Under the pieces are notes generated by a model. It had not been told where the DNA came from. It saw only the letters and a program-made list of their open reading frames with translations, and searched no databases. Shown piece after piece: positions 1 through 63,234 of a stretch of 63,234 nucleotides of DNA. The stretch's first letter is position 1; each line of letters opens with the position of its first letter. The position numbers were made by a program, and so were the translations under genes. Source of the DNA: Verrucomicrobiota bacterium (GTDB lineage: Bacteria > Verrucomicrobiota > Verrucomicrobiia > Opitutales > Puniceicoccaceae); the NCBI GenBank assembly GCA_038744685.1, contig JBCDMB010000018.1, positions 1 through 63,234 of the forward strand, in the 5' to 3' direction.

Positions 1-1
1 C

Positions 2-142
2 TCAGAAGCCTTCGTCAGAGAACAGGCTGTGGCCCAGCCGCCGCCCGCTTCCGTAAGACCCCCGGGACCCAAGCCCATGAGAGGGGCAAACTGGCGGGGA
101 CTCTCCACTCTTGGAGGACTCAGAAAAAATCTCTTCGGGTAG
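2..142 (+). CDS. REP-associated tyrosine transposase (RAYT), C-terminal fragment
   Basis: The window opens inside a gene whose last 46 codons are visible, ending with TAG at 140-142. The translated end contains SEAFVREQ, RPPGPKPMRGANW and LGGLRKNLFG. It aligns residue for residue with the fragment at the right edge of the window (minus strand, 63060-63234) and more loosely with the end of the complete RAYT at 45909-46877. RAYTs are single-domain HUH nucleases related to IS200/IS605 TnpA that act on REP hairpins; the HUH core of this copy lies outside the window. The gene converges on the exbB-like gene, with 39 bases between the two stop codons. Assignment depends on the match to the other two copies, so the family is likely but the gene's completeness is unknown. 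Confidence 0.72.
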   Translation, partial: SEAFVREQAVAQPPPASVRPPGPKPMRGANWRGLSTLGGLRKNLFG

Positions 143-181
143 GCCTTTCGGAGGGAATATCTTTGAACCTAAAGAGCGAGT

Positions 182-886
182 CTAATCATCGACGGTATCG
201 ATGAGTTCGGTTGCTGTCTGGGTTGTCTGGATCATTTGGTGCCCCAGTCTGTTCCGCAAAATAAAGTAAAATATCATCGCAGGAATCCCAATAACGAGGC
301 CGGTGGCGGTTGTGATTAAGGCTTCTCCAATATCACCAGCGAGAAGTTCGGGACGTCCCATTCCTCCTTCCCCGATCGTTTGAAACGCGCTGATCATTCC
401 ACTGACCGTTCCCAACAAACCAATCATCGGAGCGACTGCGGCAACCACGTTCAAATAGTTGACCCATTGGGAAACGCTGTTCTCTTCCGCTTCCAGATTC
501 TCAAGCAAGAGATTCTCAACCTGCTCCTTGTTCAAGTTGGGTTTGTCGTTTCGAAGTTTCAATAGAGCAGGAGCCAGTGTTCTACCAAGAACCGTCTTGC
601 TAGCCGTTAGAGACTGGTTAGCTGTTTCGACATCGTGAGAGGCTAGGGAGTTGCGTATCTGGGGGATCACTGAATCTGGCACGAACTGCTTACGCCTTGT
701 TTCCAGATAGGAATAGATGATCAAGAAAAACATTACTAAAGAACATCCAGCGAGCGGGAACATGGCCCATCCGCCCTGTTGAATCATCCCAAATAAACTT
801 GTGTTCGTCGCTGGTTCGACCGCCTCTTGCGCGAAAACCGATATGGGAGCGACTCCAGCAAAAACCGAAAAATTGATGATCTTCAT
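182..886 (-). CDS. MotA/TolQ/ExbB-family proton channel protein
   Basis: This 234-residue protein has the three-helix layout of ExbB/TolQ: a first membrane segment at about residues 38-60, a cytoplasmic stretch of about 80 residues, and two helices at about 143-168 and 187-210. The helix-start motifs LLGTVSGM and ITTATGLVIG carry the conserved polar threonines that line the proton path in this family. An N-terminal hydrophobic stretch ending near VFAQEA reads as a signal peptide, which occurs in the ExbB subset found in Bacteroidota and Verrucomicrobiota. It is the last gene of a minus-strand operon, 25 bases after the Sm-like/TPR gene. The family normally works with an ExbD/TolR partner, but none follows: 39 bases downstream the convergent RAYT ends. 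Whether it energises an outer membrane transporter or another envelope process cannot be told. Confidence 0.93.
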   Translation of the reverse strand: MKIINFSVFAGVAPISVFAQEAVEPATNTSLFGMIQQGGWAMFPLAGCSLVMFFLIIYSYLETRRKQFVPDSVIPQIRNSLASHDVETANQSLTASKTVLGRTLAPALLKLRNDKPNLNKEQVENLLLENLEAEENSVSQWVNYLNVVAAVAPMIGLLGTVSGMISAFQTIGEGGMGRPELLAGDIGEALITTATGLVIGIPAMIFYFILRNRLGHQMIQTTQTATELIDTVDD

Positions 887-911
887 AGAATTTTGTCTTA
901 ATGAGAACGAG

Positions 912-1964
912 TTAGAGTGGAACTAGACCTGACGGGTCGAGATAACTACCGTTTTCAGGGTTATCTTTCATCGACCGGAATTCATCTTCTACTGCGAAAA
1001 GATCGATTGGAGTCCCGTAAGCATCAAGAATTACCAAATTAGCGAGATTGGATCTGTGGGCTGTGATGATTTCGAGAGGCTTCCACTCAATCCCTCGACG
1101 AATCATTTCGGCGATCAATTCGTCCCGCTGTTTCACATCACCGATCAATTCTGAAGAGGCAATAGCGATAGAATAACAGTGGGAGAGAAACGAGACCGGG
1201 ATCTCGCCTGAAAAAACAATCGGTTGAAGCACGGTGAATAGAGCCTCCTCAAACTCTTCCTTCTCGAACTGAATCGAGGCAAGAATGAACTGCCCCAGAG
1301 CCGATTCACCATATCTTTCCGTTTCTTCAATCCAGTCTTGGGCTCGTTTGGAAGCTTCGTCCATTAGTCTTAGTTCGTAGTAGGCTCTCAGTTCGACGTC
1401 TCGTAAGGTATCTTGATCTCCTTCCAAAGATAAGAAAGGGCGGAGAGCCCGAACGTAAGCTATTGCCTGAGCAGGGTTGTCTACGGACAGTGCCGCCAAA
1501 GGAAGAAAACGGAAAAGCGTTTTTTCTTCCGGGGGCAAAAAGGGGAAAAGACGGAACCGCGCGCCAATAATGGATTCCAGGTATGGAAGGGCCGCTTGAT
1601 ATTCCCCAGAGTCAATCATGTCAGCGGCCTCGATCGCAACACGTTCCCCCGGGAAAAACACTTTCTTTATCTCTTCGACAGGAAAAGAGAGAAGCACTTC
1701 TCCTCCATCCTGTATCAGACGCAAAGAAATCCTTTCATCATCCACTCCTGCGAGAGTTCCCTGAAATTCACGATTGTTTTCCAACCATATGGTGATTGGT
1801 CGACGAAGCTCTTCGTGTTTGGACCTATCAATCGGACCGCCTATCGGCGCGGGAAGTCCTGACTCTTGGATAATCACCATGTCCATGTAATGAGAGGAAT
1901 CGACCGCGGACACTGATGCGAAAGACGCTAGAAGAAATGAGAATCTCGGAAGAAATGATTTCAT
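912..1964 (-). CDS. Secreted protein with Sm/SH3-like N-terminal domain and TPR-like helices
   Basis: A 350-residue protein with a clear signal peptide (hydrophobic residues 8-20, cut near VSA). Residues about 53-105 (RRPITIWLENNREFQGTLAG and the following strands to KVFFPG) look like a small beta-barrel of the Sm/SH3 kind that binds or senses a partner. The remainder, from about residue 110, is helical with repeats of TPR character (AADMIDSGEYQAALPYLE, ALGQFILASIQFEKEEFEEA). The start ATG overlaps the stop of the large TPR gene by four bases, so the two are translationally coupled and both precede exbB. I do not recognise a named family. The shared operon and export signals suggest a periplasmic accessory factor for the ExbB-type motor, which is an inference. 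Confidence 0.8.
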   Translation of the reverse strand: MKSFLPRFSFLLASFASVSAVDSSHYMDMVIIQESGLPAPIGGPIDRSKHEELRRPITIWLENNREFQGTLAGVDDERISLRLIQDGGEVLLSFPVEEIKKVFFPGERVAIEAADMIDSGEYQAALPYLESIIGARFRLFPFLPPEEKTLFRFLPLAALSVDNPAQAIAYVRALRPFLSLEGDQDTLRDVELRAYYELRLMDEASKRAQDWIEETERYGESALGQFILASIQFEKEEFEEALFTVLQPIVFSGEIPVSFLSHCYSIAIASSELIGDVKQRDELIAEMIRRGIEWKPLEIITAHRSNLANLVILDAYGTPIDLFAVEDEFRSMKDNPENGSYLDPSGLVPL

Positions 1965-4873
1965 GTGGATCCGCCCTCAATCTGCCTCAAAGTCTCTTCG
2001 GATCCAGGGGCCTCTGAAAAAGGCCCGTATTCTTCGAGTAGGTTCTTTCTGAGGTCAGTTGCTCTCAATGCAAACGGACTTCTCAGGAGCCTTTCATCGG
2101 CCAACATCTCCTCTAGTGAACGGTATGCAGCTTCAGGACGGCCGAGCTGTTGGAAAATCTCAGCACTTCGAAAATAGGCCTCTGCAACAAACTCTGGGTA
2201 CCCGCGATAAAGAGTATAAATTCTTTGCCAGTAAGGGACTGCCCGCTCTAGGTCTCCACGGTCTTCGTTGAGTTTAGCAAGGCCGGAAAGTGCCTCAGCA
2301 TGAGGAACTCCCCGCGCGTGTTTCAGTTTGAGAACATCTTCAAAGATCTTTTCGGCATCGTCATAGAGTCCTAGTGAGGTGAGGATATCCCCGCGGAGGA
2401 TTTTGACGCGAACTCCAAGGTGATGGAGCGGCATCTGCGAATCAAATTTTCTAAGGAGGTCTTCAGCTTCTTCGAGCTGATCTTGTTTGGCGAGAATTTG
2501 TGCCTTTCCGAACCATGCCTCAGCGCGAGCTGGGTGACCAGGATGCTCCTCAAGAATATAGTCATAGTAGTCTATAGCGTAGTTGTAACCTTTGTCGGAG
2601 TAAATAATACCGATTTCTCCGATGACCAATGGGTCCAACTGTTCCATAGGCACTCTCTCGTCGATCTCCTGGAAAATTGTATCAGCTACAGTTTGCTCCC
2701 CTCTGGATTTTGCACGGTTGGCCTGGAAGTGCTTCAAGCGGCTGAACCAGGTTAGGTTTTTCTCCTCTAAAGCTAGGTCAATCTGGTCATTGAGCCAATC
2801 GTCAAAACTGCTTGCCAGAAGAACAGAATGCTCGACTGAAGAATCGTCTCCACTTTTTAGATACTCCAAACGTATCGCCTCCAACGAGGCAAGCAGAGGA
2901 AGGATTTCTGTCGCGCTAGGATCATTTCCGAACTCGTTTATCGCGCGATCAAAAGGAATGAGTGCCTCTCCGGGATTACCCGACTGCAGTTGAGCCCATC
3001 CTAGCCAGTAAAGGGCCTCACTCATCCTCGGATGAAGCTCTAGATCATCCCGCTCAAGGTATTCCGAAAAGTGGTCAATCATAAGGTCATAGCGCTCAAG
3101 CGCCTTAAAAATCTTTCCCCGCTGGAACACGGCGTAGGGGAAGAGACCTTCTGCCTCTGGAGTGACTTTAGCGAACGCCGCGGAGGCCTCGATCAGTTCA
3201 CCCAAACCCATGAGGATGTCCCCCCGCAATACGGTCGCCTCTGGTGCCCGCAGATGCTGAGGGTAATCGGCAAGGTAACTCTCGATGAGGGCTCTTGCTG
3301 TCGCGTAGTCCCGCAATCCATAGTAAGCGGTTCCAATCCGATACTGAATCTCTGGATAAAGGTAGTGGTCTTCGGAGAGATCTTTCAGAGCGGTAAGCTC
3401 TTCAATAGCAGTTTCGTAATTTCCTTCGAAGTGGTGAGTAAGACCATGCCACATTCGTGCTTGGATCGCCAAACGGTGATCACCGTAGCGTTGCTCGAAC
3501 TCAGAGAAATCCTTCCGACTTTCCTCATATTGTTCCAGCATTGCTTGGTTAAATCCCCGGGTAAAGAGCCAGCGTGGTGCAAGGGTATGCTCTGGGTAGT
3601 CCTCTAAAAGTCTGGTGAATACCGAGATTGCTGAGCGAAATTTTTGCTGCTCCTGATAAGCTTGTGCGACTAGGTAGACTGCGTCGGGTGCGAGTTCGCT
3701 GTTGGGGTAGAGTTCTTCGTAGGTAGAAGCGGTTGCCAGCGTATCTTCCCATTTCTCCAAAGAATAGTTTGAGAGGATCCATCGGTAGTGGCCCTGCTGT
3801 CGAATTTCTTCGGGTATAGATTCGTCGAGAGCCAAATCACGGAAAACCAGTAGTGCTTCTCTTGCTCTCCCGGACTGTAAAAATGCCTGACCGTATCGAA
3901 GAAGGTATCCCGGCATGTAGTCGTTCATCTGTTGAAGAGCCTCCAGCTGGTTCTCAAGACGCAGCGCGAGCTGAGCATAGTAGTCATTCCACGCGCTTGC
4001 CATCGGTGTAGACACATTTCGGCGTCGATAGTCGAGCACTCGTTGCACCTGAGCCAGTTGTTGTTCCTGTCGCTCCTCAAGGACTTGGTAGGGAGGGACT
4101 AATCGATAACAAACAATGGCGTCAGCGTATCTTTTTTCGTTGGAAAGTCGGTCTCCCAGTTGCAAAGCGGCAAACGCTAATACTGCCAGTTCCGGCATTC
4201 GTTCAATGTTCCAGTTTGTGGACTCTATCACACTGAAGGCATCATCGATACGATTCTTCTCGATGAGAACTTGCAACGCTCTCAACCGAGCTTGAATCTG
4301 CAACGTCTCGGACGCATTGGAGACGTAGAGCGCATCAATCACCTCGAGAGCCTCGTCGGTCTTTCCCATTCTAAGAAGAACTTCGGCTCGTTGGATGACT
4401 GAGAGTCCCGTCTCGGGTTCGCGAGGATAAGCGATAGAGAATTCGTTTAGGCGCTCGACGGCCTTCTCATCGATGCCCTCCAATTGGTACGCTTGCGCTA
4501 AGGTGTAGAGCACAAACGCATGGAGTGTCCCGGTTTCCGGAAATTGTTCGAGAAATCGCTCAAATCGTTCGATTGCTTCTGGGTAGTTTTGTAGCGCAAA
4601 CTCCGCGTAGCCACGTGAAGGGAGTAGAATCCGCTGAACGGCGGGATCTTCCAACTCGGGCTCACGCCCAAACTCGTTTTCGAGGATGTCGAAGATTTCC
4701 ACCGCCTCTTGGTACTTTCCCTGCTGAAAAGCCCCTGTTGCACGGGACAATACCTCTTGTAAGCGAAGCCCGTCGGGAGCCGTTTCACCGGAGGAAAAAG
4801 CGGCTGGAAACAGAGAACTGGTGAGGACCAGGTAAGCGGCGGCGAATCGCCGGATTGGAGAAATCAATCCCAT
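1961..4873 (-). CDS. Large exported tetratricopeptide repeat protein
   Basis: A 970-residue protein starting with a signal peptide (residues 1-28, hydrophobic core AAAYLVLTSSLFPAAF). The rest is an almost unbroken array of 34-residue TPR/Sel1-like helix pairs, recognisable by repeated patterns such as GKYQEAVEIFDILENEFG, QSGRAREALLVFRDLAL and DYATARALIESYLADYP. TPR superhelices hold protein partners, and in verrucomicrobial genomes such proteins commonly sit at the head of exbB/exbD operons. It is the first gene of the minus-strand operon leading to the Sm-like protein and exbB. The 154 bases upstream separate it from the divergent SRAP gene. No enzymatic motif is visible. Function is inferred as a periplasmic scaffold. 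Confidence 0.88.
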   Translation of the reverse strand: MGLISPIRRFAAAYLVLTSSLFPAAFSSGETAPDGLRLQEVLSRATGAFQQGKYQEAVEIFDILENEFGREPELEDPAVQRILLPSRGYAEFALQNYPEAIERFERFLEQFPETGTLHAFVLYTLAQAYQLEGIDEKAVERLNEFSIAYPREPETGLSVIQRAEVLLRMGKTDEALEVIDALYVSNASETLQIQARLRALQVLIEKNRIDDAFSVIESTNWNIERMPELAVLAFAALQLGDRLSNEKRYADAIVCYRLVPPYQVLEERQEQQLAQVQRVLDYRRRNVSTPMASAWNDYYAQLALRLENQLEALQQMNDYMPGYLLRYGQAFLQSGRAREALLVFRDLALDESIPEEIRQQGHYRWILSNYSLEKWEDTLATASTYEELYPNSELAPDAVYLVAQAYQEQQKFRSAISVFTRLLEDYPEHTLAPRWLFTRGFNQAMLEQYEESRKDFSEFEQRYGDHRLAIQARMWHGLTHHFEGNYETAIEELTALKDLSEDHYLYPEIQYRIGTAYYGLRDYATARALIESYLADYPQHLRAPEATVLRGDILMGLGELIEASAAFAKVTPEAEGLFPYAVFQRGKIFKALERYDLMIDHFSEYLERDDLELHPRMSEALYWLGWAQLQSGNPGEALIPFDRAINEFGNDPSATEILPLLASLEAIRLEYLKSGDDSSVEHSVLLASSFDDWLNDQIDLALEEKNLTWFSRLKHFQANRAKSRGEQTVADTIFQEIDERVPMEQLDPLVIGEIGIIYSDKGYNYAIDYYDYILEEHPGHPARAEAWFGKAQILAKQDQLEEAEDLLRKFDSQMPLHHLGVRVKILRGDILTSLGLYDDAEKIFEDVLKLKHARGVPHAEALSGLAKLNEDRGDLERAVPYWQRIYTLYRGYPEFVAEAYFRSAEIFQQLGRPEAAYRSLEEMLADERLLRSPFALRATDLRKNLLEEYGPFSEAPGSEETLRQIEGGST

Positions 4874-5027
4874 AAATCGGATGCCGAAGTAAAATCGCTG
4901 GGAGCCTAAATGCGAGGGTTTAAGTAGATAGAAGTGTTAAAAAAGTTTTGCGAGCGAACATTAGGCTTGAACGGATGGCAGATGCAGGAAGTTTGCCTTT
5001 TTTCCTGATTAATTTGATTATCCTTCA

Positions 5028-5695
5028 GTGTGTGGACGGTTTGTAATCACCCTTGATGCCAGCGAGCTTGAGATGCTGACCGGTTCGTCCCCGCGGTCTG
5101 AGGCTAAGTGCGTTTACAATCAATGCCCAGGATCCAGCGTTCTGGTAATGTGTTCCGACAGGAGTTGGGAATTACTCCCTTGGGGGTTTGAGGTAAAAAT
5201 GAGGAATGGCAGCTCGCGGACGATCATCAACGCCAGATCTGAAACGGCAGGGGAGAATCCCCTCTTCCGCAGAGGGTTTCGGTCGAATCGTTGCGTCGTA
5301 CCGGCCACCGGTTTCTTTGAATGGAGGAGGGTTGGGAATAGGTCCCAGCCCTATTATTTCAAACCTCAGTCGGACATAGGGCTGCTTTTTGGCGGATTAG
5401 TTTTGGAAAGGCGGGATGGGAGGGAATGCTTAGTCGTTCTGACCAAATCGGCTGACGGTTGGATGGGGGAGATTCACGACCGAAGTCCAGTGGTAGTGAG
5501 ACCCGAGTTCTTAAACGAGTGGCTTTCGAGCGGGAACGCTGAAGAGGAATTGGTCCAGCGCACCTGTATGGAAGAGGAAAGAGATTTCTTAACCAGACAT
5601 CCGGTTTCGTCTAGGGTCAATAGCGTCAGTGAAAACGATTCCGACCTTCTGCTTCCTGTGGAGCATCCGGCTATGCCCAGACAGCAGGAGTTGTT

Positions 5696-5699
<4 letters not shown>
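5028..5699 (+). CDS. SRAP-domain protein (YedK/HMCES family), abasic-site crosslinking peptidase-like
   Basis: A 223-residue SOS-response-associated peptidase (DUF159). Members crosslink to abasic sites in single-stranded DNA through the alpha-amino and thiol groups of Cys2, shielding the lesion during replication. The protein begins MCGRFVI, and Cys2 must directly follow the initiator, which fixes the start at the GTG codon at 5028 rather than any ATG. The other active-site residues are visible: Asn69 in INARSET, Glu98 in TGFFEW and His150 in EIHDRSPVVV (family consensus HDRMP). Length matches the family. It is divergent from the TPR operon and its stop overlaps the start of the next TPR gene, suggesting co-transcription. 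No LexA-type operator was recognised in the 154-base upstream gap. Confidence 0.95.
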
Positions 5700-9210
<3,511 letters not shown>

Positions 9211-9268
9211 CGAGCCTAACCCAACTGGGGAACGAGCGATCGGAACCCGGTAACCCCTCTCACAATCC

Positions 9269-11695
<2,427 letters not shown>

Positions 11696-11711
11696 TTTTG
11701 AGGTTTCCGGC

Positions 11712-12455
11712 ATGCCGGTTTTTTCGACCAATCCGCAGCCAGAGTTGTCTGTTTTCCGGCCCAATTCTAAGCGTGATCGCCGATGCGCGGTCATCAGCTT
11801 TGCCGGCGGAGGTTACGGAACTCGGGCCGAACATGAAGGAGAGGGTTACGCGCGGCACTTCGCGGACGAGGGCTTTCATGCTTTTGTTTGCCACTACCGG
11901 GTCAACCGTGGAGAGGATGAAGTTCTTCATCCCGGACCTCTTGAAGACGGACTTTGGGCGATTCGATGGGTGCGCGAACAAGGCGAGTCTATAGGGTTTG
12001 ATAGTGACAGTGTTGGTATTATCGGGTCTTCGGCCGGCGGTCATCTGGTTGCGCACCTCTCAACCCATTGGCACGAGTGGGGAACGGAGTTCCGCCCTGC
12101 GTGGGCTGCGCTATGTTATCCTGTGATTGCCCTCTATGGGCCTGCAGCGCACTTTGGTTCAAGAGCTGCACTTATCGGCGCCGATAGCTCCGATCATCTC
12201 GCCATTCAATTGTCGCCTCAGAATAGGGTCACCTCAGCGTGCCCTCCCACTTTTCTCTGGCATACCCTGGAGGACCAGCCGGTTCCGATAGAAAACTCTC
12301 TCTTGTTTGCCGAGGCACTTCGCCGAGCAAACGTTCCCTTCGAGATTCATATTTCGGAGAAGGGCAGACATGGTCTTGGAAGAGATGCGGACTTTGACTG
12401 GGCTACCCGGTTGTTGCAATGGTTGGAAGGCACTGGCAGAGTGCCGATACCTTAA
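11712..12455 (+). CDS. Alpha/beta hydrolase (BD-FAE/acetyl-xylan-esterase-like)
   Basis: A 247-residue serine hydrolase of the alpha/beta fold. The start at ATG 11712 is chosen because GAGG lies eight bases upstream; a longer frame running back into gyrA is possible but would overlap its last 65 bases. Visible catalytic parts are the oxyanion loop FAGGGYG (residues 30-36), the nucleophile elbow GSSAGG with Ser107, an acid at Asp188 in HTLEDQP and the base His220 in GRHGLGR. This order and size fit the BD-FAE/lipase-like esterases that remove acetyl groups from sugars, although the substrate is unknown. No signal peptide is present, so it is cytoplasmic. Its stop overlaps that of the convergent PP2C gene by four bases. 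Confidence 0.88.
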   Translation: MPVFSTNPQPELSVFRPNSKRDRRCAVISFAGGGYGTRAEHEGEGYARHFADEGFHAFVCHYRVNRGEDEVLHPGPLEDGLWAIRWVREQGESIGFDSDSVGIIGSSAGGHLVAHLSTHWHEWGTEFRPAWAALCYPVIALYGPAAHFGSRAALIGADSSDHLAIQLSPQNRVTSACPPTFLWHTLEDQPVPIENSLLFAEALRRANVPFEIHISEKGRHGLGRDADFDWATRLLQWLEGTGRVPIP

Positions 12456-13645
12456 ACCACTTGAAACGCAACGCAGGTTTGGTCATCAATCTGCGGCGTT
12501 TTCCCCGCGAAATTTTCTATCTCCTTAATGATCCTACGAGGAACGTGTGCAAGTAACTCGGAGCGACTACGGCCTGCTGTTTCGGAAAGTCGATCAATAC
12601 CGAACTCTTCGCCGTTTTCGTTCAGGGCTTCGACCAAGCCGTCTGTAAAGAAGATCACCCTATCGCCTTGCTCTAAAATGAACTCGTGCGAACGAAAATC
12701 AACCGACGGTAGGAGTCCCAGTCCTGGAGCGGGATCCAGCTTCACAATACGGCTGTCTCCTTTTGCCTGTTGTAAAAAGAATGCGGGATGAGCTCCATGA
12801 CTAATCGTAAAGCGAACCTGCCCACCTTCCTCTCTGTGGAAAACTCCATTCATGGCGGTGACGAAACGGTTTAGCAGCACATCGTGGAGAGAGTCGTTCA
12901 TCGACGAAAGAACGGCATCCACTTGGTCGTGGTCCTGACGAGAGAGGCGGTCTGCGAGATACTTAACGAGAATCGTGTAGATTCCAGCCGAGACACCATG
13001 CCCGCACACGTCACCAAGGAAAAAGCGTAGTTCTTCCTCGTCTGGCCGCGGAAAAGTGACAACATCTCCGCTGACTCCATGAGAGGGTTCATAGGCTACA
13101 GCGATTTCGAGAAATGAACACTTTCTCTTTTTTCCCGGAATGAGAACACTTTGAACCATTTGAGCGTTTTCAAGATCGGCCCGCATGATGTCGTTTTGCT
13201 CTTTCAGAAGACGATCGTGTCGTTCAAGAGCGTCGTGGGCTAACTTTTCCCGGGTAATGTCTCTAGAGATTCCAAGTATGCCAATCGTTTCATCACCCTC
13301 TACCTGAATAGGCGCCTTGATCGTTGAAACCCAAGTTATCGTCCCATTTGGCCAAGTCTCTTTCTCGGCTTCGCGGTAAATCGGTTTTCCAGTGCGGATC
13401 ACCTCTTGCTCATCCTCGAACGCTTGAGAAGCATGTTCATGGCTAAAAAAGTCAAAGTCCGTCTTCCCTATGAGTTCATCCACGGATGTCGTTCCGAAAT
13501 TGTCGGCCATACTGTCGCTAACGACGACAAACCGGCTCTCTCGGTCTTTGAAGTAGATCCTGTCAGTCGATCTAGAGAGTAGAGCGTCAAAGAGGAGCGC
13601 ATGTGAAATACCCATAGATTCCAGCATTTGCTCAGATAGCTCCAT
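12452..13645 (-). CDS. PAS domain plus SpoIIE/RsbU-type PP2C serine phosphatase
   Basis: A 397-residue two-domain regulator. Residues about 15-135 form a PAS domain with the usual TDRIYFKDRESRFVVVSD opening and the PAC-type end GILGISRDITREKLA. A short coiled coil (136-165) joins it to a PP2C phosphatase of the SpoIIE/RsbU class (about 170-397). Metal-binding aspartates are visible in SGDVV, GDVCGHG, FFTDGLVEAL and DDQT. Such proteins dephosphorylate anti-anti-sigma factors or other STAS proteins in partner-switching circuits in response to the signal seen by the PAS domain. No kinase or STAS partner is encoded nearby. There is no membrane segment. The gene is convergent with the hydrolase and lies 85 bases upstream of the ispG stop. 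Confidence 0.93.
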   Translation of the reverse strand: MELSEQMLESMGISHALLFDALLSRSTDRIYFKDRESRFVVVSDSMADNFGTTSVDELIGKTDFDFFSHEHASQAFEDEQEVIRTGKPIYREAEKETWPNGTITWVSTIKAPIQVEGDETIGILGISRDITREKLAHDALERHDRLLKEQNDIMRADLENAQMVQSVLIPGKKRKCSFLEIAVAYEPSHGVSGDVVTFPRPDEEELRFFLGDVCGHGVSAGIYTILVKYLADRLSRQDHDQVDAVLSSMNDSLHDVLLNRFVTAMNGVFHREEGGQVRFTISHGAHPAFFLQQAKGDSRIVKLDPAPGLGLLPSVDFRSHEFILEQGDRVIFFTDGLVEALNENGEEFGIDRLSETAGRSRSELLAHVPRRIIKEIENFAGKTPQIDDQTCVAFQVV

Positions 13646-13730
13646 AGTGGAAATATGCCGAACACTGTCCGTTTTGCAACGAAAGGCTACTCCGATCCGG
13701 CAGCTTCCTCAGTGAGGTGAGAAGCTCTTT

Positions 13731-15818
13731 TTATTCAGGATCTTTCCACTTCCCGTGGGAGCGAATGAGACTGATGAGCTCGTCAACGGCGCTATCCTGC
13801 GGGATCCCGACTTGGACACACTCTTTACCGACGTAGAGATTGATTTTTCCTGGAGCTCCACCGACATACCCAAAGTCTGCATCGGCCATCTCTCCCGGAC
13901 CATTCACGATGCATCCCATCACAGCAATGGTAACACCTTTCAGGTGGTCGGTTTTCTCACGGATCCGAGCGGTAGTGGATTGAAGGTCAAAGAGGGTTCT
14001 TCCACAGCTTGGGCAAGCGACATACTCTGTTTTCGTAATCCGCGCGCGTGCTCCCTGAAGGATGTTGAAACTCATTGCCGTAGCCTGTGCCGGATCAGAG
14101 AAAATCTCTGCACTAATCAGGTCACCAATACCGTCACACAAGAGCGGTCCAGCAAGCATGCTCGCCTCAATAATTCCCGCTGTAGTGTAGACGTCCGGAG
14201 CAATGGCGTTTTCTCGAGTGGTACGCACCCAGAGGGGAACATCTGCGTCAATTTCCTTACTCAATGCGGCTAGCTTTCGGTAGCGACCAAGAGTATGACA
14301 GTTCTCTGAATCAGACTCATCAAGAGTCAGCACAAGCCGAACATCCGAAAGTGCTGTCTTTGCTAGCGCGACATCTTCGGGCGCACTGAGCTCAGCGAAG
14401 AGGGTAGCTCCCAACCTTCTTGCCGTTGCAGCAGCGGCTTCAGCCTCTTCTTCCCGACTTCTGCAAGCTTTGATCATAACTCCCCAGCTTTGATTTAGCG
14501 GTAGCAAATCGTCTTTGAGCGCTCGCGGAGAAACATTCCGGCAATCTACGACGATCAGGGGAAGAACGGTGTGAAGGGCTTCGGCTAGAAGCGGGAGATT
14601 CTTAAATTCGTCTGCAGACTGCGGCTGCACAAGAAGACCCTCGATCCTCGCATCTTTGAACCTCGATTGGACGGCACAGACCTCTCGGATAATTTCCTTT
14701 TCGTCGGTTAGTGAACTTCTCGACCGAACGATGACCGCTGGTGGCTCTGCTCCCCCGACCCTCAAGCCAGGTTTACCAATTTCAATAGGGCTGACGGATC
14801 GACGCGAGAATTCATAGGGGTGTATTCCATCGGACGGAGATGGAGGCTCAGAACGGTCTGCCGATGGCCTCCACAACATCATTGCCCGCTTGGCGAGCTC
14901 CCGTCCGACAGGCACTTCTTGAACGGGATCTTCGGTCAGGGAGACTCGTATAGTGTCACCAATACCGTCATAGAGGAGACTACCAATGCCGATAGCACTC
15001 TTGACTCGGCCATCTTCTCCGCCACCCGCTTCAGTTACTCCGAGGTGTAGAGGATAGTTCATCCCATTTTCCCGCATTCTTGCCACAGCCAGACGGTAGG
15101 CCGCAATCATGACTTTCGGATTGCTGGCTTTCATCGAAAGGACGATGTCATGGAAGCCGTGAGATTCCGCGATGCGGATAAATTCGAGTGCCGACTGAAC
15201 CATGCCCTCGGGAGAGTCTCCAAACCGGTTCATGATACGGTCGGAGAGGGAACCGTGATTGGTCCCAATCCGCATCGCTTTGCCAAGATTACGACATTCT
15301 AAGACAATTGGAGAGAAGGCTTCATAGAGTCGCTGAAGTTCGGTCTCGTATTCGCCATCAGAATACTCGCGGACGGCAAATTTCTTACGATCAGCGTAGT
15401 TGCCCGGATTGATCCGCACTTTCTCGACGTGCTTGACTGCCTCCATGGCCGCTTTGGGTGCAAAGTGGATGTCGGCGACTAGCGGCACTAAGAAACCGGA
15501 TGCGCGAAACTTTCTTCGGATGTCTCCCAAACAACGGGCAGCTTTCGTAGTCGGAGCGGTGATACGGATCACATCACAGCCAGCTTCCGCCAGCTCAATC
15601 GACTGTTTAACTGTCGCATCGACGTCGTCTGTCAGAGTGGTGGTCATCGACTGGACGCGAATGGGATTGTCTCCACCGATCCCTATATCACCGACCCTCA
15701 CCTCCCGGGTGTTCCATCGAACAGTCTGGAAGCGGGATTCGCAGTAGCGCAGGGAAGAAGGTGGAATCTCTCCTGCGGCAGGAGCGTCTACCGATTGCGG
15801 GAGGGTGTCTATGCTCAT
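13731..15818 (-). CDS. ispG: (E)-4-hydroxy-3-methylbut-2-enyl-diphosphate synthase, large three-domain form
   Basis: This 695-residue enzyme catalyses the penultimate step of the MEP isoprenoid pathway, reducing MEcPP to HMBPP with a [4Fe-4S] cluster. The N-terminal TIM barrel starts with VGDIGIGGDNPIRVQSMTT. A large middle domain (about 330-590) is the insertion that distinguishes the Chlamydia, Bacteroidota and plant enzyme from the 370-residue E. coli form. Cluster ligands are visible as Cys602 and Cys605 in CPSCGRT and Cys636 in MGCIVNGPGE, with the conserved Glu643 just after. The start overlaps the rseP stop by four bases, so the two genes are translationally coupled. The large form is one of the better phylum-level clues in the window. 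Confidence 0.97.
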   Translation of the reverse strand: MSIDTLPQSVDAPAAGEIPPSSLRYCESRFQTVRWNTREVRVGDIGIGGDNPIRVQSMTTTLTDDVDATVKQSIELAEAGCDVIRITAPTTKAARCLGDIRRKFRASGFLVPLVADIHFAPKAAMEAVKHVEKVRINPGNYADRKKFAVREYSDGEYETELQRLYEAFSPIVLECRNLGKAMRIGTNHGSLSDRIMNRFGDSPEGMVQSALEFIRIAESHGFHDIVLSMKASNPKVMIAAYRLAVARMRENGMNYPLHLGVTEAGGGEDGRVKSAIGIGSLLYDGIGDTIRVSLTEDPVQEVPVGRELAKRAMMLWRPSADRSEPPSPSDGIHPYEFSRRSVSPIEIGKPGLRVGGAEPPAVIVRSRSSLTDEKEIIREVCAVQSRFKDARIEGLLVQPQSADEFKNLPLLAEALHTVLPLIVVDCRNVSPRALKDDLLPLNQSWGVMIKACRSREEEAEAAAATARRLGATLFAELSAPEDVALAKTALSDVRLVLTLDESDSENCHTLGRYRKLAALSKEIDADVPLWVRTTRENAIAPDVYTTAGIIEASMLAGPLLCDGIGDLISAEIFSDPAQATAMSFNILQGARARITKTEYVACPSCGRTLFDLQSTTARIREKTDHLKGVTIAVMGCIVNGPGEMADADFGYVGGAPGKINLYVGKECVQVGIPQDSAVDELISLIRSHGKWKDPE

Positions 15819-17242
15819 GGAGACCCAGACTCCTTTGGTTCCTCAAGGGCTTCTTCAGCTGTGGGTGGTTCACTGTCTTCACCGAACCCGATGCGGTGTC
15901 CAATCCGGCCTAGGTCGAAAAAGGTGACGTAGAGCATGAACGTCAGGAAAAGGATGACAAACGCTCCTTGAGTCACCTCTAGAAAACGCCTCGGCAGCTG
16001 TTTCCCAGAGAGTTTCGAGATAGTTGCAAACAGCATATGTCCACCATCGAGCACCGGGACCGGAAGAAGGTTTAGGATGGCTAGATTGACATTGATGAAG
16101 GCAAGCAACCACATGACTTGTGCTGGGCCGTAGTGACTTACTATAGAAATGACGTCAACGATACCGATTGGCCCTTGCATGTTTCTAACCTTGACGTCTG
16201 ATCCTTTATGAAGAAGCGCGTACAAGGTCCGCTTCACAGTCTCAGCCATGAAGGAAAGTTGTTCGATTGGGTTAAGGTGTACTCTCTCTGTTTTCGCTAA
16301 ATAGCCGTAAAGGAACCCGAATTGCTTAGTGCCAGCGTCTTCGACCCATTTTGGTTCAATCGAGAGAGTCACCGGCTGACCGTTACGGAGTACAGCCAAG
16401 TCTATCGGGCCTGCCTCGTGGCTTGCGAGAATTTTACTTAGAATTGCCGAACTAGTTAATGGTTTGCCTTCGATTTGATGGAGAACGTCGCCAGGCATCA
16501 TGCCCGCAGAGCTGGCTGGCATACCCGTTACCACACCACTCACATGAAGATCGCCTTCTGGGATAATGCCTATGTCCCTAGAGGCTTCTCGCGAGATTAA
16601 AACAGGATTTACGACAAAAGACAACGGGGTGTCTTCGCGAAGAACTTCGACTATGACCTCGGGTTCACCTTTTTCGTTCCTTCCGGTCCCAGTGAGGATA
16701 GCTCGTTCCACTTTCCTCCAAGTGTCTACAGAATCTCCGTCAATCGCGGTGATTCTATCTCCGGGGCGGAGACCTGCGACAAAAGCGGGTCCAGGCAAGA
16801 CGGAATTATCTGACGAAACGACCTCCTCAAGCACCCGATCAATCTCAGTCGAGACAACAATATCCTGCCCGATAATCCATAACACACAGGACAGAATAAG
16901 AGCGAAGATCAGATTGAAGACCGCGCCCATGACCGCAACGATCATCTTGTCCGCGTAGGAAATGGGAGGAAGCCCTGCCTCCTCGCTCTCCTCGCCACCT
17001 TCAAGCCGACCCATGTCAGCCAACTGCGGTAGGGCAACGTATCCACCGAACGGGATCCAGGAGATCCGGTAATCTACTCCGTTTCTTTCCCACCGAACGA
17101 TCGGTGGACCAAAACCAATTGAAAATCGCTCGACCTTTAGGCCTCTGCGGCGGGCAGCGAGGAAGTGCCCCAACTCGTGGATGAAAATACAAAACCCGAG
17201 AAGAAAAACCGCCAGAAGGATAAACAGCGTATTGAGCAACAT
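15815..17242 (-). CDS. rseP: RIP metalloprotease RseP (site-2 protease)
   Basis: A 475-residue intramembrane zinc protease (M50B). The zinc motif HELGH lies at residues 22-26 in the first membrane helix and the third ligand is Asp399 in VPVLDGGHML. Two PDZ domains are present in the periplasmic part, around residues 140-220 and 240-310, as in E. coli RseP. Family members clip anti-sigma factors and remnant signal peptides in the inner membrane. An unusual acidic, proline-rich tail (residues 453-475) follows the last helix. It is transcribed with ispG; in many genomes dxr precedes rseP, but here a divergent unrelated membrane protein lies upstream after a 197-base gap. Confidence 0.96.
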   Translation of the reverse strand: MLLNTLFILLAVFLLGFCIFIHELGHFLAARRRGLKVERFSIGFGPPIVRWERNGVDYRISWIPFGGYVALPQLADMGRLEGGEESEEAGLPPISYADKMIVAVMGAVFNLIFALILSCVLWIIGQDIVVSTEIDRVLEEVVSSDNSVLPGPAFVAGLRPGDRITAIDGDSVDTWRKVERAILTGTGRNEKGEPEVIVEVLREDTPLSFVVNPVLISREASRDIGIIPEGDLHVSGVVTGMPASSAGMMPGDVLHQIEGKPLTSSAILSKILASHEAGPIDLAVLRNGQPVTLSIEPKWVEDAGTKQFGFLYGYLAKTERVHLNPIEQLSFMAETVKRTLYALLHKGSDVKVRNMQGPIGIVDVISIVSHYGPAQVMWLLAFINVNLAILNLLPVPVLDGGHMLFATISKLSGKQLPRRFLEVTQGAFVILFLTFMLYVTFFDLGRIGHRIGFGEDSEPPTAEEALEEPKESGSP

Positions 17243-17439
17243 GAAAGGTGGTGAGTGTTTTACTGATCGAAAAGAGGGAACGGATAAAGGAGGAATGGCG
17301 AAAGATCAAACGGCGAAAATAGCCCTCTAGGCAGGTGGTCTTAAGGGAGAAGCAATTTGGGCGGCTTTTAATTTCCGGATGAGGCCCATTCTTTTCTCGC
17401 GGATAGGGCCGGATTTTGATCCGTTGCGTAGTGTAGAAG

Positions 17440-18060
17440 ATGGAAGATTTATGGAATCAAATCCGTTCGTTTGATTGGATTACATGGGCGTCCTATGCGA
17501 TGTGGCCAATTGGTTTGGTTGCCTGGGTCAACACTTGGCGGTTGAGAATGCCTTTTTGGAAATTGATCATAGGGCTTTTTCTTGTCTCCTATGGAGTTAT
17601 CCAGACGAATTTCTCCGAGAGGCTTTTTCCAGACCTTGATGAGGAGAGAGCGATTTTGATGTTTCTTCTTGGGTCTTACGGATTGCTCTGCCTTTACAGC
17701 GCCTTGTATTCTTTTATGGGATTTTTCTCCTTGATTTGGGCCAGCACGACAGCCGAGGTGGAAGAATACGACAAAAACGACGGGATTGCTCAACAAAAGG
17801 GACACTCATTTACGTATTCCTTTCGTTCTGAAGGGCGCGCTTTTGACTGGCAGGTCACTGGTCATCGCCTCGGTTTCTACCTATGGCGGATTCCATTTCT
17901 CTCTCCAGAGCCAAAAGGGGAAATCACTGCCTATTACATGCCGTTCTCACCTGATTTTTGCTGTGTGAATCGTGGTCCAAAAGTCTCGGCCTTAGCTGGT
18001 TTTATACTCTCAGCTTGGGTGGTTTACGAGCTCTGGCTCGAGTTTGAGAAAATACGTTGA
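17440..18060 (+). CDS. Membrane protein with DUF3592-like soluble domain
   Basis: A 206-residue protein with three hydrophobic helices in its first half (about 17-32, 42-60 and 76-105) and one near the C-terminus (about 180-198). Between them lies a soluble stretch with the pattern HSFTYSFRSEGRAFDWQV followed by GEITAYYMPFSPD, which resembles the small beta domain of DUF3592 proteins (consensus ending in a VTVYYNP-type strand). No function is known for that family. It stands alone, divergent from rseP and convergent with the AsmA-like gene, with only nine bases between the stops. The domain assignment is by eye and tentative; the gene itself is well supported by its length and membrane pattern. 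Confidence 0.72.
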   Translation: MEDLWNQIRSFDWITWASYAMWPIGLVAWVNTWRLRMPFWKLIIGLFLVSYGVIQTNFSERLFPDLDEERAILMFLLGSYGLLCLYSALYSFMGFFSLIWASTTAEVEEYDKNDGIAQQKGHSFTYSFRSEGRAFDWQVTGHRLGFYLWRIPFLSPEPKGEITAYYMPFSPDFCCVNRGPKVSALAGFILSAWVVYELWLEFEKIR

Positions 18061-18069
18061 GGCGGACTT

Positions 18070-20757
18070 TCAGTTCCAGCTTCTGGGGTCCATGTAGAGT
18101 CGCCAATTGAGGTCATCGAGTTCCCCCCAAAGACGGAACTCGAACGCCTTACCCAAGGGACTCAGCAAGAAGCCGATTTGGGAGAGGATGGGGAAATTGA
18201 CCTCTCCCAACAGCTGCATCCTTGCATCGAAGTCTATAGTCTCGTTCTCCATTGAGTAAGAGCCCGAGGCCAGAAGGCGCGAGCTAGGGCTGTGTAGAGT
18301 CATGTTAGGCATCTCGACTAAGCCCTTATTCAGAAGAAAACTGGAGGATACCCGTTCGAACTGAAAAGAGCCAAAGGAAAGCGGTAGGGAGAGTTCCTCG
18401 TAGATCCGTGAAAAGATTCCAAAAAGGCGAACGTTGGCGAGGTTTGGGGTCAAAAGGTCGATCCGACCCTCACCGAGCAGGGTCTCGGGTTCCTGCAGGT
18501 CACCGCTCACTTCGATCGTGAAATCGAGGTTACTGTCCTCCGGATCGACGTTGCCGGACGGCTCAAATCGATCCGCCACGGCCTCTTTGATCTTGGGTAT
18601 AGCCTGAGCAACTTCTGCGGGATTGGCGTTTTTTAGTTCAAGCCAAGCGGTTGCCGGGCTTTCGGCCCCCTGCTCGGTCTTGTAGGCGATCCATGCCTTT
18701 CCAGTTCCTCCACCTAGGCCGAAGTCAACTGGATCGATTCGAAGGAGATCGTTCTGGAAAACTCCTCGAAAAGCGAGATTGTCCAATCGAATCGTCGAAA
18801 AAGTAAGAGGGAAATCGGTAGAGGCGAAGATCCTGAGATTGTCGATGGGAGAATCCTTTCCAGGAATGTCGGGGAAGAGCACCCCTTGGACTGTCAGTGT
18901 GGGCGGAGCATCCAAATCGAAACGAGAAACGATTCCCTCGATTTCTTCCCCGAAAAGTGGAGCAACTTTCTCTAAATCAAGGGTGCTGGTGAAATCATAG
19001 ATCTTTGCGTATTCCCTTCGAGTCTCCCAATCAAGCAGGTTGGCAAAACCGCCGGAAGCTTGTCCTTCCGGACGAAAAACCTCAAGATCAAAAAGCTCAA
19101 AGAGGTAGGGGCGTGAGCGCATGCTGGCGAAGCCGCGGTCTATCTCCATCCCTCGAAGAGAGATGTTCCGAAAACGAATTCCTCCAAACATTTCCCGAGC
19201 ATCGCGGTAGTCCCAATCTCCGGTTAGGTCCAAGTCGATGTAGGGAACTTCCCGAAGGTCAAAGTCGACCCAGACCTTGTCCCACCAGTCTCTCATCCAT
19301 CCGCTGATATCCATTGGGAGAAAGCCTCCATGTATCAACAAACGAAATACGTTCGAACGAAAGTCATGGGAATAGGTCCCACTAAGATGATAGTTCTCTG
19401 TCTGAGTTTCCAACCGATCCACCGAGAGGGTCATGGTTGATGGGAAAAACTCGCCTTCGAAAAGAGCATGCTCCGCAGAGAATCCCTGAATGCTGGCAGG
19501 TCCGGTTTCCGCACGAAATTGGATACTATCCGGAATGAGCTTTTCGGTCGTTATTTCTGTTTGTGCAGACACGTAAAGGCCGGATCCGAAATCAACTTCT
19601 ACTAAAGTTGCCTCTGGAGGAATTGCTGGATGAAGGAGGAGGTCTGGAACAGAGATCGAGCCTTCAATATTCAATTGAATCTTTTTACGGAAGGGAAACA
19701 GCTCACCACTAAGGGAAACAGGTTCGCCCCAGAGGTCGAACCAGGCGTCAATACTCGTTGTGAATCGAGGTCCAATGTCAGCGGAAATTCCGGCGGCGGA
19801 CACTGAGATCTCTGGAGAGGAAATCTGGCTTGCGCTGGCTCTCACTTGCGAGCCAACCAGACCCGCCGGAAAGGAAAACTCGCTCGAAGGGTGAATTTCG
19901 ACTCGTGGTTGCACGAGAACTACGTCTTCACGAATTCGTGCATTTTCCGCTTTGAGTCTGATCAGGCCCGGATTGAGACCGTCCGCCGAGTAAAACGCAC
20001 CACCGGTGAGGCGGACGCTCTTTTCTAGGCCAACCCCAAACGGAAGTTCCACGCGTTCCGCAGTGAGAGACCCTTTTATTCCAGTTCCTTTGGCGGTTAT
20101 CGGGAATACCTCAATGTGAAGAAACGGGTCCTTCAAGCGGGAAACAAAGTCTTGCAACCGGACGATCTCTGCGAAAATCCGGTCGAAATCGTAGTCAAAA
20201 TCGCTTTCAATCTCGTCTGCCGCGTCGTCAAAAGAACGTGCAGGTAGCGATCCAACCAGAACCACGGGAAGGTCTTTGAACAGAACCCGCCCGTCCTCCA
20301 GCTGCCAGAGTGCTTCCTTCTTTCTCAGGCAAAGGGATGTAATCTTCAAAAGCGATTTTCTTGGCCCGAGTCGGCCCTGAAAGTCGAAAAACTCAACTTC
20401 GGTGGCTTTGATTTCCTGTGGACGGAGAGATCCGAATACAACCGCCGGCAGAAACAAATCGATTTCGATCGATTTTGCAGAAAAGACCGTACGTGCGTTC
20501 TCGTTGATTAGCTCGATATCTTCGACTCGAATCGTGCCACTCTTGTCGAAGGTTGCAGACCCTACTGACACGGCAAATCCTCTTGGAAGGCTGCTCAGCG
20601 TTGCCTTCTCAACCCAATCGGATGGAACTTGAATTTGCTTATCAAGACAGAAAAGAAGAACAAAAGGGACCTGAACTAGAAGGAGTAGACCTAGGCAAAC
20701 GGTAAAGAGCCAGAGAAGACAACCGACCCATTTGCAGTCTCTTTTGCGGCAGAACAC
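18070..20757 (-). CDS. AsmA-like / DUF3971-like envelope protein
   Basis: An 895-residue protein with one N-terminal membrane anchor (about 11-34, CLLWLFTVCLGLLLLVQVPF) and an otherwise periplasmic, beta-rich body. The C-terminal part reads like the conserved end of AsmA/YhdP proteins: LFGIFSRIYEELSLPLSFGS, NMTLHSPSSRLLASGSYSME and FDARMQLLGE. AsmA-like proteins form long groove-shaped bridges that carry phospholipids between the two membranes. It is the last gene of the minus-strand operon that begins with the ABC ATPase at 26120, 28 bases after the DUF4340 gene. This context links it to the Gld-type transporter. Family membership is judged from the anchor, length and C-terminal motifs, not from a profile search. 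Confidence 0.82.
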   Translation of the reverse strand: MFCRKRDCKWVGCLLWLFTVCLGLLLLVQVPFVLLFCLDKQIQVPSDWVEKATLSSLPRGFAVSVGSATFDKSGTIRVEDIELINENARTVFSAKSIEIDLFLPAVVFGSLRPQEIKATEVEFFDFQGRLGPRKSLLKITSLCLRKKEALWQLEDGRVLFKDLPVVLVGSLPARSFDDAADEIESDFDYDFDRIFAEIVRLQDFVSRLKDPFLHIEVFPITAKGTGIKGSLTAERVELPFGVGLEKSVRLTGGAFYSADGLNPGLIRLKAENARIREDVVLVQPRVEIHPSSEFSFPAGLVGSQVRASASQISSPEISVSAAGISADIGPRFTTSIDAWFDLWGEPVSLSGELFPFRKKIQLNIEGSISVPDLLLHPAIPPEATLVEVDFGSGLYVSAQTEITTEKLIPDSIQFRAETGPASIQGFSAEHALFEGEFFPSTMTLSVDRLETQTENYHLSGTYSHDFRSNVFRLLIHGGFLPMDISGWMRDWWDKVWVDFDLREVPYIDLDLTGDWDYRDAREMFGGIRFRNISLRGMEIDRGFASMRSRPYLFELFDLEVFRPEGQASGGFANLLDWETRREYAKIYDFTSTLDLEKVAPLFGEEIEGIVSRFDLDAPPTLTVQGVLFPDIPGKDSPIDNLRIFASTDFPLTFSTIRLDNLAFRGVFQNDLLRIDPVDFGLGGGTGKAWIAYKTEQGAESPATAWLELKNANPAEVAQAIPKIKEAVADRFEPSGNVDPEDSNLDFTIEVSGDLQEPETLLGEGRIDLLTPNLANVRLFGIFSRIYEELSLPLSFGSFQFERVSSSFLLNKGLVEMPNMTLHSPSSRLLASGSYSMENETIDFDARMQLLGEVNFPILSQIGFLLSPLGKAFEFRLWGELDDLNWRLYMDPRSWN

Positions 20758-20785
20758 GGCTAGTGAGCAGAATTTGGGTGGCTAA

Positions 20786-22852
20786 TTACGCTTCCGGCTG
20801 AGATTCAATGGTTTTCTCATCGTTAGGAACAGGATCTTCCTCTAACTCGGCTTCCGGTTTAGGGGCTGCTCCCACATCAGGCGGTGCGATCATAATCACC
20901 TCGTCTTCATTCTCAGGAGCAAACGAAGAATCTTGGATCACCTCCTCCAGCGGGTCAGCAGTTTCCGCAGTTTGCCTAACTGCTTCGCTTGCAGCTTCTT
21001 CTTTGTATTCATCGGGAAGCGGTCTCTCAGGAAAAAGTTCTGACCAGGCATCGATAAAGTCTTGAGGAAGGATGAAGGTGACATCCTCCTTGGAGGAGCC
21101 TCCTCCCTGAAGGGTTCCTTCAATTCTCTCTGTCAATACGTAGTCCAGAGTTTCCTCTGCAGACTCGCCTCCTCCTGGCAAGAGAACTTTTGCTTCCAGG
21201 CGGTAGCGCCATGGAAGCAGACGTTCTTCCTCAATTTGAAGACCGGGTGTAAACTCCGGAGATAGGTATGACTCCACCCGGAAGGTGCGAAGTTGTTTGA
21301 GAACCTCAAGGAAAGCAGTGTTGGCAGCTTCCTCTGGATCGTCGAGAACTCCATCGGTCCATGACTTCCCGTCTTCTCCCAAAACCCGATCAAGCAGCAC
21401 TTCCCCTGACTCAAGGTCATTGATCTTTACTGATTGGATGCGAGCCAATTCGGGCAATTGGTTGAGGATACGGAGCCGATAGAACAGGGGCGATACCGGT
21501 AAATCGCGAATGATTTGAAGAGGCACTGCATAGACAAAGGGAGCTTCTCCAGTCTTTGCGTATATGGTTTTTGTATCAGGTTCTAGGTTACCAAGCAGGA
21601 GTGTATCGGTTTCTTCTCCTACGACACTCACAGTTCTTTGAGGCGTATCGAGGCCATACTCCTCCAGATCGAGATCAGATGGAGCATCGCTAATAAAACG
21701 AAGTGCTCTAAGGGTAATCAGGGATTCAAACGTCCGGGCGAGGACACCGGGGTCAGCCGCGTAGCGGGTATTTTCAATATCATCGCCGGACGCACTCACT
21801 TGCCAGCTTTGGTCCTCAAGTTTTTGAAGAGATATGGTGCGGGGGCCTGAACGGATGCTGAGGCTACTGACTAGTGGCAGACGAAAGAGGAAAAAGGACC
21901 TCTCACGAAGATTAGTTTGAGCATCTTTGAATGCCAGAAAAGGTTCTTCGGGAACAGTAAGTATGGTTGGTAGTCCCTCGATCTTACCATAAGCGTTATC
22001 GGGATCAGTGGGCGTGGGGTTTCCGAGAATGAACGTTTGACGGGAACCTCCATCTTCGAGCGATATCCGCATACGCGGTTCAATGATACCAGAGTCACTG
22101 GGTGGGATGTCGCTTTCCGGTTCGAGTGCAAGAACAGGCACCTCAAGGATGCGTTGCAGCCTAGAATCTACCGCGGGAGCACTCGCGCGGGTCTGTATCG
22201 GCGACTCGAAATTCCATCCTTCCTCCGTGGCAGCCAGACGGGTTTGAAGGTTTCTTCCATTTCCGGTTTGCAGCGAGATCTCCTGAACGCTGAAAAAATC
22301 CATCGCGAAGAGGCCACGACTCCGGAGGTCCTGAAGGTCAAGTGCCACTGCACGCACTACCTCTTCATCGACAACAAATACTTCGTTGCCGGATGGCCCA
22401 AGAAGGTAAAAACGGCCGCCGACGTCGGTTGGAGAACCGATTTTGATGGTCTGCTCTTCCTCGCCGTTGAAGAAAGAGAGGATGAGTGCTGGCGTTTCGA
22501 GACCGTAGTCGACCAGACTCTGATTGTTCCTCTCGATGTCCTCCATCGTAAAACGAATGTCTTGCCGTAAGAAAAGAAGTGAACGGAAGATACGATCGAT
22601 AGCGTTCGGATTTGCTCTCCACTGGATCGGTTCCTCGAGTTTCCAATGCTCTCCTTCCCGCACGATGACCCTCCTTTCCGGTATAGCTTTGCCAGTGACT
22701 TCGATCCTGGTGCTGTTAGTAATGGATGAGGAGAGAACGGGTTCAGGTGCAGAAGGCTCAACACTACCGTTCCTGCCTGTCTCGAAAAAGTATATGGCTC
22801 CGAAGGCGATAATGTTCAGGAGGGCGAGAAAAATAGTAAGCTTGAGTCGCAT
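20786..22852 (-). CDS. DUF4340 domain-containing membrane-anchored protein
   Basis: A 688-residue protein with an N-terminal anchor (residues 3-24) and a periplasmic body built of repeated DUF4340 units. Each unit has a pattern of the type YGLETPALILSF or YGLDTPQRTVSV followed by a strand pair such as IKIGSPTDVGGRFYL or LLLGNLEPDTKTIYA. At least two full units can be seen. The last 70 residues are acidic and probably disordered. DUF4340 proteins are regularly encoded directly after GldG-like proteins, as here: only three bases separate the two genes. Their biochemical role is unknown. It is likely part of the same inner membrane complex as the ABC transporter upstream. Confidence 0.9.
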   Translation of the reverse strand: MRLKLTIFLALLNIIAFGAIYFFETGRNGSVEPSAPEPVLSSSITNSTRIEVTGKAIPERRVIVREGEHWKLEEPIQWRANPNAIDRIFRSLLFLRQDIRFTMEDIERNNQSLVDYGLETPALILSFFNGEEEQTIKIGSPTDVGGRFYLLGPSGNEVFVVDEEVVRAVALDLQDLRSRGLFAMDFFSVQEISLQTGNGRNLQTRLAATEEGWNFESPIQTRASAPAVDSRLQRILEVPVLALEPESDIPPSDSGIIEPRMRISLEDGGSRQTFILGNPTPTDPDNAYGKIEGLPTILTVPEEPFLAFKDAQTNLRERSFFLFRLPLVSSLSIRSGPRTISLQKLEDQSWQVSASGDDIENTRYAADPGVLARTFESLITLRALRFISDAPSDLDLEEYGLDTPQRTVSVVGEETDTLLLGNLEPDTKTIYAKTGEAPFVYAVPLQIIRDLPVSPLFYRLRILNQLPELARIQSVKINDLESGEVLLDRVLGEDGKSWTDGVLDDPEEAANTAFLEVLKQLRTFRVESYLSPEFTPGLQIEEERLLPWRYRLEAKVLLPGGGESAEETLDYVLTERIEGTLQGGGSSKEDVTFILPQDFIDAWSELFPERPLPDEYKEEAASEAVRQTAETADPLEEVIQDSSFAPENEDEVIMIAPPDVGAAPKPEAELEEDPVPNDEKTIESQPEA

Positions 22853-22855
22853 AGG

Positions 22856-24340
22856 CTAGCGGCGGATGAGAGCAACGAGGATTCCGATCAGTGCGAGTAC
22901 CGATGCGGGGATCATTAGCCAGATAAGAAGATTGCGAAGATCGGACTGGCTGAGAATGACCATGTATCCGCGGACGTCTTTTGCGGCGATGTTGATGTTG
23001 TTTCCGACATCCATACACCAATTCAATGCACTTAAAAAGAGGAGACGATTGCCAAAAGCGTCGAGCCGGGAATTTGTAATGAAGTCCGCGTTGCCAATCA
23101 CCAGAATTTTACCGCCCTGAACCGCAGAAAGGGCAAAGTCAAAGCCCGTCTCCGAACTACGCTGCGAGGCGACCGCAATGGGAACTGGTCCCGGCAGGTC
23201 TTCGCTCTCATCGAAAGAAATAGTGGATCCGGGGCGAAGCTCGTTTTCAGCCCAACTCTGCGGTGATGTCAGGAGGAGCGTATCCAGTTGAATAGTATCC
23301 GGGTTCCGCGCATTTTCGAGATCGGGAAGGATTGGTCGTGGGAGACCAAAAAGGGCGGTTAGTCCAAGGTTTTTGATGAAGTTGCCAACCGGGTGCTCGG
23401 AAAATTCCCGGATGATCAGGTCGCCGGTCGCTGATTGAAAATCGGGTCCTACGTCCACGACAAACCGATCATCGATCCGTATACCCCATTCGAGGGCGAG
23501 CTCTTCCAGACCAGTTTGTCCTCCGGGTTCAAAGAGTGCCAAGACGCTCCCGTTGTCGTTTGAGAGATAGTCTCGAAGAAGACTCGTTTCGCGTTCACGG
23601 AACTGCGTCGCAGGTGCGGCGATCACGACTGTTCCCGCGTCTTCAGGGATCCGCGCAAAATTGGAAAGTTCAATGGTTTCGACGGTAAAGCCCCGCTCCT
23701 GGAGGAACGAGTAGAGCTTGGATAAACCATTGAGGGCGTCGACGCTTTGAAGAGAGAGCTCGCCCTGTCCGCTAAGAAAATAAACCTTCTGGTCGTTTTG
23801 TTGGGTGACTTGAAGAATTGCGGAAAGGAACTCGGTCTCACCGCGGAAAGCCCGCATCTCGCCATCCTCGAAAGTGTAAAGAGAGTCGATGGAGACCTGC
23901 TTCATCCTCGTGCCTGAGGTAACAAGAATCGAGTTCATTGTGGTAATTCCGTGGCGGCCCAATACCTCACGGGCACGATTCCTTTCCCGGAAAACGTCGA
24001 TGAACTCCACACGAATATTCTGATTCCCTTCCCGTTCCGCAACGAACTCCATGTTGGCCAAAAGTTTACGCAGATCGCGTAGAACTCTTCTCGTGGTCAT
24101 ATCGCTATCGATATCGGGAACGATCACGAAAATTTCTACGGGCGCTTCCACAGAGACTAGATAGGCCTCGGTCTCTGGAGAGAGGGAAAATTTGCGATCT
24201 TCGGTCAGGTCACGCCTTTCAAAGAAGGTCGACCCCAGGTGATTGACGGCAGCAATAAGGCTGAGACAAAAAAGGATTTGGAGGAGAATGTTCAGTCTTC
24301 TCCAACGGTTCGTCCTGCGAAAATCGTCCCGCGAGCTCAT
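22856..24340 (-). CDS. GldG-like ABC transporter auxiliary protein
   Basis: A 494-residue protein with membrane helices at both ends (about 16-38 and 468-492) and a large periplasmic domain between them. The domain reads as the GldG/ABC_transp_aux family: ETEAYLVSVEAPVEIFVIVP near the start, KVYFLSGQGELSLQ in the middle and GGKILVIGNADFITNSRL near the end. In Bacteroidota GldG pairs with the GldF permease and GldA ATPase in gliding and secretion; in other phyla the same trio has unknown cargo. Start and stop overlap or abut the neighbours (four bases with the permease, three bases before DUF4340), so it is a core operon member. Confidence 0.92.
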   Translation of the reverse strand: MSSRDDFRRTNRWRRLNILLQILFCLSLIAAVNHLGSTFFERRDLTEDRKFSLSPETEAYLVSVEAPVEIFVIVPDIDSDMTTRRVLRDLRKLLANMEFVAEREGNQNIRVEFIDVFRERNRAREVLGRHGITTMNSILVTSGTRMKQVSIDSLYTFEDGEMRAFRGETEFLSAILQVTQQNDQKVYFLSGQGELSLQSVDALNGLSKLYSFLQERGFTVETIELSNFARIPEDAGTVVIAAPATQFRERETSLLRDYLSNDNGSVLALFEPGGQTGLEELALEWGIRIDDRFVVDVGPDFQSATGDLIIREFSEHPVGNFIKNLGLTALFGLPRPILPDLENARNPDTIQLDTLLLTSPQSWAENELRPGSTISFDESEDLPGPVPIAVASQRSSETGFDFALSAVQGGKILVIGNADFITNSRLDAFGNRLLFLSALNWCMDVGNNINIAAKDVRGYMVILSQSDLRNLLIWLMIPASVLALIGILVALIRR

Positions 24341-25101
24341 GCTTTTCGTTCAACGAGGATCACCGAAAAAACTAGGAAGAGAAGACACCCCGAAAGGTAG
24401 TAGACGAACGGACGCGAATCGAGAATGCCTCCGCTGAAATCAATAAGGTGTTCAAATGTCTGAAAGTAGCGAAAGGGCGCCTCGAGGGCGCCGAGTGCTC
24501 CAGTCTCCGGGATTGGGATTTCGAGAAGAAGACGACTTCCGGCGATAAGTAGAAAGAGTCCGGTAAAACAGAGCATGCCCGCGACTAACTGGGAACGCGT
24601 AAGGCTAGAGCAGAAGATTCCGAGCGAAATGAAAAGGGTCCCGCTCAAAGCGACGAATAGAAAGCCGCCAAGGAGAGAGGCTGAGTCGAAGAAGATCCCC
24701 CGGATTTGATCCACCGACGTCAATTCTGCTGCGAGGATGGGAAAGGAAATGGTAGCAACCCAAAGGAAAAGGTAAAACAGGTAGATGGCCGAGAATTTAG
24801 CGAAAACGATGGCGAATGAGTTGGTCGGTGTGGTCAGCAGAGTCTGGAGAGTTCCGAGCCGGCGCTCTTCAGCTACACTTCGCATGGTGAGCAAGGGAAC
24901 TACGAAAAATGCTGGAATCCAAAATACACGGAAGAACTGTGTCGCGGGTGTATCTTCCTGAGGCGAGACCGTGAACCCCTTGAGGATGGTCCAGTAGATC
25001 AGTCCCATGAGCACAAGAAAGAGCACGCCGGCTACGTAGCTCGAAGGGCTGAAGAGGATCACCTTCAGCTCGTGACGGAAAAGATTGAAGTAGTTTTTCA
25101 C
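24337..25101 (-). CDS. ABC-2 type permease (GldF-like)
   Basis: A 254-residue integral membrane protein with six predicted helices, the size and layout of the ABC-2 permeases of the GldF/NosY group. The segment MRSVAEERRLGTLQTLLTTP in the first cytoplasmic loop is the characteristic coupling-region signature of this class. The gene overlaps both neighbours by four bases: the ATPase stop upstream and the GldG-like start downstream. It forms the membrane channel part of the transporter made with those two proteins. The cargo is not known. Confidence 0.94.
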   Translation of the reverse strand: MKNYFNLFRHELKVILFSPSSYVAGVLFLVLMGLIYWTILKGFTVSPQEDTPATQFFRVFWIPAFFVVPLLTMRSVAEERRLGTLQTLLTTPTNSFAIVFAKFSAIYLFYLFLWVATISFPILAAELTSVDQIRGIFFDSASLLGGFLFVALSGTLFISLGIFCSSLTRSQLVAGMLCFTGLFLLIAGSRLLLEIPIPETGALGALEAPFRYFQTFEHLIDFSGGILDSRPFVYYLSGCLLFLVFSVILVERKA

Positions 25102-26120
25102 TCCCCGTTCTCCTCGGTTTTAGATCCTGGAGTTAAGTTGGTCGTAGGGGTTTGCCACGTTTTCTTGGTAGCCGCCAAAAAAATGTCCTCAAGGGAAGCC
25201 CGCCGAATTCGGATCTCCTGAATAATGGGCATGTCGGGACCCGTAAGGCTCTCGATAATCCGTGGGACAAGATTGTTGTTGGAGGGGGAGGAAAACGTGA
25301 TGCGGCGGATATTTCCTTCCGGCTCGCGATAAGAATCACGAAGAACAAGGGAATCATCGGCCTGTCGCACCCGCTGCTCGACTTCCGACAGTGACCCTTC
25401 GATTCTCAGCTCATAAGTCTGGCCCGGAGAGAAGAGATCCCGCAGTTCGGATCGGGTGCCTGCAGCAACCACTTGTCCGCGGTTGAGAATCACAGAACGG
25501 TCGCAGACCTTTTCGATCTCCGGCAGGATATGGCTGGAAATGACTAGAGTCATCCTTCCGCGTAGCTGCTGGATCATTTTCCTGAAGCCGAGGATTTGAT
25601 GAGGGTCGAGACCGATCGTCGGTTCGTCCAGAATAACAATGGGTGGTTCAGCCAGAATCGCATCGGCGATCCCGACCCGTTGGCGATACCCTTTGCTGAG
25701 CGTCCCGATTAGCTTTCTTCCGGCACCGTGTTGGAGATCGCAAATTTCAAGCACTTCGGCGATGCGTTTCTTTCGACCGCGACGCGGGATGGACTTTATC
25801 CGAGCCCGAAAGCGGAGGTATTCTATGACCCGCATATCCTCGGGCAGTGGGTTGTTTTCCGGCATAAAGCCGATCAAGTGACGGATGGACTCTGGTTCGC
25901 GTGCAACGGAGCGACCAGCAACCCACGCTTCCCCTGAGGAGGCCTGCATCAACCCTGTCAAAATTCTCATTGTCGTGGATTTTCCGGCACCATTGGGACC
26001 CAAAAATCCAACAACCTCCCCAGCACCAACTTCAAAAGAGATGCGGTCTACCGCACGGTTGGAACCAAAGTGTTTGGACAAATCAACCGCGCGTATACTG
26101 GGAACAAGAGAAACCATCAA
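25098..26120 (-). CDS. ABC transporter ATP-binding protein (GldA/NatA-like)
   Basis: A 340-residue ATPase and first gene of the five-gene operon. Walker A is GPNGAGKST at residues 41-49, the signature is LSKGYRQRVGIA, and Walker B is PIVILDEPTIGLDP, with the switch histidine in SSHILPEIE. The C-terminal 100 residues are the extension found in drug/gliding-type ATPases that pair with ABC-2 permeases. The final RRASLEDIFLA motif is typical of the class. Two adjacent Met codons begin the frame and either may be used. It energises the permease encoded by the overlapping downstream gene. Confidence 0.95.
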   Translation of the reverse strand: MMVSLVPSIRAVDLSKHFGSNRAVDRISFEVGAGEVVGFLGPNGAGKSTTMRILTGLMQASSGEAWVAGRSVAREPESIRHLIGFMPENNPLPEDMRVIEYLRFRARIKSIPRRGRKKRIAEVLEICDLQHGAGRKLIGTLSKGYRQRVGIADAILAEPPIVILDEPTIGLDPHQILGFRKMIQQLRGRMTLVISSHILPEIEKVCDRSVILNRGQVVAAGTRSELRDLFSPGQTYELRIEGSLSEVEQRVRQADDSLVLRDSYREPEGNIRRITFSSPSNNNLVPRIIESLTGPDMPIIQEIRIRRASLEDIFLAATKKTWQTPTTNLTPGSKTEENGE

Positions 26121-26197
26121 GGGAATAGGCTGGTCTAGCGGATTGGGCCGACCGATTCCACTACAAAGTCGGGAGCCACTCTCTTACTCTCTTTGGG

Positions 26198-28459
26198 TCA
26201 TTTGATTCGGGCCGTTACTGGAACGAGGTCATTCAAGGCCCTCCCTATGCGGTTGCCGTAGAAAACATGGGCAATGATCACAAGGGAATCTTTGGTCGCG
26301 ATTGTTTGGGTTCCTTCGACCGCTTGCGCCATGTGATCCTGACCGAGTGGAAAGACTATCGACAGATCTTCGGTGGAAGGTGTGGGTGACGGGTGTTCGA
26401 GTCGCGCCACCACTTGGGAAAAGGCGTCGTTGATCCGTTTATCGAGGTCCTTGAGGGTGTTTTTGGCCGTCTCTGGTAAGCTCTCCAAATCGAGTAGCTG
26501 CAGCCCAGCTTCGAATAACCCGATGTAGGAAACGAGAACGTCCAGAAGGGACAGGGTTTCGGAAACGACTCTGCGATGTTCGCTTCCTGAGAGATGCTCG
26601 GCGGCGATTGCCGGTGCTTCGTTGAGGATGGCTTGAAGTCTGGTGGCGAGTGGGACCGAAAAAGTGCTTTGTCCGTCGTTCTTTCCGGTGATGTGTTTGA
26701 TCGCCTCGGCCGCGTCTTTTAAGAAGTCAATCAAACGCTTGCGGACGAGATCAGAGGAATAGCTTGGGACAATCAAAAGAGCGACGACAAGCGCAACACC
26801 AGCTCCGATAAAGGTTTCGTAGGCTCTGGCAGACATGGAGGCAATGCTCGCCCCCATGCCGACGTGGATCAGGAGCGTCACCATTAAGCCGATGCCTGCG
26901 GAAGCGATTCCGTAGTGAGTTTGAACGGTAAGGAAAGTCACAACAAGAGCCACGAAGATGACTATGAACTTTGGGGCGGATGCGTCTCCGGTAAGATAGA
27001 CGAGCCCTATTGCCACTGCCACACCAATAGCCGTGCCCAGGACTCGTCTCCCCATGCGCCTTAGGGTTTGGCCGACCGTTGCGTTGAGGACGAGTGCGAC
27101 GGTGAGAGTTGCCCAGTAGGCATGATCGAGCGCGAAAATGAATTGAAGTCCTGTGGTGATGGCAGCCGCGATCAAGCCTTGAAGGGCCAGACGCGAAGCT
27201 CCTCGGGAGGCATCTCTTTTGATCTCTGCTTTGATCTTGCGATTGTCACTTGGTATCGTCGCGCTTTCTATTTCGGAACGGCCTTGAAAGTAGTCGTAGA
27301 GGGCTTTTTCAAGACGCCTCAATCCTACAATGATTCGGGCAGGTTGTAGCTTTTGACCGGCAGTGGTGTTTTGATCCGTTAGTAGGTCGTCGAGAAGAGA
27401 TTCCAGCTTTGGGTCCGCGACGGCCTCAGAAGGAAAGCCGATTGCAACCGGGTGTGAAAGGTTGTCGCGGATTTTTTTGAGAGCTCCCGATAACCGTTCA
27501 TCGGCAGACCAGACCTTTCGCTCGCTGGCGCTTAACCGAAGAAAGCTGTCCGTAATGACCTCGAGAGCCATGATCATTCGGTAAAGAGCGACGACTTGGG
27601 CGCGAAGCCTCGAATCAATGCTTGGGTTCTCCAAGGTCGCTTGCTCCAGCGAGAGTTGCACTGCATGCCAGTAGTGACGGAGGTTGGTGTTAATCGCCTT
27701 TGCCAATTCGGGGTGATCGTCGGCGTATTGGGTTAAGTCTTCTCTAGTTAATGTCTCCAAAGCCTCGTTTGCTGAGCCAAGAAAACGGCGTGCGCGAATG
27801 CGAAAGGCATTGATCGCTGAAGGGCGGAGAGTCAGAAACCGGAACGCAAAGGTGACCAGCGACGCGATGAGGATTGTCGGGGCAAACCAGAATCCTTCGG
27901 CTTTCGTCGGGTTGAGGATCATCGCAAAAAGGCCAACCAAAATGATGAGAAGCCCGTAGTTGCCGGCAATTTGACCCCATCGCCTCAAATACAGGCCGAT
28001 ACCGATCAGGGCGACCCAGAGTATTGCCATTGGTTTGTCGCCGTAGCCGAATTCGGCCGGACCGATCCATGCGACCGGGAGGAGGATCGCGAAAGATAGG
28101 GCGACTGCCATGCACATGCGACGGAACTCTAGCGCCCATCCTGCACCGGGAATCAGTAAGAAAAAATTCAGCGTTATAGCGGCACCGAGAATAGTGAGGC
28201 TGGTGGGTAGCCCTTTGGCAGCCTTCGCAGACTCGAACGCAGAGGAAAACCAGGGGAAATCTTTCGCAAAGTCGGGAAGTGTCAGGGTGGGGATCTGGGT
28301 GGCAAACGCGTGGCATAGAAAACCAGAGACAACTACTGCACAGGCAGTTTTGATGGCCTGGGCTAACTTGAGGCCTCCTGGATCGATATCGGTAAGGATG
28401 CCGGACCAATGGGAAATCCGTGAAAACAACCAACCCCTTTTCCTGAGACTAATAGCCAT
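26198..28459 (-). CDS. FUSC-family membrane transporter (YccS/aromatic acid exporter-like)
   Basis: A 753-residue protein with two membrane blocks separated by a soluble region. The first block covers about residues 30-210 (five or six helices). The cytoplasmic part runs to about 430, with a helical stretch around KRDASRGASRLALQGLIAAA before the second block at about 430-560. A soluble C-terminal domain follows. This duplicated FUSC layout is that of YccS/AaeB-type proteins, which export aromatic acids or other small anions. The motif GLQFIFALDHAYWATLTVAL with its conserved WA at a helix start fits FUSC. It stands between the Gld-type operon and the SnoaL-like gene and is probably transcribed alone or with the latter. 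Confidence 0.87.
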   Translation of the reverse strand: MAISLRKRGWLFSRISHWSGILTDIDPGGLKLAQAIKTACAVVVSGFLCHAFATQIPTLTLPDFAKDFPWFSSAFESAKAAKGLPTSLTILGAAITLNFFLLIPGAGWALEFRRMCMAVALSFAILLPVAWIGPAEFGYGDKPMAILWVALIGIGLYLRRWGQIAGNYGLLIILVGLFAMILNPTKAEGFWFAPTILIASLVTFAFRFLTLRPSAINAFRIRARRFLGSANEALETLTREDLTQYADDHPELAKAINTNLRHYWHAVQLSLEQATLENPSIDSRLRAQVVALYRMIMALEVITDSFLRLSASERKVWSADERLSGALKKIRDNLSHPVAIGFPSEAVADPKLESLLDDLLTDQNTTAGQKLQPARIIVGLRRLEKALYDYFQGRSEIESATIPSDNRKIKAEIKRDASRGASRLALQGLIAAAITTGLQFIFALDHAYWATLTVALVLNATVGQTLRRMGRRVLGTAIGVAVAIGLVYLTGDASAPKFIVIFVALVVTFLTVQTHYGIASAGIGLMVTLLIHVGMGASIASMSARAYETFIGAGVALVVALLIVPSYSSDLVRKRLIDFLKDAAEAIKHITGKNDGQSTFSVPLATRLQAILNEAPAIAAEHLSGSEHRRVVSETLSLLDVLVSYIGLFEAGLQLLDLESLPETAKNTLKDLDKRINDAFSQVVARLEHPSPTPSTEDLSIVFPLGQDHMAQAVEGTQTIATKDSLVIIAHVFYGNRIGRALNDLVPVTARIK

Positions 28460-28641
28460 GATCCTTGTTTAGAACAAAACGAGGGGGAGAGGCTAGGGGG
28501 TTGGTTACTGCGTGGCTAGAGTTTGTTTCGTATGGCGAACCTGTCCCGGTTGGCGGGTGAGAAGGTCTGTCCTTTGAAACCAGGGATTTCGTTCCAGGTG
28601 GTCTTCGAATCTTGGAAGATGTCCAAAAGCTTGATTTGCAG

Positions 28642-29121
28642 TCAAAAGACTCCGTGTGCGTTGCGGATCTTTCCCCCGTTTAGCAAGACGTAAAACATCA
28701 TAAAGCTGTCGAGCGGTTGAATGGAATCCCAGTGTTCCACGATTTCGCCCTCCTCGATCCTCCACGTGTCGGTGATGTTCAAACCTTTTTGATCACTTCC
28801 GCGATCAGCCTCTTTGATGGTTGCGTGCGAATGAAAGACTACGTGATCCCCATCGGCGATGATTCGTTTCACGTCGTAGCTGTAATCAGGAAATTTCTTT
28901 GTGAAGTCTTTTAGGACCCCTACGAGACCCTCGATTCCATCGGGAATGTTTCGGTTGTGTTGGGTGTAACGTGAATTCGCATACAGCTCGGTTACTTGGT
29001 TGAACGCATGCTCGTTCATCAGCTTCTGAACGAAATCAGCAATGAGGTCGACATTCGTTGCTTCTAGAGAGGTCCAGTGGGATTTGGTTAGTTGATCGAG
29101 ATCGATAGTAGGTGGGGCCAT
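28642..29121 (-). CDS. SnoaL-like / NTF2-fold protein
   Basis: A 159-residue protein of the cone-shaped NTF2/SnoaL fold. The pattern RYTQHNRNIPDGIEGLVGVL, with HVVFHSHATI and a WRIEEGEIVEHWDSIQPL ending, matches the SnoaL-like proteins annotated as predicted aldol-condensation enzymes (COG4922 type). The start is set at ATG 29121; a longer frame would begin at 29169 inside the likely promoter and operator region. It is transcribed away from the TetR gene, and the 90-base gap holds two copies of a palindromic site, so it is the probable target of that repressor. Substrate unknown. Confidence 0.86.
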   Translation of the reverse strand: MAPPTIDLDQLTKSHWTSLEATNVDLIADFVQKLMNEHAFNQVTELYANSRYTQHNRNIPDGIEGLVGVLKDFTKKFPDYSYDVKRIIADGDHVVFHSHATIKEADRGSDQKGLNITDTWRIEEGEIVEHWDSIQPLDSFMMFYVLLNGGKIRNAHGVF

Positions 29122-29134
29122 GGTTCGAAGTAAT

Positions 29135-29152
29135 TTTGAATGATCATTCAAA
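29135..29152. promoter_or_regulatory. TetR-type operator, site 1 (perfect 18-bp palindrome)
   Basis: TTTGAATGATCATTCAAA is a perfect 18-base palindrome lying 14 bases upstream of the SnoaL-like start. On the minus strand a TTGACC (29164-29169) could be the -35 element, which would place the palindrome over the -10 region. Position and symmetry suit a homodimeric repressor such as the divergent TetR protein. Confidence 0.75.
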
Positions 29153-29172
29153 TTTTTCGTGACGGTCAACTT

Positions 29173-29194
29173 TATTATTGAATGATCACTAAAA
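29173..29194 (+). promoter_or_regulatory. tetR promoter -10 and operator site 2
   Basis: TATTAT at 29173-29178 is a near-consensus -10 for the tetR gene starting at 29212. It is followed at once by TTGAATGATCACTAAA (29179-29194), which shares an 11-base half, TTGAATGATCA, with site 1 but is imperfect on the right side. Its centre is 42 bases from that of site 1, about four helical turns, so both sites face the same side of the DNA. No convincing -35 was found. Confidence 0.6.
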
Positions 29195-29211
29195 AATTGT
29201 GAACTTGTTTT

Positions 29212-29808
29212 ATGCCTCGACCGATCAAATACGACAACTCTGAGATTCTTGAGACGGCGACTGCGCTCTTTTGGGAAAGGGGCTATCGCGGGGTCTCAAT
29301 CAAGAATCTCGTTGAGGAAACCGGAATGCTCCCGGGAAGCTTTTACTTACGCTATGGGAGCAAGGAGGGGCTCTTTATCGAGTGCGTTCATCACTATGCG
29401 GGTCTAACCGCGATGCACTATGAGGCTGCTCTACAGTCTGGTTCACCCCTCGAGCAGATTGAGAGTCTGTTGAAGAGACTCGAGTCGGACGCCTTGAAAC
29501 ACGATGACCGACGGGTCTGTTTTATGGTCAATTCACTTTTGGAAATAGCCCCTCGTCACCCGAAAGTGTTCCAGATCCTTAGATACTATCTTCAACTATC
29601 GGAGGCTTGGATCGAGCAGCGTTTGGAAGCGGCGAAGAAATCGGGCGAGATCCGACCGGAGACCGATAGTAAAGCTCTGGCTGGCTGCCTTTTCGGGATT
29701 ACCTATGCGGTTCGGATTAAAGCAAGGACCAAGGAAAAACCTGAACTCTTGAGGGACTATCGGAAAACGGTTTTTGCAGCGCTCGTGGATCCTTGGCGGG
29801 CATCCTAA
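29212..29808 (+). CDS. TetR/AcrR-family transcriptional regulator
   Basis: A 198-residue repressor. The N-terminal helix-turn-helix covers residues about 8-52 (NSEILETATALFWERGYRGV, then IKNLVEETGMLPGSFYLRYG), ending with the family's SKEGLFIECV. The C-terminal helical domain binds an unknown ligand. It is divergent from the SnoaL-like gene, and the gap contains two related palindromes that also cover its own promoter, so autoregulation is likely. The 3' end faces a small minus-strand gene after 60 bases. Confidence 0.95.
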   Translation: MPRPIKYDNSEILETATALFWERGYRGVSIKNLVEETGMLPGSFYLRYGSKEGLFIECVHHYAGLTAMHYEAALQSGSPLEQIESLLKRLESDALKHDDRRVCFMVNSLLEIAPRHPKVFQILRYYLQLSEAWIEQRLEAAKKSGEIRPETDSKALAGCLFGITYAVRIKARTKEKPELLRDYRKTVFAALVDPWRAS

Positions 29809-29868
29809 ACCAAATTCGATATGAACTAGAAACATCGAAAGTAGTCGTTTCTTTCAACTTTGTGATTC

Positions 29869-30078
29869 CTACGCTTTTGGGATGAGTTCCCAGAGGAGTT
29901 CTCTCCCTTTCCTTCTTTTCCGGACCACACCGTTTTCCACTTCGAGCACCTTTGTCCATTCTGGGCAAGGTCGATCATAGGGGAGCTTGTTTCTTCTCTT
30001 GAGTTCGTTCCACGTCAAGCCCTCCGGTTCACTTTTTAAGTCAGATAAGACTTTCTCCCTGAAAACGTTGAATTTCAT
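29869..30078 (-). CDS. Small conserved-looking winged-helix-like protein
   Basis: A 69-residue, lysine/arginine-rich protein. Its composition and pattern look coding rather than accidental: MKFNVFREKVLSDLKSEPEG forms a first helix. GLTWNELKRRNKLPYDRPCP reads like a helix-turn-helix segment, and GVVRKRRKGRELLWEL resembles the wing strands. I associate the LTW..L....LPY.RPCPEWT pattern with small uncharacterised bacterial proteins seen beside regulators, from memory only. It lies between the tetR stop and the MFS gene, whose stop is 59 bases upstream on the same strand. No function is assigned. Confidence 0.66.
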   Translation of the reverse strand: MKFNVFREKVLSDLKSEPEGLTWNELKRRNKLPYDRPCPEWTKVLEVENGVVRKRRKGRELLWELIPKA

Positions 30079-30137
30079 TCGCCTTCGAAATTTTAGTCAG
30101 GAAACGGATCGAAGCTCAACTCCATACCGCAGCAGGA

Positions 30138-31370
30138 TTAGACTCTGCGAGGCTTTGCAGTCGGCCGTGCGAAGACAATCATTCCGGCTACTGAGGAGCC
30201 AACAATCACGATAAGGGCTCCAATAGCGGCGTTGAAGCCGCCGAAGAGGTCACTCAACCATCCGGTGAGCAAGGGAGATACAATACCGGATGCCGAAAAG
30301 AAGGTGACCAGTATTCCGGTTGCCGACCCGGATTGTCTGGGAAAGAGATCGGAACAGACGGAGTAATAGGGCGAGTTAGGCATCATTGCGAAACCAATGG
30401 CGAAGGAAAGAAGGACCAAGGCCGCGGTTGAATTCTCGGCCAGAAGTAAGGCTCCAAAGAAAAGCACAGCAACGCTCTGGCAGATCCAGATCAAGTGTAT
30501 CCGCGAGGTGCGCACACTTTGGGTTTGCGCCATGATACGATCTGAGATCCATCCTGCTACCGGGATCAACGCTAGCGAGATACCCCACGGGAGCACTGAA
30601 AACCAACCGATTTTCGTTACATCCATCCCGTAGGTTTGACCGAGGTATCCCGGTAGCCAGCTCACACCGAAAAAGAGTACATAGCCGAAGGCAAAAAACG
30701 ACCAACTGGTCGCCAGTAGGGTTGGGTTTCGGAGAAGGTCCCGCCATCGCGGTGGAGGATCTCCGGGATCGGTTCCACGGGGAATCAGCTCCTTCGGTGC
30801 ATTCCGATAAAAGGTCATCCAGCAAAGGCCAAGAAGGATACCTGCTGCTCCAAGAACGATAAATGCCGCTCTCCAGCCGAACGATTGGATGAGATTGGAG
30901 AGGAGAGGACCTCCAATCATCAGGGCCAAAGGGACTCCGAGGAGACAGAGCGAGACCTGGCGACTCAGTGTTTTAGGATCCATCCAGTCGGCCATCGCCC
31001 GGTTCATCGCCGGAAAGTTAACCCCCTCGCCCAGTCCTAGGAGGTAGCGAAGGCCGATGAAGAGGAGGAGGGTGGGAGCAAGGCCCTGAAGGATCATGAC
31101 CACAGACCACGCCAGCACTGCAACGGTCCAGACCAAGCGAACGTTCGACTGGTCAAGAATCCAGCCGGAGAAACCATTTACAGAAAGGGTTCCCAAGGCA
31201 AAGGCCGACATCAAGAATCCGAACTGGGCATTGTTAATTCCGAATTCGGTTTGGATTGGCGTAACCGCAAAAGAAATGACGACTCGGTCTAAGTAGTTTA
31301 ACAAGCCAAGGAGGAAACAAAGGGTGACAACGGTAGTCTGGGTGCGGGCAAGGGAGGAGGTGCTTTTCAT
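30138..31370 (-). CDS. MFS transporter (anion:cation symporter-like)
   Basis: A 410-residue permease with 12 predicted membrane helices. The loop motif YLLGLGEGVNFPAMNRAMAD is the hallmark of the ACS branch (glucarate, galactonate and hexuronate transporters and relatives). The opening NYLDRVVISFAVTPIQTEFG is also typical. Substrates in that family are usually sugar acids, but residues alone do not fix the substrate here. It is encoded 15 bases downstream of the PIN toxin on the same strand, so read-through from the toxin-antitoxin promoter is possible. Confidence 0.92.
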   Translation of the reverse strand: MKSTSSLARTQTTVVTLCFLLGLLNYLDRVVISFAVTPIQTEFGINNAQFGFLMSAFALGTLSVNGFSGWILDQSNVRLVWTVAVLAWSVVMILQGLAPTLLLFIGLRYLLGLGEGVNFPAMNRAMADWMDPKTLSRQVSLCLLGVPLALMIGGPLLSNLIQSFGWRAAFIVLGAAGILLGLCWMTFYRNAPKELIPRGTDPGDPPPRWRDLLRNPTLLATSWSFFAFGYVLFFGVSWLPGYLGQTYGMDVTKIGWFSVLPWGISLALIPVAGWISDRIMAQTQSVRTSRIHLIWICQSVAVLFFGALLLAENSTAALVLLSFAIGFAMMPNSPYYSVCSDLFPRQSGSATGILVTFFSASGIVSPLLTGWLSDLFGGFNAAIGALIVIVGSSVAGMIVFARPTAKPRRV

Positions 31371-31385
31371 CGGGTTTGCTCCTCT

Positions 31386-31814
31386 TTAGCGCAGTGGATT
31401 CCAAACTCTTTCAAACCCCAAACCTTTAAAATCCTTCACATTGGTCGTCGCTAAGTCGGTGACTCCATGGTGCCGTAGGGTGAGGCCAAGACGAAAATCG
31501 ATGATCCGGCGAAAGGCGAAATTCTTCTTTTGCGTTCCTCGCCAGACCTCGTCCATGACCGATGCGGATTCAACAAGGCGCCACTTCTGGTTCTTGCGCA
31601 GTCTTTCGCAATAAACTCCCGCCTCTTTGGACGAAAGTGGACGACGAAAGATCTTCGCATTACAGAGCTTCAGAAAGACTTCGACGAGCATTAGATCGCA
31701 GACGATTACGTCTTCGCGTTGGGCTAGTTCGAGTATAAAAGCACGGGCTTTTTCATGTTCCTGAGCATCGGAATTGGCAGAATGAACAACGATATTGGTG
31801 TCGAAGCTAATCAT
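31386..31814 (-). CDS. vapC: PIN-domain ribonuclease toxin (VapC-like)
   Basis: A 142-residue PIN-domain protein. The start ATG at 31814 overlaps the antitoxin stop in an ATGA arrangement and gives the proper opening MISFDTNIVVHSAN; a longer frame runs back through the antitoxin and is not favoured. Acidic metal ligands expected of PIN nucleases are visible: Asp5, Glu45 in LVEVFLKL, Asp106 in IIDFRLG and Asp120 in GVTDLATTN, with Asp128 in KDF. VapC toxins cleave tRNA or rRNA when freed from VapB. The partner encoded directly upstream supports this role. Confidence 0.93.
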   Translation of the reverse strand: MISFDTNIVVHSANSDAQEHEKARAFILELAQREDVIVCDLMLVEVFLKLCNAKIFRRPLSSKEAGVYCERLRKNQKWRLVESASVMDEVWRGTQKKNFAFRRIIDFRLGLTLRHHGVTDLATTNVKDFKGLGFERVWNPLR

Positions 31815-32047
31815 GCTTCGTCCCGGACAACGGTATCCCATTCGGCCTCTGGAAGAAGCGGTTTCCCCATGCCTTTCGCTAAAGGTAATGTCCACTCGCT
31901 GGCGGTTATGCTGCCCGGAGGATAGACTTTGGCGACTTCCTCCACTCCGCGCCGGACCACTTCTGCGAAGCTCATCTCGTATTCCTCTGCGATACGCTTC
32001 GCTTCTTTGTATAAGTGATCAGGGAATTGTACTTGAGTTTTTACCAT
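31811..32047 (-). CDS. vapB: Ribbon-helix-helix antitoxin (VapB-like)
   Basis: A 78-residue protein starting MVKTQVQFPDHLYKEAKRIA, a ribbon-helix-helix DNA-binding domain (strand, two helices, EEYEMSFAEVVRRGVEEV) followed by an extended tail that would wrap around the toxin. It overlaps vapC by four bases. A short palindrome covers its start codon, consistent with autorepression by the VapBC complex. Pairing and size make the antitoxin assignment secure; the exact antitoxin subfamily is less so. Confidence 0.92.
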   Translation of the reverse strand: MVKTQVQFPDHLYKEAKRIAEEYEMSFAEVVRRGVEEVAKVYPPGSITASEWTLPLAKGMGKPLLPEAEWDTVVRDEA

Positions 32048-32081
32048 GATGGTAATTTGCCACTAACATAGTTCCTGTCAA
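32041..32081 (-). promoter_or_regulatory. vapBC promoter and overlapping operator
   Basis: On the minus strand a perfect -35 hexamer TTGACA lies at 32081-32076. TTACCAT-G-ATGGTAA at 32041-32055 is an inverted repeat with 7-base arms and one central base, and it contains the vapB ATG. A weak -10 (CAAATT, 32059-32054) would follow the -35 by 16 bases. That would put the transcription start at or next to the ATG, giving a leaderless or nearly leaderless mRNA. The operator role is inferred from position. Confidence 0.55.
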
Positions 32082-32428
32082 TCAAGATGGGGGGTGATTT
32101 CAATCGATCTCAGTATTTCCGGCAGGGCGCGGCCTCTGGCAAGCCACGATGATCGAAAATAACACTAGGAATTGTTTTCAATATGCCCGGCTTGTCCCGA
32201 TGAATCGGGACTTCGCCCTACCATCTCGGTTTCGTCTTTTGGAGTTAGTTTCCTGACATCGTTCAAAATTGCCCTCATCAAGATGACGCAGACGAAATGA
32301 AGCGGATCACCTGCTGGCTAGTGCCCTTATCCTTAGGTTTATAGCGTTTTTTCACCCCGTTGCTAAACTTGCTGTAAACGGGCTACAAGCTCAGGAACAG
32401 GTTTGGGTATCTCCCTTTACGTCACCCG
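32056..32428. other. Intergenic region between vapB and the PEP-CTERM gene
   Basis: No convincing gene was found in either strand. The gap holds the vapB -35 element at its left, a REP-like hairpin at 32194-32211, and a weak CCCGTT/AACGGG pair (32356-32361 and 32377-32382) with a 15-base loop. TTTCGTCT near 32230 has an inverted match, AGACGAAA, near 32291. No tRNA-like or terminator-like structure with a T tract was seen on the strand that would serve the PEP-CTERM gene. Confidence 0.6.
32194..32211. repeat. REP-like hairpin
   Basis: GTCCCGAT-GA-ATCGGGAC is a perfect inverted repeat with 8-base arms. It is followed by TTCGCCCTACC, the kind of conserved flank seen beside REP hairpins in genomes that encode RAYTs. 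It sits in an intergenic gap, and three RAYT genes or fragments are in the window. I saw no second copy here, so REP identity is inferred. Confidence 0.42.
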
Positions 32429-35125
32429 TCACCTTGAAAGTAAGGGGCGTCTTCGTCGAGAAGCGATCCACGCTAGTGCCGCGATTCCTAGGACCAGTGG
32501 GTATTGGCCGGGTTCCGGTATTGTATTGGTGAGGGTAATATGTAGGTTCGGGTCGCTGTCGGCATCGAGGCCGGAAAAGGTGCCTTCGATTCCGGTGTTT
32601 CCCCCGTTGTCGAATACGAGCGCAGAGAAGATGTCGCTGAAGCCCTCGATGTCCAGATTGGTCACGGAGCCGATGATGGTGTAGGTTCGGGATTCGCCGA
32701 TACCGAGCGAATCACCGAATTCACCGAGGACAAATTCAATCGTGTCGGCAAAGCCTTTTTCAAAGGTTAGCGCACCTGTCGGGGAATCCATTATCACCGG
32801 AATGGTGTCCGTAGAAAACAGGTCAAATGTCACAGTAGTCCCCGTGTAAAGTGTGAGATCCTGAGTCTGGACTGCCCCGATTATTTCCCCTACATCTCCG
32901 CTGAAATCGAAGTAGACACCGGCCCCTTCACGAATCTCGATGGAAGCGGCCGTGGTTGCTAATTCAGGCAAAGCACTTCCTCCAATAAAACGAAGGGTCG
33001 AAACCGCCTCGCTTGATGGGGCCTCGGAAATAAATGTGGAGTTGTCGAAGTTCCCGCCAAAAGCTGCCTCCCCGCCATCTGCCACCAAGTAGGTGTTTGC
33101 GCCTCCATTGTCTCCACCGACGAGCTCGCTCAAGCCACCTGTGAAAGCAAGGGTTGCTCCGTTTGTGGGTTTGAACATCTCGGTAACGCGGAACGTTCCT
33201 CCAGACACGTTCAGCGCGCCACTGAAAGTAATCTCGCTGTTCACCCGAACTTCCCCTCCCTGCACGAGCAAACCGTTCATCGTTGACTCGGCATCAAAGG
33301 TTACTAGCCCCGCTTGGACGATCATCCCGTTGAATGATGTTCCCAGGCCGGTAATGTGTAACTGTCCATCATCAACCGTAATCTGCTGACTGAATTCTGT
33401 GCCCTGGCCTATGATATTCATTTCGGCACCGCCGGAGACTTTGGACGTTCCAGACAGCGTGGTGTTATTTCCGGAAATGATGAAAACACCTCCGCTTACT
33501 CCCGCCATATCGACAATTGAACCGGGGGTGAACGAGTTTGCCGCGATGGTGTTTCCGTCTCCAATTATATTCACAATCCCGTCGGTTTGGGTGATGGGGG
33601 CAATCGCAGCTCCGGCCGAATTGATATTCAAGATCGCTCCGGGGTTGAACACTTGGTAATCGCTCGTTCCACTGGTGCCTTGGGGCTCAGAGTCGGCCGC
33701 CGCCAGTGTGTAGATGCTTCCATCCACGAAGGTGGTGCCCGCGAATGATTGCGCGCCTTGGATGACCATCTCGCCACCTCCAGTCACGGTCAGGCGTCCC
33801 TTTGCGTCGTCATTGGGGTCATTACCAGCCCCGCTAGAGGCGGCCCCGCCGAAGCTTCCCGGTGCGACAATCAGTGTTTCGCCGCTCCCGATCTGAAAGA
33901 CGACATCGCTGCCAAAGAAAACGTCGTTGCCAATTCCAAGGCCGTCGCCTCCGTCGCTCGAAGTCCCGCCAGAAGTGGAATTATTGGAAAAGGAGACTCC
34001 ATCGATGATCAGTGTAACGCCTTTCATGGCAAAGATTGCGCCACCGGCCCCAAGGCCTCCACCGCCATGAATCGAACCGGCATCGCCGCCACCAAAACCC
34101 CGGTCCCCATTTTCAAGTCCTCCGCCCGCACCACCGCCAAATCCTCCGTCGCCTCCAGAGGCATCTTCGGCGGAAGAACCACCACCACCGCCCCAACCGC
34201 CATCGCCGGCGTCAGTAGCAAAAACCTCAAAAGATCCGCCACCACCGCCGCCCCAGCCGCCGTCCCCACCGCGATCATTACTCGCGTCAGATCCGCCGAT
34301 ACCACCACCACCTGCAGTGGTTATGGTGGTTAAGCTGTCCGTGTAGGCACCGCCGCCGCCCCCACCGGAAGGACCTCCGGGCTGGCCGGTGTTGCTGCTT
34401 CCTCCTCCGGATGCTGTCAAAAATGTACCCTCGCCGCCCGGATTGTCGAAACCGTCGTCGGCATCTCCTCCAGTGGCTCCGATGCCGACGCCACCGCCAC
34501 CACCAGCCCCTTGGGCTAAGACTGAATCGGAATTAAAACCGTCGCCACCATCACCGCCCAAACCACCACCGCCGCCGGCAGGATTTGAAGTCCCTGAGTC
34601 GTTTAGGGCGTTGCCACCAATTGCCTGGTTACCAGTAAAGGAAACATTTTCGAGAGTAACCGAGGTCTCTTCGGTAATCCCTGAGCCCGCAATTGACGAT
34701 CCATCGACCACGAAAAGCCCTCCTCCGGCACCCATGCCGCCACCTCCCCCTGTATTGCCATTGCCACCCACTGCAACGGCATTGGCAATCTCGAGATCGC
34801 GGATGAGGACATCACCTCCGGCGATAAAGAAGCCTCTAAAGTTGTTGCCCAGATCCAACGTAAACCCACCGCCATCGATAAGGATCGAGTTTCCCGATGT
34901 CGCATTTGTGAAAAGATTGAGCTCCAAAATACCCCCTGTGTAGGTGAGATCATTCGAGAAGTTGATCGTGTGCACACCGTTACCCGTCGGTTGTTCCGAT
35001 GCGTTGCGGATCGCTGTGTTCAACTCCTCCAGCGTCGAGACGCTGACGGTCGTATCCGCCCCTAACCTGGGCGTAGTTGCGGCCAGCGTAATTGCTGTAA
35101 GGACGAAAATTTGCTTTTTGACCAT
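32429..35125 (-). CDS. Large glycine-rich PEP-CTERM surface protein
   Basis: An 898-residue exported protein. The start at ATG 35125 (MVKKQIFVLTAIT) gives a clean signal peptide cut near LGA at residue 23; a start at 35197 would bury it. Residues 118-368 are extremely glycine-rich (runs such as GGGGGMGAGGG and GGWGGGGG), followed by beta-helix-like repeats of autotransporter character (GGEMVIQGAQSFAGTTFVDG). The C-terminus is a PEP-CTERM sorting tail: TIPEPGQYP, a hydrophobic helix and RRRR. Such tails are processed by exosortase, none of which is encoded here. It is likely displayed on the surface or released into the matrix. It is monocistronic and divergent from the ABC ATPase. Confidence 0.88.
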   Translation of the reverse strand: MVKKQIFVLTAITLAATTPRLGADTTVSVSTLEELNTAIRNASEQPTGNGVHTINFSNDLTYTGGILELNLFTNATSGNSILIDGGGFTLDLGNNFRGFFIAGGDVLIRDLEIANAVAVGGNGNTGGGGGMGAGGGLFVVDGSSIAGSGITEETSVTLENVSFTGNQAIGGNALNDSGTSNPAGGGGGLGGDGGDGFNSDSVLAQGAGGGGGVGIGATGGDADDGFDNPGGEGTFLTASGGGSSNTGQPGGPSGGGGGGAYTDSLTTITTAGGGGIGGSDASNDRGGDGGWGGGGGGSFEVFATDAGDGGWGGGGGSSAEDASGGDGGFGGGAGGGLENGDRGFGGGDAGSIHGGGGLGAGGAIFAMKGVTLIIDGVSFSNNSTSGGTSSDGGDGLGIGNDVFFGSDVVFQIGSGETLIVAPGSFGGAASSGAGNDPNDDAKGRLTVTGGGEMVIQGAQSFAGTTFVDGSIYTLAAADSEPQGTSGTSDYQVFNPGAILNINSAGAAIAPITQTDGIVNIIGDGNTIAANSFTPGSIVDMAGVSGGVFIISGNNTTLSGTSKVSGGAEMNIIGQGTEFSQQITVDDGQLHITGLGTSFNGMIVQAGLVTFDAESTMNGLLVQGGEVRVNSEITFSGALNVSGGTFRVTEMFKPTNGATLAFTGGLSELVGGDNGGANTYLVADGGEAAFGGNFDNSTFISEAPSSEAVSTLRFIGGSALPELATTAASIEIREGAGVYFDFSGDVGEIIGAVQTQDLTLYTGTTVTFDLFSTDTIPVIMDSPTGALTFEKGFADTIEFVLGEFGDSLGIGESRTYTIIGSVTNLDIEGFSDIFSALVFDNGGNTGIEGTFSGLDADSDPNLHITLTNTIPEPGQYPLVLGIAALAWIASRRRRPLLSR
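34022..34774 (-). repeat. Glycine-codon-rich degenerate repeat tract
   Basis: This tract encodes residues 118-368 of the PEP-CTERM protein. On the plus strand it reads as irregular runs of CCACC and CCGCC, coding for clustered glycines on the minus strand. Units are degenerate, without a fixed period or spacers. Confidence 0.75.
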
Positions 35126-35360
35126 AGCCTGAAATGTGGCGGGAGAAGCTAACGCGAGTGTTCTGCTCGAAAGTACTCTTTGAAGAGAATAAACCAAGAT
35201 TTATTTGTGATGGATCAGTGATTGATGCACTTCGCTTCGTGCCCCCTTAAACCGGTCAATTTATGGTTCTTTCGAAATTCAGTCGTTTCAACCAGTTCTC
35301 TGAGACCGATTTCTGCATTCGGAATTGACTTACCGGGTGGTCAGGAAGAAACCAAGGAAT

Positions 35361-36431
35361 ATGATCGGGATCGAAGTTCAGGGGGTGACGAAGCGGTTCG
35401 GCGATGTAGTGGCTCTCGGTGGTATTGATCTATCGATCGAGCCTGGAGAATTGTTCTTCCTTCTTGGGCCGAGTGGTTGTGGGAAAACGACGCTGTTGAG
35501 GACTTTGGCCGGATTTTACTTTCCCAACGAGGGTAAGGTTCTGTTTGGAGACAAGGATGTATCCCAAATGCAGCCGCACAAACGTCGCACCGGAATGATG
35601 TTTCAAAGCTACGCGCTTTGGCCGCATATGACGGTTTGGGAGAACGTGGCGTTTGGCCTAAAGCAGCTCAAGGTCGCGAAGGAGGAGCGGGAATCTCGCG
35701 TGAGGGAGGCTTTGGTTTCGGTGCGAATGGAGGAATACGGGCAGAGGAAACCAAATCAACTTTCGGGGGGTCAGCAACAGAGGGTGGCCCTGGCGCGTGC
35801 GCTTGTGGTCAGGCCGAGATGTCTCTTATTGGACGAACCGCTTTCAAATCTGGATGCGCGCCTGCGAAACGAGATGCGGTTGGAAATTCGCCGGATCTGT
35901 AAAGACTTTGAATTGACGACGGTTTATGTGACTCACGACCAAAAAGAGGCGCTTTCAATCGCAGACCGGATGGCGGTTTTCGATAAAGGAAAGATCCTAC
36001 AGGTCGGGACACCTTCAGAAGTGTATTGCAGGCCGATTAATCAGACGGTCGCTTCCTTTATCGGTGAGGCTAATTTCCTTTCGGGGCAGGTGGTTCGCTC
36101 TGGGGCTGGTGAGGCATTGGTCCACACTCCAGTTGGCGAATTGACTGGAACGCTCTCCGGTTTTGAGTCCGATCCCTCCGAAGGGACGGGGGTTTTGCTT
36201 TGTATCCGTCCCGAAGTGCTTCGTCTTTCTGATTTCGAACCTGAGGAAAACGCGATCTCTGGGAAGATCGGCGAATCCGTCTATTTTGGCGAAGTGGCGC
36301 ACCACGACTTCTACCAGGGTGAAGAGCATCTGCTGGTTTCAGAACTGAATCCGCGTTATCGCGGAGGTGAGCGGCGCGATGGATTGTTCTTGGAAGCGGA
36401 CGTTGGGGATATAGTCGTCCTACCGAAATAG
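35361..36431 (+). CDS. ABC transporter ATP-binding protein (FbpC/PotA-like importer)
   Basis: A 356-residue ATPase of the type 1 importer class. The start at ATG 35361 is preferred because AAGGA lies a few bases upstream and the domain begins at once (MIGIEVQGVTKRFGDVVALG). Walker A is GPSGCGKTT (36-44), the signature LSGGQQQRVALARAL, Walker B LLLDEPLSNLDARLR and the switch histidine lies in YVTHDQKEAL. A TOBE domain follows (about 275-355, with VLLCIRPEVLRLSD). These features fit ferric-iron, polyamine or thiamine importers. It precedes a binding protein gene by seven bases, but no permease gene is nearby. Confidence 0.94.
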   Translation: MIGIEVQGVTKRFGDVVALGGIDLSIEPGELFFLLGPSGCGKTTLLRTLAGFYFPNEGKVLFGDKDVSQMQPHKRRTGMMFQSYALWPHMTVWENVAFGLKQLKVAKEERESRVREALVSVRMEEYGQRKPNQLSGGQQQRVALARALVVRPRCLLLDEPLSNLDARLRNEMRLEIRRICKDFELTTVYVTHDQKEALSIADRMAVFDKGKILQVGTPSEVYCRPINQTVASFIGEANFLSGQVVRSGAGEALVHTPVGELTGTLSGFESDPSEGTGVLLCIRPEVLRLSDFEPEENAISGKIGESVYFGEVAHHDFYQGEEHLLVSELNPRYRGGERRDGLFLEADVGDIVVLPK

Positions 36432-36438
36432 CGGGAGA

Positions 36439-38067
36439 ATGAAGACATTCTTGATACTCGTATTAATCGTCGCGGTTGTCGGACTGCCCTTTCTGTTTCA
36501 AGGGAAGGAAACGACGATCGGAAGGGCGGATGATACGGTAGTTGTAATCACACCACACAATGAAGCGATTCGGTTCGAATTTGAGACCGCTTTTCGCAGG
36601 TGGTATGAAGAACGGACCGGGCGAACGGTGAATGTCGACTGGCGGGTGATTGGAGGAACGAGTGATATCGTCCGTTACCTGAATTCGGAATTTGAAAACT
36701 CGTTCCGTAATCTGTGGACGGGTCCTCTTGGCGAATCATGGACACCGGCAGTAAGGTCTGCTTATAATAACCGACGGTTAACCGTCGATGGTGAGCCGCA
36801 AGATGAAGGGGAGAAAGCGCGGCAAGCTTTCCTCGATTCGGACGTATCGGTTGGAATCGATATTTTTTTCGGAGGCGGTGCCTATGACTTTGGTCGGCAG
36901 GCCCAGATGGGTGCTCTGGTTCCATGGATGGAAACCGAGCAACTCGAGGAGAGGTTTCCGGACTCGATTTTGCCGCAGGAGTTTGCGGGCGAGGAGTTTT
37001 GGGATGAACAGGGCCGTTGGATTGGAGCAGTGCTTTCGAGTTTCGGAATCATTTACAACAAGGATTCTTTGAACCGACTCGGAATCAAGAAACCTCCGGC
37101 CCAATGGGGTGATCTGACCATCCCGCTTTTGATTGGTCAGGTAGCTTTGGCTGACCCCACAAAAAGCGGTTCAATCACGAAGGCATTTGAAATGATTGTT
37201 CAGGACCAGATGCACCGCAGTGTGGACGCGCTCGAAGCAGAGGGTTTGTCGGCAGACGAGGCTGAGGCTGTTGCGGTCCCGGAGGGATGGATGAATGCCA
37301 TGCAAATGATCCAGCTGATCTCGGCGAATGCCCGCTATTTTACCGATTCTGCGACGAAGGGGCCGATGGATGTCGCGAAAGGGGACTGCGCCGTCGGAAT
37401 GTCGATTGACTTTTATGGGCGGTATGAATCCGAGATCATTGAAACCCGAGGGGGAGGGGATCGGCTCCAGTACATCACTCCTGAGGGTGCCTCTACCCTC
37501 TCGGCCGATCCGATTGGGATTTTACGGGGTGCGCCCAACCGGGAAGTCGCCGATCGGTTTGTGGACTTCGTGATGTCGGAGGATGGACAGCAATTGTGGG
37601 GTTTTCGGGCCGGCGTCGAGGGTGGGCCGGTTGAGTATTCATTGCGCCGGAGTCCTGCTTTTCGAACGATCTATGAAGGGGCCAACCGAGAGCTTTTGTC
37701 GGAGCCCGATGTGAACCCATACAAAACGGTTCTTGATTTCGTCTATCGGCCGGATTGGACCGGTCGTCTTTTTTCGCCTCTACGCTTTCTGATTCGTGTC
37801 GCTTTCATTGATCCTCACGACGAGTTGGTCAGTGCTTGGAAGGGTATTCAGCGAGCGCGTGAGCGGGGAGATGTGGCAGCTGCCAATGAAGCCTTTGCGG
37901 TTTTTTCCAATCTGGAAACCATTCGTTTTTCGGAGGCCGCTGGACCGATCGCGGAGGTTCTTTCCGGTGGAGATAAGATCGCGGAAGTGCGCCTTGCGAG
38001 GGATCTTGCTGATGGGTTTCGAGCCCAGTATCGGCAGGCACTCGCGATTGCTAATGGCTCAATTTGA
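36439..38067 (+). CDS. Extracellular solute-binding protein (iron/polyamine type)
   Basis: A 542-residue binding protein, long for the family. The first 20 residues form a hydrophobic export or anchor segment (FLILVLIVAVVGLPFLF). The mature part begins with DDTVVVITPHNEAIRFEFET, the typical opening of periplasmic binding proteins for Fe(III) and related anions, and contains WIGAVLSSFGIIYNKDSLNR, where the second lobe starts. The last 130 residues exceed the usual fold and include a helical extension (ELVSAWKGIQRARERG). It is encoded seven bases after the ABC ATPase. With no permease in the next genes, the transporter must use one encoded elsewhere, or the pair serves another role. Ligand unknown. 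Confidence 0.88.
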   Translation: MKTFLILVLIVAVVGLPFLFQGKETTIGRADDTVVVITPHNEAIRFEFETAFRRWYEERTGRTVNVDWRVIGGTSDIVRYLNSEFENSFRNLWTGPLGESWTPAVRSAYNNRRLTVDGEPQDEGEKARQAFLDSDVSVGIDIFFGGGAYDFGRQAQMGALVPWMETEQLEERFPDSILPQEFAGEEFWDEQGRWIGAVLSSFGIIYNKDSLNRLGIKKPPAQWGDLTIPLLIGQVALADPTKSGSITKAFEMIVQDQMHRSVDALEAEGLSADEAEAVAVPEGWMNAMQMIQLISANARYFTDSATKGPMDVAKGDCAVGMSIDFYGRYESEIIETRGGGDRLQYITPEGASTLSADPIGILRGAPNREVADRFVDFVMSEDGQQLWGFRAGVEGGPVEYSLRRSPAFRTIYEGANRELLSEPDVNPYKTVLDFVYRPDWTGRLFSPLRFLIRVAFIDPHDELVSAWKGIQRARERGDVAAANEAFAVFSNLETIRFSEAAGPIAEVLSGGDKIAEVRLARDLADGFRAQYRQALAIANGSI

Positions 38068-38175
38068 GACGTAAACTTAGAGAGACAGTGCCCACGATAG
38101 TCTTTCCGCCTATTTCAATCTATCGCTGGGATTAGTTCTCGTCAGGCAGGCGTAATCACAAGTATCTTTTTTTGA

Positions 38176-38685
38176 ATGCTTATCGTTGCTGCTGTTTGGG
38201 GGATCTCGGGGGTCCTTGCGATCTTGGGTTTTGCGATTTACCGGCTGTTTCCGATTGCAATGGATTCTTTCGAAGGGAGCAACTTTGGCCTACTAGAGTG
38301 GTCGGTGCTGGCTGTCTGGGTGGCTTTCATGATTTACGCTGAAGGGGTCAGGGGGTTTCACTTTGCCTTTTCGCCTCGGGTTGTAGCCAGGGCTCGGGCA
38401 CTGCTCACCCACCCAGACTTGCCATCATCCCTCCTGGCACCGTTCTACTGTTTCGGTTTTTTTCGGGCGACACGCAAAAGAAAGATCGTTTCGTGGTCTG
38501 TTGCCCTTGGAGTCATCGGGCTTGTGCTAGTCGTTCAACTACTTGAACAACCATGGAGAGGAATCATTGACTGGGGAGTGGTTGCCGGCCTGGGAATCGG
38601 AATGGCCTCTATTCTCTTTTACTCCATTTGCTGGATCATTGGAAAGCCGATCGATTTCCCTACGGACTTGCCGGATTCTGACTAG
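38176..38685 (+). CDS. Small multi-pass membrane protein, unknown function
   Basis: A 169-residue protein with four predicted helices (about 5-27, 43-60, 105-122 and 133-155). The loop CFGFFRATRKRKIVSWSVAL and the later LLEQPWRGIIDWGVVAGLG look like conserved family signatures, but I cannot name the family. It is 108 bases downstream of the binding protein. It is not an ABC permease: it lacks the EAA loop and is too short. Its TAG stop shares the palindromic CTAG at 38682-38685 with the stop of the convergent exonuclease gene. Confidence 0.75.
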   Translation: MLIVAAVWGISGVLAILGFAIYRLFPIAMDSFEGSNFGLLEWSVLAVWVAFMIYAEGVRGFHFAFSPRVVARARALLTHPDLPSSLLAPFYCFGFFRATRKRKIVSWSVALGVIGLVLVVQLLEQPWRGIIDWGVVAGLGIGMASILFYSICWIIGKPIDFPTDLPDSD

Positions 38686-39704
38686 TCTTCCTCGGCTTCG
38701 TCTCTATCTCTCAAACTCCCGACCTCGATTGATCGGATACCAGTCTCGTTTAGATACTGGGTCACAACGCTCGTGAAACCGTGCATCGTGCCCACAAACT
38801 CTGCGCCGGTTTCGTAAATGGTCTGGTGTAGCTGGTTCCAATCGACGTGATCTGAGAGAACAAAGCCCCGGTCGAGGGCTTGGCGTCGGCGGCTTCCCCG
38901 GATCTGCATCCAGCCAGAGGCAAAGGCGAGAGACATAGGGGAAAACTTTCTCAGCCATGGGCTTCCGGCGGTGGATCCGGGAGCTATAATGAGGCCGCGC
39001 CCGGTGAATTCGGAGCGATTCTCCGGGGTCACCTTACTATGTTCGGCTAGGGAAATACCCGCAGCTTTGTAATGGGGGTCAAACTTCTCGATACTGCCGT
39101 GGACTCCGATAGGACCTATGGAATCATCGAGGACGGCTAGAATTCTCTGCGCTTTTCCCAGAGCGTAGGCGAAAAGGACGGAGGTGATACCCTGCTCTTG
39201 GTTTTTCCTCCACCAATTATGAATCTCGTATTGGACTGACTCGACCGTAGGCCAGCTATATACAGGTAGTCCGAAGGTACACTCTGTGAAAAATGAATTG
39301 CAGGAAACGATCTCGAATGGATCGCATGAGGAGTCGGGCTGTCGTTTGTAGTCGCCGGTTACGACGCAGGTATATCCTTGCCTCTCAATTCGGACTTGCG
39401 AAGCACCTAGAAGATGACCGGAGGGGTGGAGGGACAAGGTAACCCCATTGATTTGCAACTGCTCTCCGTAGCCGAGGGTTTGAAAGGAGGGTGACCCATA
39501 TCCTACCCGTTCCTTTAAGACCCCAAGGCCTCGCTGCGACGTCAGATAGTGTTTGCTTCCCGGCCTTGCGTGGTCGCTGTGCGCATGAGTAATGATGGCA
39601 CGATCAACCGGGATGCGGGGATCGATGAAAAACTTTCCTTCGGGACAGTAGACACCCTCCCTTTCAATGGTGAGGACACCTGCTGGATCGAGGGCTTGGC
39701 TCAG
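38682..39704 (-). CDS. MBL/beta-CASP exonuclease (ligase-associated, Pso2/SNM1-like), non-canonical start
   Basis: A metallo-beta-lactamase-fold nuclease of the ligase-associated exonuclease group. The metal motif THAHSDH lies at residues 39-45 and the beta-CASP part includes GDYKRQPDSSCDPFEIV and TECTFGLPVY. The family normally begins about 15 residues before the YCPxG motif, seen here as YCPEGKFFIDP. An upstream in-frame TAG (39714-39716) limits the start to the region after it, where no ATG, GTG or TTG exists before codon 83. The CTG at 39704, which overlaps the TGA of the barrel gene (CTGA), gives 340 residues; ATT at 39668 is the alternative. A TTG at 39458 would delete the catalytic motif. 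No ligase or Lhr helicase gene lies nearby. Confidence 0.85.
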   Translation of the reverse strand: MSQALDPAGVLTIEREGVYCPEGKFFIDPRIPVDRAIITHAHSDHARPGSKHYLTSQRGLGVLKERVGYGSPSFQTLGYGEQLQINGVTLSLHPSGHLLGASQVRIERQGYTCVVTGDYKRQPDSSCDPFEIVSCNSFFTECTFGLPVYSWPTVESVQYEIHNWWRKNQEQGITSVLFAYALGKAQRILAVLDDSIGPIGVHGSIEKFDPHYKAAGISLAEHSKVTPENRSEFTGRGLIIAPGSTAGSPWLRKFSPMSLAFASGWMQIRGSRRRQALDRGFVLSDHVDWNQLHQTIYETGAEFVGTMHGFTSVVTQYLNETGIRSIEVGSLRDRDEAEED

Positions 39705-40375
39705 AAAGAGAGACTAGCAGAGAGTTCCAGAGACTGGAACTGGTAGTCATCGACTCCGACGTTTCGCCCAAACAGAGTGAAGTTGGAATCTTCCACCACC
39801 GTGTAGCGGTAAGCGAAGTCGAAGCGAATGTTACTGAGTGGCTGGTATGAGATGCCAGTCAGGAACTGGTAAGTGAACAACCACTTATCATTCTCATCAG
39901 TTACGGTACCTAAAGGACCGGTTACAGTTGCCTTTTGGTTTAAGTTTGTTGCCCCTAGACCACCACCAAAGTAAAGACCCCAGTTGGTTTCCAAACTGTC
40001 TAGGATGTCGTAGTATACGTTTCCAAGAAAGGTGTAGTTGTCGGCGTCGATTTTCGAATTGTAGAGACCTGTTCCCAGGTTTGAACCCGTGATGGCTGCG
40101 GCCTGGGCTCCAGTTGCCTGGGTCGAAATCTGTGAGTCGGGCATGTAGTATTGAAATTCGAATTCGAAATACCAGCCGTTGCTGGGCACCTTGTATCCTA
40201 CATTTGCGATACCTCCGAAACCGTCTTCCGGGTCGAGGTTTCCGTTCCCAAGGAGGTTAGTGATGGAATTGTCTGCTTCCGGGAAGAAGTAGGCAAGACC
40301 TGCTCCGAAGTAGAGTTGTCCGAAAGCTGTTGAGCCTGAGGCGAGGGTAAGGGTAAGAAGGAGGGCTTTTTTCAT
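39701..40375 (-). CDS. Outer membrane beta-barrel protein
   Basis: A 224-residue protein with a signal peptide (MKKALLLTLTLASGSTAFG, cut before QLYFG) and alternating hydrophobic/polar strands ending in aromatic residues, the pattern of an eight-stranded OmpA/OMP_b-brl barrel. Examples are LYFGAGLAYFFP, WYFEFEFQYYMPD, NWGLYFGGGLGA and RFDFAYRYTVVED. The last strand ends LSASLSF with terminal Phe, the outer membrane insertion signal. Its stop codon overlaps the proposed CTG start of the exonuclease gene downstream. Role structural or porin-like, not defined by sequence. Confidence 0.9.
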   Translation of the reverse strand: MKKALLLTLTLASGSTAFGQLYFGAGLAYFFPEADNSITNLLGNGNLDPEDGFGGIANVGYKVPSNGWYFEFEFQYYMPDSQISTQATGAQAAAITGSNLGTGLYNSKIDADNYTFLGNVYYDILDSLETNWGLYFGGGLGATNLNQKATVTGPLGTVTDENDKWLFTYQFLTGISYQPLSNIRFDFAYRYTVVEDSNFTLFGRNVGVDDYQFQSLELSASLSF

Positions 40376-40533
40376 AGTAGGTAAGGGATCCGAGAGTGTG
40401 AGGCTGGGAAACGGTTGTCAAACAGCTTTAGGCCTCTTGGTTTATGATCCTTTTCAGAAAATCGTGTGGATCGGTGAGACATAATTTGGCTTTGCAGTTG
40501 CAAGCATTCGGTCGCTTTGTTTCTAGTCGGAGG

Positions 40534-41148
40534 ATGGTCGATGATCCGGGACAGTTTTCAAATGAAGAAGCGTTCCGCATTTTAATCCTCAATCGGGTTT
40601 GGCAACCGGTGAACATCGTCGGAGTCCGAAGGGCGGTGTCTCTTTTGTTTCAGGACAACGCTCAAGTGATTCATCCGAACGAAGGCAACTACGAGTTGTT
40701 ATCTGCCTCGGACTGGATCGAACGGTCTACAACTCACCCACCTGAAGAAGGGGAACTCTGCGTGAGGTCGGTTCGTCTCCGCCTTCGCCTACCGCAGATT
40801 TTGCTTTTGAAGGAGTTTGATCGTGTGCCTGTGCAAGATACGAAACTGTGTAGGCGGAACATTTTCGAACGGGACAACTACCGCTGCCAATATTGTGGTG
40901 AAGTTTTTCCTGAGTCTAAGTTGAACTTGGACCACGTGATTCCGAGGGACAGGGGAGGTCGCACGAGCTGGGAGAATTTGGTAACTTCATGCATCGAGTG
41001 TAATAGCAAAAAGGCTAATCGTCTTCCCCATCAGGCTGGATTGGTGCTTCGGCGTCAGCCGATGCGTCCCAAGCATAGACCTTTCCTTTCAGTCCTACAC
41101 AGAAGCGGTTCGCGGGATGCCTGGAAGCCTTTCCTAGGTAAAGCCTGA
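40534..41148 (+). CDS. HNH endonuclease
   Basis: A 204-residue nuclease with the HNH core CRRNIFERDNYRCQYCGE, LDHVIPRDRGGRTSWENLV and CIECNSKKANR: two CxxC zinc pairs framing the DHV and the GG...N motif. The N-terminal half (ILILNRVWQPVNIVGVRRAV) is the usual partner domain of this family, found as a stand-alone nuclease in many bacteria. The start is uncertain: ATG 40534 directly abuts GGAGG, which is too close for a good ribosome site, while ATG 40444 would add 30 residues with no obvious homology. It is divergent from the barrel gene and precedes the ATP-grasp/alpha-E fusion by 43 bases. Confidence 0.87.
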   Translation: MVDDPGQFSNEEAFRILILNRVWQPVNIVGVRRAVSLLFQDNAQVIHPNEGNYELLSASDWIERSTTHPPEEGELCVRSVRLRLRLPQILLLKEFDRVPVQDTKLCRRNIFERDNYRCQYCGEVFPESKLNLDHVIPRDRGGRTSWENLVTSCIECNSKKANRLPHQAGLVLRRQPMRPKHRPFLSVLHRSGSRDAWKPFLGKA

Positions 41149-41191
41149 TGCACTGCAACTCCTTCGGGGTGGTTGCGGTTGACGCAGCGGC

Positions 41192-43657
41192 ATGAGCGTT
41201 TCAGCAGACCAACTGAATCTCCCTGTGGTCTCTGGAGATTTTCCCCCAGAGGTTTTGGGGGAAAGGGCTGAATCACTCAAGCGAATCGCTGCCGAGATCG
41301 GGCACCACTTTTCACTGACTTCGGACCAAGGCGACCATGCAGGCTGGGACTTGGATGTTTTTCCCCAGTTGCTGCCTTCTGAGGACTGGGACCTGATTCA
41401 GAAAGGTTCCCTGCAGCGCATGGAGGCGTTTAGTCGGTTTGTCTCGGATGTGTATGGGAAACGGGAGATCGTTCGGGAGGGAATTTTACCCGCTGAGCTA
41501 CTGCTGGGTATGCCAGGCTACTACCGAGAACTCCTAGGAGAGGGCGGACCTACAAATAGTGGATTCTTACTCGGTGCTATGGATCTGGTTCAGGAAAGGG
41601 CAGGTAAATGGGTGGTCTACGAAAATCACTTTTCATTTCCCTCTGGCATTTCCCACGTGATTCAGAACAGGAGGATGTTGGCACAGGCTTTTCCTGAGAT
41701 CTTTTCGGGGTTTTCTGTCGTGCCAGTTGCGGGATTTGGAAGTGACCTGATCGAGGCGCTGAAAGGGACTCGTGCGAATGATGTCCAGCGAATCGTTCTC
41801 CTTACCCGTGGCGATACGGTTCGCCCCCATTTCGACGACTCGTTTCTTGCGAGACACATGGGTATCATTGCAGCTCGACCAGTAGATCTGCTGGTTCGCG
41901 ATGGACGAGCCTTTGTGAAAACGATCGACGGGTTAGAACGGGTGGATGTGATTTTACGCAAGGTGGAGACAAACGCTGTCGATCCGATCACTTTCGTTGA
42001 AAACTCTGATCGCGGAGTGCCCGGATTGGTGCATTGCATAAGAGAGGGAAATGTCAGAATAGAAAATGTTCTGGGGGCAGAAGTGGCCGACGATTTGTCC
42101 CTGCTCCCCTTTAGCGACGCTATTGTTCGTTTCTACTTAGGTGAAGTCCCTCTTTTGCCTACTGTAGAAACGTTTCACTGCGTCGACCAGGATCAGGCAG
42201 AATGGGTGAAATCAAGACCCGAAGAGTTTCGCTTTGACCGGGTAGCTACACCCCGAGTTATGGAAACTGCCTATGCCAGCAATCAGACTGGAACGTTTCA
42301 TGTGAACGGTAATATCGGGTACGCCGGGCCTTTTGAATGGACCGTTGCTCGGCGAAAACTCTCTTCCGTTGCATTGCCAAGGTGGACGGACTCTGGAATC
42401 GTGCAAACACCCTATTTTCTCAGGGTTTTTGGCATGTTACGGCCTCATCCGGTAATCCTGCCAGGAGGGCTTTCATGGGAAGCGGGCGTAGATCAGGCGC
42501 TTCACTTAATTGGCGGCATGAAGGATACCTGGGTTATCGATCCTCGGGTAGAGCGTTTTCCGAGTGACGATTCCAAGCTCGAAACACAGATCGCTCCGAC
42601 GAATTTATCTGCTCCCAGCAGGGTAGCTGAGGGGCTTTATTGGTTGGCGCGTTATCTTGAACGCGCACGAAATTCGGCCCATCAGGCGAGTTTATTGGAA
42701 AGTATTCGTCTGACGGAATTGGCACCAGAGGACATGGATTATTACTGGCCCCTTTGGAGAGGGGTGGCTTCGGCGGCCGATTTCTCTCCGATTGCGGACT
42801 TGGAGAGTTCACCGGAGAATTTCAAGAGGCTGTTCCGTAACTTCGTCGCAAAGAAGAGTGAACCTTCCTCTGTTACTTCCTCTCTTTTCTCTGCGCGAAG
42901 AAATGTAGATCGTATTCAAGAATGGATTACGCCTGAAATGTCTGAGTCTTTCTACCATATGCTGGATAAGTTTGAGGAGGAGATGGGGCGGCGTTCTAAG
43001 GCTGCTCATAGGAGGAATCTGGATGCGTGTCTGATTGTTTCTCAAGAGCACGCTCGTTTTGTCGGCACTCTTGAGAGGACTTTAAGCCATGACTCAGTTT
43101 ACGAGTTCTGGCTTTTAGGGGTTTCTCTGGAGCGTGCGATCTGCACCATCACCCTGCTGGAAGCAATTATTCCGAGTCGAGTAACTCGCCAGCAGCAGCA
43201 TCTGGAGGACGATACTGATCTCACGGCGCTACTACGGCTTCTGGGCTGTCTTGACGCCTACCGCCGCGAATATCGTTCCAGGGCGTACCTGGATCGGGTC
43301 ATTCGATTAATCTGGAGGAATCGCTATCTCCCGGGTTCGATTCTTTTTAATCTGGTTCAGATTCGTGAATCGATGAAAAAGCTAGAGGATGAAACGCCGA
43401 GTCATACGAATCGCTCGCTTAGGAGAAAGGTGAATCGGGTCATCAAGAGAGTGGACGATTTTCCGATTGAAGAAGTCTTTCCTGCGAGGGCGGATCTACT
43501 GGATTTTGCTTCCGCCCCGGAGGCTACCCACGTGAGAACATTAAAGAGTCTTAGGGTCGAATTCCGCTGGATGCGGAAAAGCTTGCTCTCACTTCACAGT
43601 CATATTGAGGACCTTTATTTTAGCCATCAGCTCGGAAGAATGTCCGGCAACCCCTAA
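41192..43657 (+). CDS. Fused circularly permuted ATP-grasp-like and alpha-E protein, ATP-grasp part degenerate
   Basis: An 821-residue fusion of the two halves found as separate genes at 50784-52223 and 49811-50782. Residues about 1-475 match the circularly permuted ATP-grasp type 2 (COG2308), and about 485-815, starting SRVAEGLYWLARYLERA, match alpha-E (COG2307). Compared with the split copy, several catalytic positions differ: VVYENHFSFPSGISH replaces [26 protein letters not shown] replaces [11 protein letters not shown], and no counterpart of [14 protein letters not shown] is evident. The family is predicted to ligate amino acids or peptides, in loci that often include transglutaminase and Anbu genes, absent here. 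This copy may be a non-catalytic paralogue. Confidence 0.88.
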   Translation: MSVSADQLNLPVVSGDFPPEVLGERAESLKRIAAEIGHHFSLTSDQGDHAGWDLDVFPQLLPSEDWDLIQKGSLQRMEAFSRFVSDVYGKREIVREGILPAELLLGMPGYYRELLGEGGPTNSGFLLGAMDLVQERAGKWVVYENHFSFPSGISHVIQNRRMLAQAFPEIFSGFSVVPVAGFGSDLIEALKGTRANDVQRIVLLTRGDTVRPHFDDSFLARHMGIIAARPVDLLVRDGRAFVKTIDGLERVDVILRKVETNAVDPITFVENSDRGVPGLVHCIREGNVRIENVLGAEVADDLSLLPFSDAIVRFYLGEVPLLPTVETFHCVDQDQAEWVKSRPEEFRFDRVATPRVMETAYASNQTGTFHVNGNIGYAGPFEWTVARRKLSSVALPRWTDSGIVQTPYFLRVFGMLRPHPVILPGGLSWEAGVDQALHLIGGMKDTWVIDPRVERFPSDDSKLETQIAPTNLSAPSRVAEGLYWLARYLERARNSAHQASLLESIRLTELAPEDMDYYWPLWRGVASAADFSPIADLESSPENFKRLFRNFVAKKSEPSSVTSSLFSARRNVDRIQEWITPEMSESFYHMLDKFEEEMGRRSKAAHRRNLDACLIVSQEHARFVGTLERTLSHDSVYEFWLLGVSLERAICTITLLEAIIPSRVTRQQQHLEDDTDLTALLRLLGCLDAYRREYRSRAYLDRVIRLIWRNRYLPGSILFNLVQIRESMKKLEDETPSHTNRSLRRKVNRVIKRVDDFPIEEVFPARADLLDFASAPEATHVRTLKSLRVEFRWMRKSLLSLHSHIEDLYFSHQLGRMSGNP

Positions 43658-43675
43658 AGAGCTACAGTCCCTGCT

Positions 43676-44449
43676 CTAGCAGATGCCTCGTTTGCTCTCT
43701 TTTACGAAACGGATGATTTCTGCGAGGATTGGGTCCGACGCGTCCGATCGTTGTTCGAGCTTCTCAAGTGCCTGACTGCGGTTTAAGCCCTTGCGAAAAA
43801 GCGTTTTAAACGCCTGGTGCACCAGTGCTACTTGTTCGGGCGTAAAGCCAGCTCTCTCCATTCCAATCCGATTGGTTGTCCGGGCTTCGGCAGGTATACC
43901 ATCTGCGATCAGAAACGGAGGAACGTCCTGAACTAGTTTAGCCATTCCTCCGACCATACAAAACTTTCCGAGGCGACAGAATTGATGTACCCCCGAGCCC
44001 CATGCAATGTTGACGTGGTCACCACAAACGACGTGACCAGCGAGTGCAGCGTTGCTGCTCATAACGATGTGGTCTCCTAACTGACAATCATGGGCGACAT
44101 GACTATAGGCCAGAATCGTGTTTCGATTACCGAGGGTGGTAAAGGCTCCGTCGTCGGTCGCGAGATGAACAGTGGAATACTCTCGAAAAACATTTCCGTT
44201 GCCGATTTTTAGTCCCGGGGTGCCACCCGAGAACTTTAGGTCGTGAGTTTTGCCACCTATCAGGGCATACGGAAAAACTTCGTTGTTTTCTCCCATTTCG
44301 GTAAAGCCTTCAACGGTAGCATGATGGTGAACGACGCAACCGGGCCCTAGGCGAACATCGGGACCGATGAATGCGTAAGGGCCAATTTCTACATCTTCAG
44401 CGAGCACGGCGCCGTCTTCGACGATCGCCTTAGGATGAATCTTTGCCAT
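43676..44449 (-). CDS. lpxA: UDP-N-acetylglucosamine acyltransferase
   Basis: A 257-residue left-handed beta-helix enzyme that adds the first 3-hydroxyacyl chain in lipid A synthesis. The start at ATG 44449 gives the usual MAKIHPKAIVEDGA. Hexapeptide repeats continue to about residue 190, and the catalytic histidine is His120 in HVAHDCQLG (His125 of E. coli). The helical C-terminal domain (NRIGMERAGFTPEQVALVHQ) is intact. It follows lpxC-fabZ with a four-base gap, so the two are one operon covering three reactions of the same route. The presence of both genes shows an LPS-bearing outer membrane. Confidence 0.96.
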   Translation of the reverse strand: MAKIHPKAIVEDGAVLAEDVEIGPYAFIGPDVRLGPGCVVHHHATVEGFTEMGENNEVFPYALIGGKTHDLKFSGGTPGLKIGNGNVFREYSTVHLATDDGAFTTLGNRNTILAYSHVAHDCQLGDHIVMSSNAALAGHVVCGDHVNIAWGSGVHQFCRLGKFCMVGGMAKLVQDVPPFLIADGIPAEARTTNRIGMERAGFTPEQVALVHQAFKTLFRKGLNRSQALEKLEQRSDASDPILAEIIRFVKESKRGIC

Positions 44450-44453
44450 GGGC

Positions 44454-45782
<1,329 letters not shown>

Positions 45783-45849
45783 CAAATCTGTTAAGTGCTG
45801 ATAAATGCAATCAGGGGTCAGCTTTTCAATCAAGAATCTGTTCTAATCG

Positions 45850-45875
45850 AAATTAGGGACAGGTATAAATTATTT
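45850..45875 (+). mobile_element. Possible left-end sequence of the RAYT element
   Basis: AATTAGGGACAGGTATAAATT with AT-rich flanks lies about 60 bases upstream of the RAYT start. A GGGACAGG core between AATT arms is a pattern I associate with the 5' ends of stand-alone Y1 transposase genes. A related GGGGTCAG occurs at 45814-45821. No matching right end was found, because the downstream dus gene begins at once. Identification is from memory and tentative. Confidence 0.3.
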
Positions 45876-45908
45876 GACCAAGTAAAGAAACAGGGCTTTG
45901 TTTATTAT

Positions 45909-46877
45909 GTGCGGGGTCGAAGACTTATTGGTAGGGGAGATGCGGTTTATCACTGTATGTCTCGAACAGTGAATGGTGAAAGGGTGCTGGGGCCCCGGCA
46001 CCGAGAGGTGTTTCAGAAAATGTTGAAGGCTGCTGCTGAATTCTCAGGTGTAAAGGTTCTCACTTACTGCTTCATGGAAAATCACTTCCACCTGCTGGTG
46101 AGGGTCCCTGCCAACGACAGTGTTTCGGATGCCGTTCTAGTGAGGCGTTATCGGGCGCTGCATCCGCAACCAAATCCACTTCAACCTCTGTCTGCAGATA
46201 ATCTAGAGAGAATTCTTGTTCAGGGTGGGGCCGAGGCAGAAGTAGTCCGAAGGAAACTGGTCGATAGAATGGGTAGCCTTTCGGAATTCATGAAAACGCT
46301 GAAGCAAAGATTCTCGCTTTGGTTTAACCGAACTCATCAGAGGTTTGGTCCTGTTTGGAGTGACAGATACAAGAGTTTGCTTGTTCAGGGCGACTCTCGG
46401 TCCTTGCTGACGGTTGCAGCTTATATTGATTTGAATCCAGTTCGTGCTGGCATTGTTGCGGATCCCCGAGACTACCCAAACTCGTGCTACGGAAGGGCGA
46501 TTAGAGGAGGTGTTTTTGAAAGAGAAGGGCTTAGGGCCTTGCTCCCAAAGCGAGCGGTAAGCTTGCGGAGATATCGCGACGTTCTTTTTTCAAAAGATAG
46601 ACCTACGACTGCCGGTTCTTCGTTGAAGTCTACAAATCCCTCTTCTCTAAATCTTCCGAGTGGAAAGCTCTTACTTACCCGTCAACCCGCTTTCACCAGT
46701 GGACGAGTGTTGGGGTCACTTGAATACTTGCAGAAGGTTTGCAGCCTATTCCGATCAGAAATGAAATTTGAAATTTCCGCCAGGGGTCCAACTGCGTTAG
46801 TTGGATTCGACAATTTGTTCGTCGGTGTGAGGGTGCGGAAAACAAGGCGAATAGGTCTGGGTGACCGAATGTCTTAA
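45909..46877 (+). CDS. REP-associated tyrosine transposase (RAYT), complete
   Basis: A HUH-family nuclease of the TnpA-REP type (Y1_Tnp). The frame from GTG 45909 begins VRGRRLIGRGDAVYHCMSRT, the family's first strand; an upstream GTG at 45795 would add 38 residues that do not look conserved. The HUH motif is HFH in FMENHFHLLVRVP and the likely catalytic tyrosine is in AYIDLNPVRAG. The C-terminal tail (FTSGRVLGSLEYL, then VRKTRRIGL) is homologous to both fragments at the window edges but is diverged. It starts 12 to 127 bases from lpxC-fabZ on the opposite strand, and its stop overlaps the longest dus start. No terminal repeats were identified, as expected for RAYTs, which usually do not move themselves. 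Confidence 0.88.
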   Translation: MRGRRLIGRGDAVYHCMSRTVNGERVLGPRHREVFQKMLKAAAEFSGVKVLTYCFMENHFHLLVRVPANDSVSDAVLVRRYRALHPQPNPLQPLSADNLERILVQGGAEAEVVRRKLVDRMGSLSEFMKTLKQRFSLWFNRTHQRFGPVWSDRYKSLLVQGDSRSLLTVAAYIDLNPVRAGIVADPRDYPNSCYGRAIRGGVFEREGLRALLPKRAVSLRRYRDVLFSKDRPTTAGSSLKSTNPSSLNLPSGKLLLTRQPAFTSGRVLGSLEYLQKVCSLFRSEMKFEISARGPTALVGFDNLFVGVRVRKTRRIGLGDRMS

Positions 46878-47928
46878 CAGGATTTTGAGCCCATTGCCCC
46901 CGCAGATCGAGAGTGGCACTCTGCCAACGGCTTTGGCGCCGATGCAGAATGTGACCGATCGTGCCTTTATGAAGGTGATAGCAAGGATCGGACCGCCCGA
47001 TTACTTTTTCACCGAATATTTCTCCGTGCATTCCGCGTCCTCTCTCGACCCCGAAATCATTCGCTCAATAGAGGAAAACGAGACCGGAAGGCCAGTCTTC
47101 GCTCAAGTTTTGGGAAATGACTCTAAGGCTTTAGGCGATGCAGCGAATCAACTGGAGCGCTATCCGATTGCGGGTGTCGATCTCAACCTCGGTTGTCCAG
47201 CGCCAAAAATCTATAAGAGAAATGCGGGGGGAGGATTGCTCCGAGCCCCGGATTATGTGGACCATATCATCGGAGAGATGCGCGACAGGATTGAGGGAAG
47301 CTTTTCCGTGAAGTGCAGGATCGGGTTTTCGGATACGCAGCCTTTCTCACGGTGTCTACGGTCCATCGAGAGACACAAAGTTAATTTCTTAACGGTTCAT
47401 GGGAGAACCGTGAAGCAGATGTATCGGGGAGATGTGGATTACCTTAAGATTCGGGAAGCAGTGGAAAGACTCAGTTGCCCTGTACTCGCGAACGGTAACC
47501 TGTCCTCGGCCGAGCGAGCCCGAGAAGTAGCAGAGTATACCGGCAGTTATGGTTCCATGATTGGCCGTGGTGCGGTGCGAAACCCGTGGATTTTCAGGCA
47601 GGTGAGGGAGCACTCAGCGGGAAAGGAAGTCTTCCAACCGACTTTGGGTGATGTCGCCGGCTACATAGACGATTTGAATCGAACCAAAAAGGAATACTTC
47701 CCAGCTGTGGAAGAAAAGTACCGGATAGCGCATCTTAAGAGGTATCTCATTTTTATAGCTGAAGGTGTAGATCCAGAAGGGCAGTTTCTTCATGAAGTGC
47801 GCAGGGTTGGTTCTGAGAAAGAGCTCTTCTCTGTCTGCGAGGAACATCTTTTGAACCCGTCTAAGCGTGACAACTTTTTCGCGAATGAGCCGTTTCCAGG
47901 AGTCATTGCGAGGCCGAATTGTGAATAG
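46861..47928 (+). CDS. dus: tRNA-dihydrouridine synthase
   Basis: A flavoenzyme that reduces uridines in tRNA. The TIM-barrel motifs are in order: TALAPMQNVTDRAFM, DLNLGCPAPKIYKRNAGGGL (Cys of GCP is the catalytic acid), VKCRIGF, LTVHGRTVKQMYRGD, ANGNLSS and MIGRGAVRNPW. The length (355 residues) fits the family. No ATG is available before the first strand: the longest start is GTG 46861, overlapping the RAYT stop, and TTG 46885 is the alternative with ACAGGA just upstream. The placement suggests that dus is read through from the RAYT transcript or that its promoter lies inside the RAYT gene. Its Dus subtype cannot be decided from motifs alone. Confidence 0.93.
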   Translation: MTECLNRILSPLPPQIESGTLPTALAPMQNVTDRAFMKVIARIGPPDYFFTEYFSVHSASSLDPEIIRSIEENETGRPVFAQVLGNDSKALGDAANQLERYPIAGVDLNLGCPAPKIYKRNAGGGLLRAPDYVDHIIGEMRDRIEGSFSVKCRIGFSDTQPFSRCLRSIERHKVNFLTVHGRTVKQMYRGDVDYLKIREAVERLSCPVLANGNLSSAERAREVAEYTGSYGSMIGRGAVRNPWIFRQVREHSAGKEVFQPTLGDVAGYIDDLNRTKKEYFPAVEEKYRIAHLKRYLIFIAEGVDPEGQFLHEVRRVGSEKELFSVCEEHLLNPSKRDNFFANEPFPGVIARPNCE

Positions 47929-47973
47929 GGGTATCGAGGGAAAACAGCGTTGAACCTTTTGGTGAGTCGACGC

Positions 47974-49137
47974 ATGTTTTCACGTTTAATGAACGACTCG
48001 AAAGAAGGGAAACCGGTAGCCGATCCTGTCGGCGAAGTTGGCATTGTCAGGCACCATGACTTTGTCTCTGACCGAGAGTTTCATTTTGAATCCGGAGCCA
48101 CGATTCCTTCTTTTCAGTTACGCTATGAGGTTTATGGGAAACTGAATCAGGCGCGGTCGAACGGGATTCTGATCTGTCATGCTTTGAGTGGAGACCATCA
48201 CTGCGCAGGGATTTATTCCCTGAACGATCGCAAAGTGGGTTGGTGGAACCAAATGATTGGTCCAGGCAAGCCGATTGATACCAACCGTTTTTATGTGATT
48301 TGTAGCAATTGCTTGGGCGGATGTCAGGGCTCGACGGGTCCGCTGAGCACCAATCCGGTAACCGGGAAGCCCTATCGACTGGATTTTCCGCTTCCAACGA
48401 TTCGAGACATGGTCGCTGCTCAAAACCGCTTGATTGAATATCTGGGTATTTCGCGACTCGCCTGTGTGATTGGCGGTAGCATGGGTGGAATGCAGGCGTT
48501 GCAGTGGGCGATCGATTTTCCTGATCAAGTTTCTGCGATTCTCCCTATGGCAAGCACACCCCGACAGAATGCACAAGCAATTGCTTTCAATGCGGTCGGA
48601 CGGACAGCGATTCTCCAAGATCCAAAGTGGAACGATGGGCTATACGAAGCTGGAGAGGGTCCCGATGTGGGCCTTTCCGTTGCAAGGATGATGGCACATA
48701 TCACCTACGTTTCGGACGAGGGATTGGAGGCAAAGTTTGGAAGGGCAAAAACAGCTGCGGACCTGGATTCTAAATTTGATGCCATCGAGTTCGAGGTGGA
48801 GAGTTATCTCCGGTATCAGGGGCAGTCGTTCGTAAACCGGTTCGATCCGATCACCTATCTCTATTTCACCAAAGCACTCGACCGGTTTGATTTGTATGGA
48901 GAGAGTGGAGAATTGGAGGAAACCTTCGCAGGCATTTCTGCAAAGGTTTTAGTTGTCGGTTTCACATCGGATTGGCTGTTCCCTCCCGAGCAAAACAGGA
49001 AGATCGCGATTGCGCTTCTCCGTGCGGGAAAGGACGCATCTTACGCGGAAGTGAATATGGAGTTCGGCCATGATTCATTCTTGATCGATTCGCTCGAGCT
49101 AAATGGTTTTGTCCGAAACTTTCTGTCTAACCTATGA
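47974..49137 (+). CDS. metX: Homoserine O-acetyltransferase
   Basis: A 387-residue alpha/beta hydrolase-fold enzyme that acylates homoserine in methionine synthesis. The nucleophile is Ser169 in GGSMGGMQALQW, with Asp333 in FTSDWLFPP and His366 in FGHDSFL completing the triad. The acyl-binding loop CLGGCQGSTGPLSTNP is intact. ATG 47974 is preferred because GGTGAG lies nine bases upstream; a TTG at 47950 is also possible. It overlaps metW by four bases, the usual arrangement of this pair. Some MetX-family members use succinyl-CoA; acetyl is assumed from the family majority. Confidence 0.94.
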   Translation: MFSRLMNDSKEGKPVADPVGEVGIVRHHDFVSDREFHFESGATIPSFQLRYEVYGKLNQARSNGILICHALSGDHHCAGIYSLNDRKVGWWNQMIGPGKPIDTNRFYVICSNCLGGCQGSTGPLSTNPVTGKPYRLDFPLPTIRDMVAAQNRLIEYLGISRLACVIGGSMGGMQALQWAIDFPDQVSAILPMASTPRQNAQAIAFNAVGRTAILQDPKWNDGLYEAGEGPDVGLSVARMMAHITYVSDEGLEAKFGRAKTAADLDSKFDAIEFEVESYLRYQGQSFVNRFDPITYLYFTKALDRFDLYGESGELEETFAGISAKVLVVGFTSDWLFPPEQNRKIAIALLRAGKDASYAEVNMEFGHDSFLIDSLELNGFVRNFLSNL

Positions 49138-49838
49138 GCGAGCGATATCCAAAAAGCCCGTTTCTGCAGAGAACGAACAAACGGAGGCAGATCGATTTCG
49201 AAATACTGGTTGACTGGATTGAATCAGGTAGTCGGGTTCTCGATCTAGGATGTGGTCGAGGGATTCTCCTTCGAGAATTGATCGACCGTAAAAATGTTTA
49301 CGGGATCGGTGTAGATTCGAACCCCGATAAGATTGCCTCCTGTATCAAGCGGGGCGTGAACGCATTTCAGGGGGACGTAAAGGAGACCATGGATCGATTT
49401 GAAGAAGACTCGTTTGATTATGTTGTGCTGACGAGGACTTTGGAACTAGTGGGTGAGCCCGGAGCCGTGATTCGGAAGGGCCTGACGATCGGTCGATCCG
49501 TAATAGTTGGTGCAATAAATCATGGTTTCTGGAAAAACCGTATCTCCTACTTTCTGAAAGGACGAAGTCTCAAGAATGATGTGTACCCATTCTTTTGGGA
49601 GGACTCCCCGCTTTCCAATCACTTGTCGATTGGTGAGCTGATCGACTTTGCCAACCGCGAAAAGCTTCATGTCGAGAGGGCGGTTTACCTGCGGGGTGAT
49701 TGGAAGACCCGCACGGGGTTCATGCCCAACTGGCTCGCTGGGTATGGAATTTTCGAGATCACCGGCGGGGAAAGTTCTACCTCTAAAACCAGCCCCTCAA
49801 GAGGGTCGGGTCAGTCTTCAGTAACAGCCCCGAAATAG
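49134..49838 (+). CDS. metW: Methionine biosynthesis protein MetW
   Basis: A 234-residue Rossmann-fold protein of the MetW family, related to SAM-dependent methyltransferases. The SAM loop is VLDLGCGRGILLREL, followed by YGIGVDSNPDKIASC and the MetW pattern DYVVLTRTLELVGEP. The segment WEDSPLSNHLSIGELIDFAN near the end is typical. It is co-translated with metX through an ATGA overlap, and MetX-MetW pairs act together in homoserine acylation in several phyla. The last 28 bases overlap antisense with the 3' end of the alpha-E gene. Confidence 0.93.
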   Translation: MSERYPKSPFLQRTNKRRQIDFEILVDWIESGSRVLDLGCGRGILLRELIDRKNVYGIGVDSNPDKIASCIKRGVNAFQGDVKETMDRFEEDSFDYVVLTRTLELVGEPGAVIRKGLTIGRSVIVGAINHGFWKNRISYFLKGRSLKNDVYPFFWEDSPLSNHLSIGELIDFANREKLHVERAVYLRGDWKTRTGFMPNWLAGYGIFEITGGESSTSKTSPSRGSGQSSVTAPK

Positions 49839-50782
49839 GTGCTGTGAATCGAGTCGCCTACTGCATTGAGGCGAACCTGCAAGTAGTCGAGATACTCATG
49901 AAGGCCCTGCTCAAAAATCTCTTCTAAAGTGACGTAGGTGAGATCACTGAAAAGGCGCCCACACTCTCTCTCGGCCTCGTTGGAGAAGCGATCAACGTTC
50001 CGGTTGTTGGAAATCATCTCCAAGTTTTGTCCGACTTTCCCCAGGGAGAAGCGGACCGCTCGTGGAAACTTCGCCGAGAAAAGCAGAAACTCTGTCACCA
50101 AAGCGGGATCAACGTTTTTTACGTAGTTGCGGTGATAGGCCTCAAAGGCACTGCATGAGCGAAGAACAGCTGTCCATTGGGCCGTATCAACGATGCCTCC
50201 AACGTCATCCACGCTGGGAAGTAGAATGTGATACTTGATATCCAGAATGCGGCTCGTTTTGTCGGCTCGTTCGAGGAACTTTCCGGATTCCATAAAATAG
50301 TACCCGAGTCCGCGAACTACAATCGATTCGACCAACCCCTGAAAGAGTTGTGAAAAACTCTGAATCTTCTGGTAAAATTGATAAGGTCCAAGTTTCCAAA
50401 CCTCCTTAGATCCCGAGTTTCTTAGATTGAGGTAGGCGTCGTTGATTGCCTCGAAGACCTCGCTGGGGATTTGGTCTCGAATGATCCTGGCATTCTGCCG
50501 GGCAGCGATCAGGCAATTGATAATCGAGTTGGGATTCTCGGAGTCGAAGGTCAGAAAGTCGGTAGCCGAGCGAGAATCCGGTTGATAGCCGAGGGACTTG
50601 AAGAGTTTCCAGTCTCCGGTGCTTCGAATAATGGGCTCCCAGTGTTCGATGAGTCGGGAGTCATTCAGATCCCGGAAATCCGTGAGGATGTTTAAATTAA
50701 CGTCGAGGAGACGGGCTATATTGTCTGCCCGCTCGATATAACGGCCAATCCAGTAGAGGGACTCTGCTACTCTAGATAACAT
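49811..50782 (-). CDS. Alpha-E domain protein (COG2307)
   Basis: A 323-residue all-helical protein. The start at ATG 50782 gives MLSRVAESLYWIGRYIERAD, the standard opening of the alpha-E family; a longer frame into the ATP-grasp gene is not needed. The ESLYWxGRYxERA pattern and later CSAFEAYHRNYVKN are conserved signatures. It starts one base after the ATP-grasp stop, so the two proteins are made together. The pair is predicted to form a peptide or amino-acid ligase system; the alpha-E part has no known activity of its own. It is the split counterpart of the C-terminal half of the fusion at 41192-43657. Confidence 0.94.
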   Translation of the reverse strand: MLSRVAESLYWIGRYIERADNIARLLDVNLNILTDFRDLNDSRLIEHWEPIIRSTGDWKLFKSLGYQPDSRSATDFLTFDSENPNSIINCLIAARQNARIIRDQIPSEVFEAINDAYLNLRNSGSKEVWKLGPYQFYQKIQSFSQLFQGLVESIVVRGLGYYFMESGKFLERADKTSRILDIKYHILLPSVDDVGGIVDTAQWTAVLRSCSAFEAYHRNYVKNVDPALVTEFLLFSAKFPRAVRFSLGKVGQNLEMISNNRNVDRFSNEAERECGRLFSDLTYVTLEEIFEQGLHEYLDYLQVRLNAVGDSIHSTYFGAVTED

Positions 50783-50783
50783 G

Positions 50784-52223
50784 TTATCGATCTCCGTAGA
50801 GCACCCAAGTGTCCTTACTGCCACCTCCCTGCGAAGAGTTCACAACGAGTGATCCTTTTCGGAGAGCTACACGGGTCAGACCTCCGGGCAGAATATTAAT
50901 CTTCTTCCCGCAAAGTATGTAGGGCCGCAGGTCAACGTGCCGCCCCTCGATCCCTTCTGAGGTGATTGTTGGATGTCGAGAAAGGGAGATGGGGGGCTGT
51001 GCGATAAAGTTCCGTGGCTTCGTTTTGATGAGGTCCCTAAATTCGCTGATTTCTTTTTCGGTTGCCTGCGGGCCAATCAACATTCCGTAGCCGCCCGCTT
51101 CGTTTGCCGACTTGACGACGAGGTTTTCAAGGTTTTCGAGAATGTAACCGCGTTCCTTTTCGTCGGATGCCAAATAGGTATCGACACTCTCGAGAATTGG
51201 ATCTTCGTCCAAGTAGAACCGAACCATGTCCGGAACGTATTTGTAGATCAATTTGTCGTCTGCAACGCCGGTTCCGATTGTGTTCGCAAGACTAACATTG
51301 CCCCTGCGGTAGGCATCGACGAGTCCAGCCACCCCCAAGAGCGAGTCTTTACGGAAAACATCAGGGTCGAGGAAATCGTCGTCGATTCTCCGGTAGATAA
51401 CGTCGACTCGCTGCAACCCTTCGGTGGTTCTCATGTAGACAAAGCCGTCTTCGACCACGAGATCACTCCCTTCCACGATCTCGATTCCCATCCTTCGGGC
51501 GAGCAAGCTGTGCTCGAAGTAGGCACTGTTGTAAACGCCCGGCGTTAGAAGGACCGCGACGGGATCGTCGACTCCATCGGGAGCTATATACTTAAGTGTC
51601 GCAAGAAGATCTTCGGTATATCGCTCAACTGCCCGGGTTCCTGATTTTGGGAAAAAGTGGGGGAACACCTTCTTCATCGCATCCCGATTCTCGAGAAGGT
51701 ACGATACCCCGGATGGGGAGCGCGCATTGTCCTCAAGAACCAGATACTTCCCTTGACGATCCCTGATGAGGTCTGTGCCACAGATGTGAATGTAAATGTC
51801 CTTGGGGACAGGAACATTCATGAACTCCGGCCGGAAATGCGCTGCGGACTCGACGTGTTCACGGGGGATGATCCCGTCGGTAATAATTTTCTGTTCAGAG
51901 TAAATGTCCTTCAGAAAAAGATTCAGAGTCTCCATCCGCTGAGTGAGACCCTTTTCTAGAAACTCCCACTCGGCCGCCGGAATGATCCGTGGAAATAGGT
52001 CGAACGGAAAAATTCTTTCCGTTCCCTGGTCATCGTCGTAAACCGTGAAGGTAATGCCCTGCCTGAGAAACGCCCGGTCGACGGCTTTTTGCTTTTGAGA
52101 CATCTCTTCTGGATCAAGGCTTTGGAGCCTGTCAATGAGGGCCAGGTAGTGCGGGCGCACAGAACCGTCTTCTTCAAACATTTCGTCAAAGAAATCTTCT
52201 ACTTGATACCCTGAGAAATCCAT
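50784..52223 (-). CDS. Circularly permuted type 2 ATP-grasp protein (COG2308), intact copy
   Basis: A 479-residue predicted amide ligase. The permuted ATP-grasp motifs are complete: [61 protein letters not shown] and [10 protein letters not shown], with the end [20 protein letters not shown]. It is directly followed by its alpha-E partner. In other genomes this pair often accompanies a transglutaminase-like protein and the Anbu proteasome homologue; neither is in the window. The substrate is unknown. The complete set of motifs contrasts with the fused paralogue nine kilobases away. Confidence 0.94.
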
Positions 52224-52349
52224 TCGACCGGGAGGTTGTCAGGACCTTGGTTGAAATCCAACTAAATTCAGGGCGGTTCTTCAATTCGAACTTTGCCTAA
52301 GCGTTGTTGTCTGGGAGACTTGTATTACTCAGAGTCTAAACCTTGAGAA

Positions 52350-53261
52350 TTGATGAAGCCGGAATTTATATGCATCGGTGCCATGAAAGCTGGAACTTCT
52401 TGGCTGTTCAGAAGACTAAGGGAACATCCTGAGTTCTCGCTACCTCCAGTAAAGGAGATGCACTATTTTGATCGGTCTTCTTCGTATCCTTCCTTAAATA
52501 CTCTCGCAGAGACCAAGTTACTCAGTCGACTCTGGATGCGCGACTACATCAGAACGGGGGCAAAAGCCGTATTTGGATCTCTCAAGTCGAGAAATGTGAG
52601 GTTGGCGAAATGGTGGATGCTATACTATTTCCACAACTTTTCTGACAAGTGGTATATAAAGCTCTATGAAATGCAGCCTGGAATCACTGGCGATATAACG
52701 CCGGGCTATTCCATTTTAAATCGAGAAGATGTTGAGCGGATACAGAAGGTCGCTCCTCGGGCGAAACTGATTTTTTTGATACGTAATCCTATCGAGCGAG
52801 CATGGTCGCATTATCGATTCACAGAGAAGCTTGGTGGCTCTATAGAGCTAGATAATCTCGCGGGATTTAAGGCTTTTATCGATTCTTCGCGTCAATCACT
52901 TCGGTCAGATTACTTGCGCACGATCGACTTGTATTTGGAAGTTTTTGATTCTAGCCAGCTGATTCTGGGGTTCTACGATGCCATCCAGGATCAGCCAGAG
53001 GCTCTGCTTTCAGGGATATTGGATCACATTGGGGCGAAAAACACCGCGGAACACGGACGAGTGAGTCAGGTTGTCAACAGATCAAGAGAGGTGGAAATTC
53101 CCGAGTCCTACCGGAAATACCTTGAGAGCAAATATTATGGGGAACTGAAAGAGCTCTCCAATCGATACGGGAGCTACGCTTCGAAATGGTTCTCTCGTGT
53201 CTCAGATGAAGAATCAGATCAGGAGAATGGAGTAGAGCTTTCCGCGGTGGTTTACCCTTGA
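52350..53261 (+). CDS. PAPS-dependent sulfotransferase
   Basis: A 303-residue cytoplasmic sulfotransferase. The 5'-phosphosulfate loop is GAMKAGTSWLFRRL (residues 10-23) and the 3'-phosphate site is LIFLIRNPIERAWSHYRF. This is the arrangement of the heparan-sulfate/NodH-like group, which transfers sulfate to sugars or other polymers. Parts of the gene look richer in A and T than its neighbours (for example 52620-52680), which may mean later acquisition; no repeats or integrase flank it. The target may be an exopolysaccharide or a lipid A sugar, but nothing nearby fixes it. Confidence 0.9.
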   Translation: MMKPEFICIGAMKAGTSWLFRRLREHPEFSLPPVKEMHYFDRSSSYPSLNTLAETKLLSRLWMRDYIRTGAKAVFGSLKSRNVRLAKWWMLYYFHNFSDKWYIKLYEMQPGITGDITPGYSILNREDVERIQKVAPRAKLIFLIRNPIERAWSHYRFTEKLGGSIELDNLAGFKAFIDSSRQSLRSDYLRTIDLYLEVFDSSQLILGFYDAIQDQPEALLSGILDHIGAKNTAEHGRVSQVVNRSREVEIPESYRKYLESKYYGELKELSNRYGSYASKWFSRVSDEESDQENGVELSAVVYP

Positions 53262-53379
53262 AAGTCGTGCCGGTCTTTTCCGTCCGTCTCCAATCATAGG
53301 GAGAAGCAGATAGTCAGCCCTAGGCTCGTTGCCAGCGTTTTACTTGAGTCTTTTTCCTCTGGTGCCTACTCTCCATTGT

Positions 53380-53832
53380 ATGAAAAACGACGTTCAGCTG
53401 GTTGAGGTGAAAGGGGTCATGCCGACAGCGAATGGCTGTGCGGTCTTTCTGGGGAACGAGGAGAAGGTATTTGTCATCTATGTGGACCAGGGGATCGGCA
53501 ACACGATCTCAATGACGATCAACAACGTGAAAAAGGAACGGCCGATGACCCACGATTTGATAGCTAACATTTTTCAGGGGTTCGGAATTGAGTTGGATCG
53601 AGTGGTCATCAATGACGTCGACGAAGGAACTTTCTACGCGAGGATGATCCTTCGCATGGAAAACGAGATCGACACGAAGCTAGTGGAGATCGATGCGCGC
53701 CCGAGCGACTCCTTGGTGATGGCCCTGCAACAGAAGAAGCCGATTTTTGTAGATCGTGAGGTGTTGAGCAAAGTCGACGATATGTCTGAGATTCTGGAAC
53801 GCATCGTGAATCAGGATGGAACTGACGAATGA
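53380..53832 (+). CDS. Bifunctional nuclease (BFN/DUF151) domain protein
   Basis: A 150-residue DUF151 protein. The start at ATG 53380 gives MKNDVQLVEVKGVMPTANGC; a longer frame from 53329 adds 17 unrelated residues. Conserved features are VFLGNEEKVFVIYVDQGIG, the acidic stretch VVINDVDEGTFYARM and the signature IDARPSDSLVMAL. Plant and Thermotoga homologues have been reported to act as nucleases; the bacterial role is uncertain. Its stop overlaps the start of the AsmA-like gene by four bases. Confidence 0.9.
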   Translation: MKNDVQLVEVKGVMPTANGCAVFLGNEEKVFVIYVDQGIGNTISMTINNVKKERPMTHDLIANIFQGFGIELDRVVINDVDEGTFYARMILRMENEIDTKLVEIDARPSDSLVMALQQKKPIFVDREVLSKVDDMSEILERIVNQDGTDE

Positions 53833-56800
53833 AATGGGTGCGCTGGCTGATCGGGGCAATCGTATTATTGCTCTGCGGTATCGGGGTCTTGTTCATTCCA
53901 TCCGTTCAAAAAGCAATTTTCGTAAGCGTAGTTTCGACTGACGAAAGGAGGGTTAGCGTTGATACCTTTCGTTTGGGCCTGTCTGGTCTGAAAATTGAGG
54001 GATTAGAGTTTTCGAGTCCGGAAATTCTTGCCCGAGTGCCGAGTGTAGAGGCGTCCTTTTCGTGGAGTGAACTTTTCCGAAAGAGGTTACGCGTAAACGA
54101 GATCGTGGTACGTGATTTTACCTTACAGTTTGCGGGAGAAGCTGAAACGGTAGAGAGAAAGGATACCGAAATTACTCTTCCCCAGGGCTTTCGAGGGATT
54201 CTGGGGAACCGTGTCCCTCTCGAGCTAGGATCCGCTTCGATTTCGGGTACCATAGTGACTGCGGAGGGCGGGTCGGCTGAAGTGAATGCGATGGGTGGCA
54301 ATCTCTTGGCTGGTCAGACGAGTGAGTTTTCAGTGACCCTTTCGCCGGATGCCGATGCGGCTTCAGCGATCCCGGAGGTTACAGCAACTCTAACCACCTT
54401 TCTAACTGCCGAAGCAGACGTCGGATCTCTCAACCTTCGTGTCGTAGCAGAATCAAGACTTCCCGAGGTGGAAGGGGAAATCGAACTGCTTGCGACCGCC
54501 GAATCTTCTTCATCGGGAGAGGACTACACGGTCGAACTTCTATCTGAAGACCTGTTGAAGGACGGCACCCTCGGCCTTACCGGAAAGTGGATCGAGTCCA
54601 CAGGTCTCCTCGAGCTGGCCTTTGAGGCGGAAATTGTTGATCTAGACGTTGTCCGGGCTTTCTACGAAGGAGAGCTTCCAGAAGTATCGTGTTTCTTGAG
54701 TGGCCAGACTACGATCCGTCCGGGGGAGGGAATGTCGACCGGACATCTATCCTTCTCTCTAGAATCGGGTGAAGACCTTATCCCAAATCTCAATCAAGCG
54801 GTTACGAGTTCCGGGCGCTTGAGTATAGAAAGAGTGGAAAAAGGATTGTTGGTCGATGAGTTCGAGATAGAGGTTTCGCCAAAAGATTCTGAAAAGGAAT
54901 GGCTGGCTTTGCGGCTTCTCCGACCCCAGATTTTTGCAGTAGGAGAAGTGCTCTCAGTAGAAGACGGTGATTTTGCTGAGATTGTCTTCTCGCTGCCCTC
55001 GGAGTTTTTGCAGGGGTTCTTGGTGGACCTAGAGGTCGGTGATCTTACCGGAACTATGGTAGGGTCTGTCGAGGGGGACTCCTATCTCCTGAGAGCGACT
55101 AGAGACTGGGAAATTGAGTTGGCAGATGCTGATTGGGATGGCGACCGACTGAAGGTCTTGGGCCAGCCAAGCTTTTCCCTCAGCAATGAGTCCCTGAAAG
55201 CGGAGGGTTTGGTCAGTGTCCAATCAGGTGGCTCCAGCCTCAACTTTGATTTGGACGTCGAGGGCTCAAGGGAGCTCAATGACGGCGTTCGGGTTGGTTT
55301 GGTTGTCGACGGCGATTTACGTGCGGCTTGGCCGATCTGGCCGACAGGGCGGGATCTTATCGGAGGGTTGGTCACTGGTAAATGGGACCTGATTATCGAC
55401 GACAGGATCTCGGGCGAGGGAGCGCTCGGAATGACCGAGATTGAAGGAGAAGGAATTTTGATCGATGAAGTTCAGGTTCAGCTCGAGGATTTCTCAATCG
55501 CCACCGAAACACCAATGAACTTCTATGCCAATGCGGATCTCGAGTGGCTGGCGAACGGCGGTAGGTCTCGGATTGAGGTGACTGAACTCGAGGGTTCTCA
55601 AAATGAGACCGAACGCTGGAGGTTTCGATTGCCGAAAGTTCTAGCACAGTTGGATCAGCGCTCATTGCAGATTCTCCAGAAACAATCTGTTCAACAGCCA
55701 AGCTCAATGCCTGAAAGACCATTTGATCCGTCGGTTTTCCAAGCGATGTTTGAACCACCCGCAATTCCCGTTGACCTCGATCTACTGGGTGCCGAAATCG
55801 AGTGGACGGACGGTAAGAGTCAGTTGAAAGCGGATGCTTCAGTGAAGAGTCTTGTGGCGGGCGAGAGTGGAGAGATCGTGCTGGCCGGACGAGTGCAAGA
55901 CTTGGCTTCTGGGCGAAGCGCAAACGCGCAAGTCGAAGGAAAAGTGGAGATTGATGCCGCTGCAGCGTTACGAAGTGCGACAGCGACCGCTTCAATTGAA
56001 CCCGATTCCGCGGTTCAGGGATTTGAAGCTGTTTTTCTTGATCTGGCCTACCGACCTTCCTCTGATTTGGAACCCTTGTCGCTGCGCTGGCTTTCTGAGA
56101 GGGATGGATTTCCGCTGCTTTCGATCAGTGGAGCACCTACTGAAGAGGGAGCGGTTTTTTCTGCGGAGGCAGATTTTGCAACGTGGACCCGTTCGCCGTT
56201 GCGAAACTCGTTTCCGAATCTGTCTACCGGGCACCTCAGTGCAGAAGTCAACCTATCGGAGGATTTGTCTTTCACTGCCGACATCGAGGCTCTCACCCCG
56301 CTCGACGCCTTTGATAGCTTTGATGTAGAGGCCAGCGGGTCTCTCCTATCGGCGCCGCCGGTAGAAGCTAGATCTGCACTGAAAGTCACTGATGCAAAAG
56401 GCAGAACGAGCGATCTGAATTTGGAGGTTCTGGGTGATCCGGCTGAAAGAATAGAGGCGATTTTGACCGGACAACGAGTCGACATAGAGAGCCTGCAGGA
56501 TTTCGCCCGAGTGTGGTCAAAACCTACAGAAACGGAGGTGTCTACCTCCCCGAAAAGTGAACCGGGTGATCAGTGGCCGCTGGAGAACTTACCCTTTCCC
56601 GTGGAGGCAAAGTTGGGAATTGCAGAGCTGATTGTTCCGAATCTTCCGTCAGTGAATGCACTGGATGGCCTGATCTCTCTGGCCCGTGACTCCGGCTCCG
56701 TTCGGATGGCCGGTGACTGGCAGGACGAGTCAGAGTTTAGTTTTGAAGCCTCAGTCGAGCGGAAGGATGAAGAGGTTTCTGGGGTAGTAGTTGGAAAAAT

Positions 56801-57578
56801 TGAAGGTCTCGAAGCCACTTCACTCCTCACAAATTTGCAACCTGGTCAAACTCCATCGGTGGAGGGAACTTTCGACACGGCAGTGAACTTTTCGGGTAAT
56901 GCATCGAACCTAGAAGATTTACCTAGTTTTCTTACAGGAACGATCGAGATCAGCGGTAGAAATGGACTGATCCGGTCCTTGAAACCTGAGACGAGAGTTT
57001 CTCGAATCGTGCAGGCTGGCTCTCTCGCGGGTATTGTTTTTGCGGATACACTGAACCGTCCGGGATTGGCGGCGTTGGGTGAGGTGGCTAACCTGTTTAC
57101 CGAAATTCCATTTAGCCAGTTGGTGATTTTGATTGGGCGGACTGCGGCACAGGAAACGACGGTCGATAGTGTTCGTTTGAGAGGCCCTTACCTGAGTATT
57201 GATGGTTCGGGAAGGGTGGCTCCGGGTAGATTGGAAGATGTGGCAACGAATCCGATGAATCTGTCACTGGTCATGGGTAGCAAGCCACCGCTGGCAAGGC
57301 CCCTTCAAATCCTCGGTTTTCTTGGAGATAATAAAAATGTCGACGGATATGTGGAGTGGGCTAGGCCGGTGGTTTTAAAGGGAAGTTTCTCTGAGGTAGA
57401 TACGAGCGAGCTTTGGGGGAGCCTGATTACCGCTGTGAAGCGGGCGGCTACTTTGCAGCCCAAAGACATTGAAGGGATAGACGGTGAGCAAGAATCCGAG
57501 AGGGAAAATGGACGTTCGACGACAGAAGAAATTTTCGAGCAAGGGGCAAACCGACTGCGGGAGTTCCTCAATTTGTAA
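53829..57578 (+). CDS. Giant AsmA-like envelope protein
   Basis: A 1249-residue protein with a single N-terminal membrane helix (about 5-27, RWLIGAIVLLLCGIGVLFI) and a periplasmic beta-rich body. After the anchor, RVSVDTFRLGLSGLKIEGLEF and LRVNEIVVRDFTLQFAG follow the repeating pattern of the AsmA N-terminal domain, and the C-terminal part (LTGTIEISGRNGLIRSLKP, LRGPYLSIDGSGRVAPG) fits the AsmA C-terminal domain. This class forms long hydrophobic channels for phospholipid movement to the outer membrane. It is coupled to the BFN gene upstream. It is the second AsmA-like protein in the window, longer than and not obviously derived from the one at 18070. Confidence 0.82.
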   Translation: MKWVRWLIGAIVLLLCGIGVLFIPSVQKAIFVSVVSTDERRVSVDTFRLGLSGLKIEGLEFSSPEILARVPSVEASFSWSELFRKRLRVNEIVVRDFTLQFAGEAETVERKDTEITLPQGFRGILGNRVPLELGSASISGTIVTAEGGSAEVNAMGGNLLAGQTSEFSVTLSPDADAASAIPEVTATLTTFLTAEADVGSLNLRVVAESRLPEVEGEIELLATAESSSSGEDYTVELLSEDLLKDGTLGLTGKWIESTGLLELAFEAEIVDLDVVRAFYEGELPEVSCFLSGQTTIRPGEGMSTGHLSFSLESGEDLIPNLNQAVTSSGRLSIERVEKGLLVDEFEIEVSPKDSEKEWLALRLLRPQIFAVGEVLSVEDGDFAEIVFSLPSEFLQGFLVDLEVGDLTGTMVGSVEGDSYLLRATRDWEIELADADWDGDRLKVLGQPSFSLSNESLKAEGLVSVQSGGSSLNFDLDVEGSRELNDGVRVGLVVDGDLRAAWPIWPTGRDLIGGLVTGKWDLIIDDRISGEGALGMTEIEGEGILIDEVQVQLEDFSIATETPMNFYANADLEWLANGGRSRIEVTELEGSQNETERWRFRLPKVLAQLDQRSLQILQKQSVQQPSSMPERPFDPSVFQAMFEPPAIPVDLDLLGAEIEWTDGKSQLKADASVKSLVAGESGEIVLAGRVQDLASGRSANAQVEGKVEIDAAAALRSATATASIEPDSAVQGFEAVFLDLAYRPSSDLEPLSLRWLSERDGFPLLSISGAPTEEGAVFSAEADFATWTRSPLRNSFPNLSTGHLSAEVNLSEDLSFTADIEALTPLDAFDSFDVEASGSLLSAPPVEARSALKVTDAKGRTSDLNLEVLGDPAERIEAILTGQRVDIESLQDFARVWSKPTETEVSTSPKSEPGDQWPLENLPFPVEAKLGIAELIVPNLPSVNALDGLISLARDSGSVRMAGDWQDESEFSFEASVERKDEEVSGVVVGKIEGLEATSLLTNLQPGQTPSVEGTFDTAVNFSGNASNLEDLPSFLTGTIEISGRNGLIRSLKPETRVSRIVQAGSLAGIVFADTLNRPGLAALGEVANLFTEIPFSQLVILIGRTAAQETTVDSVRLRGPYLSIDGSGRVAPGRLEDVATNPMNLSLVMGSKPPLARPLQILGFLGDNKNVDGYVEWARPVVLKGSFSEVDTSELWGSLITAVKRAATLQPKDIEGIDGEQESERENGRSTTEEIFEQGANRLREFLNL

Positions 57579-57604
57579 GGAGTCTTTGCGGACTCGACGC
57601 GATA

Positions 57605-58324
57605 ATGGAAAAAAGAGTTTTGGTAACTGGAGCCAGTTCCGGCCTTGGGAGAGGATTTGTTGAGGCTCACCTAGATCGGGGGGATCAGGTGTATGGTGTA
57701 AGCCGAAGAGTTCCGAAGGACCTGATCGCAAAAGGACTACGGCACTCCTCGATGGATCTCTCTAAATTCACGCCTGATTTGGAGGCGTTTCGCACTTGGA
57801 TTCAACCGGTGCGCCGTTGGGATCTGGTTTATCTGAACGCCGCGAAACTCGGAAGAGTGGGGGATATGCGTGATACTCCTTTGTCCGATCTTAGGGAGAC
57901 GATGGAGGTCAATGTCTGGGCCAACAAATGGATTTTGGATGCGCTTTTCGAAGAGGCGGATTCTGTGGAGGTGGTGATCGGAATATCTACGGGAGCCTCT
58001 CGTTCTGGTAATCGAGGATGGAATGGCTACAGCCTGTCGAAGAGTGCCTTCAACATGTTGATCAAGCTTTACGCCACCGAGCAGTTGAAAACCCATTTTG
58101 TTGCTCTTGCACCGGGACTCATCGAGTCGGAAATGCAGGATTACCTCACTTCCCTTCCGGTTGATGAAAGGTTTCAGTTCACCAAAATCCTAAAGGAGGC
58201 ACGGGGCACGGAGCGTATGCCTGACGGACGGGCATGCGCTGAGATGATTTTGGAACAATGGTCGAAAATCCTCGCAGTCCCGAGTGGAGAGTACGCGGAT
58301 ATCCGGCAGCTGAGAGACGGCTGA
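57605..58324 (+). CDS. Short-chain dehydrogenase/reductase
   Basis: A 239-residue classical SDR. The cofactor motif TGASSGLGRG lies at residues 8-17, NAAKLG occupies the NNAG position, and the active site has Tyr142 and Lys146 in YSLSK with a serine in GISTGAS. An arginine after the first loop (GVSRR) suggests NADP use. The substrate is not determined. It starts 26 bases after the AsmA-like gene on the same strand and converges with the prenyl synthase gene. Confidence 0.92.
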   Translation: MEKRVLVTGASSGLGRGFVEAHLDRGDQVYGVSRRVPKDLIAKGLRHSSMDLSKFTPDLEAFRTWIQPVRRWDLVYLNAAKLGRVGDMRDTPLSDLRETMEVNVWANKWILDALFEEADSVEVVIGISTGASRSGNRGWNGYSLSKSAFNMLIKLYATEQLKTHFVALAPGLIESEMQDYLTSLPVDERFQFTKILKEARGTERMPDGRACAEMILEQWSKILAVPSGEYADIRQLRDG

Positions 58325-58339
58325 ACGCTCTAAAGGACT

Positions 58340-59245
58340 CTAACGTTTTAAGGCTAGCCCAATCTTGCGGCTCAGGCTGACGAAACGACGTTCTCGGATG
58401 TCGTAGTCGTTTTTCTCAATTTCGGTCAGGATTCCGGCATAAACCCGCCCCATCGTCTTGGCGGTTTTCGCGGACTTCTTGTCTAAGAGAAAGAGTAGAC
58501 CTTCCTCGGCAGATTTATACCATCCGCGGGCTTTTTGGATGAGTCCATCAATGTAGTCTTTCCAGTCAGAAGAAGGACCATTTTGGATCAGAGAACTCAC
58601 GCTTAGGTTTCTCGCATGAAGCGACTCCTCCGGAAGGTAAATGCGACCATTCTCAAAGTCTTCCTTAATATCTCTGAGGATATTGGTGAGCTGCATCGCG
58701 AGGCCCATCGCGACGGCGCGAGGATAGGCCTCTTGAGAGCTCACGCCAAACACCCGGCACATCATCAGCCCGACGACCGACGCCACCAGGTAACAGTATT
58801 CCCACAGTTCTTCTTCAGTCTTTATTCGAACCGTTGCGGTGTCACGGTAACAGCCCTCTACAAGTTCATCCAGAAGTTCAACGGGGATCCTGCGGTGTTT
58901 GCAAACCCAGCCAAAAGCAGCGGCGAAGGGAGCGGGGTGCTCTCCGGAAATGATGGTACGGTTGTCAGCCAGAAGCTTCTCTCGGGACGGAAGAAGGTCC
59001 GAAGGCGACGCCTCATCGATAAGATCGTCAATGTAGCGACAGTAGCCGTAGGCCGCATAAGCCTCCATGCGTTTTGCCTTGGTAAGAAAATGTGAGGCAA
59101 AATAGAAACTCTTCGCGTGTTTTCTCGTAGTCTCTTTTGCGTTTTGGAACGACTCTCTAAGTTCCTCCGGGGGACTTAAGCAGTCGTCAATTTTGTCGAC
59201 CGGTAGATTTGGGATACGACGAATAAGCTGTTCGGGAACCGACAC
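58340..59245 (-). CDS. Squalene/phytoene synthase family protein
   Basis: A 301-residue head-to-head prenyl transferase. The two aspartate motifs are DDLID at residues 73-77 and NILRDIKED with Asp192 and Asp196, followed by GRIYLP. KSFYFASHFL is the conserved opening. It joins two farnesyl or geranylgeranyl diphosphates for squalene, hopanoid or carotenoid synthesis; without neighbours such as crtI or hpnC the product cannot be decided. It follows smc by seven bases, so it is in an unexpected operon with a chromosome-segregation gene. Confidence 0.93.
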   Translation of the reverse strand: MSVPEQLIRRIPNLPVDKIDDCLSPPEELRESFQNAKETTRKHAKSFYFASHFLTKAKRMEAYAAYGYCRYIDDLIDEASPSDLLPSREKLLADNRTIISGEHPAPFAAAFGWVCKHRRIPVELLDELVEGCYRDTATVRIKTEEELWEYCYLVASVVGLMMCRVFGVSSQEAYPRAVAMGLAMQLTNILRDIKEDFENGRIYLPEESLHARNLSVSSLIQNGPSSDWKDYIDGLIQKARGWYKSAEEGLLFLLDKKSAKTAKTMGRVYAGILTEIEKNDYDIRERRFVSLSRKIGLALKR

Positions 59246-59252
59246 CTTCCGT

Positions 59253-62200
59253 CTATTGAGTAGCGATTGCTTCTCCCGCTAGCTCGCCTTCAGCAAACTC
59301 TGCCTTCTGCGTGTTGTGGTTAAATCGCATGGAAACCATCTTCGAGACACCCTTCTCCTGCATGGTAACTCCGAAAACAGAATCAGAGGCAGCGATGGTG
59401 CGTTTGTTGTGGGTGATGATTAGGAATTGGGAAAACTCGGTGAACTTCTTCAGCATCTCCGTGAAGCGACCAATGTTTGCGTCGTCGAGGGGGGCATCCA
59501 GCTCGTCGAGGACGCAGAACGGGCTCGGTTTGACCATGTAGATGGCGAAGAGCAAGGCCACGGCAGCCATGGTCCTTTGTCCTCCACTGAGGAGGCTGAG
59601 GGTAGCCGTTCTCACACCTGGAGGCTGCGCCCGGATCTCGATGCCGGAGTCGAGAATGTCCTCAGCTTCAATCAGAGAAAGGTCAGCTTTACCTCCGTTT
59701 GTGAGGTGATCGTAAGTGTAGGTAAAGTTCTCCCGAATCTTCTCGAACGTCTGCTGGAAAAGATGTTGAGAAGTCTCGTTGATTTCGTCGATAGCTCGTA
59801 AAAGTTCTTCTTTGGAGTTCCACAGATCCTGACTCTGGGCGCGCAGGAACTCGAATCGCTCCTTGAGATCCTTGTATTCTTCGATGGCTACAAGGTTGAC
59901 CGCACCCATTGAGTTGATCTTTTCCCGGAGCCTTTTGCTCTCCTCTTCGACCAATGTCCAATCGGTGGTTAGGTAGCGTTCGAGGTCATCTTCGGCGGGC
60001 TCTCCTCGTCCGTCGATGGGGTTTAAGTCGATGTCGTCACCTTCCTCCAAATCGTCCAGCTTTACGGATGATTTAAAGTCGCGGTCAGCGTCCCAAAGAG
60101 CTTTCCGCCAGTCGCACGCACGCACGTCGATGTCGTTTCTGCTACCCGAGATCTCCAGAATGAAATCGACTTGCGATCTCTGCTTTGTCAGCTCCATCTC
60201 TTTCCTGTTCGCAGACTGCTCAAAGTCCTGCAGGCTGCGTCTTTGTTCGGAGATAGACTTTTCTTTCTGTCCTAAAAATTGGTCCAGATCTTTAAGTGAA
60301 GATCGGGCCTCCTCAAGATCGACCTTGAGATCGCTGAGGGCGCTAGCCGCTCTCTCTTTTGCGATCTCCTGTTCTTTGATTTCGAGAACCGTCTTGTCCG
60401 TTCGCGTAGAAAGCTGAGAGATCTCCTCGAGTCGTCTCTGGTTCAGCAGCTCCAATTCTTCAGAACGCCTGGCAGTTTCGGAAATTCCTTTTTCGACCAA
60501 CTCGAGAGCCTGTCGTTGGCTTGCGTGATCGAGTCGCGTTTTCGTCCATTCTTCGCGCTTTTGATCGCGGTTTGTGCGAAGGCCCTCGATCAGAGATTCC
60601 GATTCAACAATGCTCTCCTTTTCACGATTCAATTTGGTCTCAACCTCTGTCAATCCCTCGAGTGCTGCATCTAGATCTGACTGACTTTCTTCCCGCGAGT
60701 TTTCGAGCTGGCCCATTCTTTCTTCTGCCTCCGCGAGGATTTGAAGATTGCTTTCGATACTAGCTGAAATCGCTTTTGTCTCTGCTTCGAGAGCAGATTT
60801 TTCCGCGTTGATCTCATTGCGCCGATCCCGCGCAATTTCGATGGAGGATTCCAAACGATCCATCAGCTCCTGGTCGGTCCGGGTCTTTTCCCTTTTCGAA
60901 TCGAGACTTTTTTCCAGTTGAGAAATCTGGTCGTTCAGGCGTTGGATTTCTGCCTCACGACCGAGAAGGCTCTTATCCTCCTCAATGGGCTTTCCAGCAA
61001 TGATGGTTCCGTTCGAACAAAAGACGGTTCCTTCAGGTGTGACCATTCGGCCAAAAGACAGGTTTGGGTTTTCAGAGATCCAGCGAAGCAGACTTTCTTC
61101 CGAGGAGGCGAAGTAGCAATCTCCGAGCAAGGTCTCAAAGAGCGGAAGAAGCGATTCGTCCTTCGGATGAATTTTGGAGAGAGCCGGCATAAGATCCGGA
61201 TGGGAAATGGAATTGGGGGAAACGGAACCGGCGGAAAGGATCGTCGTTCTCGCGATGTTTTTCTCCCTCAAGACTCCAAGGAGCCTCGGTAATTCGTCAG
61301 CGTTCTTCCAGATGACCCCATCGACTGAATTTCCCAGAAGGGCCTCGGCTGGACTGGTGAAATCCGGATCGACGGTAATCACCGTCGAAAGAAGGCTCGC
61401 ATCGGAATGGTCGAATCCCTCGCCGAGATCACCTTGCAGGATCGATTTAGCGCCCTCTCCAAAACCCTCCATTCGATCCTGAAGGTCGCGGAGAATCTGT
61501 TTGCGGGCGGACGCTCTAGCGAGTTGTCGATCCAGATCCTGCACCTCTGTCTGAGCCTGCTTAAACCGTTCGCGGGCTTCGGAGATTTCCCTTTTCTCGT
61601 TCTCCAAGGCCTCTTCAGCCAGAGCGGAGTCTTTCTCTCGCTGATCGAGTGCTTGTTGAGTCTTCTTCTGAAGGTGGTTGAGGCGCTCGGATTCTTCCTT
61701 TGCCGAGTGAACGGTTTCCCCATGAGATGCGTGGCGAACCTCGAAGGACTTCAAGTCGACCTCCAAAGTGGTGCATTTGGACCGAAGCTGGACGATGGAA
61801 TTTTCCAGCGTTAGGATTTGCTCACGTTTCGACCGTAGTTCGGATTCCGCCTCCACCAACAACTGCGAGGCCTCCTCGAATCCCTTTTCCTTCTGAGCGG
61901 CCTGGTTGTCTGATACTCCAAGGAGGTCAAGCTGCTGTTGCTTGGTTTCGGTTTCTTCGGCGCTTTGCGCTTTGAGCAGATCTTTCTGACTGATGAGCTG
62001 CTGAACCTCTGCCTGAAGGGAGGAAATTTTCTCGGCGTCCTCCCTGTTGCGATGGACCAACATCTCGACTTGGCTGGTGGAGCTTTCGATCACGGAACGC
62101 AGATCGAAGATGTTCTCCTGAGTCTCTTCGATTTTTCCGTAAATCTCGGAACGGCGATTTTTCTCTGATGAAATGCTCTCCTCAACCGACTCGATCTCGT

Positions 62201-62978
62201 TTCGGATAGCGTTTGCTTGTGCCCGTGAGTCGGAAACCTCAGTCTCGATATCCACGATCGATCTGTCTAGCTCCCGGATGCGAAATGAATGGAGAGCGAG
62301 CTCAAGATTGTTTTGTCGGTGACTTAACTTTTTGAAACGGATTGCTTTCGCAGCTTGACGCTTAAGACTCCCGATTTGGCGGCTGACTTCGTCGATCACG
62401 TCGGAGACGCGAGACAAGTTAGCGTCCACCAATGCCAGTTTATTAAGGGTTTCCTTTCTTTGGCTCTTGTAGCGAGTGATGCCGGCCGCTTCTTCAAAGA
62501 TGGTCCGCCGATCCGCCGGATTGGTAGACAGAATTTGGTCGACCTGACCCTGAACAAGAAAGGAGTAGGCGATCTGGCCGACCCCGGTATCCATAAACAG
62601 GCGTTGGATATCTTTTAAACGGGAGACCTTCCCATTGATTCGGTACTGGCTTGAGCCGTCGCGCGAGACTCTACGGGAGACCTCGACCTCATGAAAACTG
62701 GACCCCAATTCGGCCTCACAGTCGGAAAATGTAAGATTCACCTCGGAGTAGGGGAGAGATTTCCGCTTCTCGGATCCACTAAAGATAATGTCCTGCATCG
62801 ATCCTCCCCGAAGAGACTTTGCACTCTGTTCCCCGAGGACCCATCGCACTGCATCGGCAATGTTGCTCTTCCCGCATCCATTTGGGCCGACAATGGCGGT
62901 CACCCCGGGTTGTAAATCTAAGCGAGTGATGTCGGCGAAACTCTTAAAGCCGTTGAGCGTTACTTGGCGCAGATACAT
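59253..62978 (-). CDS. smc: Chromosome segregation protein SMC
   Basis: A 1241-residue condensin ATPase. The start at ATG 62978 gives MYLRQVTLNGFKSFADITRL. The Walker A is GPNGCGKSN at residues 31-39, followed by VRWVLGEQSAKSLRGG. Long coiled coils flank a hinge at about 500-640 (with DLGEGFDHSDASLL and RMVTPEGTVF). The C-terminal head holds the signature LSGGQRTMAAVALLFAI and Walker B PFCVLDELDAPLDDANIGR. It organises and helps separate sister chromosomes with ScpA and ScpB, which are not encoded here. Length and order of parts are normal. Confidence 0.97.
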   Translation of the reverse strand: MYLRQVTLNGFKSFADITRLDLQPGVTAIVGPNGCGKSNIADAVRWVLGEQSAKSLRGGSMQDIIFSGSEKRKSLPYSEVNLTFSDCEAELGSSFHEVEVSRRVSRDGSSQYRINGKVSRLKDIQRLFMDTGVGQIAYSFLVQGQVDQILSTNPADRRTIFEEAAGITRYKSQRKETLNKLALVDANLSRVSDVIDEVSRQIGSLKRQAAKAIRFKKLSHRQNNLELALHSFRIRELDRSIVDIETEVSDSRAQANAIRNEIESVEESISSEKNRRSEIYGKIEETQENIFDLRSVIESSTSQVEMLVHRNREDAEKISSLQAEVQQLISQKDLLKAQSAEETETKQQQLDLLGVSDNQAAQKEKGFEEASQLLVEAESELRSKREQILTLENSIVQLRSKCTTLEVDLKSFEVRHASHGETVHSAKEESERLNHLQKKTQQALDQREKDSALAEEALENEKREISEARERFKQAQTEVQDLDRQLARASARKQILRDLQDRMEGFGEGAKSILQGDLGEGFDHSDASLLSTVITVDPDFTSPAEALLGNSVDGVIWKNADELPRLLGVLREKNIARTTILSAGSVSPNSISHPDLMPALSKIHPKDESLLPLFETLLGDCYFASSEESLLRWISENPNLSFGRMVTPEGTVFCSNGTIIAGKPIEEDKSLLGREAEIQRLNDQISQLEKSLDSKREKTRTDQELMDRLESSIEIARDRRNEINAEKSALEAETKAISASIESNLQILAEAEERMGQLENSREESQSDLDAALEGLTEVETKLNREKESIVESESLIEGLRTNRDQKREEWTKTRLDHASQRQALELVEKGISETARRSEELELLNQRRLEEISQLSTRTDKTVLEIKEQEIAKERAASALSDLKVDLEEARSSLKDLDQFLGQKEKSISEQRRSLQDFEQSANRKEMELTKQRSQVDFILEISGSRNDIDVRACDWRKALWDADRDFKSSVKLDDLEEGDDIDLNPIDGRGEPAEDDLERYLTTDWTLVEEESKRLREKINSMGAVNLVAIEEYKDLKERFEFLRAQSQDLWNSKEELLRAIDEINETSQHLFQQTFEKIRENFTYTYDHLTNGGKADLSLIEAEDILDSGIEIRAQPPGVRTATLSLLSGGQRTMAAVALLFAIYMVKPSPFCVLDELDAPLDDANIGRFTEMLKKFTEFSQFLIITHNKRTIAASDSVFGVTMQEKGVSKMVSMRFNHNTQKAEFAEGELAGEAIATQ

Positions 62979-63059
62979 GAGGAATGGGCTAGGAAAACCG
63001 CCGGAAACTCGGATCGGCAAACAAAATCGCGACTAGTTTCTGGATCTTTTTGACCGACA

Positions 63060-63234
63060 CTACCCGAACAAATCCTTTCGAAGCCCCCCGAGCACGGTGA
63101 GCCCTCTCCAATCTGCACCTCTCATCGCCTTCGGTCCCGGTGGTCTCACCGCTGAGAGCTGCGGCTGCGTAGCGGCCTGACTAGCGACAAAGGCCTCCGA
63201 GCCCAGAACCCTTCCGTCGGTGAAGTAGCGCACC
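63060..63234 (-). CDS. REP-associated tyrosine transposase (RAYT), C-terminal fragment
   Basis: The last 57 codons of a gene entering from the right edge, ending with TAG at 63062-63060. It contains VRYFTDGRVLGSEAFVA, RPPGPKAMRGADW and LGGLRKDLFG, closely matching the fragment at positions 2-142 on the opposite strand. The VRYFTDGxVLGS motif is the C-terminal signature of the verrucomicrobial RAYT group. The stop is 81 bases upstream of the smc start on the same strand. The HUH core lies outside the window. Confidence 0.78.
   Translation of the reverse strand, partial: VRYFTDGRVLGSEAFVASQAATQPQLSAVRPPGPKAMRGADWRGLTVLGGLRKDLFG

Follow-up and report, generated by a model that had tools for sequence, protein, structure and literature searches.

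Predicted near-cognate start codons in a ligase-associated DNA exonuclease gene and in its unlinked partner ligase in a member of the Puniceicoccaceae

Starts at CTG and ATT are known in bacteria but rare. In model bacteria, according to the account of Hecht 2017 given in PMC11983097, 20 of ~85,000 genes are annotated as starting at CTG, and CUG initiation is poor in E. coli, about tenfold below that at TTG. Moreover, CUG complexes are less stable than those on AUG, GUG and UUG (PMC11497404). A CTG start was proven by mutation in the rep gene of RepFIB, found in F-like plasmids, which is usually mis-annotated at a downstream canonical codon and whose weak expression is thought to be useful (PMC11983097). 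In E. coli, infC and pcnB are known to start at ATT (PMC9410913). No geometry is commoner among serial gene pairs than the four-base overlap, as in ATGA and GTGA, which supports termination-reinitiation (PMC10666635). Here, we describe a gene of the TIGR04122 family, the exonucleases of the Lhr-Core/MPE/Exo/Lig repair cluster, in which a predicted CTG start coincides with such an overlap and whose partner ligase is predicted to start at ATT.

The window (the whole stretch of DNA analysed, 63,234 nucleotides) carries on its reverse strand an open frame of 343 codons (38685-39713) closed by a TAG at 38682-38684. It matches TIGR04122 from residue 14 of the open frame with 418.8 bits (E 1.1e-125), above the curated cut-off of 325 bits. 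The HxHxDH motif, the other conserved residues and the N-terminal YC..G motif of the family are all present, and H40, H42, D44 and H45 are invariant among the 43 sequences compared. An AF2 model built with 43 sequences for the 340-residue protein read from CTG (38682-39704) reached a mean pLDDT of 93.2 and a pTM of 0.90, with a fold like that of CPSF73, RNase J and TTHA0252. Thus, in sequence, length and invariant metal-binding motifs the enzyme resembles its family, and the partner ligase (TIGR04120) is also encoded in the genome. It differs in being unlinked from this ligase, adjacency being usual rather than strictly defining for TIGR04122, in the absence of detectable helicase and phosphoesterase genes, and in having no canonical start. 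From the sequence comparisons and the model, the gene probably encodes a functional ligase-associated DNA exonuclease translated from the CTG at 39704.

The preliminary description of this DNA had reported that the frame contains no ATG, GTG or TTG ahead of a TTG at 39458, and inspection of the bases bore this out at every coordinate. The in-frame TAG at 39714-39716 is followed by TCT CTC TTT CTG AGC CAA, and the first canonical codon is the TTG at 39456-39458, 82 residues after the CTG. The catalytic THAHSDH (39570-39590) and the YCPEG motif (39636-39650) both lie upstream of this TTG, so that a start called there would indeed cost 82 residues and the active site. Two near-cognate codons come into question: the CTG at 39702-39704, 18 codons before the Tyr of YCPEG, and an ATT at 39666-39668, 6 codons before it.

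To compare starts, we counted the codons between each canonical codon and the Tyr of the [YF]C motif in 116 homologues. Only the exonuclease studied here lacks a canonical start anywhere in the open frame before the motif; in three distant homologues (L066, L067 and L072) the only canonical candidates lie unusually far upstream. Among the 37 relatives from the same order, 29 are open at offset 18, and 14 of these 29, mostly from one family and thus not independent, have ATG, GTG or TTG exactly at the position of our CTG. This offset is the modal one in the order, other offsets being used by at most five relatives each. The exonuclease of G001, a genome of the same genus, has GTG at offset 18, while that of the closest relative, G003, has ATG at offset 23. 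In one of the distant homologues (L072, from a Gemmatimonadaceae MAG), the closest canonical start precedes the motif by 50 codons and a CTG precedes it by 10, possibly a second case of a CTG start. Another homologue (L005, G005 contig 4, 95958-96950) contains one TAA in the matched frame and may be a pseudogene or an assembly fault.

Upstream lies a gene for a small outer-membrane beta-barrel (39701-40375, reverse strand; 224 residues), with a signal-peptide-like N-terminus and a C-terminal Phe, whose orthologues in the same-genus genomes G002 and G001 are 73% and 70% identical. As previously noted, its TGA (39701-39703) shares bases with the exonuclease CTG in a CTGA (39701-39704). Downstream, a convergent gene for a membrane protein (38176-38685, forward strand; 169 residues, with orthologues of 65% identity in G001 and G002) ends in a TAG that shares the CTAG at 38682-38685 with the exonuclease stop. 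Given these two overlaps, the exonuclease gene has no non-coding base on either side. The CTAG common to the two stops is a palindrome.

Synteny is fixed by a divergent gene for an HNH endonuclease (40444-41148, forward strand), 80-84% identical to its counterpart next to the barrel in G002 and G001. The order HNH endonuclease, barrel, convergent protein of ~170 residues and solute-binding-like protein is the same in all three genus members. In G001 and G002, no exonuclease was found in the gap between barrel and convergent gene; there, the barrel gene ends in TTC TAA, after which comes a terminator hairpin with a T run (in G002, -19.9 kcal/mol, z -6.35). In the window, the exonuclease occupies precisely this gap, starting in the last codon of the barrel gene; no terminator-like site was found between the two genes, and RNA structure at their junction was at background level (z 0.01). 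The overlap with the upstream gene is therefore not conserved in the genus. A conserved pairing of barrel and exonuclease was likewise rejected, since no exonuclease follows the true orthologues of the barrel gene and the G003 exonuclease is preceded by a BamA-like barrel of another family. With three genomes to compare, insertion of the exonuclease with removal of the terminator seems a simpler origin than its loss in the ancestor of G001 and G002.

Outer-membrane barrels generally require a terminal Phe for assembly. Because the exonuclease begins in the last codon of the barrel gene, the C of its CTG is the third base of a conserved TTC; an ATG or GTG in the four-base overlap would convert the terminal Phe to Leu. 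Since TTC or TTT, for Phe, is expected as the last codon of the barrel gene, an overlap of this kind with TGA offers only CTG or TTG, and the presence of TTC in all three genus members accounts for CTG. The NTGA geometry is thus that of the ATGA and GTGA pairs (PMC10666635), except that N is here C, and the Phe codon upstream leaves only C or T open to it. RepFIB rep and the exonuclease, with its predicted CTG start, also differ: the plasmid gene works with a good ribosome-binding site, and an overlap with a Phe-ending upstream gene is not among the features described for it in PMC11983097.

The main new result, outside the scope of the preliminary description, is that the partner ligase lacks a canonical start as well. 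It lies on another contig of the same genome, G000 (contig 4, 170503-172089, reverse strand; L137), and matches TIGR04120 with 592.3 bits, above the cut-off of 400 bits. Its frame has no ATG, GTG or TTG before an internal TTG, and all 29 same-order relatives examined have one of these three codons at the position of an ATT at 172093-172095, which is the predicted start. The ligase would thus be, like infC and pcnB (PMC9410913), a chromosomal gene starting at ATT, whereas those two E. coli genes do not form an enzyme pair. By a hand count, 59 genomes of the order encode both exonuclease and ligase, with the two genes adjacent in 51; in G003, as in our genome, they lie on different contigs.

As a genome control, 496 ORFs from 743 kb (20% of the genome), a sample in which the window and the ligase stretch were deliberately placed, were scored by codon usage. 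The exonuclease had the strongest coding signal ahead of its first canonical codon (84 codons). Among the other ORFs high in the ranking, the ligase (23 codons) alone had no obvious ATG close by, the rest being judged by eye. The scan, which is blind to cases losing fewer than ~20 codons, revealed no further clear non-canonical start in the ~490 other ORFs sampled. Similarly, in 40 same-genus orthologue pairs (21 genes), homology ahead of the first canonical start never exceeded 7 codons. If the two starts are taken as independent, the absence of other cases in roughly 490 ORFs keeps the probability of a second rare start, in the partner of a gene that has one, below ~0.6% (rule of three). A genome-wide use of CTG starts was rejected on the 743 kb. 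The first strong candidates were either shadow frames opposite other genes, e.g., rpoC and EF-Tu, or frames whose true rival was cut off at the edge of a stretch. IF3, the presumed autoregulator of its own gene infC in E. coli, discriminates against near-cognate start codons. Lax initiation through loss of IF3 was rejected too, as infC is present and the genome encodes the factor.

In G000 and G001, no match to the helicase (TIGR04121) above its cut-off and no match at all to the phosphoesterase (TIGR04123) was found, and in G002 neither exonuclease nor ligase was found at the thresholds used. In the exonuclease tree, the enzyme of the window joins that of G003, which belongs to the same family (support 100/99), and the G001 enzyme falls in the clade of another family. 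The ligase tree likewise groups G000 with G003 (support 100/99), with the G001 ligase elsewhere. Both trees therefore indicate that the exonuclease-ligase pair of our genome is the family's own. From these trees, G001 probably holds a foreign exonuclease-ligase operon through horizontal replacement of the pair; it is located at 18168-20764 of contig 101 (L004, L136).

The ATT at 39668, which the preliminary description had allowed as a start, could be used in place of the CTG, with the AGGTG located 8 bases upstream as its ribosome-binding site. Rare ATT starts are known (infC, pcnB; PMC9410913), and one is predicted for the ligase of the same genome. On the other hand, the resulting product, at offset 6, would be shorter than that of any of the 116 homologues whose start is forced. 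Moreover, in the model read from CTG the first ten residues have a pLDDT of ~90 and strands span residues 12-14 and 17-20; as the ATT encodes residue 13, a start there would cut the first strand of a terminus predicted to be ordered from the CTG onwards. No Shine-Dalgarno motif was found before the CTG, but such motifs were rejected as arbiters between the two codons, since starts in this genome show no enrichment for them: cores occurred at 43 of 215 starts, picked by a rough rule, and at 44 of 215 control positions. The AGGTG thus weighs little. We consider initiation at the ATT quite improbable and strongly favour the CTG, a start that is backed by the position used among relatives, by the structure model and by synteny within the genus.

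The absence of canonical starts might also be an artefact or a sign of decay. The sequence comes from a single metagenome assembly, in which the true base at 39704 could be A, G or T, or an indel could join another ATG to the frame. Such an error would require a second, independent one at the ligase start. The stretch has no long homopolymer, both barrel orthologues end their last sense codon, TTC, with the same C, and A or G at this position would turn the terminal Phe of the barrel into Leu; we regard this explanation as very improbable. A decaying module, in which both genes have recently lost their starts and are silent or nearly so, would fit the disappearance of helicase and phosphoesterase from G000 and G001, the lack of exonuclease and ligase in G002 at the thresholds used, and the weakened starts of both surviving genes. 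Yet both frames are intact, over ~340 codons for the exonuclease and ~530 for the ligase, with no frameshift or internal stop. Of the columns in which the other 42 sequences never vary, not counting that of the start Met, the exonuclease preserves 52 of 53; the corresponding figure for the ligase is 108 of 109, equal to G003. Branch lengths compared with this sister are 0.53 vs 0.52 for the exonuclease and 0.47 vs 0.70 for the ligase. Given that the invariant residues are kept and that evolution is no faster than in the sister lineage, two sequencing errors or a long decay are unlikely. Moreover, G001, likewise devoid of helicase and phosphoesterase, has its exonuclease-ligase pair with normal starts, and hits on the start alone in both genes are unlikely, because a start codon is a small target compared with the many sites open to nonsense or frameshift mutations. 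Intact residues and branch lengths speak against long decay; a very recent loss of both starts would be compatible with them, but we judge start loss an unlikely explanation overall.

The exonuclease gene follows the barrel gene directly, with neither terminator nor spacer, and is therefore probably made from the barrel mRNA. This mRNA would carry both genes, and ribosomes finishing the barrel at its TGA would restart at the overlapping CTG, the likely outcome being that a potentially harmful nuclease is made at a low level, coupled to that of the barrel. The reading put forward earlier, of a CTG start that overlaps the barrel stop, has the start position of relatives, the model and synteny in its favour; reinitiation at this site is a step that we infer. 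The weakness of CUG in E. coli counts against a CTG start of the exonuclease. Taken together, a CTG start at 39704, reinitiation from the barrel and a low dose of exonuclease seem to us a likely joint explanation.

The ATT of the ligase is also a weak codon, and both halves of the pair would probably be made sparingly. Weak starts may be the way in which this cell keeps the exonuclease-ligase pair scarce. More tentatively, both genes might have shifted to near-cognate starts, so that translation of the exonuclease from CTG and of the unlinked ligase from ATT would be held low jointly, and be jointly sensitive to start-codon proofreading through the level of IF3. If so, joint near-cognate starts would represent a pathway-wide setting located at the start codon, and not at the promoter or the ribosome-binding site.

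What is new here is the predicted joint use of near-cognate starts, CTG and ATT, by two partner repair genes; together with the Phe codon of the barrel gene, which limits the choice of start, it lends the case an interest beyond that of a single CTG start. Gene callers limited to ATG, GTG and TTG would remove 82 residues and the active site from the exonuclease, and also the N-terminus of the ligase, whereas the real starts can be recovered by homology and position. The case shows how overlap with a gene for a Phe-ending membrane protein narrows the start-codon options. If functional, the paired rare starts would be a natural example, open to testing, of a whole repair pathway whose dose is controlled at the start codon.
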